From: Oscillospiraceae bacterium
Lineage (GTDB): Bacteria > Bacillota > Clostridia > Oscillospirales > JAAYXM01
Direction of reading: 5' to 3'
DNA: 64,000 nucleotides
NCBI GenBank assembly: GCA_015067485.1
Contig: SVMJ01000005.1
Span: 28,528-92,527, forward strand
In this document: positions 1 through 64,000 of the stretch, piece by piece
How the letters are laid out: each line of letters begins with the position of its first letter
How positions within the stretch are numbered: position 1 is the stretch's first letter
Position numbers and translations under genes: made by a program
The notes under the pieces: generated by a model
What the model saw: only the letters and a program-made list of their open reading frames with translations
Told to the model about the DNA's origin: nothing
The model's database searches: none

Positions 1-134
1 TCGAGCGCATGGGTGAGTTTCGCCTTATCGGTGCCGTATTGCAACAGTTCATCCGCGTGGATGTCGAGCTTCTCGGCGATCGCGGTGATGGGAAGCATCT
101 TCGCTTGTTGAGCAATTTGAATATCGGTCAGCAT
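1..134 (-). CDS. fhs: formate--tetrahydrofolate ligase, N-terminal fragment (runs off window)
   Basis: Reverse complement from ATG at 134 reads MLTDIQIAQQAKMLPITAIAEKLDIHADELLQYGTDKAKLTHAL, typical Fhs N-terminus; AGGAGG-like RBS upstream. Confidence 0.85.
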   Translation of the reverse strand, partial: MLTDIQIAQQAKMLPITAIAEKLDIHADELLQYGTDKAKLTHAL

Positions 135-247
135 GGGTGATCCTCCTTGCGCATTCTATGACTTTTAGTATATCATAAATTTTCCTATTTTCAAGAGAGT
201 TGTTTTATGGTAAACTAAGGATATATCAGATGAAGGGAGTGTGCGGT

Positions 248-1363
248 TTGGCATTCTTACAGGCGATCAAACAGTACTTAAAACAAATTGACCTGCTGCT
301 TTTGGTGTTGTCTCTTCTTGCCACAGGCTTTGGCGTTGTACTCATCGCAAGTGCGACCAAAAGTTACGGTTCGGAATCTTATGTGCAGATCCAACTCATT
401 GCGGCCGCAGTCGGGCTTTTGTTGTTCTTCCTGCTGTCTGTGATGGATGTGGAATCCCTGTGCGGGATTTGGAAAGTGCTTTATGTGTTAAACCTGCTTC
501 TTATCTCATCGCTTATCTTCTTCGGCACGGGTGCGGAAGACACGGGAAACCGTTCCTGGATCCGTTTTGGCGGCATCGGGGTTCAGCCTGCAGAAGTGGG
601 GAAGATTTTATTCATTCTGACCCTTTCCGGGCATATCTACTCGCTCAAAGATGAGATCACAAACTTTTCGAGTTTGATAAAACTCTTGATCCATGCATTT
701 CTCCCGATCGTTTTGATCGTTGTGGTTTCGGGAGACCTTGGTTCCGCGCTTGCATATCTTGCAATTTTCCTGATTATGATCTTCTGCGCGGGGGTCAAAC
801 TGCGTTGGTTTGCCTGCGGGATTGGGATCACTGCGGCGGCGGCGCCGTTTTTGTGGACGCTCTTACGCGCCGACCAGCAGATGCGCATCCGCGTGGTATT
901 TAATCCCGAACTCGATCCATTGGGGCGCGGCTATCACGCGATCCAAAGTAAAATTGCGCTGGGTGCCGGCGGCATCTTCGGGCGGGGTCTCGGTGGCGGA
1001 ACGCAAACCCAGTACGGGTATCTCCCCGCAAAACAGACCGACTTCATTTTCGCAGTAGCGGGAGAAGAGTTGGGGCTGATCGGATGTCTGATCATCATGG
1101 CGCTTCTCACCGCGATCATCATCCGTTGCTTCGTGATTGCAAACCGCTCGGGCGATTCACCCACCTCTTTGGTATGCATCGGGGTTGGCGGGATGATGCT
1201 CTTCCAAACCATCGAAAATATCGGAATGTGTATCGGGCTGATGCCCATCATCGGGCTCACCCTTCCGTTCTTCAGTTACGGTGGCTCGAGTGTACTCACC
1301 GTGTTTTGGGCGATCGCGCTGGTAAGTGCGGCAAAGATGCGTGCATCCAAGCGCCTTTACTGA
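248..1363 (+). CDS. rodA: rod shape-determining protein RodA / FtsW-SpoVE family
   Basis: Multi-TM ORF with NRSWI.FGGIGVQPAE, GYLPAKQTDFIFAVAGEELG and LPFFSYGGSS motifs; TTG at 248 after AAGGGAG is a plausible start (ORF track begins at 200). Confidence 0.85.
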   Translation: MAFLQAIKQYLKQIDLLLLVLSLLATGFGVVLIASATKSYGSESYVQIQLIAAAVGLLLFFLLSVMDVESLCGIWKVLYVLNLLLISSLIFFGTGAEDTGNRSWIRFGGIGVQPAEVGKILFILTLSGHIYSLKDEITNFSSLIKLLIHAFLPIVLIVVVSGDLGSALAYLAIFLIMIFCAGVKLRWFACGIGITAAAAPFLWTLLRADQQMRIRVVFNPELDPLGRGYHAIQSKIALGAGGIFGRGLGGGTQTQYGYLPAKQTDFIFAVAGEELGLIGCLIIMALLTAIIIRCFVIANRSGDSPTSLVCIGVGGMMLFQTIENIGMCIGLMPIIGLTLPFFSYGGSSVLTVFWAIALVSAAKMRASKRLY

Positions 1364-3096
1364 TCGCGCAGAGTGCGGACCATTGTCTCATTTGGTGTTA
1401 CAAACGCGGTCTCATACTTAAAGTAATTGACCATGCCGGGCTTCGCGCCCGGCGGTTTTTTTACGTTTTTGACCGCGGTATAGTCGACAGGTACTTGCGC
1501 AGATGCTCTCGCATTGGAATGGTATGCCGCGATGATTGCGGCTTCGGTCAGCGTTTCGTTGCTCGGTGCTTCCCCGCCGCACGCCAAAATCACATGCGCA
1601 CCCGGGATGCGTTGGGTATGGAACCAGATATCGCCTTTTTGTGCGGTTTTCATGGTGAGTAAATCGTTTTGGCGGTTGTTTCGCCCCACATAAATCGGGG
1701 TCCCGTCGCTTGCATGATACACCCACGGCTCAAGCGTGCGCTGCTTCATTTTCTTTTCGTTTTTCGGGATGCGGACATAGCCTGTCTCGCCCAATTCTTC
1801 GCGGATCTCCAGAAGGTCGCGTTCGGTCTCTGCTTCCATCAAACTCTCCAAAACGCTTTCCAAATAGCGCACTTCTTCTTCACCCTGCTCGATCTGGACG
1901 GCAAGTGCGGCGGATGCGTGTTTCATGCGCTGATACTTGTGGAAGAGTTTGGCCGCATATTCCTGCGGAGTTTTGGTGCGGTCGAGTTTGATCTCGCGTT
2001 CAGGCGCATCTTCTTTGAAATAGTCGATCACGGTAACTCTGGATGCTCCGTGCGGGATCTGATAGAGATTTGCGGTGATGAGTTCCGCCTCTTCCCGAAT
2101 GGTATCGCGCTCCTGCGCTTGACGTATTTCTTCTTCCTGAATCCCGATTTTGCGGCGGATACGGTTGAGTGCGGTCTCTACATTTTTACGGAGTACCGCG
2201 CTTTTGCGCATCATGCGCTCTTTCGCACTCTTTTCTCCATAGAAGCGGTCAAGAAGTTTGGAAAAGTTTTCACACACTTCTTCTACATAGTGATTTTGAT
2301 ACTGAGAAAGTTTCAAAAATGAAAATTCTTTCGGAATTCCGTTTTCCAAATAGAGTATGGGCACAGGATTTTCGAGTGCAAACACTTCTTCCAGAACAGA
2401 TGCCACCCGTTCTTTTTCTTCTCGCGTCATGCAAAGTAAGAGTTTTCCGCTATCGCCGCACGCGCGGTATACGATTTCGCGTGCAACCAGGGGCGATACA
2501 CCGAGAAAAGTTTGTACCAGGAATCGGTCTGCCGGCAAATCTGCATCCATCAAGTCAACCAGTTCTGCACGGGAAAGTTCGCCGATGGCGCGCTTTTCGG
2601 GCGGTGCGGGTAGGCGGTAAAAGAGTCCGGGAAGGACGCCGCGGTCTCCACCTTGTGTCAAATCCAAGCGCTTCATGCAGTCGATGATACGGTCTTCCCC
2701 ATCACGCAAAATCAAATTGGTATAGCGACCGATGAGCTCGAGTGTGAGTGTGCGTGTTACACGGTCGCCGAATTCGTTGTTGACCGCGACGGTGATATCC
2801 ACCACGCGCTCCAAACTCGGTTGTGTGACCCGCAGAATGGTACCGCCCTGCAAGTGCTTACGAAGCAGCATACAGAACATGGGCGGGGTTTTGGGGTTTT
2901 CCAGTTTCTGCTCGGTCAGGTGGATGCGTGGGCTGTTTCCTGCCGACAGCAACAACATACGCGCGCCCGCGGGCGTGCGCAAATGGAACACGAATTCATC
3001 GCGCTCAGGTTGTTGGATTTTATCGATTTTTGCACCGCTTAGAGTTTCGTTCAACTCATATACCAAGCGGGACAGGAACAGCGCGTCGAGTGCCAT
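1357..3096 (-). CDS. rqcH: NFACT family protein RqcH (Rqc2 homologue / fibronectin-binding protein A-like)
   Basis: MALDALFLSRLVYELNETLSGAKIDKIQQPERDEFVFHLR N-terminus and C-terminal NFACT-R GDIWFHTQRIPGAHVIL; 579 aa. Confidence 0.88.
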   Translation of the reverse strand: MALDALFLSRLVYELNETLSGAKIDKIQQPERDEFVFHLRTPAGARMLLLSAGNSPRIHLTEQKLENPKTPPMFCMLLRKHLQGGTILRVTQPSLERVVDITVAVNNEFGDRVTRTLTLELIGRYTNLILRDGEDRIIDCMKRLDLTQGGDRGVLPGLFYRLPAPPEKRAIGELSRAELVDLMDADLPADRFLVQTFLGVSPLVAREIVYRACGDSGKLLLCMTREEKERVASVLEEVFALENPVPILYLENGIPKEFSFLKLSQYQNHYVEEVCENFSKLLDRFYGEKSAKERMMRKSAVLRKNVETALNRIRRKIGIQEEEIRQAQERDTIREEAELITANLYQIPHGASRVTVIDYFKEDAPEREIKLDRTKTPQEYAAKLFHKYQRMKHASAALAVQIEQGEEEVRYLESVLESLMEAETERDLLEIREELGETGYVRIPKNEKKMKQRTLEPWVYHASDGTPIYVGRNNRQNDLLTMKTAQKGDIWFHTQRIPGAHVILACGGEAPSNETLTEAAIIAAYHSNARASAQVPVDYTAVKNVKKPPGAKPGMVNYFKYETAFVTPNETMVRTLRDQ

Positions 3097-3107
3097 GTTG
3101 TTTCTCC

Positions 3108-3863
3108 TTACCGTGCGAAATAGGATGTTTGGTTTTGATTGCTCTCCGCCACTTCCACCGAAAGTGCGGGGAATGTTTTGCTCAAATATTCTTTAAGGCG
3201 TGCGCAGACCGGGGCTTCGGTTGCAAAGTGCCCTCCTTCGATCAGGTTTCTACCCTGGGCTTCCAGCCATTGATGGTGCTTGACTTCACCCGTGATGAAG
3301 GTATCGCAACCGTGCGACCAAGCGGTTTCAGCAAGATCTCCTGCCGCGCCGCCCACAACACCTACACGCTGCACTGGGTTTTCTCCGCAGTAACGCAAGT
3401 CTGCACCAAGTGCATCTGCCACGCGGGACAAAAAGTCTTTCATCGAAGTAGTCTCGATCTCACCGATTCTGAGCATCGGCTCGTCTTCCACAGTCTCAAT
3501 ATTGCTCAGCCCGATCATTTCCGCAAGGCAGTCATTCACGCCACCTTGTGCGGCATCCAGATTGGTGTGCATACAAATCGCGGAAACCCCAGAGCGTACA
3601 AGGGAGATGATATTCTTCCCTGTATACGTTTCGTCGGTGATTTTGGTTTGAGCGCCAAAGATGATCGGATGATGCGAAACGATGAGTTCGGCACCTTTTT
3701 CCTTTGCTTCCGAAATCACTTGTGGGGTAATGTCAAGTGCGATGAGAACCGAAGTTACGCTCGCGTTTTCTTCCCCCACCAAAAAACCGGGGTTATCAAA
3801 ATCGAGTGCGAGAGAAAGCGGTGCGTAGTCGCACAACGCGCTATAAATCTCATGTACAGTCAT
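3108..3863 (-). CDS. Nif3-like dinuclear metal center hexameric protein
   Basis: VSHHPIIFGAQTKIT, AICMHTNLDAAQGGVND, FITGEVKHHQWLEAQ motifs; adjacent to trmK as commonly seen. Confidence 0.88.
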   Translation of the reverse strand: MTVHEIYSALCDYAPLSLALDFDNPGFLVGEENASVTSVLIALDITPQVISEAKEKGAELIVSHHPIIFGAQTKITDETYTGKNIISLVRSGVSAICMHTNLDAAQGGVNDCLAEMIGLSNIETVEDEPMLRIGEIETTSMKDFLSRVADALGADLRYCGENPVQRVGVVGGAAGDLAETAWSHGCDTFITGEVKHHQWLEAQGRNLIEGGHFATEAPVCARLKEYLSKTFPALSVEVAESNQNQTSYFAR

Positions 3864-4522
3864 AATGTTTCGCTCCTTCTCTGTAATGCCGCGATGATCT
3901 GCTCGGTCTCGGTGATACGGGCGCTATCTTGCTCTTCTGCCGCTTTGAGACCTCGCAGTTGCCTTTCCATTCGGGAGAGCACGTGGGAAATATACGCTTT
4001 TGCAAGCGGGGACTTGTCCGCGGCACGGCTTAAATACAACTGATCCAAACTCTCATACCGTTCTTCCCCGCGGCGTACAAGCAGAATGGGATAGAATTTT
4101 CTACCTTCCTGCGCGATCTCTTCACGTTCCACGAGGTAGCCGCGATCAAACAGCCCTGCGCGCAGGCGTTCCCCCGCGGTCATGGGTTGCAGGATAAACC
4201 ACACTCCATCGTCGCGCGTCCATTCCGCTGTGTCCAAAATATGTAAAATGAGTTCCCCGCCCATCCCTGCGATCACGACCAGGTCATGTTTCGGAACATC
4301 AGTCAGTCCGTCGGTGAGACGAGTACTCACGCGGTCTGACATTCCGCACGCGGAGATGGCGAGTTTGGCGCGTGAGAGCGGGCCTTCGCCCACATCGGTT
4401 GCGGTTGCGCGTGTTGCAATTCCGCGGCGCACCAGCTCGATTGCTACTTTTGCATGGTCTGCGCCCACATCCACCGCGGACTGTACCTGCGGTGCCATGG
4501 ACAAAATGGTTTCCAAACGCAT
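3860..4522 (-). CDS. trmK: tRNA (adenine(22)-N(1))-methyltransferase TrmK
   Basis: AVDVGADHAKVAIELVRRGIATRATATDVGEGPLSRAK and DLVVIAGMGGELILHIL motifs; start taken at the internal ATG (4522). Confidence 0.85.
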   Translation of the reverse strand: MRLETILSMAPQVQSAVDVGADHAKVAIELVRRGIATRATATDVGEGPLSRAKLAISACGMSDRVSTRLTDGLTDVPKHDLVVIAGMGGELILHILDTAEWTRDDGVWFILQPMTAGERLRAGLFDRGYLVEREEIAQEGRKFYPILLVRRGEERYESLDQLYLSRAADKSPLAKAYISHVLSRMERQLRGLKAAEEQDSARITETEQIIAALQRRSETL

Positions 4523-4533
4523 AGGTTCTCCTC

Positions 4534-4694
4534 TAAGCACACGGGAGTTGGACCCTGTATGCCTTAAATTTGTAAAATTTGCACACTTTTCACTTGTCGT
4601 TCTCGGAGGGCTTTCGTATTTTCAAGGGATTTTGCGCAGTATCAGTCAAAATTAACGTCTTAAAACCATACCGGGTTCGACTCCCGTGTGCTTA
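4534..4694. repeat. inverted repeat with tRNA T-arm/acceptor-like ends
   Basis: TAAGCACACGGGAGT (4534-4548) is an exact reverse complement of ACTCCCGTGTGCTTA (4680-4694); the right arm extends as GGGTTCGACTCCCGTGTGCTTA. Confidence 0.6.
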
Positions 4695-4698
4695 ATAA

Positions 4699-4732
4699 AG
4701 ATACCCCCCGCGAATGCAGGGGGTATCGGTTT
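4699..4732. terminator. GC-rich hairpin, probable bidirectional terminator
   Basis: GATACCCCCCGCGAATGCAGGGGGTATC followed by T-rich tract. Confidence 0.6.
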
Positions 4733-4737
4733 TGGAT

Positions 4738-4944
4738 TTACTCTTTGCTTGCCAAATGTGCGTTCAACTTTTCAAGCAGCGCATCAACGTCCACGCCGTG
4801 AACTTCGCATGCCTGTTCCAAAGTCTCGCCGCGAGCGGACGGGCAACCCAGGCAATGCATCCCGATTTCCAAGAAATACGGAGCCGTGGTGCGGTCGATA
4901 TCCAAAATATCACCGATAATGGTGTCTCTTGTGATCTGAGCCAT
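4738..4944 (-). CDS. DUF1858 domain-containing protein (putative redox disulfide domain)
   Basis: MAQITRDTIIGDILDIDRTTAPYFLEIGMHCLGCPSARGETLEQACEVHGVD; CLGCP motif. Confidence 0.85.
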   Translation of the reverse strand: MAQITRDTIIGDILDIDRTTAPYFLEIGMHCLGCPSARGETLEQACEVHGVDVDALLEKLNAHLASKE

Positions 4945-5001
4945 CGTATAGTCCTCCTTCGCTTCAGGTTACTTTCATGATACCACGAATCCCCTTGATT
5001 T

Positions 5002-5697
5002 TCAAGTGTTATTTTCGCGTTTCTCACGGATGCGGCGGTGCAGATACTCGAGTGCATCGGATAGACTTCCCAACTCATCAATGAGTCCGGATTCTACTGC
5101 TTCGCGCCCGTCTACCACCGTCCCAACATCGGTTGCGATCTCCCCTGTCGCCAGCATATAGCGGCGGAAATCATCTTCTGAGATATTGGAATGCCCTGAA
5201 ACGAAACGGATGATCCGCTCCTGCACGCGCTCGAAATATCGGAAGGTCTGGGGCGAGCCAACCACAACGCCCGTAATCCGCACCGGATGAATGGTAACCA
5301 CCGCGCTCGGTGCGATAAACGAATGCTCGGCAGCGACCGCAAGCGGGACTCCGATGGAATGCCCGCCACCTAAAATCAGCGATACCGTGGGCGTTTTCAT
5401 CCCCGCGATGAGTTCCGCAATGGCAAGCCCCGCTTCAATGTCCCCGCCCACCGTGTTGAGTAGGATAAGCAACCCTTCGATCTCATCACTCTCTTCGATT
5501 GCGGCAAGTTGCGGACAAACGTGTTCGTACTTGGTAGATTTATTTTCACTCGGGAGCACGTTATGCCCTTCGATTTGTCCGACAATGGTAATGCAATGAA
5601 TATTCCCCCGATCCGAACGCGTGGTCACCGAGCCATGCTCGTAAATCTCTTCACGGTCCTGTTCGCGCGCATCCGGGGATTTGCTTTCTTCAAACAT
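5002..5697 (-). CDS. ClpP-like serine protease, TepA (translocation-enhancing protein) family
   Basis: LLNTVGGDIEAGLAIAELI, LILGGGHSIGVPLAVAAEHSFIAPSAVVTIHPVR; RBS AGGAG upstream of ATG 5697. Confidence 0.8.
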   Translation of the reverse strand: MFEESKSPDAREQDREEIYEHGSVTTRSDRGNIHCITIVGQIEGHNVLPSENKSTKYEHVCPQLAAIEESDEIEGLLILLNTVGGDIEAGLAIAELIAGMKTPTVSLILGGGHSIGVPLAVAAEHSFIAPSAVVTIHPVRITGVVVGSPQTFRYFERVQERIIRFVSGHSNISEDDFRRYMLATGEIATDVGTVVDGREAVESGLIDELGSLSDALEYLHRRIREKRENNT

Positions 5698-5741
5698 GAG
5701 CACACTCCTTTTTTCGTTTAGTATGCCCATAAAAACACAAA

Positions 5742-5772
5742 AAAACCACTTCAAAATGAAGTGGTCTATTCT
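5742..5772 (-). terminator. rho-independent terminator
   Basis: Minus strand GACCACTTCATTTTGAAGTGGTTTTTTTG. Confidence 0.75.
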
Positions 5773-6113
5773 TGATTCTTCTTTGCAGTATTGATTGACG
5801 AAATGAGCATTCGTTTTACTTCTTCTGCAAGCGATAAAATATCATCAAAATCATAATCAATGAAACCGGTTCTCTTTAGCAGCATTAACCAATAAACGGT
5901 TTCACTTGTTTCTTTAAGAGAAATGTGTAACTTTGCAATGAAATCAGCTTTACTATTCCCATAAATCGCTTCGTTTATGTTTACACCAACTGACGTCGCA
6001 CTTCTTAGCAACTGTTTTGTAATCGTCGTATCCTTTTTTTGTTTTGAAAACGCTTCATAGAATAAAACAACTTTTGCTGCCAAGTCAAAAGATTTGTTGA
6101 CTAAAGGACTTTC
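5766..6113 (-). CDS. four helix bundle protein (23S rRNA intervening-sequence family)
   Basis: MESPLVNKSFDLAAKVVLFYEAFSKQK...LLRSATSVGVNINEAIYGNSKADFIAKLHISLKETSETVYWL motif. Confidence 0.85.
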   Translation of the reverse strand, partial: ESPLVNKSFDLAAKVVLFYEAFSKQKKDTTITKQLLRSATSVGVNINEAIYGNSKADFIAKLHISLKETSETVYWLMLLKRTGFIDYDFDDILSLAEEVKRMLISSINTAKKNQE

Positions 6114-6252
6114 CATCACGATCACCAATCTTGGAATACTTTGCAAAAACGAACTTACCGTTTCTCTTCTCTTTTCTCTCTTCTCTCTTATTTGGAAACG
6201 ACAATTGAAGTGAAAACAGAAAAGAGAAGGACAAAAAGCGAATAGTACAAAA

Positions 6253-6292
6253 AAAACGACAATCTTCTTCAGCGAAAATTGTCGTTTCTTTT
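6253..6292. terminator. hairpin terminator downstream of tRNA-Val
   Basis: AACGACAATcttcttcagcgaaaATTGTCGTT with T-tract on both strands. Confidence 0.65.
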
Positions 6293-6367
6293 GGTGGACG
6301 ATAACGGGTTCGAACCGCTGACCCTTCGCACGTCAAGCGAATGCTCTACCAGCTGAGCTAATCGTCC
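6292..6367 (-). tRNA. tRNA-Val (GAC), CCA encoded
   Basis: Minus strand GGACGAT TA GCTCAGCTGGTAGAGC A TTCGC TTGACGT GCGAA GGGTC AGCGG TTCGAAC CCGTT ATCGTCC A CCA; anticodon GAC. Confidence 0.95.
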
Positions 6368-6387
6368 ATACGGAATCAACATCGATT

Positions 6388-6416
6388 ATTATACCCAAAT
6401 CATGTTTTTTTGTCAA
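6388..6416 (-). promoter_or_regulatory. sigma-70/SigA consensus promoter for tRNA-Val
   Basis: Minus strand TTGACA - 17 bp - TATAAT. Confidence 0.85.
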
Positions 6417-6486
6417 TACTTTTTATTGATATTTTTTCGGAAAGCGGAAAGACTAAAATCGAAACCAGTGAAAAGGAGTTTTGAAG

Positions 6487-6657
6487 ATGAACTGCAACAC
6501 CAAAAAGAACGAGAGCATCAAGTGTAACGTTACCTCTTGTGTAAACCATTGCGGCACTGCGGACTACTGCTCGCTCAGTTGCATCACCGTGGGTACCCAC
6601 GAGTGCAACCCGACTCAGGACCAGTGCACCGACTGTATGTCCTTCCGCAAGAAGTAA
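6487..6657 (+). CDS. DUF1540 domain-containing small Cys-rich protein (56 aa; not in supplied ORF track)
   Basis: MNCNTKKNESIKCNVTSCVNHCGTADYCSLSCITVGTHECNPTQDQCTDCMSFRKK with RBS AAAAGGAG. Confidence 0.85.
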   Translation: MNCNTKKNESIKCNVTSCVNHCGTADYCSLSCITVGTHECNPTQDQCTDCMSFRKK

Positions 6658-6660
6658 CAC

Positions 6661-6699
6661 CCATCGGCACGGCGCAACGCCGTGCCGATGTTCTTTTTT
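6661..6699 (+). terminator. rho-independent terminator
   Basis: CATCGGCACGGCGCAACGCCGTGCCGATGTTCTTTTTT. Confidence 0.85.
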
Positions 6700-6740
6700 C
6701 ATCACCACTTCGCATAGATTAAAACCAAAGGAGTGGTGAT

Positions 6741-9200
6741 ATGCAAGGACTGACTTCACAGGAAGCGGCGGCTCGTCTTCGTCAGCACGGGCACAATGAA
6801 CTCGCAAAACCGAAAAAACACGGAGCTATCCTGAGCCTTGCCCTGTCGCAATTTTGCGATGTTTTGGTGGTGATCCTGCTGATTGCCGCAAGCATCAGTC
6901 TGATTCTCGGCGATGTGAGCGAAGCGCTCACCATCGGCGTCATCTTACTGCTCAACGCTCTCCTCGGCTTCTTTCAGGAATACAGCACCGAGCGCGCGCT
7001 CGAAAAACTAAACGCACTCACCGCGCCGCAGGCGACCGTCCTGCGCGACGGGAAAGAGACCACGCTGGATGCCACCTTGCTCGTCCCCGACGACATCGTG
7101 CTGCTCTCCGCGGGCGACCGCATCCCTGCAGACGGGGTTCTGCTCACCGCGAACTCGTTTGTATCCGACGAGAGTATGCTCACGGGTGAGTCGGTGGGCG
7201 TGGCAAAATCGAAAAACGATCCTGTCTTCTCCGGTTGTATCGTAACCCAAGGAAACGGTCTCTTCCGCATCACCGCGACCGGTGCAAATTCCGAAATGGG
7301 CAAAATCGCGGGCATGCTCGCACACGCCCCCACACCGCCCACACCCCTGCAGATCCGACTTGCCAAACTCGGTGGCGTGATCGGGGTCTCCTGCATTCTC
7401 ATCTGTCTCGCAGTCGCGATTTGCGGCATTTTGCGCGGTTACGCACCGCTTGATATGCTGCTCACAGGCGTATCCCTTGCGGTCGCCGCCGTCCCCGAAG
7501 GACTCCCTGCGATCGTAACCGTCGCGCTCGCGCTCGCGGTACGGCGCATGGTCTCCCGTCGTGCGCTCATCCGCAAACTGCATGCGGTGGAAACCCTTGG
7601 CTGCGCCACCGTGGTCTGTTCGGACAAAACGGGCACACTCACGCAAAATCGTATGGAAGTAAAAACCATTGTAACCCCCGACGGGAACACATCTCGGCTT
7701 CTCACCATCGCAAAACTTTGCAATAATGCCACCGAAACCACAGGCGAGCCAACCGAACGCGCACTCTTTCTCGCCGCGAAAAAGCAGAAAGTCGATGGAG
7801 CAAGGATCAGCGAACTCCCCTTCGATTCCGAGCGCAAACGCATGAGTGTTTTGGTACATACCAAAAACGGCAAGATGCTCTACACCAAAGGCGCGCCCGA
7901 TCTGCTGCTCCCCTTGTGTACCCGCTATGAATCCCACGGTCAAATTCTCCCTTTAACCGATGAGATGCGCTCTGCGTTTGAGCGGCAAAATGTCGATCTC
8001 GCAAGTGGGGCCCTGCGCGTACTCGCCTTTGCATACCGCGAAAGCGAAACTTTGGATGAGTCTGATCTGATCTACTGTGGTCTCGCAGGTCTGATGGACC
8101 CGCCGCGCAAAGACGTCAAAGCCGCGGTCAAAACCTGCCGCAAAGCGGGCATCCGCCCCGTGATGGTAACCGGCGACCACGTGCTCACCGCACGCGCCAT
8201 CGCGGAGCAGATCGACATTTTCCGCCCCGGGGATGCGGTGCTCTCAGGCTCTGATCTCGACCGCCTATCCGACACCGCATTGACTGAGAAACTCGCAAAA
8301 ACAAGCGTTTTTGCGCGTGTAACGCCCGCTCACAAACTCCGCATCGTGCGCGCATTCCAAAAGAGCGGTGAAGTGGTCGCCATGACGGGCGACGGGGTCA
8401 ACGATGCGCCTGCGGTGCGGGAAGCGGATATCGGGGTCGCCATGGGGAAATCGGGTACCGACGTTACGCGCGAAGCGGCAGGCGTGGTACTGCTGGATGA
8501 CAGTTTCGGAACGCTGGTACGCGCCGCAGAAGAAGGGCGCGGCATCTATGCCAACATCCGCAAATTCATCCGCTATCTGCTCTCCTGTAACATCGGCGAA
8601 GTGTGTACCATGTTCTTCGCCATGCTGGTCGGTCTCCCCATCCCCTTACTCCCAATTCAGATTCTGTTTGTAAACTTAGTAACCGACGGTCTCCCCGCGG
8701 TCGCACTCGGTCTGGAACCCACCGATCCCCATGTGATGCAGCATCCCCCACGCGGCAAAAACGACTCAGTCTTTTCCGGTGGTCTTGGCGGAAAGATCGT
8801 GGCGCGTGGACTCATGATCGGGCTTGCAACGCTTTTGGTCTTCACCACAGTCTACCACGATGCGGGCTTGCGCCCAGGTCGCACCGCCGCCCTGTGCACG
8901 CTGATTTTCGCGCAGCTCTTCCACGTCTTCGAGTGCAAGAGCGAAACCGCGCCCTTGTGGAAGATTCCACTCGCAAACAACCCGGCACTCATCGGGGCAG
9001 TATTCTTCAGCGCGGCGGCGCTCCTATGTGCCATTTATATTCCGTTTTTGGCGGGGGTGTTTGAACTCATGCCGCTGGATATGAAGCAGTTTCTCTTATC
9101 AACAGGGGTGGCGGCATCGCTTCCCGTTTTATCGGGACTGCTCAGAAAAAGAAAAAAGACCGCCCATAGCGGTCTCACACCCAAGGCTTCCCTTGAGTGA
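6741..9200 (+). CDS. cation-translocating P-type ATPase (P2A/Ca2+-type)
   Basis: CSDKTGTLTQNRM, MTGDGVNDAPAVREADIGVAMG, VPEGLPAIVTVALA motifs. Confidence 0.92.
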   Translation: MQGLTSQEAAARLRQHGHNELAKPKKHGAILSLALSQFCDVLVVILLIAASISLILGDVSEALTIGVILLLNALLGFFQEYSTERALEKLNALTAPQATVLRDGKETTLDATLLVPDDIVLLSAGDRIPADGVLLTANSFVSDESMLTGESVGVAKSKNDPVFSGCIVTQGNGLFRITATGANSEMGKIAGMLAHAPTPPTPLQIRLAKLGGVIGVSCILICLAVAICGILRGYAPLDMLLTGVSLAVAAVPEGLPAIVTVALALAVRRMVSRRALIRKLHAVETLGCATVVCSDKTGTLTQNRMEVKTIVTPDGNTSRLLTIAKLCNNATETTGEPTERALFLAAKKQKVDGARISELPFDSERKRMSVLVHTKNGKMLYTKGAPDLLLPLCTRYESHGQILPLTDEMRSAFERQNVDLASGALRVLAFAYRESETLDESDLIYCGLAGLMDPPRKDVKAAVKTCRKAGIRPVMVTGDHVLTARAIAEQIDIFRPGDAVLSGSDLDRLSDTALTEKLAKTSVFARVTPAHKLRIVRAFQKSGEVVAMTGDGVNDAPAVREADIGVAMGKSGTDVTREAAGVVLLDDSFGTLVRAAEEGRGIYANIRKFIRYLLSCNIGEVCTMFFAMLVGLPIPLLPIQILFVNLVTDGLPAVALGLEPTDPHVMQHPPRGKNDSVFSGGLGGKIVARGLMIGLATLLVFTTVYHDAGLRPGRTAALCTLIFAQLFHVFECKSETAPLWKIPLANNPALIGAVFFSAAALLCAIYIPFLAGVFELMPLDMKQFLLSTGVAASLPVLSGLLRKRKKTAHSGLTPKASLE

Positions 9201-9203
9201 GTA

Positions 9204-9638
9204 TCAGCGCTCCCCCAAAAAGGCTTCCCCTTGAGGGGAAGCTGTCGAGCAAAGCGAGACTGATGAGGTGTCGATATGCTTTAAGATATCTTCGCAAACA
9301 CTCTCAAATCTTTGATTGATATCCAAATTGGAATATCTCAACACCTTGAAACCGAGAGATGTTAAATACTCATCCCGTATTACGTCGTTCGCAATCCCTT
9401 TCTCTTCATAGTGTTGCGAGCCGTCAAGTTCAATCACAATTTTTGCTGAAGCAATGTAAAAATCAACAATATAGTTCCCGATCACCTTTTGTCTGTGGAC
9501 AGTAATCGGTAATGTTTTCAAAAAATCGTACCATAAACGGCGTTCTTCTTTGGTCATGTTCTTTCTTAATGTTTTTGCCCTGTCCGTTAATTTTGCGTTA
9601 TTGGTTTGATTCATCCGATTCCACCTCATCCACCGCAA
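9204..9638 (-). CDS. DUF559 (endonuclease-like/Vsr-fold) domain-containing protein
   Basis: RAKTLRKNMTKEERRLWYDFLKTLPITVHRQKVIGNYIVDFYIASAKIVIELDGSQHYEEKGIANDVIRDEYLTSLGFKVLRYSNLDI. Confidence 0.88.
   Translation of the reverse strand: MRWMRWNRMNQTNNAKLTDRAKTLRKNMTKEERRLWYDFLKTLPITVHRQKVIGNYIVDFYIASAKIVIELDGSQHYEEKGIANDVIRDEYLTSLGFKVLRYSNLDINQRFESVCEDILKHIDTSSVSLCSTASPQGEAFLGER
9223..9275 (-). repeat. palindromic intergenic repeat, copy 1 (inverted relative to copy 2)
   Basis: GCTTCCCCTTGAGGGGAAGC-TGTCGAGCAAAGCGAGACT-GATGAGGTG. Confidence 0.7.
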
Positions 9639-9666
9639 GCGGTCCCCCTTCCCCTCAAGGGGAAGG
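9621..9666 (+). repeat. palindromic intergenic repeat, copy 2
   Basis: CACCTCATC-CACCGCAAGCGGTCCC-CCTTCCCCTCAAGGGGAAGG; same motif order as copy 1 but inverted. Confidence 0.7.
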
Positions 9667-10090
9667 CAAATCTCAAATAAAAATGAAATAACCCTCAGTC
9701 GGTACGTCTTTCACCCATACACGACTAAGGGTTATTTCTCTGAACTCTTGATATCTAACATCGTTTAACCTCTCTTTCTTTGTATTCAAGCGATCCATCC
9801 GCAAATCCAAACTTCCTGTTTTTCATCATCTTTCTCTTCTTTTCAGTTTCCCTAAACTTCTTCTTTAAGCAAGATACCTTTTATGTGATCGGAAGTTTTT
9901 TGCGCTATGACGTTCGCTTGTCTCGGCCCACCGTCTTCTTGGAGCCTTATCTCTCTTAGAACATCGGTATCACCCTTTCTGATTATAATATACCATAAGG
10001 GTACCACCTTTGCAAGATGGTAATTTGTACAAAATATACTATTGCAAACTGTTCAAAACAGAGATTCTATTGCACTTTGCCCAATTTCTC

Positions 10091-10119
10091 TTGACTCCTT
10101 GTTTTTCATATGCTATACT
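10091..10119 (+). promoter_or_regulatory. strong SigA-like promoter with extended -10
   Basis: TTGACT - 17 bp - (TGC)TATACT. Confidence 0.75.
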
Positions 10120-10125
10120 GATATT

Positions 10126-10258
10126 GTTGGCGCATTGTAAATAAGCGCCATATCAACACAAAATCGATCCGTGTGCGGCACATCTCTAAACTCACCACTC
10201 ATAACTTAAAACTAAACACTAAAAAAGGCTTCGGACTTTCGTCCGAAGCCTTTTTCTT
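10126..10258 (+). ncRNA. candidate ~130-nt small RNA (promoter + terminator, no convincing ORF)
   Basis: Begins just after promoter 10091-10119, contains GGCGCATTGTAAATAAGCGCC hairpin, ends at AAAGGCTTCGGACTTTCGTCCGAAGCCTTTTTC terminator. Confidence 0.4.
10226..10258. terminator. bidirectional terminator between candidate sRNA and the Big_2/peptide operon
   Basis: AAAAAAGGCTTCGGACTTTCGTCCGAAGCCTTTTTC. Confidence 0.85.
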
Positions 10259-10265
10259 TGTTTGC

Positions 10266-10397
10266 TTATACAGCCGGAATGTCCAGGTCGCCGTCGACGC
10301 CCCACATGTCATCCACGAAGTTTTCACTTGTAGTCATGACATCCGCCTGCTGGAACAGGGAAATTTCCAGTTCCGGTACTTCATAAATGTTTTTCAT
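10266..10397 (-). CDS. unlisted 43-aa short ORF ('PELE...DVMTxSxN' type), downstream of Big_2 protein
   Basis: MKNIYEVPELEISLFQQADVMTTSENFVDDMWGVDGDLDIPAV; RBS GGAAGGGAG; paralogous to ORF at 14513-14614. Confidence 0.75.
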   Translation of the reverse strand: MKNIYEVPELEISLFQQADVMTTSENFVDDMWGVDGDLDIPAV

Positions 10398-10415
10398 GTC
10401 TGTAATCTCCCTTCC

Positions 10416-13400
10416 TTAGTTTGCTGCTGCGCAAATGTCGCATTCAGGATTTACCGAGTGGTAAATCTCTGCAGCGCATTCCTTTGCTTCCTGCTTTTCA
10501 CCCTGCTTCGGATTCTTGTGAATTGCTTCCGCAATCGTGAGAATAGAGCGCGGTTCGGAGCAGTTGCCATAAACCACGGTGCCGTCCTTCAAAATCATAT
10601 AAGAACGAGCGATGATTTCACGGCCGTAGTTTGCCGGTGCGATGTTGATCAGAACTGCGGTGTACGAAACACTATCACCGTTGTCTTTATACCATCTTGC
10701 AGCAGTATTCGGGCAGTCTGCAACAGTGTAGCCGTTCAGCTTTGCACCGAGTTTGATGTCATTGGTGGTATATTTGGTTGCGCCGTCGAGTGCCTTTGCC
10801 GGAATCAAAACAGTACCGATTGTCTCCACATCGTCCAAGAGTTCCTTGTCGATGGTGCTAACAAAGCGCAAGCCCATCGGATCATTGTAACGCATGGATG
10901 CACCTGCGGTGGTGGAGATCGCACCGTCGATGAGACGGATCAGGTTGATCGCATCAAGGAAGAAATAACGATCCTTGTAGCCGGTTTCAAGTTCGCCGGT
11001 TTCCGGGTTGGTGTAAGAATCGCTGTTGTAAGCTGCTTCCTTCTTGACCCACAGGACGTATTCTCCTGCTTCGAGAGCCTTGGGTGCAGCAGACATGGAG
11101 ACCATGTTTTCCACGTCGCCTGTCGCACCGCCCCACGGAACGCTTACAAACTTGTTTTCTTCAACAAGAGATTCTTCCATGTATGCCGTCTTAGCAGCCA
11201 TGGTGGTGAGAGCGGTTGCCGGAGCCTTGGAGATATAGAGATCAGCATCTGCGGAGTTTGTGACAGTATCAGAAATCACCTGTGCTGCATAAACGCCGGA
11301 CTTTGCGACATTGACCTTGATCGCGTAGTACTTACCGATCGCAACGACATTCGACCATGTGTAGGAAGAAGCGTTAAGAGACGGAGTACCATCATACTGG
11401 AAGAATTCCCAGTTGCCGTAGCCTTCGGTGCTTTCAGTGGTTGCGTTCAGGAGTGCTGTTGCGCTGTTTGCAACTGCGAAGTCCTGAATTTCGTACTTGC
11501 TGATTTCACCAACGGTAAGGTCGATGGAATCGGACTGACCGTCGATGGTTGCGGTGATGGTAACATTGCCGATCTTGTGGCCGGTTACAACGCCGCCGTT
11601 TACGGTTGCGATGCTATCGTCGGAAGATTCCCAAACGATGTCAGCTTCACGGTAGCCTGCAGATTCCGGATCAAGAACCGGGGTAATGGTTACCGGCTGA
11701 TCGGTACATACCAAAGTGGTATCTGCAGTCAGTTCAATGCCGGTAACCGCAACATCGCCAACTCTGAAGAGCTGCAATGCATCGATGAAGAAGTAACGGT
11801 CATTCTGACCATTTTCGGTTTTATCGGTTTCCGGGTTGACATAGGTTCCGTTGTTCCAGTTATAGGAAGGTTCTGCCTTGATCCAGAGTGCATATTCTTC
11901 GCCTTCGACGAGCGCGAACTGAGTAGTACCAACATGTTCCTGGTTGTGCATGTTGCCAACCGGTCTACCCCAGGTGATGTGGGTAACCTTATTTGCTTCT
12001 ACAAATGCTTCAGCGGTACTTTCGACGCTTGCCTTGGTGAGATAAACATCACCGTCAGCAGAAGAACTCCAAACGTCCATGATTGCCTTTGCAGTGTACA
12101 TGCCGGATTCTTTTGCGGTAAACTTGATTGCATAGTATCCGGAGACGTAAATTACATCGGTCGGGTTATAATCTGCGCCAATGTAGACAACCGGGGTAGC
12201 ACTGTAGGAATGCACGGTCCAATCACCGTAATTTGCAGTGGAAACACCTTTTTCTGTGTTTGCAGTTTCCAGAATGCTCGCGCTCTGACCATTTGTAGTA
12301 ATGGTTTTACTGTCGATGACATAGTCCTGAATTTCGAAGTCGTACTTCTTTTCGCCAACCACTACTGTAACAGAGTCGAACTTGCCGCCTGCAGTTGCAG
12401 TGATGGTTGCAGTACCAGCCTTGACCGCGGTAAGAATCCCGGTTTCTTCATCGAAGGATACAGCATCGCCCTGGACAGACCATACAGCATCTTCAACCGC
12501 CGGTTCAACGGTTGCGGAAAGAGTGCAAGTATCGCCAACAATCATGGACTGACCGTCTTCCACGCCGGAAATGGTAACATTGGAAACCAAAAGTTCACGA
12601 ATCTTATAGAGTTCCAATGCGTCTGCAAAGAAATAACGGTCACCGTTACCGTTGATGAGATCGCCGGTGTCGGGTTCATAATGGCCATACTTATTGGTGG
12701 CATTAGCAAATTCTTCATATTTGGTATAGGAAGATTCCTTTTTCAGCCACAGAGTATATTCCTGACCTGCAATCAAATCAAGTTCAGTATGTCCGCCAAA
12801 TTCCACGTCGGCGGTATTGCCCATGCGCTTACCCCAATCGATGTGAGCAACCTTATTCTCTTCTACGAATGCCTGCGCACTGGTGGTTTTCACACCATCA
12901 ATCTTCGCCGGGGTGAAATAAACATCACCGCCAGCAGACGAATTCCAAACGTCCATAATTGCATTCAAGCCATATACGCCGGTTTCCTGTGCAGTGAAAC
13001 TGATTGCATAGTATCCGACGACCTCAATTACATCGGTCGGGTTATAAGCTGCGCCAGTGTAGAAATCCGGGGTGTCACTGTAGGAATGTACGGTCCAATC
13101 ACCGTAGTTTGCAGTAGAAACACCTATTTCTGTGTTTGCAGTCTGCAGAATGGGCAGATCTTTGCCGTTTTCAACTTTACCATTTTCAACGACATAGTCC
13201 TGAATTTCAAAGGTTTGCTTCAGGGTGCCGCCAACGATTACGCTAACGGAAGCAGATTTTCCGGCACAAGTTGCGGTGATAGTTGCAACACCGTCAGCAA
13301 CCGCGGTAACAACGCCACCGTCTACGGTTGCAACTTCGTTATCGGAAGACTTCCAAGTAACATCCATGTTTGCTGCACTTGCCGGAATGACATTTGCAGT

Positions 13401-14096
13401 AAGGTTCATGGTATCGCCGGCTTCCAAACGGGATTCAGCACCGGTGAGATAAATACCGATTCCGCCAGCCTTGTAGAGATTCAAGGTGTCGAGCGGAACA
13501 AATGCCTGGCCTAAATCGCCATTCGGATCGTCCTGAACAAACCAAAGATGGTAGAACCCTTCAGCCAACGCAACTTCTTTAGTCGAAGTTGCCTTATGCC
13601 CGGTTACAACAGTTGCACTGTCCATATCCGGGATGTCAATCAAAAGGTTCTCAGCCTTTTCTGCTTCTGCCAATGTCAAAACAGAGTCATCAGTGAGATA
13701 GAAATGTGCGGTAGTGTTACGGTTCTGATTCATCGAGTCAAAGATGACTTCCGGAGTATATACACCGCTCTCATCTACACGGATGACGAAGAGCATTGCA
13801 GACTTCGCTGTATACCCATCCAACAAATAGAAAAGCGGTTCGCTACCAGCTACTGAAGCATAGGTGAATTTTTTTCCTGTTACGGTGGATGGAGTAACAT
13901 AATCACTACCTGCTGCTTGCCAATTCAGGTCGGTACTGTACTGGAATACAGTTTCGCTGGATGCTGCAGCCGCTGCCTTGAACTTATAGCTTAGGGTCGG
14001 CTCGGTTGTTGCTGCGCTTGCAGAGAGCATACCGACAGGCAGAAGACTGACGAGCATGCAGACAGCAAGCAAAAGGGATAAAATGCGTTTTTTCAT
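10416..14096 (-). CDS. large secreted protein with repeated ~150-aa modules, Big_2 Ig-like domains and a conserved C-terminal domain
   Basis: Signal peptide MKKRILSLLLAVCMLVSLLPVGMLSASAA; Big_2-like VTWKSSDNEVATVDGGVVTAVADGVATITATCAGKSASVSV repeated; C-terminal GASMRYNDPMGLRFVSTIDKELL. Confidence 0.85.
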   Translation of the reverse strand: MKKRILSLLLAVCMLVSLLPVGMLSASAATTEPTLSYKFKAAAAASSETVFQYSTDLNWQAAGSDYVTPSTVTGKKFTYASVAGSEPLFYLLDGYTAKSAMLFVIRVDESGVYTPEVIFDSMNQNRNTTAHFYLTDDSVLTLAEAEKAENLLIDIPDMDSATVVTGHKATSTKEVALAEGFYHLWFVQDDPNGDLGQAFVPLDTLNLYKAGGIGIYLTGAESRLEAGDTMNLTANVIPASAANMDVTWKSSDNEVATVDGGVVTAVADGVATITATCAGKSASVSVIVGGTLKQTFEIQDYVVENGKVENGKDLPILQTANTEIGVSTANYGDWTVHSYSDTPDFYTGAAYNPTDVIEVVGYYAISFTAQETGVYGLNAIMDVWNSSAGGDVYFTPAKIDGVKTTSAQAFVEENKVAHIDWGKRMGNTADVEFGGHTELDLIAGQEYTLWLKKESSYTKYEEFANATNKYGHYEPDTGDLINGNGDRYFFADALELYKIRELLVSNVTISGVEDGQSMIVGDTCTLSATVEPAVEDAVWSVQGDAVSFDEETGILTAVKAGTATITATAGGKFDSVTVVVGEKKYDFEIQDYVIDSKTITTNGQSASILETANTEKGVSTANYGDWTVHSYSATPVVYIGADYNPTDVIYVSGYYAIKFTAKESGMYTAKAIMDVWSSSADGDVYLTKASVESTAEAFVEANKVTHITWGRPVGNMHNQEHVGTTQFALVEGEEYALWIKAEPSYNWNNGTYVNPETDKTENGQNDRYFFIDALQLFRVGDVAVTGIELTADTTLVCTDQPVTITPVLDPESAGYREADIVWESSDDSIATVNGGVVTGHKIGNVTITATIDGQSDSIDLTVGEISKYEIQDFAVANSATALLNATTESTEGYGNWEFFQYDGTPSLNASSYTWSNVVAIGKYYAIKVNVAKSGVYAAQVISDTVTNSADADLYISKAPATALTTMAAKTAYMEESLVEENKFVSVPWGGATGDVENMVSMSAAPKALEAGEYVLWVKKEAAYNSDSYTNPETGELETGYKDRYFFLDAINLIRLIDGAISTTAGASMRYNDPMGLRFVSTIDKELLDDVETIGTVLIPAKALDGATKYTTNDIKLGAKLNGYTVADCPNTAARWYKDNGDSVSYTAVLINIAPANYGREIIARSYMILKDGTVVYGNCSEPRSILTIAEAIHKNPKQGEKQEAKECAAEIYHSVNPECDICAAAN

Positions 14097-14152
14097 TGTC
14101 TTGTTTCCTCCTTTGAAATTTTATAATAAGGTATAATAAGACACTACTAGAA

Positions 14153-14180
14153 ATTATAGCAGACGCTCCAAAAAAATCAA
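14153..14180 (-). promoter_or_regulatory. SigA-like promoter of the 1226-aa gene
   Basis: Minus strand TTGATT - 16 bp - TATAAT. Confidence 0.6.
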
Positions 14181-14294
14181 GTACTTTTTTCGTTTTTTTG
14201 AATTTTTTTCTTTTTTCATAGGAAATACATCCGACGAGCCCTTATGGCCCCTGTGTTTTGGTAACATTCAACAAAAAAAGGCGTCGAACCGAAG

Positions 14295-14455
14295 AAATGA
14301 TGTTTCAAGCATTGCTTGAAATGATGTTGCTTTGCAATGAGGCATTTGTCCTCGCCAAATATGATGTTCTGTTTGCCCATAAACATTTGCGCAGCAAACA
14401 TCATTACGTAGTACCATCATTTCTGCAAGAAACATCATTTGCCCGCAAGGCAAAC
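14295..14455. repeat. array of short hairpins delimited by ATGATGTT / AACATCATT
   Basis: AATGATG-TTTCAAGCATTGCTTGAAA-TGATGTTGCTTTGCAA... and mirrored ...TTTGCGCAGCAAA-CATCATT...TTTCTGCAAGAAACATCATTTGCCCGCAAGGCAAA. Confidence 0.7.
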
Positions 14456-14471
14456 AGAGTTCCACAAAACA

Positions 14472-14506
14472 AAAAGGCACGGAACCGAAGTTCCGTGCCT
14501 TTCGTT
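14472..14506. terminator. terminator of second Big_2/peptide operon
   Basis: AAAAAGGCACGGAACCGAAGTTCCGTGCCTTTCG. Confidence 0.8.
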
Positions 14507-14512
14507 TTGTGG

Positions 14513-14614
14513 TTATGCCCAGGGATATTCCTGGAGATTATCACTTTCGGTCATGACGTCTTCAGCAGTGAAGACCACGACTTCGAGTTCCGGTGCGTTG
14601 TATTCCTTATTCAT
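14513..14614 (-). CDS. unlisted 33-aa short ORF, paralogue of 10266-10397
   Basis: MNKEYNAPELEVVVFTAEDVMTESDNLQEYPWA; RBS AAGGAGGACC; directly downstream of Big_2 gene. Confidence 0.75.
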   Translation of the reverse strand: MNKEYNAPELEVVVFTAEDVMTESDNLQEYPWA

Positions 14615-14626
14615 TGTTGGTCCTCC

Positions 14627-15559
14627 TTACTGTGCGTTTGCGATGATCGCTTCGAATGTTGCTTTTTCCTGTGCAGTTGCGTTCGGGTTTTCAAGACCGA
14701 GTTCTGCGACTCGGTAGATGGAACGGGCTGTGGTATTGCCATAGATGTAGGAACCGTCAGAGAGTTTTGCATAAGCACGTGCAGTGATCTCTGTCTTATA
14801 CGCGGAGTACGGGATATTGTAGAGAACCGCGGTGAACTGGTATGCACTATCGGTTACCTTGTAGAGCTTTTCAGCCGGAACGATCGCTACACTTTCAGTT
14901 TCGCTGCTCAATTCTTCATCACCGAGCATAGCAGTCGGGATCAGCATTGTGCCGTATTCGACAACATCTTCTGCCAAGGACTTCGGAATGCTGGAGATGA
15001 AGCGGATACCCATCGGTTCTTCGATACGAACTGCCGCACCGTCAACGGTTGCGAGTTCGCCGAGCATATAGAGTTGGAGCGAATCAATGACCAGGTAACG
15101 GTCATAATTGCCGCTTCCGGTTTCATTGGTTTCCGGGTTAACATAAGAGCCGCCGGAATAAGACGCATTACAGACGAAGGTTACCGTATAGTCGCCTGCG
15201 GTGAGCAAGACTGCGTCGCCAAGAACGGAAAGGTCATCAGCCTTTGCGGTTGCCCACGGGATGCTGACCAAGTCGATCTGATCGGTGGTTTTCTTCTTAG
15301 TGATGAAGACTTCACCGTCTGCGGAAGAAGGCCAAGCATCATAGGTCATCTGAGCGCGGTAGAGTCCGGTTTTCGCGATCGAAACGTCAATGGAGAAATA
15401 CTTTCCGTTACCGGAGAGATAGATCTGTCCGTTGTAGTGGAAACCTGCGTTACGGGAACCGGTATATGCCCAACCACCGAAGTCTTTGGTATCTTCTGCG
15501 GTTACACCTGCATTGTTATCGAACGCTGTCGTGAGAGAATCGTAATATGCTTCGATCTG
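14627..15559 (-). pseudogene. C-terminal part of Big_2-type secreted protein, in frame with 15560-16519 but separated by TAG
   Basis: Same frame continues after TAG: QIEAYYDSLTTAFDNNAGVTAEDTKDFGGWAYTGSRNAGFHYNGQIYLSGNGKYFSIDVSIAKTGLYRAQMTYDAWPSSADGEVF...; C-terminal domain VRIEEPMGIRFISSIPKSLAEDV matches the paralogue. Confidence 0.75.
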
Positions 15560-16519
15560 CTAGTCATTTGCTTTTTCCGCAACGGTGATGACAACCGAGT
15601 CGGTCAAATCGCCAACGGTTGCGGTAACAGTCGCAAAACCGATTCCGACTGCCTCGATGACACCGTTTTCAACAGTAACAACAGATGCATCGGAAGTGGA
15701 CCATTCAGCTGACTGATATGCTGCTGCCGCCGGAAGGATTGCTGCCGAGAGTTCTGCGGTAACACCGACTTCGAGAATCCCGGTCGGAGCGTTTTCGATC
15801 ACAACAGATTCTGCCGGAACTTCGCCGACTTTGTAGAGATTGAGTTTGTCCATGCAGAAATAACGATCACGACTACCCAAAGTCCAGCCTTCCGCATTGG
15901 TGAGAACGCCATCGACGTAATCGGGCTTCTTTGCCGGAATCGGTTCACCCGGAGCAACGTGATAGTCTTCAGTTCTGCCGGTTTCCGGATTTACGTTTGC
16001 GGTACGGCACCAGGAAGCATTCGCCTTAAAGTAGATGGTATATTCACCTTCGGCGAGTTGGAAGTCCTCTGCACTTTCCGCAACAATACCCAATGCATCT
16101 GCATCTGCCCACGGAATGTCAACAATCTTATACCGATCATCGATTGCGTTGTTAGTACCGTACGGAGCGATATAGACTGCTGCGTCTGCAGAAGTGGTAG
16201 TGGTATCATAAATCATTTCTGCACGGTAGAGACCCGGTTCGTTGATGGTAACGTTGACACCATAGTAACCGTTTCCCATATAGATCTTGCCACTGTAGGA
16301 CACGCCCGCACTACGAGCGCCGGTGAAAGACCATGCACCATAATCTGCAGTCTGTTCCTTAGAGATGCTGTTGTTCAAAGAACTGATGCTATTGTCAGCA
16401 GCATAGTCTTTGATTTGGATGCTGTAATCGGGAGTTGCATCTGCCGCGACACCGACGACCGGCAAGAGACTTACCAGCATGCAAACCGCAATTACGAGAG
16501 ATAATACGCGCTTTTTCAT
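15560..16519 (-). CDS. N-terminal part of Big_2-type secreted protein (ends at in-frame TAG 15562-15560)
   Basis: Signal peptide MKKRVLSLVIAVCMLVSLLPVVGVAA; Big_2 domain YQSAEWSTSDASVVTVENGVIEAVGIGFATVTATVGDLTDSVVITVAEKAND*. Confidence 0.8.
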   Translation of the reverse strand: MKKRVLSLVIAVCMLVSLLPVVGVAADATPDYSIQIKDYAADNSISSLNNSISKEQTADYGAWSFTGARSAGVSYSGKIYMGNGYYGVNVTINEPGLYRAEMIYDTTTTSADAAVYIAPYGTNNAIDDRYKIVDIPWADADALGIVAESAEDFQLAEGEYTIYFKANASWCRTANVNPETGRTEDYHVAPGEPIPAKKPDYVDGVLTNAEGWTLGSRDRYFCMDKLNLYKVGEVPAESVVIENAPTGILEVGVTAELSAAILPAAAAYQSAEWSTSDASVVTVENGVIEAVGIGFATVTATVGDLTDSVVITVAEKAND

Positions 16520-16629
16520 TGTTTTTTCTCCTCCTTATGATAAATCTTAGGGATTTATTTGTACATTGTAGCACAATTTTCCATGATTTACAATAGGAAA
16601 AACAATTATTTCAGTCGGAAAATTATTGT

Positions 16630-17847
16630 TTAGCGGATGCCGTATTTCTCGATGATGTAGTCCATGTCCTTATCGCCGCGACCGGAGAGACAGATGAGGA
16701 CCGAGCCTTTGCCCATTTCGCGTGCAAGTTTGAGTGCGTATGCCACCGCGTGCGAACTTTCGATCGCGGGGATGATGCCTTCCAGACGGGAGAGTTTGAA
16801 GAACGCATCGATGGTCTCTTCGTCGTCCGCGACGTCGTAGTGGACACGACCAACTTCATTTAAGAACGCGTGTTCAGGACCGGAAGACGGATAGTCAAGA
16901 CCCGATGCCACCGAGTAGACGGGTGCGGGTTCGCCGTTTTCGTCTTTGAGCATGATGCTGTTAAAGCCGTGCATGATGCCCTCGGTGCCGTATTTGAGAC
17001 TTGCGGCGTGGTCGCCGAGTTTGGGACCGCGACCGAGCGGTTCAACACCGTAGATCTCGACCGGGTCGTTTAAGAAGCCCGAGAAAAAGCCCATTGCATT
17101 GGAGCCGCCGCCCACGCAAGCGACGATCGCATCCGGGAGTTCCCCTGTCATGGACAGGAACTGCTCACGCGCTTCGATGCCGACCACGCTTTGGAAATCG
17201 CGCACCATCATGGGGAACGGGTGCGGACCAAGCACCGAGCCGATGCAGTAGATGCTGTTGTGGTAATCTTTGGTGTATGCATCGAATGCGGCATCGACCG
17301 CTTCTTTGAGCGTTGCAAGACCGTGGGTAACTTCGATGACGTTTGCGCCCAGGATCTTCATGCGTGCGACGTTGGGTGCTTGTTTTTTGATATCGACCGC
17401 GCCCATGTAGATATCGCACTCCAAACCGAAGTAGGCTGCGGCGGTCGCGAGTGCGACGCCGTGCTGACCTGCACCGGTTTCTGCGATGAGTTTCTTCTTG
17501 CCCATGTACTTTGCGAGCAGGGCTTCGCCCATGCAATGATTGAGTTTATGTGCGCCGGTGTGGTTTAAGTCTTCACGCTTGACATAGAGCTGGACGTTTC
17601 CGATCGTGCCCGAGAGACGCTCGAGATAGGAAATCGGAGTGGGACGGCCTTGGAATTCGCGGCGGATCTTACGCAGTTCGCCAATAAATTTGCTGGATTT
17701 GCAGATGGTAAAATACGCATCGGTGATCTCGTTCATCGCTTTTTGGAGTTCGTCCGACACAAACGAGCCGCCGTATTTGCCGAAGTAGCCGTTTGCATCC
17801 GGGTATTGTTTTAAGTAGTTATCAAAATTCATGCCGTTGTAGTTCAT
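16630..17847 (-). CDS. trpB: tryptophan synthase beta chain
   Basis: [84 protein letters not shown]. Confidence 0.95.
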
Positions 17848-17874
17848 AATAGTTACCTCCTAACAGAATAAAAA

Positions 17875-18155
17875 ACGCCCTCAGCAGAAATGAATTACGA
17901 CTTCTGCCAAGGACGAATCAAACAAAATCCGCGGTGCCACCTTGGTTCATGGAGACCATGCACTTACAGGATACCAACATATCCGTGGCAACTAACGCAT
18001 GCCCACGCGTCGCAGAATACTCGGTTTTTCACCTTTGACTGCGCCCTCAGCGGCCCATTTGACGACTTGTTTCTTACCCGACTCTCAGCTACGCGGGCTC
18101 TCTGGAAAGGCATGATCGCCGTTATTTCCGCTTCAACGGTTTTTCGATATTAAGT
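17875..18155 (-). promoter_or_regulatory. T-box leader with terminator upstream of trpB
   Basis: Minus strand AAGGTGGCACCGCGG T-box motif, AGAGAGCCCGCGTAGCTGAGAG in stem I region, terminator CCTTGGCAGAA...TTTCTGCTGAGGGCGTTTTTT. Confidence 0.9.
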
Positions 18156-18189
18156 TCATGATACACCACGAATCCGCGCTTGTCAAGAA

Positions 18190-19344
18190 TTATTCGGTGA
18201 GTGCAGATGCCAAAGTTTCGATCTCTTTGATATTTTCATCGCTGAGTGCGGAGGAAATGGTAACGGTGGGTTCTATGAACATGATGTTCTTGCTCTTTTC
18301 AAATGCGGCACGCATCTGCTTTGCCGCAACGGGTGCCCACGAGCCGTTTTCGAGCAGCGCGATCTTGCGGTTTTGGAAGTTGCGCTCGGTGAGTTCATGC
18401 AAGAACTCGCGCATGAACGGGAAGAGTTCCGCATTGTAAGTGGTGGTTGCAAGCACAATCGTACCGTAACGGAACGCGTCTTCCACCGCTTCCGCCATAT
18501 CGCAACGCGCAAGGTCATTCACCACGACCTTTGGACAGCCGTTTGCTTTGAGTTTCTCGGCGAGCAGTTCGACCGCTTTTTTGGTATTGCCATAGACCGA
18601 GGTGTAGGCGATCATGACCCCTTCGCTTTCCACCCTGTAGGAAGACCAGGTATTGTAAAGGTCGAGATAGTAGCCGAGGTTTTCGGAAAGAACGGGGCCG
18701 TGGAGCGGGCAGATGGTTTGGATGTCAAGAGTCGCCGCTTTTTTGAGTAGTGCCTGCACCTGTGCGCCGTACTTCCCGACGATGCCGAAGTAGTAGCGGC
18801 GTGCTTCGCAAGCCCAGTCTTCGTCTGCATCGAGTGCGCCGAATTTGCCAAAGCCGTCTGCCGAGAACAGGACTTTGTCGAAACTGTCGTAAGTTACGAT
18901 GACTTCCGGCCAATGCACCATGGGTGCAGTATAGAAAGTCAGGGTGTGTTTACCGAGAGACAATGTGTCCCCTTCCGCCACCGTCATATTCTGCGGGGCG
19001 AAGTCGGTTTTGAAAAAGCCTTTCATCATGGAAAATGCTTTTGCGGATGCGACCACCACCGCGTTCGGATATTCTTCGATAAAGCGTGCGATGTTGGCGG
19101 AGTGGTCAGGCTCCATATGCTGGATGATGAGATAGTCGGGGGTCTTGCCGCCGAGCACTTTTTCAATATTACAGAGCCAAGTTTCTCCGAAGCGGGCATC
19201 GACTGTGTCGAGCACTGCGACTTTTTCATCCATCATCACATAAGAATTATATGCCATGCCGTTCGGTACGATGTACTGTCCTTCAAACAGATCAATAGTA
19301 TGATCGTTTACACCGACATAGCGGATATCCTGGGTAATTGTCAT
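18190..19344 (-). CDS. FprA family A-type flavoprotein (flavodiiron protein)
   Basis: MTITQDIRYVGVNDHTIDLFEGQY, IIQHMEPDHSANI, IAYTSVYGNTKKAVELLAEKL. Confidence 0.9.
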   Translation of the reverse strand: MTITQDIRYVGVNDHTIDLFEGQYIVPNGMAYNSYVMMDEKVAVLDTVDARFGETWLCNIEKVLGGKTPDYLIIQHMEPDHSANIARFIEEYPNAVVVASAKAFSMMKGFFKTDFAPQNMTVAEGDTLSLGKHTLTFYTAPMVHWPEVIVTYDSFDKVLFSADGFGKFGALDADEDWACEARRYYFGIVGKYGAQVQALLKKAATLDIQTICPLHGPVLSENLGYYLDLYNTWSSYRVESEGVMIAYTSVYGNTKKAVELLAEKLKANGCPKVVVNDLARCDMAEAVEDAFRYGTIVLATTTYNAELFPFMREFLHELTERNFQNRKIALLENGSWAPVAAKQMRAAFEKSKNIMFIEPTVTISSALSDENIKEIETLASALTE

Positions 19345-19357
19345 TGGGGTTCTCCTT

Positions 19358-20491
19358 TTAGCAAATGAAATCTTTGAGTTTCTTTGAACGGCTGGGATGG
19401 CGCAGTTTGCGAAGCGCTTTGGCCTCGATCTGGCGGATGCGTTCACGGGTGACATTGAATTCTCGTCCCACTTCTTCCAGCGTGCGGGTGCGTCCGTCTT
19501 CGATGCCGAAACGGAGTTTGAGCACCTTTTCCTCACGCGGGGTGAGTGTGCCGAGTACATCGATCAACTGCTCACGCAGCAGCGTGAATGCCGCAACTTC
19601 CGCGGGTTCTTGTGCATCTTCGTCCGGGATGAAGTCGCCAAGATGCGAATCTTCTTCTTCACCGATCGGGGTTTCGAGCGAGACGGGTTCCTGTGCGATC
19701 TTGAGAATATCACGCACACGGTTGACCGGCATATTCATTTCTTCCGCGATTTCTTCCGGGCTCGGGTCATGACCGAGTTCCTGCAGAAGCTGGCGGGATA
19801 CGCGAATGACCTTATTGATGGTTTCCACCATATGTACCGGAATACGAATGGTGCGTGCCTGGTCCGCGATCGCACGGGTGATCGCCTGGCGGATCCACCA
19901 TGTCGCATAGGTGGAGAATTTATAGCCCTTGGTATGGTCAAACTTTTCGACGGCTTTGATGAGACCCAGGTTTCCTTCCTGGATCAGATCAAGGAACAGC
20001 ATTCCGCGACCCACATAACGCTTTGCGATGGAGACGACAAGGCGCAGGTTTGCTTCCGCAAGGCGCATTTTTGCCACTTCGTCGCCTTCTGCCATGCGTT
20101 TCGCCAGTTCAATCTCTTCGTCCGGAGACAGAAGGTCGACTTTACCGATCTCTTTGAGATAGATGCGGACATGGTCATCTGTGTTGACACCATCCATCAG
20201 CGCGGCAGGGTCTGCCAGTTCTTCTTCCGGGATCTCTTCGAGATTTTCCAGATCTTCCGGCATATCGTCGTCCGGACTTTCGGGGAGCAGATCGTCCAGC
20301 GGGATCTCCACACCCAGGTTTTCCAATGTGTCGTAGAGCTTATCAATCTGTTCGGAGTCCATTTCAAGTGCTTCGATGACTTCGGTCAGTTCATCTCCTG
20401 TGAGTTTGCCCTTCTTTTTTGCATTGTCAAGCAGATCTCCCATCATCTGCTTTTTTTCTTCGGGAGTCAACTCTCTCTTTTTCTCTTCCAT
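19358..20491 (-). CDS. rpoD: RNA polymerase sigma factor RpoD/SigA
   Basis: [104 protein letters not shown]. Confidence 0.96.
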
Positions 20492-20492
20492 A

Positions 20493-22244
20493 TTATTCAC
20501 CCGTTCCCTTCTTTTTACGGAACATCGCCATCGCTTCCTGCAACGCGGTTTCCGAATCAATGTCTTTTATTTTCCACTGCTCTTGCAGTATGATACTGAG
20601 ATAATCTTCCAGTGCAACCGTGTCTCCGCCGACAAACTTTGCAAAAATCCCCACAAGGGTTGCGGTTTCTTCCTGCGTGCAGTCACGCGTGAGTGCGGTC
20701 AAACTGAATGCAGAATTCTCGCTGTGCAGTTCTTTCATCCTTGCATATACTTTTCCAAACACCGGGACGCTGAAATGGCTCTTTTCCAACCGACTTTCCA
20801 CTTGTTTCATGAACTCGGGACGAGCCATGAGCAGCGAGATCAGATTCTCTTCCGCCACTGCGGATTTGGTGTGCTGATACTTCAGTTCCCGCGCAGGCGA
20901 GCCCTTTGCGGTGAGCGGAGAGAGGTCTTTACGCTCTTGCTCTTTTTTTCGTTTGGAAATGAGTCCCTTGCGTGCACGCGCCACTTCTCTTCCCAGCACT
21001 TCGGCAGAAATCCCCGCCTGCTTTGCGGCGCGGGTGAGATAGATCTCACGTTCAATGTCGCTTGACACTTCGCACAAAATTTTCACCGCGCGTTTCAGAT
21101 ATTCCACGCGACCTTCGTCTTCTTCCAAATTCAGCCCGCCTTGGGCTTGTACCAAACGGTATTCCAAATCCGCCTCAGACGCTTCGAGCAGCCGCTCGAA
21201 TTTATCGCGCCCGAATTTTTTGATGAATTCATCCGGGTCTTTCGCGCCCGGGATGCGTAAAATCTTGACCGCGACCCCTGCTTCCTTGAGCAGTTCGATG
21301 GCGCGGTTTGCCGCATTCACACCTGCGTTGTCCGCATCGTATGCGATAACCACTTCACTTTTGTAGCGTGCGATCAAGCGAGCCTGTTCCTGGGTCAGCG
21401 CGGTACCGAGAGATGCGACCGCACAGTCAAATCCCGCTTGATGGAGTGCGATGACGTCCATATACCCTTCTGCCAAAATCATCCGCTCGCCACGACTCGT
21501 CTTTGCGAGATTGAGTGCGAACAGATTGCGGCGTTTATTGAACACGATGGTTTCGGGCGAGTTTAAGTACTTGGGTTCGCCCCCGTCCATCACGCGTCCG
21601 CCAAATCCGATGACAGAGCCGCGCGCATCAAAAATCGGAAACATCACGCGGTTGCGGAATCGGTCGTAGATCCCCCCGTTTTTATTGGGAAGCGCAAGCC
21701 CCGAATCAAGCAGTTCCTGCTTGGTGTACCCTGCCGCAGTCATTTGTTTGAGTAGCTTGTCCCACGAATCGGGGGCAAAACCAAGACCAAAGCGTTTGAT
21801 GGTTTGCGGAGAAAGCCCGCGCCCTGCGAGATATGCAAGTGCTTCCTTCCCCTCTTCTGCTTGCAACATGGTATGGAAGAATCGGGCAGCATCACGGTTG
21901 AGCGACAAAATCCGATCCTTCTTCTGCTTCTGCACACGCACTTCGTTGTCATTTTCCGGCACGGTCATCCCCGCACGCTCTGCGAGCTGGTAGACCGCAT
22001 CGGGGAAATCCAGATTTTCGATACGCATCAAAAACGTGATGACGTCCCCGCCCGCGCCGCATCCGAAGCAATGGAAAAACTGCCGATCGGCAGATACGTT
22101 AAATGAGGGGGTCTTTTCATTGTGGAACGGACACAACCCGACATAGTTTCCCCCGCGCCGCGTCAAAGATACATACTGCGAGACCAAACTCACAATATCA
22201 TTTCGCGCACAAAGGTCTTCCAAAAAACGGTCCGAAAAAGCCAC
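20493..22244 (-). CDS. dnaG: DNA primase
   Basis: [36 protein letters not shown] zinc-binding domain; [35 protein letters not shown]. Confidence 0.96.
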
Positions 22245-22260
22245 AATCCCACCTCACTTT

Positions 22261-23256
22261 CTAAATCGAATGATCCCACGCTTTCGGGATAAAGAGTTCG
22301 GAATGGACCGCGATCGCATAGCGGTCGGTCATTCCTGCAATATAATCGCACACCGCGGTCTCAATGCCTTCGCTATATGCGGTAATGCGGAATTCATTTG
22401 GCATCTCATCCGGGTTTTCGCTGTAATACTCAAACAGTTGACGGACCATACGGCGCACCTTTTCTTCTTCACGGAGCGCAACGGGGATCCGATAAACATG
22501 GCGGAACATGAAGCCACGAAGATCCAGCATCGCATCACGCACTTCTTCGCTCATATGGATCTCGGGTTTCCCATCGCTTGCGTGGATGATGTCCATCACC
22601 AAGGTATTGATCCGCTCGGAATGGCAGGTGCCGAGTGTTTTGGGAATCTCATCTTCTCTGAGCAGTCCTGCACGGAGTGCATCGTCAATGTCGTGATTGA
22701 TGTATGCGATACGGTCGGCAAGATGCACGATCTTCCCTTCGAGCGTCTGCGCGGGGATCTCTCCGCTGTGGTGCAGGATCCCATCACGAACTTCTTTCGT
22801 CAGATTCAGACCGTTTCCGTCTTTTTCGATTTTTTCCACCACACGCACGCTCTGACGGTTGTGGCTGAAACGCCCGTCTGTAAGTGCCATCAGTTCACGC
22901 TCGCCCGAATGTCCGAACGGAGTGTGCCCCAGATCGTGCCCCATACAAATCGCTTCGGTGAGATCTTCATTCAGTCGCAACGCACGCACCATGGTCCGCG
23001 CGATCTGGCTGACTTCCAGCGTATGGGTAAGACGTGTTCTGAAGTGATCCCCTTCGGGAGAGATGAACACCTGCGTTTTGTGTTTCAGTCTGCGGAATGC
23101 CTTGGAATGAATGATGCGGTCGGTATCGCGCTGAAAACAGGTACGCACCACGCAAGGCTCTTCCGGGACATCGCGCCCCAAACTGTCTTTTGCGTGTGCC
23201 GCATAGGGTGCAAGCAGACGAACTTCCTGCTCTTCCACCCGTTCTCGAATGGTCAT
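22261..23256 (-). CDS. dgt: deoxyguanosinetriphosphate triphosphohydrolase-like protein
   Basis: FRRLKHKTQVFISPEGDHFRTRLTHTLEVSQIARTMVRALRLNEDLTEAICMGHDLGHTPFGHSGE. Confidence 0.92.
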   Translation of the reverse strand: MTIRERVEEQEVRLLAPYAAHAKDSLGRDVPEEPCVVRTCFQRDTDRIIHSKAFRRLKHKTQVFISPEGDHFRTRLTHTLEVSQIARTMVRALRLNEDLTEAICMGHDLGHTPFGHSGERELMALTDGRFSHNRQSVRVVEKIEKDGNGLNLTKEVRDGILHHSGEIPAQTLEGKIVHLADRIAYINHDIDDALRAGLLREDEIPKTLGTCHSERINTLVMDIIHASDGKPEIHMSEEVRDAMLDLRGFMFRHVYRIPVALREEEKVRRMVRQLFEYYSENPDEMPNEFRITAYSEGIETAVCDYIAGMTDRYAIAVHSELFIPKAWDHSI

Positions 23257-23304
23257 TTCCTCACCGCCTTTTTACTGTCTAATAATAATATACGAGAAAA
23301 ATTC

Positions 23305-24681
23305 TCAAAACCCTTTTTTTCTCCAAAATTTTTCATAGTCTTTTGTTTCTCGCACCACCACGGGCGAAAGTGCCATCAGCGCTACAAGATTCGGTACCGC
23401 CATCAGCCCGTTACAGCAATCCGCCAGATTCCACACAAACTCGGCACTCAAAAACGCACCGCAAAACAGAACCGTGCAAAACGCGGCGCGGTAGAAAAAC
23501 ACCAGTTTCTCGCCACCCAAGTACTCGGCGCACTTCTCCCCGTAGAAATTCCACCCCAAAACCGATGCAAACGCAAACAAAATCAGCGAGAGATCCACCA
23601 CACTTTGCCCGAGTCCCGGAAGTGCGGAAAACCCTTGGTCATAGGCGAGTGTGGTGAGTTCCACCCCACCGCTCGGCAATACTTTATGCGCTCCCGTAAC
23701 CACGATCGCAAGCCCCGTCATCATACACAGAACCAATGTGTCGAGAAACGTCCCCGTCATCGTAACAAGCCCTTGTTCGGCAGGATGGTTGGATTTTGCA
23801 CTCGCCGCCGCGATCGATGCGCTCCCAAGCCCCGCTTCGTTGGAAAATACCCCGCGCGACACCCCCATCCGTATCGCTTTCAGCACCATACTCCCAGACC
23901 ATCCGCCAAACATCGCTCTACCGCAAAATGCGGTAGATATGATTTCACAGACCGCGCTCGGGATCTTTTCGATATGGGTAAGAAGTACCGCAACCGTTGT
24001 GAGTGCAAAGAGCGTTCCCATCACGGGCACGAGAACCGCGGAGACTTTTGCGATGCGACCGATCCCGCCGTAGATGATTTTTCCCGCAAGCAGGGTAACA
24101 ACGATCGCGGTGGTTACCGTGATCGCGGCGGAATCAGGCTTCCCCAAAAGAATTTTTGTCGCATGGGTGATGCCGTTCATTTGCGTAACGGTTCCGATCC
24201 CAAAAATCGCGGCGACCATTCCGCAGAGCGCAAAGAGTACCGCAAGGGGTCGAAATTTCTCCCCCATTCCCCGTTCAATATAATAAAACGCGCCACCCAA
24301 CGTGTGTCCGTCCCGCGTTTTTCTGCGGTACTTTGCGGAAAGAAGTCCTTCCGCGTAGCCCGTTGCCATCCCGAAAAATGCGGAGAGCCACATCCAAAGA
24401 AGCGCGCCGGGGCCACCAAGCCCCACCGCGGTCGCCACTCCCACGATATTGCCGGTTCCGATCATGGCGGCAAGGGATGTGGAAAGTGCTGCAAAGCGTG
24501 AAACTTCCCCGTCCCCTTGCTCAGATGCAAACAGGAGTTTCAGCGCTCGCGGAAGATAGCGCACCTGCACCCCACGTAGTTTCACCGTGTAGAAAACACC
24601 CACAAAGCATAGGGCGAAAACAAGCGGCAGACCCCAGATCCATTCGTCTGCCGCCCTGATGATTTGTTCCAATTTCTGCAT
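23305..24681 (-). CDS. alanine/glycine:cation symporter (AGCS) family protein
   Basis: FAALSTSLAAMIGTGNIVGVATAVGLGGPGALLWMWLSAFFGMATGYAEGLLSAKYR. Confidence 0.92.
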   Translation of the reverse strand: MQKLEQIIRAADEWIWGLPLVFALCFVGVFYTVKLRGVQVRYLPRALKLLFASEQGDGEVSRFAALSTSLAAMIGTGNIVGVATAVGLGGPGALLWMWLSAFFGMATGYAEGLLSAKYRRKTRDGHTLGGAFYYIERGMGEKFRPLAVLFALCGMVAAIFGIGTVTQMNGITHATKILLGKPDSAAITVTTAIVVTLLAGKIIYGGIGRIAKVSAVLVPVMGTLFALTTVAVLLTHIEKIPSAVCEIISTAFCGRAMFGGWSGSMVLKAIRMGVSRGVFSNEAGLGSASIAAASAKSNHPAEQGLVTMTGTFLDTLVLCMMTGLAIVVTGAHKVLPSGGVELTTLAYDQGFSALPGLGQSVVDLSLILFAFASVLGWNFYGEKCAEYLGGEKLVFFYRAAFCTVLFCGAFLSAEFVWNLADCCNGLMAVPNLVALMALSPVVVRETKDYEKFWRKKGF

Positions 24682-24683
24682 AG

Positions 24684-24724
24684 AAAACACCTCCCATCAA
24701 AGGATATGATGAGAGGTGTTCTTC
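24684..24724 (-). terminator. hairpin terminator between AGCS and cobO genes
   Basis: AACACCTCCCATCAAAGGATATGATGAGAGGTGTT. Confidence 0.55.
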
Positions 24725-25236
24725 TAAAACTCAATTCCGGATCGTGCCGGGACTTCCAGATCAAACGGATGCTTTAATTTATTCATCTCGGTCAGGTAAT
24801 CCGCACGCTCCAAAATCCAATCGGGCGCGCACGCACCGGTCAGCACCAGTTCGCAAGCATCTTTGCACGCATCCAGCACTTTCTCCGCGGTCTCTTCCGG
24901 GATGATCTCCATGGTAGTTGCCCACAAGAATTCATCCAACACCAAGAGATCGAGCGACTTCGCCTTCTCGCAAAGACACTCGCACAGATCAGTGGATTCG
25001 GTACAAGTCTGCGCTTTGTCTTCCGCCGCAAGGTCTTTGTAAAACCCTTCCATCGGTGCTACCATCACGTCCACTCCGAGTTTTTTTAAGCCTTTCAGTT
25101 CCGCGCTCTCCCCGTCTTTCAAAAACTGGCACACGCACACCGAAAGTCCGTTTTCTACTGCGCGCATCGCAAGCCCCATCGCCGCGGTGGTCTTGCCCTT
25201 CCCATCACCGATGTAACAATGCAGTTTCCCATACAT
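24724..25236 (-). CDS. cobO: cob(I)yrinic acid a,c-diamide adenosyltransferase
   Basis: MYGKLHCYIGDGKGKTTAAMGLAMRAVENG...LVLTGACAPDWILERADYLTEM. Confidence 0.88.
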   Translation of the reverse strand: MYGKLHCYIGDGKGKTTAAMGLAMRAVENGLSVCVCQFLKDGESAELKGLKKLGVDVMVAPMEGFYKDLAAEDKAQTCTESTDLCECLCEKAKSLDLLVLDEFLWATTMEIIPEETAEKVLDACKDACELVLTGACAPDWILERADYLTEMNKLKHPFDLEVPARSGIEF

Positions 25237-25696
25237 TCTCTTCTACCTCCCGATGAAGTTCTACCGCGTGCTCATACTCTGCGCATAACACGATTTGATA
25301 TCCGTCTGTCTGTGTGGTATAAAACCATGCATTTGTCTCGTGAAGCGATACACGGCTTGGCGGAACGGTGAATCCGCACCCCAAAAATTTCACATACGCT
25401 TCTTTTTTACACCACGCTGTATAATCTTCCGCACCTGCACGCTTCCAAAGATTCTCTTTGCGCGGGCGCATTTCTTCGATATCCAGTCCCACGGCTTCGG
25501 TTGATACCGCACAGGCGACAAACTCCCCACTGTGGGAGATGCTGACAAACCCGTCATCCAGCATGGGTCTTCCGTTTTCCACGCGGTATACAACTTTCCC
25601 GCACACGCGTTTCACCAACTCGTCTGCGGTTTTTCGCTGATTGTCTCGACGGTTTTCGCCAAAATTACGCAGACGCGTCAGATACACCCGTATCAT
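25205..25696 (-). CDS. 4'-phosphopantetheinyl transferase superfamily protein
   Basis: VSISHSGEFVACAVSTEAVGLDIEEMRPRKENLWKRAGAEDYTAWCKKEAYVKFLGCG. Confidence 0.85.
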   Translation of the reverse strand: MIRVYLTRLRNFGENRRDNQRKTADELVKRVCGKVVYRVENGRPMLDDGFVSISHSGEFVACAVSTEAVGLDIEEMRPRKENLWKRAGAEDYTAWCKKEAYVKFLGCGFTVPPSRVSLHETNAWFYTTQTDGYQIVLCAEYEHAVELHREVEENVWETALLHR

Positions 25697-26688
25697 CCGA
25701 TCACCTCAAGTATGTAGGAGTCTTTCGTGAGTGTAAACCGCTCTTTCAGATTTGGTGTAATGAGCACGCGCCCGTCGGAAGATACCAAAATCATTTCAAA
25801 GTCGCGGGTGTTTTTCCAGTATGCAACCGCTTTTTCTTCTCCCATCACAAAAAGTGCGGTGGAAAGAATGTCCCCGCGACTTCCGTTTTGTGAGACTACC
25901 ACGGTTTCGCGCAAATCACTTGTGGCAGGGCGGCGGGTTTTCGGGTCTAAAATGTGATGATAGCGCACCCCATCTTCTTCAAATCCGCGCTCATAGTCGC
26001 CCGATGCGATGATAAACTCATCCCTTGCCGTAAGTATCCCAAGCCAGTCTTGTGCTTCCCCCCAAGGGTCACGCACCCCGATATTCCAGGGAGTGCCATC
26101 TTCTTTTTCCCCGTGCGCGTAGATATTCCCACCGAGCGACAGGAGCGCACGCGGAATTTCGTATTCTTCCAGAATTTCTTTTGCACAGTCGGAAGCATAG
26201 CCTTTTGCGACCGCGCCGAAATTGAGTTTCAGCCCCTTTTGTGTCTGAAGCGTATTTTCGAAAAGCGATATTTTTTCGCTCCCCGTTACTTGCGCTTCCA
26301 ATTCTTCACTTGCAGGCACTTTCCCGTGCGCCCAGAGTTCCACCGCGCCACCAAGTGTTACATCAAACGCACCCTGCGTTTCCGCGCTGGCTTTCAGGCT
26401 CAATGCGAGAAGATTTGCAAAATCACGTGATACTTCCATCGCGCTTCCCGCGTTTTCATTCACGCGGAACAGTTCGCTATCTTCCCGCGTGGGAGAAAAG
26501 ACTGTTTCGAGCTGCGCCACGCGGTCTGCGATTGCACGCTCTGCCGCAATCGCGTTTTCCCCCGTAATAGAAAAACTCATCACGGTATCCATCATATAAT
26601 ACTGCGTGTTTTTCGTCTCGGTGCATCCGAAAAGTGCAAGCACGAGCAAAAGGCAACACGCGATCATCCGTTTCACCAAAACGCTCAC
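25693..26688 (-). CDS. apbE: FAD:protein FMN transferase (ApbE family lipoprotein)
   Basis: Lipobox LFGC; TQYYMMDTVMSFSI; KLNFGAVAKGYASDCAKEIL; LSLGGNIYAHG. Confidence 0.9.
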   Translation of the reverse strand: MSVLVKRMIACCLLLVLALFGCTETKNTQYYMMDTVMSFSITGENAIAAERAIADRVAQLETVFSPTREDSELFRVNENAGSAMEVSRDFANLLALSLKASAETQGAFDVTLGGAVELWAHGKVPASEELEAQVTGSEKISLFENTLQTQKGLKLNFGAVAKGYASDCAKEILEEYEIPRALLSLGGNIYAHGEKEDGTPWNIGVRDPWGEAQDWLGILTARDEFIIASGDYERGFEEDGVRYHHILDPKTRRPATSDLRETVVVSQNGSRGDILSTALFVMGEEKAVAYWKNTRDFEMILVSSDGRVLITPNLKERFTLTKDSYILEVIG

Positions 26689-27098
26689 CGCCGTCTCTTT
26701 TTGTTTTTCTCATTATACCCCATCTCGCGGTTTGCTTCAACCGATTTTTTCGAACATAACTCCGTGATTCCGATCACAATGAGAAACACACCGAACCCAC
26801 GGCGGAGAAACTCGGTCGGGAGTTTTCCGATGAGAATCGCAGAGACCGCGGTTGTGAGCACCCCGCAACCGCCCGCCCACCAAAACGCGCTCTTTTCCAC
26901 CATGCGGTTTTTGATATGCCCCACAAGTGCCGCCCCGGCGGTCGGGAGAAAATAGAGCAAATTGATTCCCTGCGCGGTGCGTTGTGCGGTTTTGGTAAAA
27001 AGAGTGAGATAGAGTACCAAAAGCGTTCCGCCCCCCACGCCGAAGCCACTTAAAATCCCCGTGAGTGCGCCGACAATTCCATCCAATACACTTTTCAA
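26685..27098 (-). CDS. half-size TSUP/TauE-SafE family membrane protein B (TTG start)
   Basis: TTG start inferred at 27098 (MKSVLDGIVGALTGILSGFGVGGGTLLVLYLTLF...), overlapping the stop of the upstream TSUP gene; the 262-aa ORF in the track is an N-terminal over-extension. Confidence 0.75.
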   Translation of the reverse strand: MKSVLDGIVGALTGILSGFGVGGGTLLVLYLTLFTKTAQRTAQGINLLYFLPTAGAALVGHIKNRMVEKSAFWWAGGCGVLTTAVSAILIGKLPTEFLRRGFGVFLIVIGITELCSKKSVEANREMGYNEKNKKRRR

Positions 27099-27451
27099 AA
27101 GAATAAACTCCTCACTCCACCGTATAATAAGAACAGGGCAAAAATTCGTTTCAGCCAAAGCGTGGGGATGTTTTTGAACAGTTTGCCACCTACAAATCCG
27201 CCGAGCGTTCCGCCTATCAAAAACGGAAGTGCGGTGAGAAAATCCACATCGGAACGTAACAGATAAATGAGCGCGGACACCGCGGACATGGGGAGAATGA
27301 CCGAGACAGACGTTGCAAACGCGGTTTTTTCTTCCATTTTGCAAAACCTGCGAAACAGCGGAATGAGCACCATCCCACCACCTGCGCCAAACGCCCCGTT
27401 TGTCAGCCCTGCAAGCGCACCGCTGAGTCCGTATCGCACACTTTTTTTCAC
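27095..27451 (-). CDS. half-size TSUP/TauE-SafE family membrane protein A
   Basis: MKKSVRYGLSGALAGLTNGAFGAGGGMVLIPLFRRFCKMEEKTAFATSVSVILPMSAVSALIYLL; 118 aa. Confidence 0.8.
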   Translation of the reverse strand: MKKSVRYGLSGALAGLTNGAFGAGGGMVLIPLFRRFCKMEEKTAFATSVSVILPMSAVSALIYLLRSDVDFLTALPFLIGGTLGGFVGGKLFKNIPTLWLKRIFALFLLYGGVRSLFF

Positions 27452-27524
27452 ACGTCTCCACCCCTTTTCGCAATGGTAGTTTTCCGCGGTTTCAAAAAAA
27501 AATCCGAAATTGCAAAAATTTTTG

Positions 27525-27553
27525 TTGACAAACGGCGGAAACTGTATTACAAT
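27525..27553 (+). promoter_or_regulatory. SigA promoter of tRNA operon
   Basis: TTGACA - 17 bp - TACAAT. Confidence 0.8.
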
Positions 27554-27567
27554 AGCACTTGCCTTAC

Positions 27568-27644
27568 GGCGGCATAGCTCAGTTGGCTAGAGCATTCGGT
27601 TCATACCCGAACGGTCACCGGTTCAAGTCCAGTTGCCGCTACCA
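27568..27644 (+). tRNA. tRNA-Met (CAT), CCA encoded
   Basis: GGCGGCA TA GCTCAGTTGGCTAGAGC A TTCGG TTCATAC CCGAA CGGTC ACCGG TTCAAGT CCAGT TGCCGCT A CCA. Confidence 0.93.
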
Positions 27645-27686
27645 CAGATAGCGGCGTAGCTTTCACGGGTTTCGCCGCGTCTATTC

Positions 27687-27761
27687 GGCCCGTTGGTCAA
27701 GCGGTTAAGACACCGCCCTTTCACGGCGGTAACAGGAGTTCGATTCTCCTACGGGTCACCA
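27687..27761 (+). tRNA. tRNA-Glu (TTC), CCA encoded
   Basis: GGCCCGTTGGTCAAGCGGTTAAGACACCGCCCTTTCACGGCGGTAACAGGAGTTCGATTCTCCTACGGGTCACCA; anticodon TTC. Confidence 0.94.
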
Positions 27762-27798
27762 AAAACCACTCGGTTTTCGCCGAGTGGTTTTATTTTTT
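27761..27798 (+). terminator. terminator after tRNA-Glu
   Basis: AAAACCACTCGGTTTTCGCCGAGTGGTTTTATTTTTT. Confidence 0.8.
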
Positions 27799-27817
27799 GT
27801 TTCAAAGGAGTTCTCCC

Positions 27818-28495
27818 ATGTTCAAAGCATGTATTTTCGATTTGGACGGTACCCTTGCAAATACCCTTACCACACTTGCACATTTCGTCAACCGCGCACT
27901 TACTAAGTGCGGATACAGAAATCTCCCGGAAGAGCGATTCCGTTTCTTAGTCGGAAACGGGGCGGACCGTTTAATGCGTGATTCTCTCGCCGAAGTGTGC
28001 GGAAGTTTCACCGAAGAGCAAGTACGTGACCTGCGCCGTGCTTACGACGAAGGGTATGACAACGCCCCGCTCTATCTCACCGAGCCGTATGACGGAATCA
28101 TCTCTGCGCTTAAAACATTAAAAGAGCACGGCATCAAACTTGCCGTACTCTCCAACAAACCGCATTATTTGACTGTACAGGTAGTAGAAAAACTCTTCCC
28201 CGACACGTTTGACGTATGCTACGGTCAGCGGGCGGAAGTGCCGCGCAAACCCGTACCGGACGGGGCACTCATGATTGCCGAAGAACTGGGGATTTCTCCC
28301 TGCGACTGTTTGTATCTCGGGGATACCGGGGTGGATATGAACACGGGAAATGCTGCAGGTATGACCACGGTGGGCGTGTGCTGGGGATTTCGTCCGCGAG
28401 AAGAACTCGAGGAACACAAAGCCGCACATCTCATCACGCATCCGAGCGAGATTTTGGATCTGGTTTCGGGAACCGCGAATCGATCACACCGTTGA
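27818..28495 (+). CDS. HAD family hydrolase (phosphoglycolate phosphatase-like)
   Basis: MFKACIFDLDGTLANTLTTLAHFVN...LAVLSNKPHYLTVQVVEKLFP...CLYLGDTGVDMNTGNAAGMTTVGVCWGFR. Confidence 0.9.
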   Translation: MFKACIFDLDGTLANTLTTLAHFVNRALTKCGYRNLPEERFRFLVGNGADRLMRDSLAEVCGSFTEEQVRDLRRAYDEGYDNAPLYLTEPYDGIISALKTLKEHGIKLAVLSNKPHYLTVQVVEKLFPDTFDVCYGQRAEVPRKPVPDGALMIAEELGISPCDCLYLGDTGVDMNTGNAAGMTTVGVCWGFRPREELEEHKAAHLITHPSEILDLVSGTANRSHR

Positions 28496-29312
28496 TTTCA
28501 GCGCCGACCGCCAAAATCAGTCCTGCACAGTATAGCCACAGCAGCAACAGAATGACCGCATTGATCGAGCCGTAAAGTGCGGAATTTTTCAAGAAATACC
28601 CTACATAAACCGAGAAAATACGGGTCAAAAATACAAATCCAATCACGCCGAACAATGCACCGGGCAGAACGTTTCGGATGTGAAGACGGCGGTTTGGGAC
28701 GAAGTAGTACATCATCGTAAGCACCGCAAATAACACCAAAACGGTAACCGCCCAACGCCAAAAGCGCAAGCGTTCGACAATGCTCGCCGAGATCCCGAAC
28801 GGTTCGGTAATCTGCAGGAAGAAGGTTTCACTCAGCGGAATGATGATAACGAGTGCCGCAAACGCAAGCCCGATCCCAAAGATAAACAGAAGCGAGAACA
28901 CCAGATTCCACCAGAATCCGCGTTGCTTCTCCGCCCCGTATGCGTTGTCGAGTACGGTGGAAAGCGCACGGACGGATTTGGATGCCGAGAAAATCGAGAC
29001 GAGTACACCGAACGAGAGCAGGCTCATACTGCGATTTTCCGAAACATAGTCGACATACGTGGTGATCATGGAAACCACATCCTGCGGGAAGATGGGTTTT
29101 AGAAACTCCTGAATCTCAAACAGATTCAGATTGAGCGCACCGATCAGGTTATTGACATAAATGAGAAACGGAAATGCGGAGAGCAGGAGAAAATACGCAA
29201 GCTGACCGCTCACCTGGGCGATGTTGTGCTCCCAGATGCGACTCACCAGTTCGGATGCGATACTGTGTTCAAAGCGTCCGTCCGCGAAGTATGCCTTGCA
29301 CTTTTTCCACAT
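28434..29312 (-). CDS. YihY/virulence factor BrkB family membrane protein
   Basis: QVSGQLAYFLLLSAFPFLIYVNNLIGAL; YYFVPNRRLHIRNVLPGALFGVIGFVFLTRIFSVYVGYF..YGSINAVILLLLWLYCAGLILAVGAEIN. Confidence 0.88.
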   Translation of the reverse strand: MWKKCKAYFADGRFEHSIASELVSRIWEHNIAQVSGQLAYFLLLSAFPFLIYVNNLIGALNLNLFEIQEFLKPIFPQDVVSMITTYVDYVSENRSMSLLSFGVLVSIFSASKSVRALSTVLDNAYGAEKQRGFWWNLVFSLLFIFGIGLAFAALVIIIPLSETFFLQITEPFGISASIVERLRFWRWAVTVLVLFAVLTMMYYFVPNRRLHIRNVLPGALFGVIGFVFLTRIFSVYVGYFLKNSALYGSINAVILLLLWLYCAGLILAVGAEINGVIDSRFPKPDPKSRSDA

Positions 29313-29346
29313 AACACAAGTCCTTTCCCCCTTGGAAGGGGCTTTT

Positions 29347-30636
29347 TTATCGGTATCTGCGGGTTTTCTTGCGATTGATGCGCACCGCCGCAACGACATA
29401 AATCACGACCAAAATCACAAAGCCGAGACCGATGATTTTTGCAATTGTCGATGAGAAGATGATGCCCAGCCAATGCAGAACCAAAAGGATGAGCGAGCGG
29501 TCCAGACTGTCTGCCGCAACAAGATCGATCGTTTTGTAGTCTTTCCCGTCATAGCGCACGAGAACCGAGCCCAAAACCTGCCCCTTTTCAATGGGGGCAT
29601 TGATTTTTTCGGGGACGTCTGCGATGAGTTCCAGTTTATCGCTTGAAAAATCGTTTGGGGTCATGGTGCTGTAATCCTGCGCGGGGACTGCGACCACATA
29701 GTCGCGCTTCCACGAAAGATCTACTTTCACTTCACAGACCGGGTTTTTGCGGGAGAGAAGTTCCCGCACCGAGAAATTGTCAAAGCCCCATTGGAGCAAG
29801 CGCGCGCTCTCAACGAAGTTGCGCTTTTTCCCTTCGGCATCACGGGATGCACCGAGTACGATGCCGATGAGCGTGCTATCGCCTTTGGTGGCGCTGGATG
29901 CAAGGCAAAGCCCTGCTTTTGTGGTAGTGCCGGTTTTCAGCCCGGTTGCGTATTTGTAGAAATAATCACGCTCTTTATAACGCGAAACAAGCGAGTTTGT
30001 GGAAAAGAAGATACGCTCGCCGGATTTATTCGTGGCTTCCATCACCACACGGTCCTTCCCCACGATCTCCATGATGTCTTCGTGTTTTAAGAGTTCCCGT
30101 GCGATGAGATACAGATCATACGCGGTGGTGTAGTGTTCGTCTTCGTGCAGTCCGTGCGGGTTGCAAAAATGTGTGTTGGTGCAACCGAGTTCTTCCGCAC
30201 GCGCATTCATCTTCTCAACGAACGCGGGGATGGTACCGCTCACCAGTTCCGCACATACATTTGCCGCTTCATTGACCGATGCCACCATGAGCAGAGTGAG
30301 AATTTCTTTTACGGTAAATTCTTCCCCGCTTTCAATGGTAACCGTACCGCTCAGATGCTCCATGCCTTCCATTGCGGACTCGCTCACGATGACCGTATCG
30401 GTCATGGCATAATCACTCTCCGCGACCAAAAGTGCGGTCATCATCTTGGTAAGACTCGCCTGCGGGAGTTTCTGATGGGCATTTTTCTCATACATGACCT
30501 GATCGGTTACGGGATCGGCCAAAAGCGCCGCGGATGCATCCACCTGCATTGCAGGGACTTCCGCCGCCATTGCCGCACCCGAAAACACCAAATAACAAAT
30601 CAAAATCAAACAAGTAAGAAACCGCTTTTGCGTCAT
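29347..30636 (-). CDS. D-alanyl-D-alanine carboxypeptidase (PBP5/6, DacF-like)
   Basis: Signal peptide; LPQASLTKMMTALLVAES (SxxK), SVNEAANVCAE (SxN), ATGLKTGTTTKAG (KTG). Confidence 0.92.
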   Translation of the reverse strand: MTQKRFLTCLILICYLVFSGAAMAAEVPAMQVDASAALLADPVTDQVMYEKNAHQKLPQASLTKMMTALLVAESDYAMTDTVIVSESAMEGMEHLSGTVTIESGEEFTVKEILTLLMVASVNEAANVCAELVSGTIPAFVEKMNARAEELGCTNTHFCNPHGLHEDEHYTTAYDLYLIARELLKHEDIMEIVGKDRVVMEATNKSGERIFFSTNSLVSRYKERDYFYKYATGLKTGTTTKAGLCLASSATKGDSTLIGIVLGASRDAEGKKRNFVESARLLQWGFDNFSVRELLSRKNPVCEVKVDLSWKRDYVVAVPAQDYSTMTPNDFSSDKLELIADVPEKINAPIEKGQVLGSVLVRYDGKDYKTIDLVAADSLDRSLILLVLHWLGIIFSSTIAKIIGLGFVILVVIYVVAAVRINRKKTRRYR

Positions 30637-30773
30637 TGTTTCTCCCCCTTGACCACACATTTATTTGTTTCATTATATCAGGTTCTTCGGCAGAAAACCA
30701 TACTCCCCGGGAAAGTTTTGAAAAAAACTTGAAAAAATTGAAAAATATGCGTGCGTTTTGCGGATTTGTTTGG

Positions 30774-30779
30774 TATAAT
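30774..30779 (+). promoter_or_regulatory. extended -10 element (TTGGTATAAT) upstream of response regulator
   Basis: TGGTATAAT at 30771-30779; no good -35. Confidence 0.4.
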
Positions 30780-30852
30780 GGAAAATGGTAAATTGGTTCT
30801 TGTATCAAGGGGTTTGTAAACAAGGGTCATAAGGAAGAAAGTGAGGGGTATC

Positions 30853-31530
30853 ATGCGCATTTTGGTTGTGGATGATGAGAAAATCATCGTAAAAGGAATC
30901 AAGTTCAACTTGGAAAGCGAAGGATATGATGTGGAAACCGCATCGAACGGGGAAGAAGCAATCGAGATCCTGCGCAATATTCAGACAGATTTGGTGATTT
31001 TAGACCTGATGATGCCGAAGATGGACGGGCTGGAAGCGTGCAAGCGCATCCGCGAATTTTCAAACGTTCCCATCATCATGCTCACCGCAAAAAGCGAGGA
31101 TACCGATATCATTCTGGGACTCGATTACGGCGCAGACGACTATATCACCAAGCCGTTTAACATCATGGAACTCAAAAGCCGTGTCCGCGCGATCTTGCGC
31201 CGCGCACGAAACGCAGGGGTCGACAGCAGCACCCGTATCATCGCAGGCGATTTGATTTTGGACACGCGCGAACGCGTGGTGTATCTCGACGGCGAAGAAG
31301 TCGCACTCACCGCAAAGGAATTCGATGTACTCGAACTTCTGATGCGAAACGAGTCGCGCGTGTACAGCCGCAACAACCTGCTCAACATCGTTTGGGGTTA
31401 TGAATATCCGGGCGACGATCGCACGGTCGACGTACATATTTGCCGTTTGCGTGAGAAGTTGGAAAAGATCCCGGCAGAACCCCAGCACATCATGACCAAG
31501 TGGGGGGTCGGATATTATTTCAAGGCTTAA
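30853..31530 (+). CDS. OmpR/PhoB family response regulator
   Basis: MRILVVDDEKIIVKGIKFNLESEGYDVETASNGEEAIEILRNIQTDLVILDLMMPKMDGLEACKRIRE; winged-helix DNA-binding C-terminus. Confidence 0.94.
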   Translation: MRILVVDDEKIIVKGIKFNLESEGYDVETASNGEEAIEILRNIQTDLVILDLMMPKMDGLEACKRIREFSNVPIIMLTAKSEDTDIILGLDYGADDYITKPFNIMELKSRVRAILRRARNAGVDSSTRIIAGDLILDTRERVVYLDGEEVALTAKEFDVLELLMRNESRVYSRNNLLNIVWGYEYPGDDRTVDVHICRLREKLEKIPAEPQHIMTKWGVGYYFKA

Positions 31531-31549
31531 TCTTTCCGCGCTCCTTCCA

Positions 31550-32962
31550 TTGGGCAGCGTGCGGGCAAAGATTTTTGCCCTGTTTCTCGCGCTCGCCTTG
31601 GTTTTGGTTTTGATCATCAATATCTTCCCGCTCCAGTTCTCCCAGAACATGATCGTGGAGACCACGCGGGAACAGATGCTGAATAACGCGACATTTCTCG
31701 CAAGTGCGCTCGCGCCGCACTCCACACTCACCCGTGAAAAGGTTTTGCTCACGCTTGAAATGGCAGAGCCGAATCCCAACACGCGGCTCGTGGTGTGTGA
31801 TACGTCCGCACGCGTGATTTACGACAGTATCAGCACCGACTCGGTGTCTGATAAATATTTGCTCCTGCCCGAAATCGGACAGGCCCTCCGCGCGAAAGAC
31901 GTGTTCTTTTGTGAGTATCGCGACCAAGCGTTTCACAGTCGGCTCGCCATTCCCATTCAGTACAATTCCGAGCCGCTCGGCGTGGTATATCTCTCGCAGA
32001 TCGACGAAGCACAAGGCAAGGTTTTGGAATCGCTGCGCGTGCAGATGCGGAATATCAGCATTTTGATTTGTGCGATTTTGTTCATTCTCGTCTTTTTCTT
32101 CTCCTCGCATCTCTCCAAGCGGTTTGCGGTGCTGCTCTCGGGCATCCGCGCCATGCAGGACGGTCCTTACGGGAAGACGGTTGCCATTTCGGGAAAAGAC
32201 GAACTGCGCGTCATCGCGGATGAATTTAATCAACTGTCCAAGCGTTTGGAAGACACCGAAGCGCTGCGTCAAACCTTTGTGTCCGACGCTTCGCACGAAC
32301 TCCGCACGCCCCTGTCCGCAGTTCGTCTGCTGGTAGACTCGATTTTGCAGTCCGAGCAGATGGACGCAGAAACCATGCGCGAGTTCATGGTGGACATCGG
32401 CGACGAAATTGATCGACTCACCCGCATCGCGGAAAAATTGCTCATGCTCACAAAACTTGACGGGGCAAAGTCTCTCAAGTTAGTCCCGGTGAATTTGACC
32501 GACGTCGCAAAGAGAGTGCTGGAAGCGCTCGTTCCGCTCGCGGAAGATGCAAACATCACACTCAAATCAGACCTCACCGAAAACCTCTTCCTGTCGGCTG
32601 ACAAGGACGGGGTGTATCAAATCATTTTCAATCTGGCTGAAAACGCCATCAAGTATAACCGCGCGGGCGGATTTGTCCATCTCATGCTCTTCTCGCGTGA
32701 GGATCAGGTCGTCCTTTTGGTTGACGATGACGGAATCGGCATCCCGGAAGAACACCGCGCCCATATTTTCGAGCGTTTTTACCGTGTGGACAAATCGCGT
32801 ACACGCAACGGAAAAGGCGGTACCGGACTTGGGCTTTCCATCGCTTATAAGAATGTTACATCCTATGGCGGTACCATTGAAGTCGGATCTTCTCCGTCGG
32901 GTGGGACTCGTTTCACGGTCTCGTTCCCACTCCTTTCGGAAGGCGGTGAACTCCATGCGTAA
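31550..32962 (+). CDS. sensor histidine kinase (HAMP, HisKA, HATPase)
   Basis: TFVSDASHELRTPLSAVRLLVDSIL; NLAENAIKYN; DDGIGIPEEHRAHIFERFYRVDKSRTR...GTGLGLSI. Confidence 0.94.
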   Translation: MGSVRAKIFALFLALALVLVLIINIFPLQFSQNMIVETTREQMLNNATFLASALAPHSTLTREKVLLTLEMAEPNPNTRLVVCDTSARVIYDSISTDSVSDKYLLLPEIGQALRAKDVFFCEYRDQAFHSRLAIPIQYNSEPLGVVYLSQIDEAQGKVLESLRVQMRNISILICAILFILVFFFSSHLSKRFAVLLSGIRAMQDGPYGKTVAISGKDELRVIADEFNQLSKRLEDTEALRQTFVSDASHELRTPLSAVRLLVDSILQSEQMDAETMREFMVDIGDEIDRLTRIAEKLLMLTKLDGAKSLKLVPVNLTDVAKRVLEALVPLAEDANITLKSDLTENLFLSADKDGVYQIIFNLAENAIKYNRAGGFVHLMLFSREDQVVLLVDDDGIGIPEEHRAHIFERFYRVDKSRTRNGKGGTGLGLSIAYKNVTSYGGTIEVGSSPSGGTRFTVSFPLLSEGGELHA

Positions 32963-33818
32963 ACTTTGTTTTCTGCTTGCCATCCTGCTTCTTTGCGGAT
33001 GTCAGCCCGCACCCACCGTTTCGGACGGGGTATTGAAACCCACGACCGCATACTTCCGCGGAAATACCGAAATGCTGGTTTCTCACGACGTGGTCATCTC
33101 GACCGCGACCGAAGACGCGCAGATGCAAACCTTGTTTTCTGCGCTCCAGTCTGCACAGGACGACGGTTTGACCCCCGCAATATCACGGGACGTCCGTCTG
33201 CTCGGGTATTCCCGAAAGGGCGGTACGCTCACCCTTTCGTTATCCGAAGAATACGAAGAGAGCCGCGGCATTCTCCGCACACTCGCCGATGCCGCACTCA
33301 CCCTTTCGTTCTGCTCACTCGACGGGGTGGATGCGCTCATCATCCAAACACCCTCGGGTGAGAGCGCGCCGCATACGGCGGAAGATTATCTTCTCACATC
33401 CCCCTCTCCCGTTGCGGCACAACAGACTGTAAATCTCTATTTTGTATCAAACGGAGAACTAACAAAAGTCCCCCATGCCATCCGAAAGGAATCGGATGTC
33501 GCATTCCCGCATAGCGTGATCTCTTCTCTGCTTTCGGGTCCCGAAGATGAAAATTACACTTCCGCAATTCCGGAGGGAGTAAAACTTCACTCGGTTGTAC
33601 TCGAAAACGGGACTTGTACGGTGGATCTCTCTTCCGAATTCTTAGCGATTTCCGGGCATAGTGAAGACGCGGAACGGCTTTGTCTGTTCTCGCTCGTCAA
33701 CACGGTTGCAGGAGTTTCGGAAGTACACCATGTGCAGATTTTGATCGACGGGGAGTCCGTCCCCGGCTTTACCCATTATGACTTAACTCAGGCGATTCAG
33801 CCCGAAGTATTTGACTAA
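32955..33818 (+). CDS. lipoprotein with tandem GerMN-like domains
   Basis: Lipobox MRKLCFLLAILLLCGC; QTVNLYFVSNGELTKVPHAI...VISSLLSGPEDENYTSAIPEGVKLHSVVLENGTCTVDLSSEF. Confidence 0.8.
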   Translation: MRKLCFLLAILLLCGCQPAPTVSDGVLKPTTAYFRGNTEMLVSHDVVISTATEDAQMQTLFSALQSAQDDGLTPAISRDVRLLGYSRKGGTLTLSLSEEYEESRGILRTLADAALTLSFCSLDGVDALIIQTPSGESAPHTAEDYLLTSPSPVAAQQTVNLYFVSNGELTKVPHAIRKESDVAFPHSVISSLLSGPEDENYTSAIPEGVKLHSVVLENGTCTVDLSSEFLAISGHSEDAERLCLFSLVNTVAGVSEVHHVQILIDGESVPGFTHYDLTQAIQPEVFD

Positions 33819-33831
33819 AGGAGAAACTCTT

Positions 33832-35106
33832 ATGTACCAGCTTGAAACCAACGCGGTCCATGCGGGGTATCAGCCCGAAGCGACCACACATTCGAACGTT
33901 CCCCCGCTTTACATGACCACCGCGTACTCGTTTGACAATGTCGAGCACGCACGCAAGCTCTTCGCACTTGAAGAGGGCGGCAATATCTATACCCGTCTGC
34001 AGAACCCGACCACCGACCTTTTGGAAGCAAGAGTTTCCGCACTCGAAGGCGGCATCGGTGCTTTGGCACTCGCAAGCGGCCATGCTGCGATCGTGCATAC
34101 GCTTCTCACCATCGCACGCGAAGGGGATGAGATCATCTCTGCAAACACCATTTACGGCGGTGCGATCAACCTGCTCGGAAAGACCTTCAAGCGCATGGGG
34201 ATCACGGTTCATTTCGCAAGCACCGACGATCCTGAAACTTTCCGTGCACTGATCAATGACAAGACCCGTGCAATCTTCGTGGAAGCGATCGGAAACCCGA
34301 CCGCAAACGTATGTGATTTGGAAGCGATCGCCGATATCGCACATGAAAACGGACTTCCGTTCATCGTGGACAACACCTTTGCGACCCCAGCACTTCTCCG
34401 TCCGTTTGAGCATGGCGCGGATCTCATCATCCATTCTTCCACCAAGTATTTATCCGGCAACGGTACCGCGATGGGCGGTCTCGTGGTAGACAGCGGTAAA
34501 TTTGTTTGGAAAGGAAACCCCCGCTTTGCGGAAATGAACGCACCCGACCCGAGTTATCACGGGGTGGTCTTTGCAGACCTTGGCGAGCAGGCGTTCTTGG
34601 TCAAAGCGCGCGCACTCACCCTGCGCGATTTGGGTTCCTGCCAGTCCCCGTTCAATGCATGGGTCACCATGCTCGGTATGGAAACACTTGCGCTCAGAAT
34701 GGAACGCCATTCGGAAAACGCGCTCAAAGTGGCAGAGTTCTTGGAATCGCATCCCGCGGTCGAGCGTGTGGACTATCCGGGACTTCCGTCTTCCCGTTAC
34801 TATCCGCTTTCTCAGAAGTATCTCAAGAAGGGTGCTTCCGCGGTATTCACTTTTGAAATCAAGGGCGGCAGAGAAGCGGGCGCTCGCTTCTGCGACAGTC
34901 TGAAACTCCTGCGCATCGTGGCAAACCTGGGCGACTCCCGCTCCATGGTCAGCCATCCCGCTACCACCACCCATTCCCAGCTCTCCGATGAGCAGCTCAT
35001 CGCAGCGGGGATTTCTGCGACCACCATCCGTTTGTCCATCGGCATCGAGCATATCGACGATATTTTGGCAGACATCAAGCAAGCACTCGATGCATCTCAA
35101 AAGTAA
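33832..35106 (+). CDS. metY: O-acetylhomoserine aminocarboxypropyltransferase/cysteine synthase
   Basis: MYQLETNAVHAGYQPEATTHSNVPPLYMTTAYSFDN; IYTRLQNPTTDLLEARVSALEGGIGALALASGHAA; IIHSSTKYLSGNG. Confidence 0.92.
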   Translation: MYQLETNAVHAGYQPEATTHSNVPPLYMTTAYSFDNVEHARKLFALEEGGNIYTRLQNPTTDLLEARVSALEGGIGALALASGHAAIVHTLLTIAREGDEIISANTIYGGAINLLGKTFKRMGITVHFASTDDPETFRALINDKTRAIFVEAIGNPTANVCDLEAIADIAHENGLPFIVDNTFATPALLRPFEHGADLIIHSSTKYLSGNGTAMGGLVVDSGKFVWKGNPRFAEMNAPDPSYHGVVFADLGEQAFLVKARALTLRDLGSCQSPFNAWVTMLGMETLALRMERHSENALKVAEFLESHPAVERVDYPGLPSSRYYPLSQKYLKKGASAVFTFEIKGGREAGARFCDSLKLLRIVANLGDSRSMVSHPATTTHSQLSDEQLIAAGISATTIRLSIGIEHIDDILADIKQALDASQK

Positions 35107-35111
35107 AATTG

Positions 35112-35145
35112 AAAACGTGCCGACAAAATCGGCACGTTTTTCTGC
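35112..35145 (+). terminator. terminator after metY
   Basis: AAACGTGCCGACAAAATCGGCACGTTTTTCTGCTTTTTT. Confidence 0.8.
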
Positions 35146-35230
35146 TTTTTTCGCGAAATAATCATTTACAAACAGTTGGATTTGCGATAAAATAATAGAA
35201 TGGAATTTATGTAGAAACATTGGCGAAAGG

Positions 35231-36535
35231 TTGATGAAAATGTTCTTCCAAAAAGATTTGGAAACCATGCCGCGCGCAGCACTGCGTGAACTGCAACTGG
35301 AGCGTCTGAAATCCGCGGTAGACCGCGCACTCACCACTCCGCTTTATCAGAAGAAATTCAAGGAAGCAGGCATTACTCCCGCTTCCATCAAAAGTTTGGA
35401 TGATCTCAAGCATCTCCCGTTTACATACAAGGCAGACTTCCGCGACAACTATCCGTTCGGGATGTTTGCGGTTCCGATGAAAGATATCGTGCGTATCCAC
35501 GCATCTTCCGGCACCACAGGCAAACCCACCGTCGTCGGTTACACCAAAAACGATTTGAACGTGTGGTCGGACCTGGTCGCACGTCTTGCGGTCGCGGCAG
35601 GCGCGACGAGCGATGACGTGGCACAGATCTCCTTCGGCTACGGTCTGTTCACAGGCGCACTCGGTCTCCACTACGGTTTGGAAAAGATCGGTGCGACCGT
35701 CATTCCGATCTCGAGCGGTAACACCGAAAAGCAGCTGATGCTGATGCAGGACTTCGGCACTACCCTTTTGGTTGCTACCCCGACCTATGCGATGTATCTC
35801 AGTGAATCCGCAAAAGAAGCGGGCATTTTGGATAATCTCAAACTCCGCATCGGGCTCTTTGGCTCGGAAGGTTGTACCCCGGGGATGCGTGAACGCATTG
35901 AAAATAACTTCGGCATCACCGCGACCGACAACTACGGCATGAGTGAACTCATGGGTCCGGGCGTTTCGGGCGAATGCCATCTGCGCGACGGGCTCCACAT
36001 CGCGGAAGACCATTTCATCGCGGAAATCATCGACCCCGAAACCGGTGAGACTCTGCCGGACGGCGAGACCGGTGAGTTGGTCGTAACCCCGCTCACCAAA
36101 GAGGCACTCCCGGTTCTGCGTTATCGCACCGGCGATATCACCTCGCTCAACACCGATGTTTGTAAGTGCGGTCGTACCCATGCACGTATGGCAAAGGTTA
36201 CCGCGAGAAGCGACGATATGCTCATCATCAAGGGCGTCAACGTCTTCCCGTCTCAGATTGAAACGGTGCTCATCGCGATCAATCACATCAGCCCGCACTA
36301 TCAGCTGGAAGTCCGCCGCGAAAACTTCTCCGATCATCTGACCGTTGTGGTTGAGTTGGCAGACGGCTCGCTTCTTGAGCGTTTCCAGGAACTCGAAGCA
36401 CTCAGAAGTGAAATCCATCACAAACTCCGCACCGTGCTCGGCATCGATGCGAAAATCAAGTTGGTTTCTCCGAAAACCATCGAACGTTTCCAAGGCAAAG
36501 CAAAGCGCGTAGTCGACCTGCGCGATAAATCCTAA
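35231..36535 (+). CDS. paaK: phenylacetate--CoA ligase
   Basis: HASSGTTGKPTVVGYTKNDL; FGSEGCTPGMRERIENNFGITATDNYGMSELMGPGVSGEC; RSDDMLIIKGVNVFPSQIE. Confidence 0.92.
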   Translation: MMKMFFQKDLETMPRAALRELQLERLKSAVDRALTTPLYQKKFKEAGITPASIKSLDDLKHLPFTYKADFRDNYPFGMFAVPMKDIVRIHASSGTTGKPTVVGYTKNDLNVWSDLVARLAVAAGATSDDVAQISFGYGLFTGALGLHYGLEKIGATVIPISSGNTEKQLMLMQDFGTTLLVATPTYAMYLSESAKEAGILDNLKLRIGLFGSEGCTPGMRERIENNFGITATDNYGMSELMGPGVSGECHLRDGLHIAEDHFIAEIIDPETGETLPDGETGELVVTPLTKEALPVLRYRTGDITSLNTDVCKCGRTHARMAKVTARSDDMLIIKGVNVFPSQIETVLIAINHISPHYQLEVRRENFSDHLTVVVELADGSLLERFQELEALRSEIHHKLRTVLGIDAKIKLVSPKTIERFQGKAKRVVDLRDKS

Positions 36536-36552
36536 GGGAAGGAGTTTTTCCA

Positions 36553-38289
36553 ATGGCTAAGAAAATGATGTTGGGCAATGCGGCAGTCGCTCGCGGCGTT
36601 TACGAAGCGGGCTGCCACTTTGTTTCCAGTTATCCAGGTACTCCCAGTACCGAAATTACCGAATTTCTTGCAGGTTATGAAGAACTGCACGCGGAATGGG
36701 CACCGAATGAAAAGGTCGCGGTGGAATCCGCGATGGGTGCATCTATCGCAGGCGGCAGAGCATTCTCCGCAATGAAGCACGTGGGTCTCAACGTTGCAGC
36801 AGACCCGATCTTCACCGCAAGTTATACCGGCGTCAACGGCGGTTGCGTCATCGCGGTCGCAGACGATATGGGGATGCACTCTTCTCAGAACGAGCAGGAC
36901 AGCCGTCATTATGCACGCGCATCCAAACTCCCGATGCTCGAGCCGGCTGATTCTCAGGAATGCAAGGACTTCGCAAAAGAAGCATTCCGTTTGAGCGAAG
37001 AATTTGACACCCCCGTCTTCCTGCGCCTTTCCACCCGTGTTTCCCACTCCCAGAGTGCGGTGGAACTCGCAGAGCGCGAAGACGTCCCGGTAAAACCCTA
37101 TGAAAAGAACATTTCCAAGTATGTCATGATGCCCGCAAAAGCAAAGGTTCGCCACGTATTCGTAGAAGAGCGCGAACTCAAACTGCGTGAATTTGCAGAG
37201 ACCACTTCTCTCAACCGTGTGGAAAACAACGGCGCAAAGATCGGTGTTGTGGTATCGGGTATCGCATACCAGTACGCAAAAGAAGCATTCGGCAAGAACG
37301 CTAACTACTTGAAACTCGGTCTTGTATATCCGCTCCCGGTCAAACTCATCGAAGACTTTGCAAAGAGTGTGGACACCCTGTATGTCATTGAAGAACTCGA
37401 CGATGTCTTTGAAAGCCATTGCAAGAAGCACGGCATCAAGGTTGTCGGCAAGGAACTCTTCTCCAAACTCGGCGAATACTCGCCCGAACTCATCCGTAAC
37501 AAGATTCTGGGCTCTGATATGCCTGCCGCATCGCAGGACACCGTCCCCGTCCGTCCCCCGGTTCTTTGTCCGGGCTGCCCGCACCGCGGTCTCTTCTATG
37601 TGCTGAGTAAGTTGAAACTCGTGGTATCGGGCGATATCGGCTGCTACACTTTGGGCGCACAACCGCCGCTCGAAGCGGTCGACACCACTTTGTGCATGGG
37701 TGCTTCCATCAGCGGACTCCACGGCATGAACTTGGTGAAAGATCCTGAATTTGCAAAGAAGAGCGTGTCTGTCATCGGTGATTCCACCTTCTTCCATTCG
37801 GGCATGACCGGTCTTCTCAATATCGTCTATAACCAGAGCCCGTCCACGGTGCTCATTCTCGATAACTCCATCACGGGTATGACCGGGCATCAGCAAAACC
37901 CGGGCACGGGTCTCACCTTGCAGAACCGTCCCGCACCGAAAGCGGACATTGAAGCGATCTGCCATGCACTCGGGGTTGCCCGTGTTACGGTTGTTGACCC
38001 GAACGATGTGGGGGAAGTCGAACGCGTTCTGAAAGAAGAACTGAACACCCCTGAACCCTCGGTCATCATCGCACGCCGTCCGTGCGCACTGCTGAAATAT
38101 GTAAAACCCCAGCCTGCATTCTCGGTGAACCAGGACAAGTGCATTGGCTGTAAACTGTGCCTGAAGATCGGTTGCCCCGCAATCAGTATGCGCGACGGCA
38201 AGGCGACCATCGACAGTTCCATCTGCACCGGTTGCGACCTGTGCTCCAAAATGTGTCCCAAGGGCGCAATCGAAAGAGGTGATGCATAA
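36553..38289 (+). CDS. iorA: indolepyruvate ferredoxin oxidoreductase subunit alpha
   Basis: MLGNAAVARGVYEAGCHFVSSYPGTPSTEITE; CPGCPHRGLFYVL; C-terminal 2x4Fe4S CIGCKLCLKIGCP...CTGCDLCSKMCPKGAI. Confidence 0.94.
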   Translation: MAKKMMLGNAAVARGVYEAGCHFVSSYPGTPSTEITEFLAGYEELHAEWAPNEKVAVESAMGASIAGGRAFSAMKHVGLNVAADPIFTASYTGVNGGCVIAVADDMGMHSSQNEQDSRHYARASKLPMLEPADSQECKDFAKEAFRLSEEFDTPVFLRLSTRVSHSQSAVELAEREDVPVKPYEKNISKYVMMPAKAKVRHVFVEERELKLREFAETTSLNRVENNGAKIGVVVSGIAYQYAKEAFGKNANYLKLGLVYPLPVKLIEDFAKSVDTLYVIEELDDVFESHCKKHGIKVVGKELFSKLGEYSPELIRNKILGSDMPAASQDTVPVRPPVLCPGCPHRGLFYVLSKLKLVVSGDIGCYTLGAQPPLEAVDTTLCMGASISGLHGMNLVKDPEFAKKSVSVIGDSTFFHSGMTGLLNIVYNQSPSTVLILDNSITGMTGHQQNPGTGLTLQNRPAPKADIEAICHALGVARVTVVDPNDVGEVERVLKEELNTPEPSVIIARRPCALLKYVKPQPAFSVNQDKCIGCKLCLKIGCPAISMRDGKATIDSSICTGCDLCSKMCPKGAIERGDA

Positions 38290-38858
38290 TGCCGAATATT
38301 TTAATCGTCGGCGTCGGCGGTCAGGGTTCGCTTCTTGCGTCCCGTATGATTGGCGCTTTCTATCAGAATCAAGGACTTACTGTTAAGGTGAGTGAAGTCC
38401 ACGGCATGAGCCAGCGCGGCGGCAGCGTGGTTACTTACGTCCGTGCAGGTGAAGATGTTGCATCTCCCATCATCCCGGTCGGAGAAGCGGATGTCATTTT
38501 GTCGTTTGAAGAACTCGAAGCACTCCGTTGGGCGCATTATGCGAAAGACGGCGGTGCGATCGTGTACTCCACACAGAACATCTCCCCCATGCCTGTCATC
38601 ACGGGTGCGGCGGAATACCCGTCTGAGATCGGTGAAAAGCTGAAGAAATACAATGTCCGTCAGCAAGCGATCGATGCTCTCTCCCTTTCTTTAGAAGCGG
38701 GAAACGTCAAAGCGGCAAACGTGGTTTTGATCGGTGCGGCGTCGAAACTCCTTGGCGGAACGAGTGAAGAATGGAACCGTGTTTTGGAAGAAGTGGTTCC
38801 CCCGAAGTTCTTGGATCTCAACCGCCGTGCATTCGCACTCGGTGCGGATGCAGAATAA
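38289..38858 (+). CDS. iorB: indolepyruvate oxidoreductase subunit beta
   Basis: NILIVGVGGQGSLLASRMIGAFYQNQGLTVKVSEVHGMSQRGGSVVTYVR. Confidence 0.93.
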   Translation: MPNILIVGVGGQGSLLASRMIGAFYQNQGLTVKVSEVHGMSQRGGSVVTYVRAGEDVASPIIPVGEADVILSFEELEALRWAHYAKDGGAIVYSTQNISPMPVITGAAEYPSEIGEKLKKYNVRQQAIDALSLSLEAGNVKAANVVLIGAASKLLGGTSEEWNRVLEEVVPPKFLDLNRRAFALGADAE

Positions 38859-38885
38859 TCGAATTTGATTTAGGAGGGACTTACT

Positions 38886-39293
38886 ATGACCTTGCATCAG
38901 CTTTCGGTTTTCATTGAAAACAAATCCGGCAGACTGTCTGAAATCATTTCGATTTTGGCAAAATCAGGCGTGGATATCCGTGCACTCTCGATTGCCGATA
39001 CCACCGATTTCGGCATTCTCCGTCTCATCGTAAACGATGTGGATCTCGCCGTGTCCATTCTGAAAGAGAACAACATGGCGGTCTCCAAGACCGAAGTCAT
39101 CGGCATCAAGCCGAAGGATGAAATCGGCGCGCTCGCGAACCTGTTCGCACTGCTCTCCGAAAACGGAGTGGATGTGGAATACGCTTACGCGTTCATCAAT
39201 CACGAGTGCGTTGTCATCCGCGTGGAAGACAACAGCGCGGCGATCCGTGTACTCAATCAGAACGGCTACACTCTCGCGAGTGAGATCGAGTAA
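38886..39293 (+). CDS. ACT domain-containing protein
   Basis: MTLHQLSVFIENKSGRLSEIISILAKSGVDIRALSIADTTDFGILRLIV, two ACT-like halves. Confidence 0.9.
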   Translation: MTLHQLSVFIENKSGRLSEIISILAKSGVDIRALSIADTTDFGILRLIVNDVDLAVSILKENNMAVSKTEVIGIKPKDEIGALANLFALLSENGVDVEYAYAFINHECVVIRVEDNSAAIRVLNQNGYTLASEIE

Positions 39294-39316
39294 AATTTGG
39301 AAGGATGTAGCAGAAA

Positions 39317-40018
39317 ATGGCAGAGTTATTTGCAAACGAGGGCAAGCGCGCTCTCATTGAAGTAGACGGCAAGCAGTATTTGCGTCTGCCCATTCAGACC
39401 CATGTAGTTACCGCGGAAGATTCCATCCCGGATGTTGCGGAACAGTATGCAGCAGGGCACCTGCTGGATGGCGATATCCTGTTCATCTCGGAAAAGTGCG
39501 TTGCCTGCTCGCAGAAGCGTGCAGTTCCGCTCACCGAGATCCATCCGCGTCCGCTTGCAAAACTCCTTTGCAAGTTTGTCTACAAATCCCCGTACGGCAT
39601 TGGGCTGGGTATCCCGGAGACCATGGAAATGGCACTCCGTGAATGCGGCACACTCCGTATGCTCTGTGCGGCATTCGTGAGCGCGATCGGAAAACTGCTC
39701 GGAAAGCGCGGCTGGTTCTACAAAGTCGCAGGCTACCGTGCAGAATCCATCGACGGACCCACCCCCTACACCTTGCCCCCGTACAACAAGTGCGTGGTGC
39801 TCGGTCCGGAAGACCCTGACAAGGTAGCGCGCGAAGTGGCAGAGCGTGTTGGACACCCCTGCCTGATCATCGATGTCAACGACCTGACCGGGAAGATTTT
39901 GGGCGCATCCGACCCGAGTTTGGACCGTGATCTCTACCCTCGTATTCTGAAGGACAACCCGCTCGGTCAGAGCGCACAGCAGACCCCGATGGGTATCATC
40001 CGTGAATACCATGCATGA
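39317..40018 (+). CDS. coenzyme F420-0:L-glutamate ligase (CofE/FbiB) domain-like protein
   Basis: LPIQTHVVTAEDSIPDVAEQYAAGHLLDGDILFISEKCVACSQKRAVPLTEI...CLIIDVNDLTGKILGASD. Confidence 0.8.
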   Translation: MAELFANEGKRALIEVDGKQYLRLPIQTHVVTAEDSIPDVAEQYAAGHLLDGDILFISEKCVACSQKRAVPLTEIHPRPLAKLLCKFVYKSPYGIGLGIPETMEMALRECGTLRMLCAAFVSAIGKLLGKRGWFYKVAGYRAESIDGPTPYTLPPYNKCVVLGPEDPDKVAREVAERVGHPCLIIDVNDLTGKILGASDPSLDRDLYPRILKDNPLGQSAQQTPMGIIREYHA

Positions 40019-41234
40019 TATCATCCGTGCGGCTGAAGCCGCGTGCCAAGCACAATTTCAAAAAATAGACGAAGTTGCTGAGTACCGCTCCAATGCGGTA
40101 CTCGCCGCGTTTTCCAAGCATCGCGTGTCCGACTCCTATTTCGCAGGCACCACGGGCTACGGCTATGATGACCTTGGTCGTGATAAACTGGAAGCCATTT
40201 ATGCGGACGTTTTCGGCACAGAAGACGCACTGGTGCGCCTGCAGTTTGTAAACGGAACACACGCCATCGGTTGTGCCATGTTTGCGGGACTTCGTACGGG
40301 CGATACCTTGCTCTCGGTGAGCGGGCATCCCTACGACACGCTTCAGAGCGTGGTGGGGTTAAACGATAAGTACCCGGGGTCGTTTCGCGATTTCGGCATC
40401 AACTACCGAATGCTGGAACTGAAAGACGGAAAGCCTGATCTTCATGCCATCCATACCGCGGTGTGTGAAGATACCACCATCAAAACCGTGTTTCTGCAAC
40501 GCTCCCGTGGGTATACCACCCGCGCCGCGCTCACTTTAGACGACATCCGTGCGGTGGCAGACTGTGTCAAGTCTGTCAGAGACGATATCTGCGTTTTGGT
40601 GGATAACTGCTACGGCGAATTTGTCGAACGCGAAGAGCCCACCATGTGCGGTGCCGATCTGATGGCAGGGTCTCTCATCAAGAACCCGGGCGGCGGTCTT
40701 GCCGCAGGTGGCGGATATGTTGCAGGGAAAGCAAAGTACGTGGAAGCAGCGGCGATGCGTATGACGGTTCCCGGAATCGGCCGCGAATGCGGCGGCACTT
40801 ACGGGCAGAACCGCCTGCTCTATCAAGGATTTTTCTTCGCGCCCCACACCACCGCGCAAGCACTCAAAACCGCGGTGTTTTGCGCGAGCCTTCTCTCTCA
40901 GCTCGGCTACCAAGTCTCGCCGTCCGTGTCGGAAGCACGCCATGACTTGATTCAAACGGTTGCACTCGGTGACCCGGAACTGGTGAAAAAGTTCTGCCGC
41001 GGGGTGCAGGCAGGTGCGCCGGTCGACTCCTTTGTTACCCCCGAGCCGTATGCGATGCCGGGTTATGACTGCGATGTCATCATGGCGGCAGGTGCGTTCA
41101 TCCAAGGGTCTTCCATTGAACTCTCTGCAGATGCGCCCATGCGTGAGCCGTACTTGGTCTATCTCCAGGGCGGGCTCACCTATGAATCGGGGAAAGCGGG
41201 CATCATCAAAGCGGTCGAGTATATGAAAAAATGA
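40008..41234 (+). CDS. methionine gamma-lyase family / aluminium-resistance (YnbB-like) PLP protein
   Basis: FSKHRVSDSYFAGTTGYGYDDLGRDKLEAIYADVFGTEDALVRLQFVNGTHAI; DNCYGEFVEREEPTMCGADLMAGSLIKNPGGGLA. Confidence 0.9.
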   Translation, partial: TMHDIIRAAEAACQAQFQKIDEVAEYRSNAVLAAFSKHRVSDSYFAGTTGYGYDDLGRDKLEAIYADVFGTEDALVRLQFVNGTHAIGCAMFAGLRTGDTLLSVSGHPYDTLQSVVGLNDKYPGSFRDFGINYRMLELKDGKPDLHAIHTAVCEDTTIKTVFLQRSRGYTTRAALTLDDIRAVADCVKSVRDDICVLVDNCYGEFVEREEPTMCGADLMAGSLIKNPGGGLAAGGGYVAGKAKYVEAAAMRMTVPGIGRECGGTYGQNRLLYQGFFFAPHTTAQALKTAVFCASLLSQLGYQVSPSVSEARHDLIQTVALGDPELVKKFCRGVQAGAPVDSFVTPEPYAMPGYDCDVIMAAGAFIQGSSIELSADAPMREPYLVYLQGGLTYESGKAGIIKAVEYMKK

Positions 41235-41239
41235 CAAAA

Positions 41240-41276
41240 AAGGGGACTGCAATTTGGCAGTTCCCATTGTTTTTTG
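41240..41276 (+). terminator. terminator
   Basis: GGGGACTGCAATTTGGCAGTTCCCATTGTTTTTT. Confidence 0.75.
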
Positions 41277-41322
41277 ATTGATATTTTGATATGATAAAGG
41301 AAAATAAACCGAGGTGGTTTTG

Positions 41323-43494
41323 ATGTACGATATTTGGAGTTCGCTGAGAGAAACATTTGATATGACACTTCCGCGTATGACCGCAATTTCACTCAAGGAA
41401 GATGACTATGACCTTGGTTATTACTGCCCGTGTGATGACGGAAGAGTCGGCTATCATTTTTTGGATTCCAATCTGTCGCGCTATAATCAGGACCGCTATA
41501 ACTTTGAACTCTATTTTGCCGCATATGAGTTCCCGAGCCTGTGCAATCAGCCGGGAAAAGTGCGTTTTTTGTTTGACGAACAGTCCTATCTGCCGGGTCA
41601 GATCGGGCATACCTTCCACTTGCCCAACTCCGCCCTTGCCGGGCGTGAGCGCTTCTCCGCCGCGGTGAACGGCGGGATCACCTGGAGTTTTTCTCTCAAA
41701 AACACCTCGGTTGCACTCCCCGACCCCACTCATCTCTACCGCTACGACAAAAAAATCTATACCATCTTCCGTTCTCACGACGGATTCACCGCGGAGCAGG
41801 ATGCAGACGGCGTGGTAAGCATTCGTTTGCAAAACAGCGAATATTATATTGCAAGTTCTCTCCCGATGAAAATCGCGGTTTTTGATAATGAAATGGACGC
41901 ATATGAAGGGTTGGGCGAAATCTTCACTCCGCAAAACGGACACGGAAGAGTTCTCGCCATCGAGACACATCTCGTCATCGATACCGACACCCCGATTGCT
42001 CTGACGTTCGGTATGAGCCATCACTCGCGCAAACTTGCGCTCGATGCGCTGAATGTGAAAGACCCGGACGCACTTCTCAAAGAGAAGTGGAACAACTGGT
42101 TTGCTTCCCTTCCCACCGTGGGATTTGACACCGCGTGTGAAGACGAAAAGAAACTCTACTACAAGTGTTGGTGGACCATTCGTCTCGACTACTGCGACTA
42201 CCCGGGTTGGGGGTTTAACGTACTCGAGTCGCTTCCCGTCTACAAGGGTATTTGGACGTGGGCGTTAAACGCCGTGGAATGGCACTCTTCGCAGGATCCC
42301 GAACACACTTCGGTTTGGATCCGCAAAGCAATGGATCTTTTACTGAATGCACAGCGCGAGGACGGGTATATCACCCATGCTGCGTATTTGGATGAAGAAA
42401 ACCCGGGTTCGGGTTGGATGGAGTCCAGCACCATTCAAAACCCGCATTTCCCGTGGGCGGCTTTGCGCCATTACCACGCATCGGGCGATTTGGAATCGCT
42501 GAAACGCTGGTATCCCGCACTCGAAAAATTCTACCACTACATGAACCGTGACTTTGATGCGTGCCACAGAAATCTCCATCTGTGGGCGGCGCATTGGTCG
42601 TTTGATACGGGTCTTGACACTTTCCCCGCGTATCAGGAATGCACCTACGGCATCGACGGGAAAGAACCCACCGTATACTGCTACTCGGCGACCCTTTCGG
42701 CAGAACGTTATCGTTATGAACGTGCGATGGGTGAAATCTCTGAGATTCTGGGGATGAACACCAAGGCGGATTGGGACGCACAAGCGGAAAAGACAAAATC
42801 CGCTATCAACGAATATCTTTGGGATAAAGAAAAGAACTGGTACGGGGTCATTCAGGAAGACGGGCGGCTCGATACCCGTGTGGGACTCGAAGGTCTGTTC
42901 CCGTTCCTTTATGACATGGCAGATGAGACACAAGTGAAAGCCGCAGAATCGCAGTTTACCCGCTTGATCGGCGAATACGGCATTCGCACTTGTGCCGAAG
43001 GCGAAGAAGGCTTCTTCTCGGATATCTACTGGCGCGGACCGTGCTGGCCGAAATCCGCATCGGTTGCGACTGCGGTGGCATATCGCCACTATCCGCACCT
43101 TCTCTCCCGCGTAACAGCATCCACTCGCAAGGCATTTCTCAAATATCCCAACATTTGGGAGTGTATTGATGTAACAAGCGGGAAACTCGCGCACGGAAAT
43201 AACGGGATGTACTGCACCGCGTGTATGTCGTCAAACGTAGGTGCAGGTGAACTCATCGGCGCGATTTGGGAGTCGCACGGGATGGATATGTTTGGCATTG
43301 TCCCACATCTCCCTCTCGTTTCCATGACAAATTACCACCACAAAGGACTTCGTATCACGGTGGAATCTGCCCAAAATTCCTACCGCATCACCGCGCAAGC
43401 GGCGGAAGCAAGCAGCGCAGACATCACATTCATCAAAAACGGTGAACCAATCCCCGTGTCGATCACAGCAGGAGATGAACTGATTTTATCATGA
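41323..43494 (+). CDS. GH63-like / MGH1-type (alpha/alpha)6 glycoside hydrolase
   Basis: YKGIWTWALNAVEWHSSQDPEHTSVWIRKAMDLLLNAQREDGYITHAAY; FSDIYWRGPCWPKSASVATAVAYRHYP; ECIDVTSGKLAHGNNGMYCTACMSSNVGAGELIGAIWE. Confidence 0.75.
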   Translation: MYDIWSSLRETFDMTLPRMTAISLKEDDYDLGYYCPCDDGRVGYHFLDSNLSRYNQDRYNFELYFAAYEFPSLCNQPGKVRFLFDEQSYLPGQIGHTFHLPNSALAGRERFSAAVNGGITWSFSLKNTSVALPDPTHLYRYDKKIYTIFRSHDGFTAEQDADGVVSIRLQNSEYYIASSLPMKIAVFDNEMDAYEGLGEIFTPQNGHGRVLAIETHLVIDTDTPIALTFGMSHHSRKLALDALNVKDPDALLKEKWNNWFASLPTVGFDTACEDEKKLYYKCWWTIRLDYCDYPGWGFNVLESLPVYKGIWTWALNAVEWHSSQDPEHTSVWIRKAMDLLLNAQREDGYITHAAYLDEENPGSGWMESSTIQNPHFPWAALRHYHASGDLESLKRWYPALEKFYHYMNRDFDACHRNLHLWAAHWSFDTGLDTFPAYQECTYGIDGKEPTVYCYSATLSAERYRYERAMGEISEILGMNTKADWDAQAEKTKSAINEYLWDKEKNWYGVIQEDGRLDTRVGLEGLFPFLYDMADETQVKAAESQFTRLIGEYGIRTCAEGEEGFFSDIYWRGPCWPKSASVATAVAYRHYPHLLSRVTASTRKAFLKYPNIWECIDVTSGKLAHGNNGMYCTACMSSNVGAGELIGAIWESHGMDMFGIVPHLPLVSMTNYHHKGLRITVESAQNSYRITAQAAEASSADITFIKNGEPIPVSITAGDELILS

Positions 43495-44249
43495 GCAAAT
43501 TATCCGGCATTCTTTTTAAAGGAATTCGTGGTCTCATCCATCTGTTTTACGGCAACTGTGAGATCATCGGACTTGAGAATATCCCCGAGCGCGACGTGAT
43601 TTTGGTCGCAAACCATACACAGATGAACGGACCCATTGTAGGGGAACTTTTTTTACCGAATCGCTTTTACACTTGGTGCGCAGGCGAAATGATGGAACTA
43701 TCATCCGTTCCGAACTACGCCTTCACGGATTTTTGGTCGCAGAAACCGAAGTGGACCCATCCGTTTTACCGTGTGCTATCCTATCTCATCGCGCCGATTG
43801 CCGTGTTGATCTTCGGTGAGGCCCGCACGGTCGCGGTGTACCGTGATGCACGGATTCTCACCACATTCAAAGAGACCGTGGCGCACTTAAAGGCGGGGAA
43901 TTCCATTCTGATCTTCCCCGAAAAGGATGAAAAGCACAACAACATTCTCTATGTATTTCAGGAGAATTTTGTGGACGTCGCGCGCCTGTACTACAAGAAA
44001 ACAGGGCGCACACTCACATTTGTCCCCATGTATATCGCGCCCAAACTGCGCCGCGCATATGTGGGCGACGGGGTCAAATACTCCCCCGATGCGCCAACCG
44101 ATGAAGAGCGCGTGCGCATTTGTGCCTATCTTTCCGATCAAATCACCGAAATCGCGCGTAACCTTCCGCGACACACGGTGGTTCCCTACCGCAATATTCC
44201 GAAAAAGCATTATCTCACCAATCAAGACGTAACCGAGGTGCCAAAATGA
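43491..44249 (+). CDS. lysophospholipid acyltransferase (PlsC) family protein
   Basis: LVANHTQMNGPIVGELF (HxxxxN variant), FPEKDEKHN. Confidence 0.75.
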   Translation: MSKLSGILFKGIRGLIHLFYGNCEIIGLENIPERDVILVANHTQMNGPIVGELFLPNRFYTWCAGEMMELSSVPNYAFTDFWSQKPKWTHPFYRVLSYLIAPIAVLIFGEARTVAVYRDARILTTFKETVAHLKAGNSILIFPEKDEKHNNILYVFQENFVDVARLYYKKTGRTLTFVPMYIAPKLRRAYVGDGVKYSPDAPTDEERVRICAYLSDQITEIARNLPRHTVVPYRNIPKKHYLTNQDVTEVPK

Positions 44250-44920
44250 GAAAACCCGTGGTGGAATACAAAGACTTCCGACTGAGCAGGATACGCGAGC
44301 CGCAGTATCGGCATTTGCTCTATTTGATCGGCTGGCCCATTTATTTTATGCTCTATTTTCTCACCGAAAATCTCATCCCGCTTGAGGCGTGTACCCCGAT
44401 TTGGTGCCCGCTTGACGATGTCATTCCGTTTTGCGAATGGTTCGTCATCCCCTATGTGGGCTGGTATCTGCTGATCGTGGGGTCCCTTTGGTACTTGGCT
44501 CGATATAACCCCAAGCAGTTTGAAAACCTGATGAAATTCATCATTGTAACACAAACGGTCGCAATGGCAGTTTACATACTCTTCCCAAACCGTCAGGACT
44601 TGCGCCCGCTTGCATTTGAGCGCAAAAATATTTTGACGTGGATTGTTTCCCTGCTCTATTCGGCAGACACCAGCACGGGGGTTTGTCCGTCGCTGCACGT
44701 GGCATATTCGATTGGGATCGCATCTACGTTCTTAAAAGAGAAGACCGTGTCAAAACTTACCAGAATTCTCATCACGCTGTTTTGTATTTCGGTCTGCCTT
44801 TCGGTTTCTTTTATCAAACAGCATTCGGTAGTCGATATTGTTGCGGCGCTTCCGGTCTGCCTGCTGGCGGAATGGATCGCATTCGGAAAATCTTATTGGA
44901 GACGGGGTGAGCGAGAATGA
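44246..44920 (+). CDS. phosphatase PAP2 / inositol phosphorylceramide synthase-like family
   Basis: CPSLHVAYSIGIAS and SFIKQHSVVDIVAALPVC (PAP2 C2/C3-like motifs). Confidence 0.82.
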   Translation: MRKPVVEYKDFRLSRIREPQYRHLLYLIGWPIYFMLYFLTENLIPLEACTPIWCPLDDVIPFCEWFVIPYVGWYLLIVGSLWYLARYNPKQFENLMKFIIVTQTVAMAVYILFPNRQDLRPLAFERKNILTWIVSLLYSADTSTGVCPSLHVAYSIGIASTFLKEKTVSKLTRILITLFCISVCLSVSFIKQHSVVDIVAALPVCLLAEWIAFGKSYWRRGERE

Positions 44921-45798
44921 AGCAACTGCTTTTGATTCTGAACCCGATTTCGGGCACAAAAAAGTCCACCAAGAATTTGGCGGAAATCATCTCTATCTTC
45001 AACCGCGCGGATTACGACGTGCACGTGTATGTAACCGCGTGCCAAGGGGATGCCACCCTTGCGGTGCGCCGTTTGGGTAAGGAAATGGATCTCATCGTGT
45101 GCTGTGGCGGTGATGGGACATTTAACGAGACCATCACGGGGCTGATGCAGGCGAATCTCAAAACCCCGCTCGGATACATCCCGTCGGGTTCGACCAATGA
45201 TTTTGCAACTTCTCTGCGTCTTCCGACCGATGTGCTGAAAGCGGCGGAAAGCATCGCTTGCGGCACGGATCGTCTCTACGACATCGGAAAGATCAAAGAC
45301 CGCTATTTCTCCTATGTTGCATCGTTCGGTGCGTTTACGAAAATCAGTTATTCCACTCCGCAGAACATCAAAAACGTGCTCGGCCACATGGCATATCTGC
45401 TGGAAGGAATTCAGGAACTTTCCAAATTGCAGACAGTTCCCATCCGTTTGGAGTTGGACGGTACGGTTATCGAAGACGAGTTTCTCTTCGGTGCGATCTG
45501 CAACTCTACCAGTATTGGCGGGATTTTGACCTTTCACCCAAGTCTGGTGGATATGAGCGACGGGAAGTTTGAAATTTTGCTGGTGCGCGCGCCACGCAGC
45601 ATCCAAGAACTGCACGAATGCATTTTGGCGCTTCGCAGTCAAGACTACAACTGCAGTATGATCACGTTCCGCAGTGCGGAGACCATCACGGTCCACGCGC
45701 CCGAATCCATGCCCTGGTCGCTTGACGGGGAGCATGACGCGGGCGGGGACACCATCCGCATCGAAAACCTGCACCACGCGCTGTATTTACGCCATTAA
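44917..45798 (+). CDS. diacylglycerol/lipid kinase family (YegS/BmrU)
   Basis: LLILNPISGTKKSTKNLAEII; IVCCGGDGTFNETITGLMQANLKTPLGYIPSGSTNDFATSL. Confidence 0.93.
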   Translation: MKQLLLILNPISGTKKSTKNLAEIISIFNRADYDVHVYVTACQGDATLAVRRLGKEMDLIVCCGGDGTFNETITGLMQANLKTPLGYIPSGSTNDFATSLRLPTDVLKAAESIACGTDRLYDIGKIKDRYFSYVASFGAFTKISYSTPQNIKNVLGHMAYLLEGIQELSKLQTVPIRLELDGTVIEDEFLFGAICNSTSIGGILTFHPSLVDMSDGKFEILLVRAPRSIQELHECILALRSQDYNCSMITFRSAETITVHAPESMPWSLDGEHDAGGDTIRIENLHHALYLRH

Positions 45799-45810
45799 AG
45801 GGAAGGTATT

Positions 45811-46539
45811 ATGTCAAAGACAAGAAAAATTTATTTTTTGCGCCTGTTTGGCAGGATATTGGTCTTTGTGATCGCAATCGCACTCTACTGTGCCGACCGC
45901 GATGCATTCCACATTGCCGAGGGTGAATTCTTCTCCGATTTTTCGCCTTTGCACCTGCTTTGGGGGATTTGGGTGTATGACATGATCTTGCGACTCATCC
46001 CGATCAAAGCGCATATCTCCATCGGATCGCAAAAAGTGTTCCAATCTCTCTTTCGTCCGATCAAAGAGAAAATAAACATCCAAAATCTCAAGCAGTATGT
46101 GAAAGATACCACCGCCGCCGCATACAAGGTCATGCTCATTTGGATCGCGGTATGCACACTCATCTCCGCCCTTTTTCTCACGGGCGTGATTGACCATGGG
46201 ATTATGGTACTGCTCTCTACTTTCTTCTATGTGTGCGATTTGATCTGCGTGCTGATCTGGTGCCCGTTTCGGCTCATTATGAAGAACAAATGCTGCACCA
46301 CCTGCCGCATCTTCAACTGGGATCATTTGATGATGTTTTTACCCATTGTAGCACTTGGTAGTTTCTTCTCTTGGTCGCTTGTGATAATGTCTTTTGTAAA
46401 CTTTTTGGTGTGGGAAATTTGCGTATTCGTCTACCCCGAGCGGTTTTGGGAGAACAGTAACATGGCGCTCAAATGCTCCGAGTGTACCGACAAACTCTGC
46501 ACCCAATACTGCAGAAAACTGCGAACAAAAGAACCGTAA
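45811..46539 (+). CDS. conserved membrane protein with Cys-rich C-terminus, unknown function
   Basis: Several TM segments; C-terminal KCSECTDKLCTQYCRKLRTKEP. Confidence 0.6.
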   Translation: MSKTRKIYFLRLFGRILVFVIAIALYCADRDAFHIAEGEFFSDFSPLHLLWGIWVYDMILRLIPIKAHISIGSQKVFQSLFRPIKEKINIQNLKQYVKDTTAAAYKVMLIWIAVCTLISALFLTGVIDHGIMVLLSTFFYVCDLICVLIWCPFRLIMKNKCCTTCRIFNWDHLMMFLPIVALGSFFSWSLVIMSFVNFLVWEICVFVYPERFWENSNMALKCSECTDKLCTQYCRKLRTKEP

Positions 46540-46564
46540 TCCTTTCGGATTACGGTTCTTTCTT
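46530..46564. terminator. terminator between convergent genes
   Basis: AAAGAACCGTAATCCTTTCGGATTACGGTTCTTTC. Confidence 0.85.
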
Positions 46565-47936
46565 ATCTCGCTTGATAATGTTTGATAAAAGCCTCACTCT
46601 CACTGCTCGGAAGCGCTTTGGAGTAGTGCCAGCCCTGAACATAATCACAATCAGTTGCGCTGACGAGTTCATTCTGTGCTTCGGTTTCCACCCCTTCGCA
46701 GATGACTTTGATATTCAAACTGTGTGCGAGTGCGATGATGCCCGCGAACAAATCCTGACCCTTGGGAGTATCTGTTTTGAGCAGGATCTCGCGGTCGAGT
46801 TTCACCACGTCGATGGGGTAATCGCACAGGTTTGTAAGCGACGTGTATCCACTTCCCAAGTCATCCAGATAAATGCTAAAGCCCAGCTCTTTGCACTTTC
46901 TCACATTTTTCATCGCGGTATCTCGGTTTTCCTCCATCGCATCCTCGGTGATTTCGATGGCGAGCTTCTCGTGGTCGAATTTGTACTTCTCGGCAATCGA
47001 AGTGATTTTTTCAATGAAATCCCCCTCCGAGAGCGTGATTCTCGTGAAGTTGCAGGAAATCGAAAGGTCGCGGTAGTCGGTCTCGCTCCACTGTTCGAGT
47101 TTTTGGCAAACCAGCTCGAACATATAGAAGTCATGACGGCTGATGAGCCCCGACCGCTCCATATTCCCGATGTACTTTCCCGGCGCGATAACCCCGTTTT
47201 TACTGTTCTCCCAGCGGGAAAGCGCTTCTGCTGACTTTATTTTCTTGGTCTTGTTATCCACAACGAATTGGAGATACATCTTAAATTCGTTTTTGTCAAG
47301 CCCGGTTACGATCTTCTCGCTATTGCGCATTTCTTCGTGAATCCGATTCATCGAATGGACGTCGCAATACACCAGCGTTTGCTTGGTACCGAGAAGTTCG
47401 TTACAGTTTCGTCTTAAGTTAAAGAGTAAAATTTCACAGTTCTTATCCGCGTTCGTGAGCCGATACACCGCGGCATGGAAGATCGGTGTATTACTGTGCC
47501 CTTTGATGGTATCAAGCGTATTGAGTTTCCGGAGCAGTTTCTCCATACGCGCGATTATTTCATCGTGATCCGCGCAACGTAGTGCCATTGCGAAGCCATT
47601 CTCGGTGATACGTGCGGAAAATTCGCGATCCTTTGTGTTCTCAAATAATACCGCAACAGTGGTCTGCAACGTCTCGCCAAAGGAACTGCCCTTGTGATAG
47701 GAACGCAGATACCCGCTGTCCAGAATGAGATAGGCCACATAACAAGACGTATATGCCACGTCATCGATCATGTTGCGGAATTCGTTCTGGAAGTAATGAA
47801 GATTTCCCATCCCGGTCTCTTCATCGCGCAAGCGCTCCACATCGCGTTCGTTTTTGATTCTTCGGATACGCAGCAGGAGAATCACCACCACGATCAAAAG
47901 TGGAAGTGGCAACAGATACGGAAGAAAGTTGTTCAT
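46563..47936 (-). CDS. EAL-domain protein (c-di-GMP phosphodiesterase-like) with degenerate GGDEF region
   Basis: AEALSRWENSKNGVIAPGKYIGNMERSGLI (EALxRW); ISCNFTRITL, IEITEDAM, YLDDLGSGYTSL, VVKLDREI, ICEGVETEAQ. Confidence 0.9.
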   Translation of the reverse strand: MNNFLPYLLPLPLLIVVVILLLRIRRIKNERDVERLRDEETGMGNLHYFQNEFRNMIDDVAYTSCYVAYLILDSGYLRSYHKGSSFGETLQTTVAVLFENTKDREFSARITENGFAMALRCADHDEIIARMEKLLRKLNTLDTIKGHSNTPIFHAAVYRLTNADKNCEILLFNLRRNCNELLGTKQTLVYCDVHSMNRIHEEMRNSEKIVTGLDKNEFKMYLQFVVDNKTKKIKSAEALSRWENSKNGVIAPGKYIGNMERSGLISRHDFYMFELVCQKLEQWSETDYRDLSISCNFTRITLSEGDFIEKITSIAEKYKFDHEKLAIEITEDAMEENRDTAMKNVRKCKELGFSIYLDDLGSGYTSLTNLCDYPIDVVKLDREILLKTDTPKGQDLFAGIIALAHSLNIKVICEGVETEAQNELVSATDCDYVQGWHYSKALPSSESEAFIKHYQAR

Positions 47937-47974
47937 CGTAAAATCACCTCATATATGCTTTGTCATCATTTTCT

Positions 47975-48032
47975 GAAAAAAAAGCTACGCTAACAAAGGT
48001 CTTCGGAAGAAGACCCTTATTATCGCAGCTGG
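47975..48032 (-). terminator. riboswitch expression-platform terminator
   Basis: Minus strand AGCTGCGATAATAAGGGTCTTC-TTCC-GAAGACCTTTGTTAGCGTAGCT-TTTTTTT. Confidence 0.75.
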
Positions 48033-48112
48033 ACTGGCATAGTATCAAACCGTAGCCTCTTGGCTTTGCGTCCCCGCCTTTCGACGGGTTTGCCAAAATA
48101 TTCAATTGGCGG
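48020..48112 (-). promoter_or_regulatory. cyclic-di-GMP-I (GEMM-I) riboswitch aptamer
   Basis: Minus strand TTGGCAAACCCGTCGAAAGGCGGGGACGCAAAGCCAAGAGGCTACGG...ATGCCAGTCCAGCTGCG; conserved GGCAAACC, CGAAAG, GACGCAAAGCC. Confidence 0.9.
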
Positions 48113-48121
48113 GCAAACAAA

Positions 48122-50416
48122 TCAGCTCTTGGCAAACACCCACAGGGTATCATTGATGTTTTCCATATTCTCACCCAGCGGATAGATGCTCAAAACCACG
48201 CTCTCGCCACTCGCTTTTTTGTACGTGATTTTGGAATATCCCATTTCGGATATCTGGCGTTTGATCGCATCGTACTGAATGTAACTCATCATCGCACGGC
48301 GGAAATCCGGATGGACATATTCATCGATGTACTGAAACAGTAAGTTCGAGAAATTGTTCTCGTCTTCATTGTAGCCCAGATATTCGGGCATCAGAATACG
48401 GCGTGCATGGTCGTTCTCGAGCGATACACGGTAAATCCCGTTGTAGTGCTCCTTCATGATCGAGAGCATGGTGTCAATCTCACGGATGCCGGTTTTGATC
48501 TGAACATACTCGTTTGCGTCAACCGCGAGAGAAGCAGTTTCTTTGTTCTGATAGTACTGGGATTTTGCCTCATACATTCTGATTTCCGCTTCGCGTACCA
48601 GCTCTTCGCAACTCAAGTTCTGCTTGCGGTACGAAGTGCCGATCGCAACGTGATAATCCATCACACTCAAAAGCATGACAAACGTTTCAAGGCTCTTTTT
48701 GATTTGCTCCTGACTGATGCCACTGGTAAAGACTAAAAATTCGTCGCCGCCCATGCGGTAAATCTTGTGGCCGAAGAACACGTCTTTGAGCGTATTGGCA
48801 ATGTAGATGAGCATCTCATCGCCCGCTGCGTGCCCGTACTTATTGTTGCGCATATTGAGTTCGTTTACGTCAACAAAGATACAAGCGAAGTCTTCCGGCT
48901 TCTCTTCATCATAAACCAGAATATCGTTGTTATAGGAAACGCGGTTGAGTGCACCGGTGAGCGAGTCGGTGGTCGCGGCAACCTCGGTCTTATTGAGATA
49001 CTTTTTGTTAAACAGCGCGATCGAGAAGCAAACCGCAACGTCTTCGAGCAGGATGCGTGCAACACGGCTCTTCTTGGGATTGATACAACCGAGAACGCTT
49101 AAGTGGTTGTTTCTGTCGGTAACATATGCAAATGCGACTTCCCAAATCTGGCGTTCTTCCAAGAAAGTATAGAACGGGTAATTGGTCTTCTTGAGATGTG
49201 CGTTCGGGCGGATACTCAACATACCGAATGGACTGCGGTTCACTTTCTGCAACTCGGTTGCATAACGGAAGATTTCGGAAACAAACTTCTGACGCGTTTC
49301 GTCACGCAAGAGTTCGGGCGCATAGCGCGGGCGGATGTAGAAGTGCTCTTCGCCTTCCGCATCGTCGATGAATGCGGAGCGCGCACCCACAAAGTCCACA
49401 ATATTCTTGAGTGCGATCGAGCAACTTTCGTGGTCCTGATTGAGTTCGAGCAAGATTCTTCTGATATTGGAGGTGCAGTGGACCGCAAGGGATCTCTGTT
49501 TTTCCGCACGCATCAAAAAAAATGTATAGATGAGAATAATCAGACTGATGAGCATAAATGCAACTGTCAAAACGGCAATCGTGGTACGCAGGTTTGCAAA
49601 CACCTGATCTTCATACCGTGCGAGCATAATGCGCCAGCCGACTTCATCAACCGTGGAGTAGTGCACATACAAATTCTGACCGTTGTAAATCGATTTGAAA
49701 GAGCTGTACCCCTTTTCCGCGGTTACCAGTTCTTCATAGGTATAGTCGTCGTTGTAATCACGGGTCTTGAGCGAAGAAACATTCCCAAGCACATCGCTAA
49801 ACGTATCGATGATAAAATTCCCGTTTCCCGGTTCATACACAAACAGCTGCGCGGAGAGTTCTTTCGCCATTTGACTGTAGCGCATATTCAGATCCGCAAG
49901 ATCAATGACGCCGTAGAGAATGCCGACGGTTCTGCCATCCACCACGATCGGAGCGGCGCAACGGATGATTTCTCTGCCTTCATAAACGAAAGACGGAACA
50001 CGGCCGCTGACGTATGTCCCGCGCTTCATCTCTTCCGCGAAGGAGAGTTTGCCGTCAAAGTCAAGCACTTCATTCTGCATAATGAACGTGTTGTCTTGCT
50101 TGAGCACACCGATACGCGCAAACAGACCGATTGGCTTGAAAGATTCAAACACACGGTCGTAGCTTTCGCCATGGGCATAAAGACGTGCCGCAAAGTTTGC
50201 CATAGTGGACAGATTTTCACAGTCAGACCGCAACTGTAAGGATAAATCATCTTTGATGGTCTTGGTCTGGATATGTAACATTTCATACGCTTCGTCTTCT
50301 GCCTGATTGTACAGGAACGTTACCATCGACAAGAACACCGCGCAAATTAAAACCGACGTGATGATCGTATGAAGCACATTATTCTGTTTTTGTTTTTTCT
50401 CGTACTTAATTGCCAT
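48122..50416 (-). CDS. GGDEF-domain diguanylate cyclase with extracellular sensor (CACHE-like)
   Basis: DSLTGALNRVSYNND...NKYGHAAGDEMLIYIANTLKDVFFGHKIYRMGGDEFLVF; N-terminal TM and FIMQNEVLDFDGKLSF...VDGRTVGILYGVIDL sensor region. Confidence 0.88.
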   Translation of the reverse strand: MAIKYEKKQKQNNVLHTIITSVLICAVFLSMVTFLYNQAEDEAYEMLHIQTKTIKDDLSLQLRSDCENLSTMANFAARLYAHGESYDRVFESFKPIGLFARIGVLKQDNTFIMQNEVLDFDGKLSFAEEMKRGTYVSGRVPSFVYEGREIIRCAAPIVVDGRTVGILYGVIDLADLNMRYSQMAKELSAQLFVYEPGNGNFIIDTFSDVLGNVSSLKTRDYNDDYTYEELVTAEKGYSSFKSIYNGQNLYVHYSTVDEVGWRIMLARYEDQVFANLRTTIAVLTVAFMLISLIILIYTFFLMRAEKQRSLAVHCTSNIRRILLELNQDHESCSIALKNIVDFVGARSAFIDDAEGEEHFYIRPRYAPELLRDETRQKFVSEIFRYATELQKVNRSPFGMLSIRPNAHLKKTNYPFYTFLEERQIWEVAFAYVTDRNNHLSVLGCINPKKSRVARILLEDVAVCFSIALFNKKYLNKTEVAATTDSLTGALNRVSYNNDILVYDEEKPEDFACIFVDVNELNMRNNKYGHAAGDEMLIYIANTLKDVFFGHKIYRMGGDEFLVFTSGISQEQIKKSLETFVMLLSVMDYHVAIGTSYRKQNLSCEELVREAEIRMYEAKSQYYQNKETASLAVDANEYVQIKTGIREIDTMLSIMKEHYNGIYRVSLENDHARRILMPEYLGYNEDENNFSNLLFQYIDEYVHPDFRRAMMSYIQYDAIKRQISEMGYSKITYKKASGESVVLSIYPLGENMENINDTLWVFAKS

Positions 50417-50524
50417 ATATGTTCACTCTCTTTTCGGCAGTTACATATCAACATTTTATCCCTTTTTCAAAACTTTTTCAAGTGCTTTTCACGGAAATTG
50501 ATTTTTTTGCGCCGCAGGTGTATA

Positions 50525-51229
50525 ATGAATTATACTGAAAGTATGAGGAAAACTTCTATGACTGTCAAATTGTTTATTTCTGCAATCACGAAAATCACGC
50601 TTGGCTTTTTGCTCATGGGGGTTTTGATCTTCCTGCCCGCAGGAACGCTCTCTTTCCCAAACGGTTGGGGTTTGATGGCAGTTTTGTTTGTGCCGATGTT
50701 TTTTGCAGGGCTTGTCCTGATGTTCAAAAATCCCGCACTTTTGGCGCGCCGCTTGAATGCCAAAGAAACGCAGAAAGAACAGCGTCTTGTGGTAGCCTTA
50801 AGCGCACTTATGTTCATCTCAGGTTTTCTCGTCGCCGGGCTTGATTTCAGGTTTGGGTGGAGCGATCTTCCCAACGCGGTTGTTTGGAGTGCGGTCGCAG
50901 TCTTTCTTTTGGGCTATCTTCTCTATGCCGAGGTAATACGCGAAAATGCATATCTCTCACGCACGATCGAAGTGCAAGAAAACCAATCGTTGATCGACAC
51001 GGGGCTTTACGCCTTCGTGCGCCATCCGATGTATACTGCAACGATACTTCTCTTCTTGTCCATGCCCCTTATTCTCGGATCACTTTGGGCATTTTTGATA
51101 TTCCTATTGTATCCGTTTATCATCGCAGGGAGAATCAAATATGAAGAAGCATTTTTGGAAGAAAATCTTGCAGGCTACCGCGAATACAAACAAAAAGTAA
51201 AATACCGCTTGATCCCGTTTGTGTGGTAA
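50525..51229 (+). CDS. isoprenylcysteine carboxyl methyltransferase (ICMT) family protein
   Basis: LIDTGLYAFVRHPMYTATILLFLSMPLILGSLWAF...IKYEEAFLEENLAGYREYKQKVKYRLIPFVW. Confidence 0.88.
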   Translation: MNYTESMRKTSMTVKLFISAITKITLGFLLMGVLIFLPAGTLSFPNGWGLMAVLFVPMFFAGLVLMFKNPALLARRLNAKETQKEQRLVVALSALMFISGFLVAGLDFRFGWSDLPNAVVWSAVAVFLLGYLLYAEVIRENAYLSRTIEVQENQSLIDTGLYAFVRHPMYTATILLFLSMPLILGSLWAFLIFLLYPFIIAGRIKYEEAFLEENLAGYREYKQKVKYRLIPFVW

Positions 51230-51249
51230 GCGGTGAATCGGAGGGCGTT

Positions 51250-52059
51250 ATGAACAATATCACAGAACATATTAAAAACAGAAGAAGCGTCAGAACATTC
51301 GATGGTCATGAGCTGAATCAAACCGATATCGAAAAATTAACATCTTTTGCAAAGACAATCGAGAACCCTTTTCAAATACCTGTTGATTTCAAGTTGTTGA
51401 ATGCAAAGGAACACGGGCTTAACTGTCCTGTTACGGTGGGTACGGATTTATTCATCGGCGGTAAAATCAAATGCACGGAAAACGCAAGTGTAGCATTTGG
51501 CTATTCTTTTGAAATGCTGGTATTGTACGCCCAATCTATCGGCATTGGAACCGTCTGGCTTGGCGGAACTATGAACCGCGATGCTTTTGAAAAAGCCATG
51601 GAGCTCGCATCAGATGAGATTATGCCTTGTGCAAGTCCGCTTGGATATCCTGCGAAAAAGATGTCCTTGCGTGAAGACATGATGCGAAAAGCGATTAAGG
51701 CTGACGAGCGTCTGCCTTTTGATGAGCTGTTCTTTGACGGCTCATTTGGTACGCCTTTATCTAAAGAAAAAGCAGGTAAATGGGCTGATGCTTTGGAAGT
51801 GGTAAGGCTTGCTCCGTCTGCCGTAAACAAACAACCGTGGCGAGTTGTTGCGTGCGACGATGCAGTTCATTTTTATCTCAAACGCAGTAAGGGCTTTAAC
51901 TATAATGAAAAACTTGATATGCAAATGATTGATATAGGCATTGCTCTTTGCCATTTTGACCTGGCAGCGAAAGAAAGCAACCTGAACGTTGTCTTTGAAC
52001 AAAATGATCCAAAGTTTGAGTCAGATGCTGAGTATATTGCATCTTATCATTTGGTATAG
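51250..52059 (+). CDS. nitroreductase family protein
   Basis: MNNITEHIKNRRSVRTFDGHELNQTDIEKL; ADALEVVRLAPSAVNKQPWRVVACDDAVHFYL. Confidence 0.88.
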   Translation: MNNITEHIKNRRSVRTFDGHELNQTDIEKLTSFAKTIENPFQIPVDFKLLNAKEHGLNCPVTVGTDLFIGGKIKCTENASVAFGYSFEMLVLYAQSIGIGTVWLGGTMNRDAFEKAMELASDEIMPCASPLGYPAKKMSLREDMMRKAIKADERLPFDELFFDGSFGTPLSKEKAGKWADALEVVRLAPSAVNKQPWRVVACDDAVHFYLKRSKGFNYNEKLDMQMIDIGIALCHFDLAAKESNLNVVFEQNDPKFESDAEYIASYHLV

Positions 52060-52073
52060 AAAGGACTATTACC

Positions 52074-52427
52074 ATGACTCAGTTTATCTGTTATCCCAGA
52101 TGCACGACTTGCGCGAGGGCGAAAAAGTGGCTGCAGGACAACAAAATCGAATACGACTTCCGTGATATTAAGCAGGAAAAGCCAACACTTGAGGAACTCA
52201 CCGCATGGTATAAATTGAGTGGACTGCCGCTTAAAAAGTTTTTCAATACATCCGGGCTTTTGTATAAGTCTTTGGAACTCAAAGACAACCTCCCCGTAAT
52301 GCGCGATGAAGAGAAGCTGCACCTGCTCGCAAGCGACGGTATGCTCGTCAAACGCCCGCTCGTGATTGGAGATGACTTTGTCTTGGTCGGATTCAAAGAA
52401 AGTGAGTGGAGCGAAAAACTCCTATAG
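52074..52427 (+). CDS. ArsC/Spx family protein
   Basis: MTQFICYPRCTTCARAKKWLQDNKIEYDFRDIKQEKPTLEEL; LLASDGMLVKRPLVIGDDFVLVGFKESEW. Confidence 0.9.
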   Translation: MTQFICYPRCTTCARAKKWLQDNKIEYDFRDIKQEKPTLEELTAWYKLSGLPLKKFFNTSGLLYKSLELKDNLPVMRDEEKLHLLASDGMLVKRPLVIGDDFVLVGFKESEWSEKLL

Positions 52428-52429
52428 AC

Positions 52430-52466
52430 AGAAAAAGAGCCGAGAGTTCTCTCGGCTCTTCGTTTT
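52430..52466. terminator. bidirectional terminator
   Basis: AAAGAGCCGAGAGTTCTCTCGGCTCTTCGTTTTT. Confidence 0.8.
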
Positions 52467-52900
52467 TACTTACTGCACCCGATATCGAATGCGGGGTTGA
52501 ATGCGTAGTAGTTTTTACTGTCGAGATGATCTTGCGTGATGCGGAGCGCTTCACCGAAGCGCTGGAAGTGGACAATTTCGCGCTCTCTCAGGAATTTGAT
52601 CGGGTCGCGGACGTCCGGGTCATCGATCAAGCGGAGCAGGTTATCATAGGTCTTGCGCGCCTTCTGCTCTGCCGCAAGGTCTTCGAACAGGTCTGCCAGC
52701 GGATCGCCGGTGGATTGGATCATTGCCGCAGTCCACGGAACACCGCTCGCCGCCTGCGGGTATACGCCCGTGGTGTGGTCAACAAAGTATACGTCAAACC
52801 CGCTCTCTTTGATTTCTTCCATGCTCAGGTTGCGGGTGAGCTGGTACAAAATCGCGCCCACCATCTCGAGGTGTGCGAGTTCTTCGGTGCCTACCTTGTG
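52466..52900 (-). pseudogene. N-terminally truncated manganese catalase / spore coat CotJC-like gene
   Basis: VGTEELAHLEMVGAILYQL...GVPWTAAMIQSTGDPLADLFEDLAAEQKARKTYDNLLRLIDDPDVRDPIKFLREREIVHFQRFGEALRI aligns to the C-terminal part of CotJC-type proteins; first part missing at ~52.9 kb. Confidence 0.85.
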
Positions 52901-53041
52901 AAATCTCAAGTACCCAAGTCGAAAAATGTAGTAATTTCAGGACTTTCGGGCTACTCGGTAATGTCCCTCTACTTGAAATCCAAGGAATTCGGACAAATTT
53001 AAAACGCACATGCAATGTGAAAATCAAAGTAAATATTTAAC

Positions 53042-53075
53042 GGACAAGCACTACCGAAAGGTGGTGCTTGTTTTC
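53042..53075 (+). terminator. hairpin near left end of element
   Basis: CAAGCACTACCGAAAGGTGGTGCTTGTTTTCG. Confidence 0.6.
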
Positions 53076-53095
53076 GTTTAAGGAGGTACGGAAGA

Positions 53096-53530
53096 ATGAA
53101 ACTAAATTATTTTTTTAAATGCGAGGCAGACCAATTTACTTTTTACCGTCTGCCGAAGATTCTGGTGGTAAATGAGATGTTTTCGCACATTTCCTACGGT
53201 GCGAAGATTCTCTACGGACTGCTTCTTGACAGAATGGGATTATCCCTTTCAAATCACTGGCACGATGAATTCGGCAGAGCGTATATCATCTACAGCATCG
53301 TCGAGATTATGGAAGATATGAACTGCTCAAAAGCGACGGCAATCAAGATGATGTCCGAGCTTGAAGATGCAGGACTGCTTGAGAAAAAGAGGCGTGGTCT
53401 GGGACTTGCGAATATTATTTATCTTAAAAAGTTTATAGCGATCGAAAATCAAGAAGTTCAAACTTTAGACTTCAGGAGTCAAGATAGCAGTATTCCAAGA
53501 AGTATAAAATGCGAACTTCAAGAAGTCTAA
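53096..53530 (+). CDS. replication initiator protein A (RepA_N) N-terminal domain protein
   Basis: MKLNYFFKCEADQFTFYRLPKILVVNEMFSHISYGAKILYGLLLDRMGLSLSNHWHDEFGRAYIIYSIVEIMEDMNCSKATAIKMMSELE. Confidence 0.9.
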   Translation: MKLNYFFKCEADQFTFYRLPKILVVNEMFSHISYGAKILYGLLLDRMGLSLSNHWHDEFGRAYIIYSIVEIMEDMNCSKATAIKMMSELEDAGLLEKKRRGLGLANIIYLKKFIAIENQEVQTLDFRSQDSSIPRSIKCELQEV

Positions 53531-53628
53531 ACCTTAAACCCTAATAATACTAAACCAAATAATAATTACTGTAAAAATACTTATTCAATCATATCGTATC
53601 AAGATGTGATGAGAAACGAGGTGTAAAA

Positions 53629-54543
53629 ATGAACATAGGACTAAAAAGTTATGAGGATTTATTCAAGGACGAGAAAGGCAGAAAAACAGAGGAAATCGTC
53701 CCTGTGGATATTAAGGATTTAAAACCATATACAGAGCAACCGTTCAAGGTTCTTCTTGATAACAGCATGGACGAGCTTTGTGCAAGTATTGAGCAATACG
53801 GAATACTATCGCCCGTAATTGTGCGACCGCATAAGGATGGCGGATATGAAATTCTGTCGGGACACCGCCGAGTAAAGGCGTGTGAGCTTTTGGGCATTGA
53901 GGAAGTCCCTGTTGTAGTAAAAGAACTTGATGACGATACGGCAGCAATACTGCTCGTTGACAGTAACCTACAACGCGAAAACATCCTTCCCAGTGAAAAG
54001 GCATTTGCTTATAAATTAAAGCTTGAAGCCATTAAAAGAAAAGCTGGCAGACCATCGAAAGAAAATGGTGGACAATTCGTCCACGATTTTTTGGATGACA
54101 AATCAAGAGACCTACTTGGCAAAGAAACTGGAGATAGTGGCAGACAAATTCAACGCTATATTCGTTTAACAAATCTTATCGATCCGCTTCTTGAATTGGT
54201 GGATAAGAACGAAATGGCAATGAGTGCAGGTGTTGAGCTTTCATATCTTGGCTCAAAGCTTCAATCGGAGATTTATAAAATTGTCGAGCGTGAAGCAACG
54301 CCGCCGTCAATCGCTCAAGCGGCAAAACTTCGTAAAACCTCAGAGGATGGAAACCTTGATGAAGCCACTCTTGAATTTATCCTGACAGCGCAGAAAGAAC
54401 CGGGGATTAAACTTGTCATCTATGAGGACAAGCTCCGTCGCTACTTCCCCAAGAGCTACACCAAAGAGCAGATTGAAGATACGGTTATGAAACTGATTCA
54501 AAAGTGGCACAAGAATCGGGAAAAAGAAAATTCCCGAGGATAA
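53629..54543 (+). CDS. ParB/RepB/Spo0J family partition protein
   Basis: VDIKDLKPYTEQPFKV...MDELCASIEQYGILSPVIVRPHKDGGYEILSGHRRVKACELLG. Confidence 0.92.
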   Translation: MNIGLKSYEDLFKDEKGRKTEEIVPVDIKDLKPYTEQPFKVLLDNSMDELCASIEQYGILSPVIVRPHKDGGYEILSGHRRVKACELLGIEEVPVVVKELDDDTAAILLVDSNLQRENILPSEKAFAYKLKLEAIKRKAGRPSKENGGQFVHDFLDDKSRDLLGKETGDSGRQIQRYIRLTNLIDPLLELVDKNEMAMSAGVELSYLGSKLQSEIYKIVEREATPPSIAQAAKLRKTSEDGNLDEATLEFILTAQKEPGIKLVIYEDKLRRYFPKSYTKEQIEDTVMKLIQKWHKNREKENSRG

Positions 54544-54599
54544 AATTTTGAAGAATAGTGGGTATCCAAACTAAAATTAAAACGAAAGGAGCGATAAAA

Positions 54600-54962
54600 A
54601 TGATTACATACTCAAAGTCAGGCAATATCTTGTTGCCCAATCTTAAAGTTCCCGAACCGCCCAAAGAACCCCTTGGCATCTACGGCAGAACGAGAAGAGA
54701 TTATCTTAAAAAGAACCGCCACAGCATCTACTCTGCCCTGATGCTTAAAGGAACGCTTTTAGAACATCTTGCGGAAGTTGATAAAACCTGCCGTGAGGAA
54801 GTTGAGCTTCGCATAAAGGCAGAGGCAGAAAAACAAGGCATTACGGAAGAGCTTAAGGCGCAGGATATGCTCAAATGGACAGGACTTATGAACAACATCA
54901 AAAACTCGGTGAGAGAGCAAATAACGCACGAGTTTGTGTATGCCGAGGAGGGACTACAATGA
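54600..54962 (+). CDS. TnpV family transposon-encoded protein
   Basis: IYGRTRRDYLKKNRHSIYSALMLKGTLLEHLAEVDKTCREEVELRIKAEAEKQGITEELKAQDMLKWTGLMNNIKNSVREQI. Confidence 0.8.
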   Translation: MITYSKSGNILLPNLKVPEPPKEPLGIYGRTRRDYLKKNRHSIYSALMLKGTLLEHLAEVDKTCREEVELRIKAEAEKQGITEELKAQDMLKWTGLMNNIKNSVREQITHEFVYAEEGLQ

Positions 54963-55246
54963 GTTTTATAGAAGAATTTTTCTACGGCAACATTAACCCC
55001 AATGTGAAACGCTATGACCAGAACGGCAGTTATGCAAAGGCTATGCGGAGATTCTGCGACAATGAAGACGAGCTTAACAAAATGCTCAAAGGAAAACCAC
55101 TTCATATGTTTTTAGACCTTGTAAACGCTCACGATGAAATAGTCGGCATAACAAGCTTTGAAAACTTCAAGCTTGGGTTCAGGTTAGGTGTGCAGATGAT
55201 TTGCGACGCCTTGGTGTGCGACGACGGAGTATTCAAAGATTTATAA
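54959..55246 (+). CDS. DUF6809-like protein
   Basis: MSFIEEFFYGNINPNVKRYDQNGSYAKAMRRFCDNEDELNKML...FKLGFRLGVQMICDAL; start overlaps the TnpV stop. Confidence 0.65.
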   Translation: MSFIEEFFYGNINPNVKRYDQNGSYAKAMRRFCDNEDELNKMLKGKPLHMFLDLVNAHDEIVGITSFENFKLGFRLGVQMICDALVCDDGVFKDL

Positions 55247-55249
55247 AGC

Positions 55250-55287
55250 GGTAACGCCTGTCAGATGACGGGCGTTATTGTTATTTG
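55250..55287 (+). terminator. terminator
   Basis: GTAACGCCTGTCAGATGACGGGCGTTATTGTTATTT. Confidence 0.6.
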
Positions 55288-55288
55288 T

Positions 55289-55403
55289 GGCAAGCATAGC
55301 ATTTGGACAAACAAATGCATTAGCAAGCACGGCATTTTGACAACCAAAAAGCCAATAATGAAAATTTGTTTTAGCAAGCACGGAAATTTGACATCAAATT
55401 TTC
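55289..55403 (+). repeat. three direct repeats AGCAAGCAYGG(N) each followed by a hairpin with non-identical but self-complementary stem
   Basis: (1) GGCAAGCATAGCATTTGGACAAACAAATGC; (2) AGCAAGCACGGCATTTTGACAACCAAAAAGCC; (3) AGCAAGCACGGAAATTTGACATCAAATTTTCC. Confidence 0.75.
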
Positions 55404-55408
55404 CATTC

Positions 55409-55426
55409 TTAGGGGCACGCCCCTAA
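55409..55426 (+). other. perfect-arm palindrome upstream of MobC-like gene (candidate oriT core)
   Basis: TTAGGGGC-AC-GCCCCTAA. Confidence 0.45.
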
Positions 55427-55457
55427 TACCCTAATTAAATTTTAAGGAGACGATATT

Positions 55458-55793
55458 ATGAGAACAAGAAAACATCAATTTACAATGCGATTAAGCGACA
55501 AGGAGTATAACGCCCTTATGAGGCAGGTTAAAAAGGCAGGAACAAACCGAAGCGCAGTTATCCGCAAGCTTATTATGGAGTGTAAAGTCAAACAGCGACC
55601 GGAGGAAATCTTTGAAGAAATGGCAGATAGAATTAAAGTACACCGCTTAGAAATGGACGAGATCACAAAAGAGTGTGCCCTCACCCGAACGGTAACAAAT
55701 GAACAGCTCGACCGCATAGGAGAGTTGCAGATGAAAGTCAAAGAAATCATTGAGGAATACGAAGACTGCTTTGCGGATGAGGAGACATTATGA
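55458..55793 (+). CDS. MobC-like relaxosome / ribbon-helix-helix protein 1
   Basis: MRTRKHQFTMRLSDKEYNALMRQVKKAGTNRSAVIRKLIMECKVKQRPEE. Confidence 0.7.
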   Translation: MRTRKHQFTMRLSDKEYNALMRQVKKAGTNRSAVIRKLIMECKVKQRPEEIFEEMADRIKVHRLEMDEITKECALTRTVTNEQLDRIGELQMKVKEIIEEYEDCFADEETL

Positions 55794-56092
55794 GCAGCAC
55801 AAAACTCGTAATCAGGCTAAACGATGAGGAACGGGCGAAGCTTGATAAACTAAAGGAGAAAACACTCTTGACGCAAAAAGGCATCATACGCAATATCCTT
55901 TTGGGATATAATATTCCCGTAAAAGTGCCAGATTCCTATACTAACTTTATGCGACATATCAACAGCCTGTCGTATTACACATTCAAACTCAAAGTCCAAG
56001 CTGATATAGCCAGCGCGAACCAACTCGACCAAATCGAGCAACTTGACCATAATATAGAAGAAATAATGAAACTGGCATTGTCTTTTATCTAA
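55790..56092 (+). CDS. MobC-like / ribbon-helix-helix protein 2
   Basis: MSSTKLVIRLNDEERAKLDKLKEKTLLTQKGIIRNILLGYNIPVKVP; start overlaps the previous stop. Confidence 0.6.
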   Translation: MSSTKLVIRLNDEERAKLDKLKEKTLLTQKGIIRNILLGYNIPVKVPDSYTNFMRHINSLSYYTFKLKVQADIASANQLDQIEQLDHNIEEIMKLALSFI

Positions 56093-56095
56093 CAC

Positions 56096-56138
56096 GCAGG
56101 GAGAGGAGTTCACCGAACTTCTCTCCCTGCTCTTTTGT
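56096..56138 (+). terminator. strong terminator
   Basis: GCAGGGAGAGGAGTTCACCGAACTTCTCTCCCTGCTCTTTTGT. Confidence 0.85.
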
Positions 56139-56180
56139 ATTTTATGAAACAACAAAAATGTTGATGTACCGACATTTTCG

Positions 56181-56210
56181 TTGACTTTTCGACATCAGAA
56201 GTGGTATAAT
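56181..56210 (+). promoter_or_regulatory. SigA-like promoter for HTH-RM operon
   Basis: TTGACT - 18 bp - TATAAT. Confidence 0.75.
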
Positions 56211-56260
56211 TCATAGTGAGATGTTGTATAAATTTTACCGTTTTGAAAGGATGAAACAAA

Positions 56261-56488
56261 ATGGCAGTTACCTATAATAAACTCTGGCACTTACTGATCG
56301 ACAGAGGTATGAAAAAGAAAGACCTGCAAGAAGCGGCAGGCCTTACAAACCACACAATGCTCAAACTCCGCAAAGACCAGGACATCACCACCGAAACCAT
56401 CGGTAAGATATGCAAAGCACTCGGTTGTGACTCGACCGATATCATGGAGTTTTACGAGAACGATAATAGCAAGGTGGACACATTATGA
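56261..56488 (+). CDS. XRE-family helix-turn-helix regulator (possible RM controller)
   Basis: MAVTYNKLWHLLIDRGMKKKDLQEAAGLTNHTMLKLRKDQDITTETIGKICKALGCDSTDIMEF. Confidence 0.9.
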   Translation: MAVTYNKLWHLLIDRGMKKKDLQEAAGLTNHTMLKLRKDQDITTETIGKICKALGCDSTDIMEFYENDNSKVDTL

Positions 56489-58686
56489 AAAATAAAAAGC
56501 ATTATTATATTTCACTTTTTACTGGTGCTGGCGGTCTTGATATTGGGTTTAAAGAAGCAGGTTTTAAAGGTTTACTTGCGAGTGATATAATGCCTCAGGC
56601 AAAAGATACATACGATTTTAATTTCCCTGATGAAACATATCTGTTAAAAGATATTAGAAAATTATCCATTGCAGAAATTAAGTCTTTTATTGGAAACAAA
56701 AAAGTTGATGTTATTATTGGTGGCCCACCATGTCAAGGCTTTTCGAATATGGGAAATAAAAACTCGGCAGATCCGAGGAATATGCTTTTCGAAAGCTATG
56801 TAAAAATAGTGGATGCCATTCGCCCAAAATGTTTTGTTTTTGAAAATGTCAAGGGTTTATATACTATGTTTGAAGGACGCTATTTTAGCCAAGTTGTTAA
56901 AGCGTTTTTATCCATTGGATATAATTTGCATTACTCTATGCTTGATACATCAAATTATGGCGTTCCGCAAAAACGAGAAAGAATATTTATAGTTGGAACG
57001 ACATCTGATGACCAATTTCTTTTCCCAGAACACAGCAATACTTCTTACGGTACAATTAAATCTTTTATCAATGTTGGGGAAGCAATAAATGATCTTACCT
57101 ATAAGGGTGAAGAAGTGGCAAATCACATAGCACTAAACCATTCGGAAGTTGTTGTCAGAAGATATAAGCTAATCCCTGAAGGCGGTAAATTACCAAAACC
57201 AGAAGAGTTGCCAGAGGATATCAGGCGAAAGAATTTTGGCAATACCTATACTCGCTTACATCGGAACGAACTATCTTCAACAATCGTTCCTGGAAATAAT
57301 GCACTTCCTGTTCATCCGGTCCTCAATCGTAGTCTTACGCCTAGAGAGGGGGCACGCATACAAACATTTCCTGATTATTATATTTTTAAGGGCGATCGTA
57401 GGTCGCAGTGCATACAGGTAGGAAATGCTGTCCCGCCCCTTATTGCCGCCAAAATAGCTGATTGTGTTCGTCACTTCATTGATGGCGAGGCCTATAATGG
57501 AATTATGCCTGACAATTCTGTTTTTGTAAAAACGGGAGTTGAAAAATCTTTGTGCAAAGTTCGCAAAGCAAAGCGAGCTACACTTAAATTTGGTGATTTA
57601 TTCTGTGGCGCAGGGGGCTTTACCAAAGGATTAGAACAAGCAGGCTTGGAATGCGTGTTGGGTGCAGAGTTTAATGAATATGCTGTTGAAGCTTATCGCA
57701 AAAATTTCACTCATGAATGTCTTCAAATTGATCTATCAACAGAAGAAAATCAGATATTAGTTGCTGAAAAATTGAAACGTCAAAAGGTGGATCTGGTTGT
57801 TGGCGGACCTCCGTGTCAAGGATTTTCCATATTTGGAAACAGGAGGTTTGTTAACACAAAAAATCATGACTTGACTAAAGACCAGAGAAACAACTTAGTG
57901 TATGCGTTTGCAAATATTGTAGTTCGCTCTGAAACCCCTTGGTTTATAATGGAAAATGTACCAGGTATTCTTTCAGCACATAATGGTGAATATGTCAATA
58001 CAATTAAGAAATATTTCAATGAACATGGATATCGGACTGAGCATAGAATTATAAATGCTGCAGATTATGGTGCGCCACAATTAAGACGTAGATTCATACT
58101 AATTGGAACTAAAACAGATTTTGCTTTTCCATTCCCGAAGGCAAAGTATTTTGAAAACCCCGAATCTTGGCAACATCCATACAGAACTGTTGAAGAGGTG
58201 CTGACTGATTTGGTGGATGAAGAAACTTTAGGGAAACTAAAAAACCATCGAGCACCGAGTCATTCCAAAATTGTAGCAGAGCGATTCTCATATATCCCTG
58301 AGGGAGGGAAGATGGATGTAGAGTTGTTGCCTGAACATTTGAAGCTAGGAACAAAAACAGGAAAACCCGTAGCAAACTTCAGTCATGTTTTTGCTAGATT
58401 GGATCGAAAAAAACCTTCTTGCACAATTGTTCCAGGACATAATGCTCTTCCCGTGCATCCCACACTTAATAGAACATTGACTGTAAGAGAAGCCGCACGC
58501 ATACAAACATTTCCCGATGATTTTGAGTTTGTAGGACCTATTATTAATCAATGTTTGCAAGTAGGAAATGCATTTCCGTGTATTGTGGCACAGACCTTCG
58601 GAGAAAGATTACGAACGGTTATTAACAAAGAATGGAATGACGAGTCTGCAACACATCTTGCGAAAAAATCAATGTTAGAGGAGTGA
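56485..58686 (+). CDS. DNA (cytosine-5-)-methyltransferase with two tandem complete C5-MTase domains
   Basis: Two copies of each: SLFTGAGGLD / DLFCGAGGFT; IIGGPPCQGFS / VVGGPPCQGFS; FENVKGL / MENVPGI; YGVPQKRERIF / YGAPQLRRRFI; TIVPGNNALPVHPVLNR / TIVPGHNALPVHPTLNR; QVGNAVPP / QVGNAFP. Confidence 0.92.
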   Translation: MKNKKHYYISLFTGAGGLDIGFKEAGFKGLLASDIMPQAKDTYDFNFPDETYLLKDIRKLSIAEIKSFIGNKKVDVIIGGPPCQGFSNMGNKNSADPRNMLFESYVKIVDAIRPKCFVFENVKGLYTMFEGRYFSQVVKAFLSIGYNLHYSMLDTSNYGVPQKRERIFIVGTTSDDQFLFPEHSNTSYGTIKSFINVGEAINDLTYKGEEVANHIALNHSEVVVRRYKLIPEGGKLPKPEELPEDIRRKNFGNTYTRLHRNELSSTIVPGNNALPVHPVLNRSLTPREGARIQTFPDYYIFKGDRRSQCIQVGNAVPPLIAAKIADCVRHFIDGEAYNGIMPDNSVFVKTGVEKSLCKVRKAKRATLKFGDLFCGAGGFTKGLEQAGLECVLGAEFNEYAVEAYRKNFTHECLQIDLSTEENQILVAEKLKRQKVDLVVGGPPCQGFSIFGNRRFVNTKNHDLTKDQRNNLVYAFANIVVRSETPWFIMENVPGILSAHNGEYVNTIKKYFNEHGYRTEHRIINAADYGAPQLRRRFILIGTKTDFAFPFPKAKYFENPESWQHPYRTVEEVLTDLVDEETLGKLKNHRAPSHSKIVAERFSYIPEGGKMDVELLPEHLKLGTKTGKPVANFSHVFARLDRKKPSCTIVPGHNALPVHPTLNRTLTVREAARIQTFPDDFEFVGPIINQCLQVGNAFPCIVAQTFGERLRTVINKEWNDESATHLAKKSMLEE

Positions 58687-58691
58687 AAAAT

Positions 58692-59930
58692 ATGGCATTA
58701 AATCATCATGTTCTCGCCAAAGCAACCACCGATGCGATTTTGCAGAATTTTAAATCCGCGATATGGAAATATAACGGAGATTGCGGTGCGGATTTTTATA
58801 GAGTCGGCACGAGCGCAGATTTCCCTTCTCCTGATGCAGCATTTTACGATCCAAAAAACAAAAAACTTGCCTCTTTTGAGTTTAAACCTGCAACAGAAAC
58901 AAAAAGAGGAATGCTTACGGGGGTTGGTCAGAGTATCGCTTATTTAAAGAATTGTGATTTGGCATATCTTATTTCTCCTCATATCATTGATGGATTTAAT
59001 ATGGGAGAATTTTTGACCGATGTATACGAAAATCAAATTGGAAACAAAGTTCCCGTTGGATTAATTCTTTACGACAATAATAATCCTAACAATTTGACCT
59101 TGGCTCATAATGTAGATGAGCTTTCAACATCAAAAGCCGTTCACATACACAAGCCGACAGCAGACCGTTTTTGGGCAAAGCATCAAGATTTGCCAATTGC
59201 TATGTTTCATTTGCTCTTACATTACTACTATCTTAAAAAGGTAGGAATGTTCGAGGGTGATGCTTTTTCTGCTTGCTGGAATGAAAGGATGATACCGGAG
59301 AATATTCTTGATGACTTTGTTGTTAAACCTGTAAAAGATATTTCAGGAAATATTATCGGAACGCTTCAAACCAACAAGCCTCTAACATTCTTGGAGAAAA
59401 TAATTCCCGCTATTCAAAAGAAAGAACCACGAGACCAATGGTCAGTAAAATTAAGACATGCAATTGATGCAACATATATCGGCGATAACTATTATAATTC
59501 CATAAGAAAGAATTATGTGACTTTTCTTAAACACATTCAAGTTGTAGATTCAGAAGGATGCTTGACAGATTCTGGGTTTAATCTTTATCATGTTGGTCTA
59601 TCTAATGGTCCGACAAGTAAACTTTTTGTGGATTATTTTACAAGAGAGGTTTTAACAGTTGGTCATCACTTGGATTTGTTACTTGATATTGATTCAATTT
59701 CTCAAAAATATCCTGATAAAGACATAGACGAGGTTTTAACTATATTAGAAACTGAGTACGAACTTAAGGGGTACATAAAACGCAATCCTAAAAGGATTGC
59801 CGGAGACGAATCTAAGACGGGATTTCTCAAGTATGAGAAAATTTTGTGGCAGTCTCTTGGCCTTATGGATAGCAAATATAATATTTCTTGGAAAAGAATT
59901 ACAGAGATTTGCTCGTTGCCCGAGCTTTGA
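58692..59930 (+). CDS. putative type II restriction endonuclease partner (PD-(D/E)XK-like)
   Basis: Overlaps/abuts the MTase; FPSPDAAFYDPKNKKLASFEFKPATETKRGMLTGVGQSIAYL fits a PD...ExK-like core. Confidence 0.6.
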   Translation: MALNHHVLAKATTDAILQNFKSAIWKYNGDCGADFYRVGTSADFPSPDAAFYDPKNKKLASFEFKPATETKRGMLTGVGQSIAYLKNCDLAYLISPHIIDGFNMGEFLTDVYENQIGNKVPVGLILYDNNNPNNLTLAHNVDELSTSKAVHIHKPTADRFWAKHQDLPIAMFHLLLHYYYLKKVGMFEGDAFSACWNERMIPENILDDFVVKPVKDISGNIIGTLQTNKPLTFLEKIIPAIQKKEPRDQWSVKLRHAIDATYIGDNYYNSIRKNYVTFLKHIQVVDSEGCLTDSGFNLYHVGLSNGPTSKLFVDYFTREVLTVGHHLDLLLDIDSISQKYPDKDIDEVLTILETEYELKGYIKRNPKRIAGDESKTGFLKYEKILWQSLGLMDSKYNISWKRITEICSLPEL

Positions 59931-60118
59931 AAGGGCGGTTGTATTATAGCAAATGAGTAAGCAAAGGTGTTAAAAAGGTGATTCTATAATTCTGCAACAA
60001 TTTGCAAAACAAAGTATTCAGGAAACCAAGTCTATGGCCACCGGTGATTCAATCCGTTATTTTAATTAAACAAAAGTGATAACAAATTCTTATTCTGTGT
60101 TGAAGGGAGTATCGATTT

Positions 60119-61030
60119 ATGTCAAATATTATAGCAGTTGTTTGGGATTTTGATAAAACTTTAATTAGCGACTATATGCAAGCCCCTATTTTTAAAAAGT
60201 ATGGCGTGGATGCTAAACAGTTTTGGAAGGAAGTGAATGAACTTCCTACTAAATACTTATCAGAACAAAATGTTAAAGTAAATCCCGACACAATATATTT
60301 AAACCATTTTATAAACTATGCCAAAGCCGGAAAATTCAAAGGATTGAATAACGCTCTTCTTCGTGAATTAGGAAAAGAGTTGAAGTTTTATAATGGACTC
60401 CCTGCGCTTATGGAAATAAGCAAAAAGATGATTGAGGATGATCCGATTTATTCAGAATATGATATAAAGGTTGAACATTATATAGTAAGTACAGGTTTTA
60501 CCGAAATGATAAAAGGATCAGAAGTCAATGATTATGTATCCGGAATTTGGGGATGCGAATTAATAGAAGCTCCTGATGAAGATGGAAATGCGGTTATTAG
60601 CGAAATCGGATATACAATTGACAACACAACTAAAACAAGAGCAATTTTTGAAATTAATAAAGGTGTAGGAATTTGGGAAGATGTCAATGTAAATACCAAA
60701 ATGGCTGAAGATCTGCGAAGAGTTCCTTTAAGAAACATGATATACATAGCTGATGGGCCGAGTGATGTGCCTGCGTTTTCAACATTAAATAAGGGTGGTG
60801 GAGCTACTTTTGCAATTTACCCCCGTAACGACATAAGGGCATTTTCGCAAGTGGAGCAATTGCGAAAGGACGGAAGAATAAATATGTATGCAGAGGCCGA
60901 CTATTCTGAAGGCACAACTGCATACATGTGGATAACAGGAAAAATCAAAGAATTTGCAGACAGAATAAGAGAAACTGAGCGTTCGAAGTTAAAGAGTTCT
61001 ATTTCTGATGTTCCCAAACACCTTACGTAA
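60119..61030 (+). CDS. HAD superfamily hydrolase/phosphatase
   Basis: AVVWDFDKTLISDYMQ (DxDxT) and MIYIADGPSDVPAF (GDGxxD-like). Confidence 0.85.
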   Translation: MSNIIAVVWDFDKTLISDYMQAPIFKKYGVDAKQFWKEVNELPTKYLSEQNVKVNPDTIYLNHFINYAKAGKFKGLNNALLRELGKELKFYNGLPALMEISKKMIEDDPIYSEYDIKVEHYIVSTGFTEMIKGSEVNDYVSGIWGCELIEAPDEDGNAVISEIGYTIDNTTKTRAIFEINKGVGIWEDVNVNTKMAEDLRRVPLRNMIYIADGPSDVPAFSTLNKGGGATFAIYPRNDIRAFSQVEQLRKDGRINMYAEADYSEGTTAYMWITGKIKEFADRIRETERSKLKSSISDVPKHLT

Positions 61031-61044
61031 GGAAGATATAAGCT

Positions 61045-62115
61045 ATGTTAGAAAAACTAAAACAGTTTAATTTTTCAGATATAAATTTAGATGACTGCTT
61101 TTTCGACTCCCTAAAAGCGGATTATGGTCCACAATTTATTGAGTGGTATACCAGAAAAGCAACTGAGGGCGCAAAAGCATTAGCTGTAGTAGACAATAGA
61201 GGTGTTCATGCATTCTTATACATGAAAAGAGAGAACGAAGAAATCGCAACCAAAGACATTGTTTTACCAAAAGCAGAAAGGGTTAAAATCGGAACTTTAA
61301 AACTTGATTCTACAGTTGAAGGCCAACGACTAGGAGAGGGTGTTATTGGCGTGGCTTTGTGGAAATGGCAATTGTCTAAAATCAGGGAAGTATATCTGAC
61401 TGTTTTTCCAAAACAAATTACTTTGATTAGTATGTTAGAAAAGTTCGGGTTTAAGCAAGTTGGCATAAAAGAAAATGGGGAATTAATTTTAATGAAATCC
61501 AGAGATAATATAGATTTTTCTTCCCCATACAAATCATTCCCGTTCATTTACAAAAAAGCAAATAGATTTGGACTTATACCTATAAAGGATATATTTCACG
61601 ATAAGTTATTTACATATTCTGAGTCTTTCTATAAACTCTCCGATTTTAAAGAAGCTATTGCCGGAAATGGTATTACAAAAGTATACATTGGATGCCCATA
61701 TACTTGTACTCAATATTCAGAAGGTCAAGTTGTTGGCATATACAGAATATATACAGGCAACGGTTCTAAAGGCAACAGATCTGCAATTACCTCTTTTTGT
61801 ACAATAACAAAAATCACAATTGTAAAATCGGACAATAAAGAAAATATGTCATTCGATGAATATATGAAAATGGCAGGTAATAAAACTATTTTTGAGTCAT
61901 CAGAACTTCGCTCTATATATAAAAGCAGAAATGTTATTATGATAGAAATGGTTTATAACACATTTCTTCCTAAAGGTAAAAATATAACATATTGGCAGCT
62001 GAAGAACAATCAATTGTTTGAAGATCATCCCTATAACATTGAGTATACTGCTGAACAAATGAAAAGCATAATGAAAATGGGAGGGGTTGACATTGAAAAT
62101 ATTATTATCGATTAA
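61045..62115 (+). CDS. GNAT N-acetyltransferase fused to a C-terminal domain (possibly PUA/EVE/ASCH-like)
   Basis: IGTLKLDSTVEGQRLGEGVIGVALWKWQLSKIREVYLTVFPKQITLISMLEKFGFKQVG (GNAT-like); C-terminal GQVVGIYRIYTGNGSKGNRSAITSFCTITKI. Confidence 0.65.
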   Translation: MLEKLKQFNFSDINLDDCFFDSLKADYGPQFIEWYTRKATEGAKALAVVDNRGVHAFLYMKRENEEIATKDIVLPKAERVKIGTLKLDSTVEGQRLGEGVIGVALWKWQLSKIREVYLTVFPKQITLISMLEKFGFKQVGIKENGELILMKSRDNIDFSSPYKSFPFIYKKANRFGLIPIKDIFHDKLFTYSESFYKLSDFKEAIAGNGITKVYIGCPYTCTQYSEGQVVGIYRIYTGNGSKGNRSAITSFCTITKITIVKSDNKENMSFDEYMKMAGNKTIFESSELRSIYKSRNVIMIEMVYNTFLPKGKNITYWQLKNNQLFEDHPYNIEYTAEQMKSIMKMGGVDIENIIID

Positions 62116-62473
62116 ATCTGAGTATGCAAACAAGATTATTTCTGGGGAGAAAAAATATGAATTTAGAAAAGCCCTTCCAAAACAGAGAGTTGATTCTATT
62201 GTTTTGTATATTACTTCGCCACAATGTAAAGTGATTGGTGAAGTACAAGTTAAAGGCACTATTGTTGACTCTGTGGCGAGAATATGGGATATAACGAAAA
62301 AAGATGCCGGAATTAGTCATAAAAAGTATTTGCAATACTTTAAAAATAAAAAAGCTGCAAAAGCTTTTGTGTTAGGAGAAGTCACGCTATATAGCGAAGA
62401 AAAGATCCTTAATGAGTTTGGTATAAATAGTGCTCCTCAATCTTTTGTATATTTGAAACAGGAGAAAGCGTGA
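62093..62473 (+). CDS. ASCH-domain-like protein
   Basis: KILLSIKSEYANKIISGEKKYEFRKALPKQRVDSIVLYITSPQCKVIGEVQVKGTI; TTG start inferred after GGGAGGGG. Confidence 0.75.
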   Translation: MKILLSIKSEYANKIISGEKKYEFRKALPKQRVDSIVLYITSPQCKVIGEVQVKGTIVDSVARIWDITKKDAGISHKKYLQYFKNKKAAKAFVLGEVTLYSEEKILNEFGINSAPQSFVYLKQEKA

Positions 62474-63177
62474 TGAATCGACCATACATAATCTGCCATA
62501 TGGTAACTTCCATAGACGGGAAGGTTACGGGAGATTTTTTGTCGCGTTCGGAGTGTGAGGCGGCGACGGATGTTTATTATGAACTAAACCGTGAGTACAA
62601 CAAAAACGGTGCAAATGGTTTTATCTGCGGTCGTGTGACGATGGAAAGTAGTTTTACCGGCGGTTGGTATCCCGATTTGACGGAATATCCGATTATCGAA
62701 AGTAAAGATGATTTTATCCCCGATAATTTATCCGGCTTCTATGCCGTCAGCTTTGACCCGAAAGGCAAGCTCGGTTGGAAAAGCAACAAGATAATCGACG
62801 AAGACCCGGGATATAACAATGCGCAGATAATTGAAGTTCTCACTGAGCAGGTTAACGGGCGTTATCTTGGTTATCTTCGCGAAATGAAGATTCCGTATAT
62901 CTTCGCAGGTGAAACTGAAATTGATGTGAAAACAGCCATTGCAAAGCTATACACCCTTACAGGCATCTCTTCCCTGCTACTTGAGGGCGGAAGCATCGTA
63001 AACGGATATTTTGAGCGTGCACAGGTAATTGACGAGTTAAGCCTTGTTGTAGCACCGATTGTTGCAGATGCAGAAGATAAGCCACTCTTTATGGCAAGCT
63101 CTGTTTCAGACTTTGAATTAAAAGGAATCAGGCAGTACAACAGCAGCGTAATTTGGTTAAACTACAAGCGAAAATAA
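62473..63177 (+). CDS. RibD C-terminal / dihydrofolate reductase-like family protein
   Basis: MNRPYIICHMVTSIDGKVTGDFLSRSEC...FICGRVTMES...GISSLLLEGGSIVNGYF. Confidence 0.88.
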   Translation: MNRPYIICHMVTSIDGKVTGDFLSRSECEAATDVYYELNREYNKNGANGFICGRVTMESSFTGGWYPDLTEYPIIESKDDFIPDNLSGFYAVSFDPKGKLGWKSNKIIDEDPGYNNAQIIEVLTEQVNGRYLGYLREMKIPYIFAGETEIDVKTAIAKLYTLTGISSLLLEGGSIVNGYFERAQVIDELSLVVAPIVADAEDKPLFMASSVSDFELKGIRQYNSSVIWLNYKRK

Positions 63178-63191
63178 GGTGTTTTAGTAAA

Positions 63192-64000
63192 ATGGAAAAC
63201 AGAAAAGAATTCTTGGCAACGGAGCCTATCGGAAAGCTTCTTTTCAGGCTGTCAATCCCGACGGTGGTAGCGCAGCTTATCAATATGCTTTACAACATCG
63301 TTGACCGCATATACATCGGTCATATGCCGGGCGACGGAAGTCTTGCACTCACGGGTGTCGGCGTGTGTATGCCGCTTATTATGCTCGTGTCGGCTTTTGC
63401 GGCGCTCGTAAGCGCGGGCGGTGCGCCGAGAGCATCAATCTTTATGGGTGAAAAGAAAATTGACACTGCGGAAAAGACGCTCGGCAACTGCTTTAGTTTG
63501 CAAATTGTTGTATCTTTGGTTCTGACCGCGGTTTTGCTTATATGGAACAAGGACTTGCTTCTCGCCTTCGGTGCGAGCGAAAACACAATCGGCTACGCAA
63601 CCGAGTATATGAGCATTTATGCGATAGGCACTCTGTTTGTGCAGATGACCTTGGGTATGAATACATTTATCACAGCGCAGGGCTTTACCAGCGTTTCGAT
63701 GATTTCGGTAATTATTGGTGCGGTGTGCAATATAGCACTTGACCCGATATTCATTTTCGGTCTTGATATGGGCGTTCGCGGTGCGGCACTTGCGACAATC
63801 ATTTCGCAAATGCTTTCCTGCGTGTGGATTATATCTTTCCTTTGCGGCAAAAAGACACAACTTCGCATAAGATGTGAGAATTTAAAGCTGGAAGCAAAAA
63901 TAATCCTGCCTTGCATCGCACTCGGTGCGGCGGCGTTTGTAATGCAGTCGAGCGAGAGCGTTATTTCCGTCTGCTTTAATTCATCGCTTCTCAAATACGG
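63192..64000 (+). CDS. MATE family efflux transporter (partial, runs off window)
   Basis: MENRKEFLATEPIGKLLFRLSIPTVVAQLINMLYNIVDRIYIGHMPGDGSLALTGVGVCMPL. Confidence 0.92.
   Translation, partial: MENRKEFLATEPIGKLLFRLSIPTVVAQLINMLYNIVDRIYIGHMPGDGSLALTGVGVCMPLIMLVSAFAALVSAGGAPRASIFMGEKKIDTAEKTLGNCFSLQIVVSLVLTAVLLIWNKDLLLAFGASENTIGYATEYMSIYAIGTLFVQMTLGMNTFITAQGFTSVSMISVIIGAVCNIALDPIFIFGLDMGVRGAALATIISQMLSCVWIISFLCGKKTQLRIRCENLKLEAKIILPCIALGAAAFVMQSSESVISVCFNSSLLKY

Follow-up and report, generated by a model that had tools for sequence, protein, structure and literature searches.

In the window, the whole 64,000-nucleotide stretch of DNA that was analysed, three direct repeats (R1, R2 and R3) occupy an intergenic region between a group of genes for replication initiator-like, ParB-like, TnpV and DUF6809 proteins and a pair of genes for RHH proteins (Table 1). 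Downstream of the RHH pair lie a VanU-like regulator, fused C5-cytosine methylases, a probable restriction enzyme and candidate defence proteins. The fused methyltransferase pair (733 aa) and the probable type II restriction enzyme that follows it (weak PADLOC match, 5.6e-6) fill positions 56485-59930 and together constitute restriction-modification cargo; at 60119-62115 two neighbouring proteins match the PADLOC candidate defence families PDC-S34 and PDC-M11A. The minus-strand region 48021-50416 contains a c-di-GMP-I riboswitch (65.2 bits) near a 764-aa sensor/GGDEF-like frame (48122-50416) of the same strand. No integrase was found among the window proteins scanned, and the ends of the element were not found.

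Table 1. Coordinates of the repeats, the putative transfer origin and the neighbouring genes
Feature	Coordinates	Strand	Description
RepA_N replication initiator N-terminal domain protein	53096..53530	+	PF06970, 93.2 bits
ParB-like protein	53629..54543	+	PF02195
TnpV	54600..54962	+	PF14198
DUF6809 protein	54962..55246	+	PF20648; final gene before the array
R1	55290..55318	+	Satellite oriT unit; GCAAGCATA at 55290, then 7-bp inverted repeat
R1 arms	55299-55305 / 55312-55318	+	GCATTTG / CAAATGC; loop GACAAA; 7/7 pairs
R2	55323..55353	+	Satellite oriT unit; GCAAGCAC at 55323, then 9-bp inverted repeat
R2 arms	55331-55339 / 55345-55353	+	GGCATTTTG / CAAAAAGCC; loop ACAAC; 8/9 pairs, A.A mismatch
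Complete oriT (putative)	55371..55434	+	R3 unit, then nic-region palindrome, ATACCC
R3	55374..55404	+	Nic-adjacent oriT unit; GCAAGCAC at 55374, then inverted repeat
R3 arms	55382-55390 / 55395-55404	+	GGAAATTTG / CAAATTTTCC; loop ACAT; 9 pairs, one bulged T
Nic-region palindrome	55409..55426	+	TTAGGGG-CACG-CCCCTAA; conserved beside relaxase genes in homologues
RHH1	55458..55793	+	111 aa, NikA/MobC-like relaxosome accessory protein; PF21983, 30.9 bits, above cut-off
RHH2	55790..56092	+	100 aa, second RHH protein; PF21983 below cut-off, 18.8 bits

The first-pass annotation had described three direct repeats, each with a hairpin of different stem sequence, upstream of a palindrome and two MobC-like genes, and all of these elements were recovered by reading of the window and by a repeat scan (repeats at 55290-55404). 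Every repeat consists of a GCAAGCA lead followed by an inverted repeat with a stem sequence of its own; the copies are 79-86% identical over 28 nt and are spaced 33 nt and then 51 nt apart. The sequences first given for them needed two corrections: copy 1 begins with the lead GGCAAGCATAG instead of AGCAAGCA, and the loops are those listed in Table 1. R1 is of the 'ATAGCATTTG' type and has no nic palindrome of its own, R2 is of the 'ACGGCATTTT' type and R3 of the 'ACGGAAATTT' type. The TTGACA within R2 and R3 was considered as a promoter element and rejected; by eye, no -10 box lies at a suitable distance. Taken singly, the hairpins show only a mild excess of stability over shuffled sequences (z of -1.2, -2.1 and -1.8 for R1, R2 and R3), and the 11-nt lead pattern with one mismatch is not a rare one, the window having 5 occurrences where 3.6 would be expected. 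Since the hairpins individually barely exceed shuffles, chance had to be excluded by means of homologues. The significance of the repeats rests on DNA matches in homologues, on a model score and on stem covariation, the last of which is strong.

When 292 genomes of the class were searched at the DNA level, the stretch from R3 through the palindrome turned up in several unrelated ones (75-87% identity), and two further genomes matched the R1-R2 stretch. Twelve sequences, including the window, were aligned as input for a covariance model. Their consensus, near TTAGCAAGCACGGAAATTTGCC..CAAATTTCCCCTTGTTAGTGGCTACGCCCCTAATACCCC, has three nested or adjacent inverted repeats, namely an outer one (GCAAG/CTTGT, degenerate in the window R3), a variable inner one and the palindrome. 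The window oriT scores 75.1 bits with this model at 55371-55434 and, the window being one of the 12 input sequences, the independent DNA matches in other genomes weigh more than this score; R2 gives a partial match of 17.1 bits. Lead, variable inverted repeat, nic-region palindrome and ACCC follow one another in the window in the order typical of the family. Model matches were present in 94 of 392 genomes of the class at E<=0.01, many of them with E below 1e-10, and the weakest may be due to chance.

At the usual locus, the site is followed after about 20-30 nt by an RHH gene of about 100 codons and then by a relaxase gene of about 450 codons, the product of which is homologous over its full length to the PF03432 protein of locus L080. 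When counts were limited to single-unit loci with at least 1.7 kb of downstream sequence, the relaxase was found in 37/57 and the RHH gene in 41/57; the PF03432 relaxase, missing in the other 20, is therefore usual but not universal. The Monoglobus pectinilyticus plasmid NZ_OY725736 (518 kb) provides an annotated example, with the site followed by mobC, relaxase and PcfB family genes. Its site (81% identity to the family member used as query) is a direct homologue of R3 and the palindrome, but differs from the window in that it has a single unit and a relaxase gene. The site is read as an oriT because of its position and anatomy in such homologous loci. By this homology, R3 and the palindrome make up the usual oriT of a large MOBP (PF03432) family in Clostridia. 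The earlier proposal of oriT accessory sites is supported for R1 and R2, which as judged from their sequences are extra copies of the oriT recognition unit with other arm sequences and without nic, while R3 plus the palindrome is predicted to be the oriT core itself.

Two further readings, as hairpins in the 5' leader of the RHH mRNA or as replication iterons, are highly improbable. The repeats are intergenic and upstream of RHH1, and a RepA_N gene lies about 2 kb upstream, as such readings would expect. However, neither the site nor five related loci matched Rfam (Rfam 15, gathering score), and G.T pairs are almost absent, unlike in most RNA stems. The iterons of the first-pass annotation find no support in the homologous sites, which accompany mob genes rather than rep genes; some of these sites (L134 and L135) have no downstream RHH gene.

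The window departs from the usual locus downstream of RHH1. RHH1 is homologous to the RHH gene at the equivalent position in canonical oriT-relaxase loci and starts 24 nt past the oriT model match, within the spacing seen in the family. The next gene is not a PF03432 relaxase; its place is occupied by RHH2, which matches an RHH profile built in this analysis (1e-8), followed by the cargo. No PF03432 relaxase was found beside the repeats or in the rest of the metagenome-assembled genome (MAG); this absence is provisional because the contig ends at the last base of the window, so that a relaxase could lie farther downstream, and because the MAG is 83% complete. Exact-peptide and tblastn searches of plasmids, phages and genome contigs detected no close relatives of RHH1, and within the order there were only weak ones.

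Other relaxase-less arrangements of the oriT were met in the course of the survey. In L138, L095 and L105, oriT and RHH gene are followed by a 460-aa ATPase-like protein (GRRRVGKTALI) in the place of the relaxase, which constitutes a recurrent relaxase-less module. The oriT loci L134 (genome G283), L172 and L093 have neither relaxase nor RHH gene and carry other cargo, in L134 a type I restriction-modification methylase-like frame; L134/L038, L172 and L093 have similar DNA immediately downstream of the site. In L043 (2778-2943), an intergenic region with no adjacent RHH or relaxase gene contains two oriT-like sites in opposite orientation, separated by about 35 nt.

Of the initial 67 sites, just three (those of the window, L138 and L101) have additional hairpins with an exact GCAAGCA lead in the 100 nt upstream, and all three lack an adjacent relaxase. 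A pattern scan of 85,462 species for two units in tandem then gave 51 stretches, mostly from Clostridia; matches outside Clostridia (Nostocaceae, Halomonas, Streptococcus suis and others) were taken to be unrelated repeats and excluded. Mixed arrays of 2-4 units before one nic region were thus found at about 30 Clostridia loci. Where enough downstream sequence was available (25 loci), a relaxase-like frame was near the array only once, at L157 and outside the canonical place, as against the 37/57 of single-unit loci. The odds ratio is 44 and the Fisher p about 1e-7, a value that is indicative only, since related arrays do not count as independent cases and the single-unit and array sets come from different searches. 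An RHH gene lies downstream in 11/25. The arrays adjoin genes for ParB, a large serine recombinase or, in L164, a tyrosine integrase-like frame; in L167 the array, two RHH genes, ParB and serine recombinase are consecutive. The closest relative of the window is L172, from a rumen Ruminococcus MAG, which has a four-unit array and shares the ParB-TnpV-DUF6809 order (70.6% DNA identity over 1.6 kb). R2 is conserved there, and the last two units of L172 with the nic region are 84% identical to R2-R3-nic of the window. Six other loci (L142, L148, L150, L179, L185 and L189) have several GCAAGCA units without a nic-region palindrome; these arrays end immediately before a small ORF without a Pfam match, and in L142 a serine recombinase gene comes 1.5 kb farther on.

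That stem pairing is preserved while stem sequence varies was examined in two ways. In the 12-sequence alignment, 88% of the cells pair and 8 pairs have changed on both sides; none of 500 shuffles reached the observed pair counts, slid partners also fell far below them, and, the MAFFT alignment (A1) not being structure-aware, the counts understate pairing in bulged rows. A structure-fitted alignment was avoided altogether by comparing each left arm with its own right part and with the right parts of other units. Own arms exceeded swapped arms with z=14.0 (0/5000 permutations) in 42 relaxase-linked oriTs, z=8.6 in 52 satellites and 4.4 standard deviations in 33 nic-adjacent array units. The covariation persisted after thinning at 75% and 65% identity, still with 0/5000, and at the strictest thinning satellites retained z=4.2. 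A good inverted repeat was present in 12/36 thinned satellites (null, 2%), and many satellites may be decaying, as two thirds of the thinned ones lack good symmetry. Loss of the hairpins, or of stem covariation, in homologues would have spoken against the original description; both were found to be retained, and the covariation is strong by either measure. The further statement that structure rather than sequence is conserved is less secure, since the GCAAGCA lead and a TTTG core are also conserved.

Covariation is by itself no proof of a hairpin, because the dyad centre is fixed and G.T pairs are scarce. The centre lies 13 nt past the lead in most sites, whatever the apparent loop (0-7 nt), and the stems are almost wholly Watson-Crick (1 G.T and 3 A.C among 336 cells), for which reason a count of wobble bias did not discriminate between a single-strand hairpin and a duplex palindrome. 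A symmetric double-stranded RHH site would fit the covariation as well as a hairpin does, and the fixed dyad centre leans towards duplex recognition. PcfF of pCF10 is reported to bind the inverted repeats of its oriT as duplex DNA (PMC6514445). The suggestion that the hairpins are bound by RHH proteins gains support from the RHH MobC/NikA genes directly downstream, as in tens of homologues, with the qualification that the bound form may equally be a double-stranded site. A weak but significant correlation links arm type to RHH sequence (Mantel r=0.26, p=0.0006) and, with the rest of the protein accounted for, to the DNA-contact strand (partial r=0.20, p=0.002).

The array could be a plain cluster of operators for the element's own RHH proteins, used in relaxosome assembly or in autoregulation of the RHH genes, with the differences between units being drift within a loose consensus. 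The adjacent RHH genes, the symmetry about a fixed centre with few G.T pairs and the duplex binding by PcfF (PMC6514445) would all agree with such a cluster. It is nevertheless a possible rather than a probable account: an RHH gene adjoins fewer than half of the arrays counted, and the two arms of a unit change together, beyond what loose drift would produce.

The identity of the arms bears on a second account. The left arms of R1, R2 and R3 each occur as the single unit in one of three groups of relaxase-linked oriTs, and R1 is identical in lead and left arm to complete relaxase-bearing oriTs, for example those of L139 and L203. An exact 10-nt match to a relaxase-linked left arm was found for 20/52 satellites, while only 4/52 equal the nic-adjacent unit of their own array. 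The type of the relaxase-linked oriT that is resident in genomes G532 and G544, ATCGCCTTTT, is closer to the satellites, ATCGCCTTTG, than to the nic-adjacent unit of the array. A relaxase of this family is encoded elsewhere in 20/35 of the genomes searched (all but a few chosen for their arrays) and in 52/148 sampled genomes of the class, a modest enrichment between two samples that differ in taxa. No helper relaxase was found in this MAG (83% complete) or in G156, which has three arrays. We suggest tentatively, and as somewhat short of probable, that unlike units mimic several oriT subtypes, so that the relaxosomes of different helpers could load on them and share one nic. The matching of arms to three oriT groups, the resident types in G532 and G544, the avoidance of relaxase-bearing loci by arrays and the staphylococcal precedent, in which captured mimics are mostly of differing subtype (PMC8136818), all point this way. 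On the other hand, satellites have no nic region, and a helper bound at R1 would therefore need to reach a nic at a distance of 90-120 nt. In sequence, satellites are also somewhat nearer to their own primary unit than to the primaries of other arrays (2.48 and 3.11 differences in 10 nt), which fits duplication and drift too, and the type matching comes from few genomes; in G541, which carries L172, the match is not exact. This account refines the reading as a relaxase-less mobilizable element and is graded separately from it.

That R1 and R2 are functionless leftovers of earlier oriTs, displaced through recombination or slippage, is unlikely. The loss of good symmetry in most thinned satellites would fit such an origin, as would L138, in which the counterpart of the window R1-R2 pair has the nic directly after its second unit, so that the window looks like the product of an insertion of R3-nic after R2. 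But satellite arms still covary, even at the strictest thinning; arrays occur repeatedly, in numerous lineages, and almost always at loci without a relaxase; and in the window neither R1 nor R2 has lost much.

We consider it quite likely that the feature is the oriT of a mobilizable element with its own RHH accessory proteins and without a relaxase in its transfer module. The element would probably be moved in trans by the enzymes of other elements. The observations behind this reading are homology, arm covariation, the linkage of RHH and relaxase genes to the site elsewhere and the scarcity of relaxases beside arrays; from them we infer protein binding, nicking, transfer in trans and a purpose for the array. 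RHH dimers, the element's own or a helper's, would bind the inverted repeats and bring in a MOBP relaxase encoded by a conjugative element in the same cell; this relaxase would nick at the palindrome, and the nicked strand would be led out through the secretion system of the helper. The element's RHH proteins would act as adapters for a relaxase supplied in trans. Unlike arms would mark different RHH/relaxase specificities, and the array may give the element more helpers to choose from or concentrate accessory proteins locally; that mixed repeats broaden the helper range is plausible. That the arrays of relaxase-less mobile elements in Clostridia are composite origins, in which units of differing specificity before a single nic allow movement by several unrelated helpers or titrate helper accessory proteins, is a conjecture we offer with reserve.

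The analysis provides a sequence model of the oriT that serves a common MOBP group in the Clostridia of gut and rumen, and such a model detects mobilizable elements that relaxase-based surveys overlook. The restriction-modification or candidate defence cargo of some of these elements suggests that the site may mark how defence genes spread in gut and rumen communities. Whether a hitchhiker stacks differing units before one nick site to widen its choice of helpers is a question that can be put to experiment. In the open-licence literature we met no account of unlike recognition units in tandem before one nic, and the letters of the unit motif had no match in conjugation papers. Relaxase-less elements with an oriT, or with an oriT and an accessory factor, are already known; a mixed tandem array as one oriT appears to be undescribed in the papers searched.

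Three known systems can be compared with the window. The Enterococcus faecalis plasmid pCF10 has an oriT served by PcfF (RHH) and PcfG (MOBP relaxase) (PMC6514445); it resembles the Clostridia family in the order oriT - RHH - MOBP relaxase and in the binding of oriT inverted repeats by PcfF, and a PcfB-family gene adjoins the relaxase both in pCF10 and in the Monoglobus plasmid. As a sequence homologue pCF10 was rejected: its oriT region upstream of mobC/pcfF had no model match, and its best scores (11.5 and 9 bits) fell at unrelated places. Relaxase-less IMEs and mobile genomic islands include the classes 'only an oriT' and 'oriT and RAF' (PMC5704250). The window resembles them in having an oriT and an accessory factor with no relaxase seen, and IMEs of this kind use the relaxase of a conjugative element; tandem mixed units are a feature of the window for which the parts of that account consulted have no mention (PMC5704250).

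A parallel in organisation exists with the pWBG749-family oriTs of Staphylococcus (SmpO/SmpP), which combine a conserved core with a subtype-specific inverted repeat, IR2, and in which specificity is set by an RHH accessory protein encoded between oriT and relaxase (PMC8136818). Staphylococcal relaxase-less elements carry mimics of these oriTs and are moved in trans, some plasmids having captured two or three whole mimics, mostly of different subtypes; moreover, a mobilizable plasmid that carries smpO can be acted on by a pWBG749 plasmid that is not cognate to it (PMC8136818). The array elements differ from these in belonging to Clostridia, in carrying partition and recombinase genes and in having short tandem recognition units before one nic where the mimics are separate whole oriTs. 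The comparison is one of organisation and makes no claim of family membership: the window has several differing units and RHH genes of its own, no relaxase was found in it, and its site would work in a manner comparable to that of a pWBG749-type mimic.
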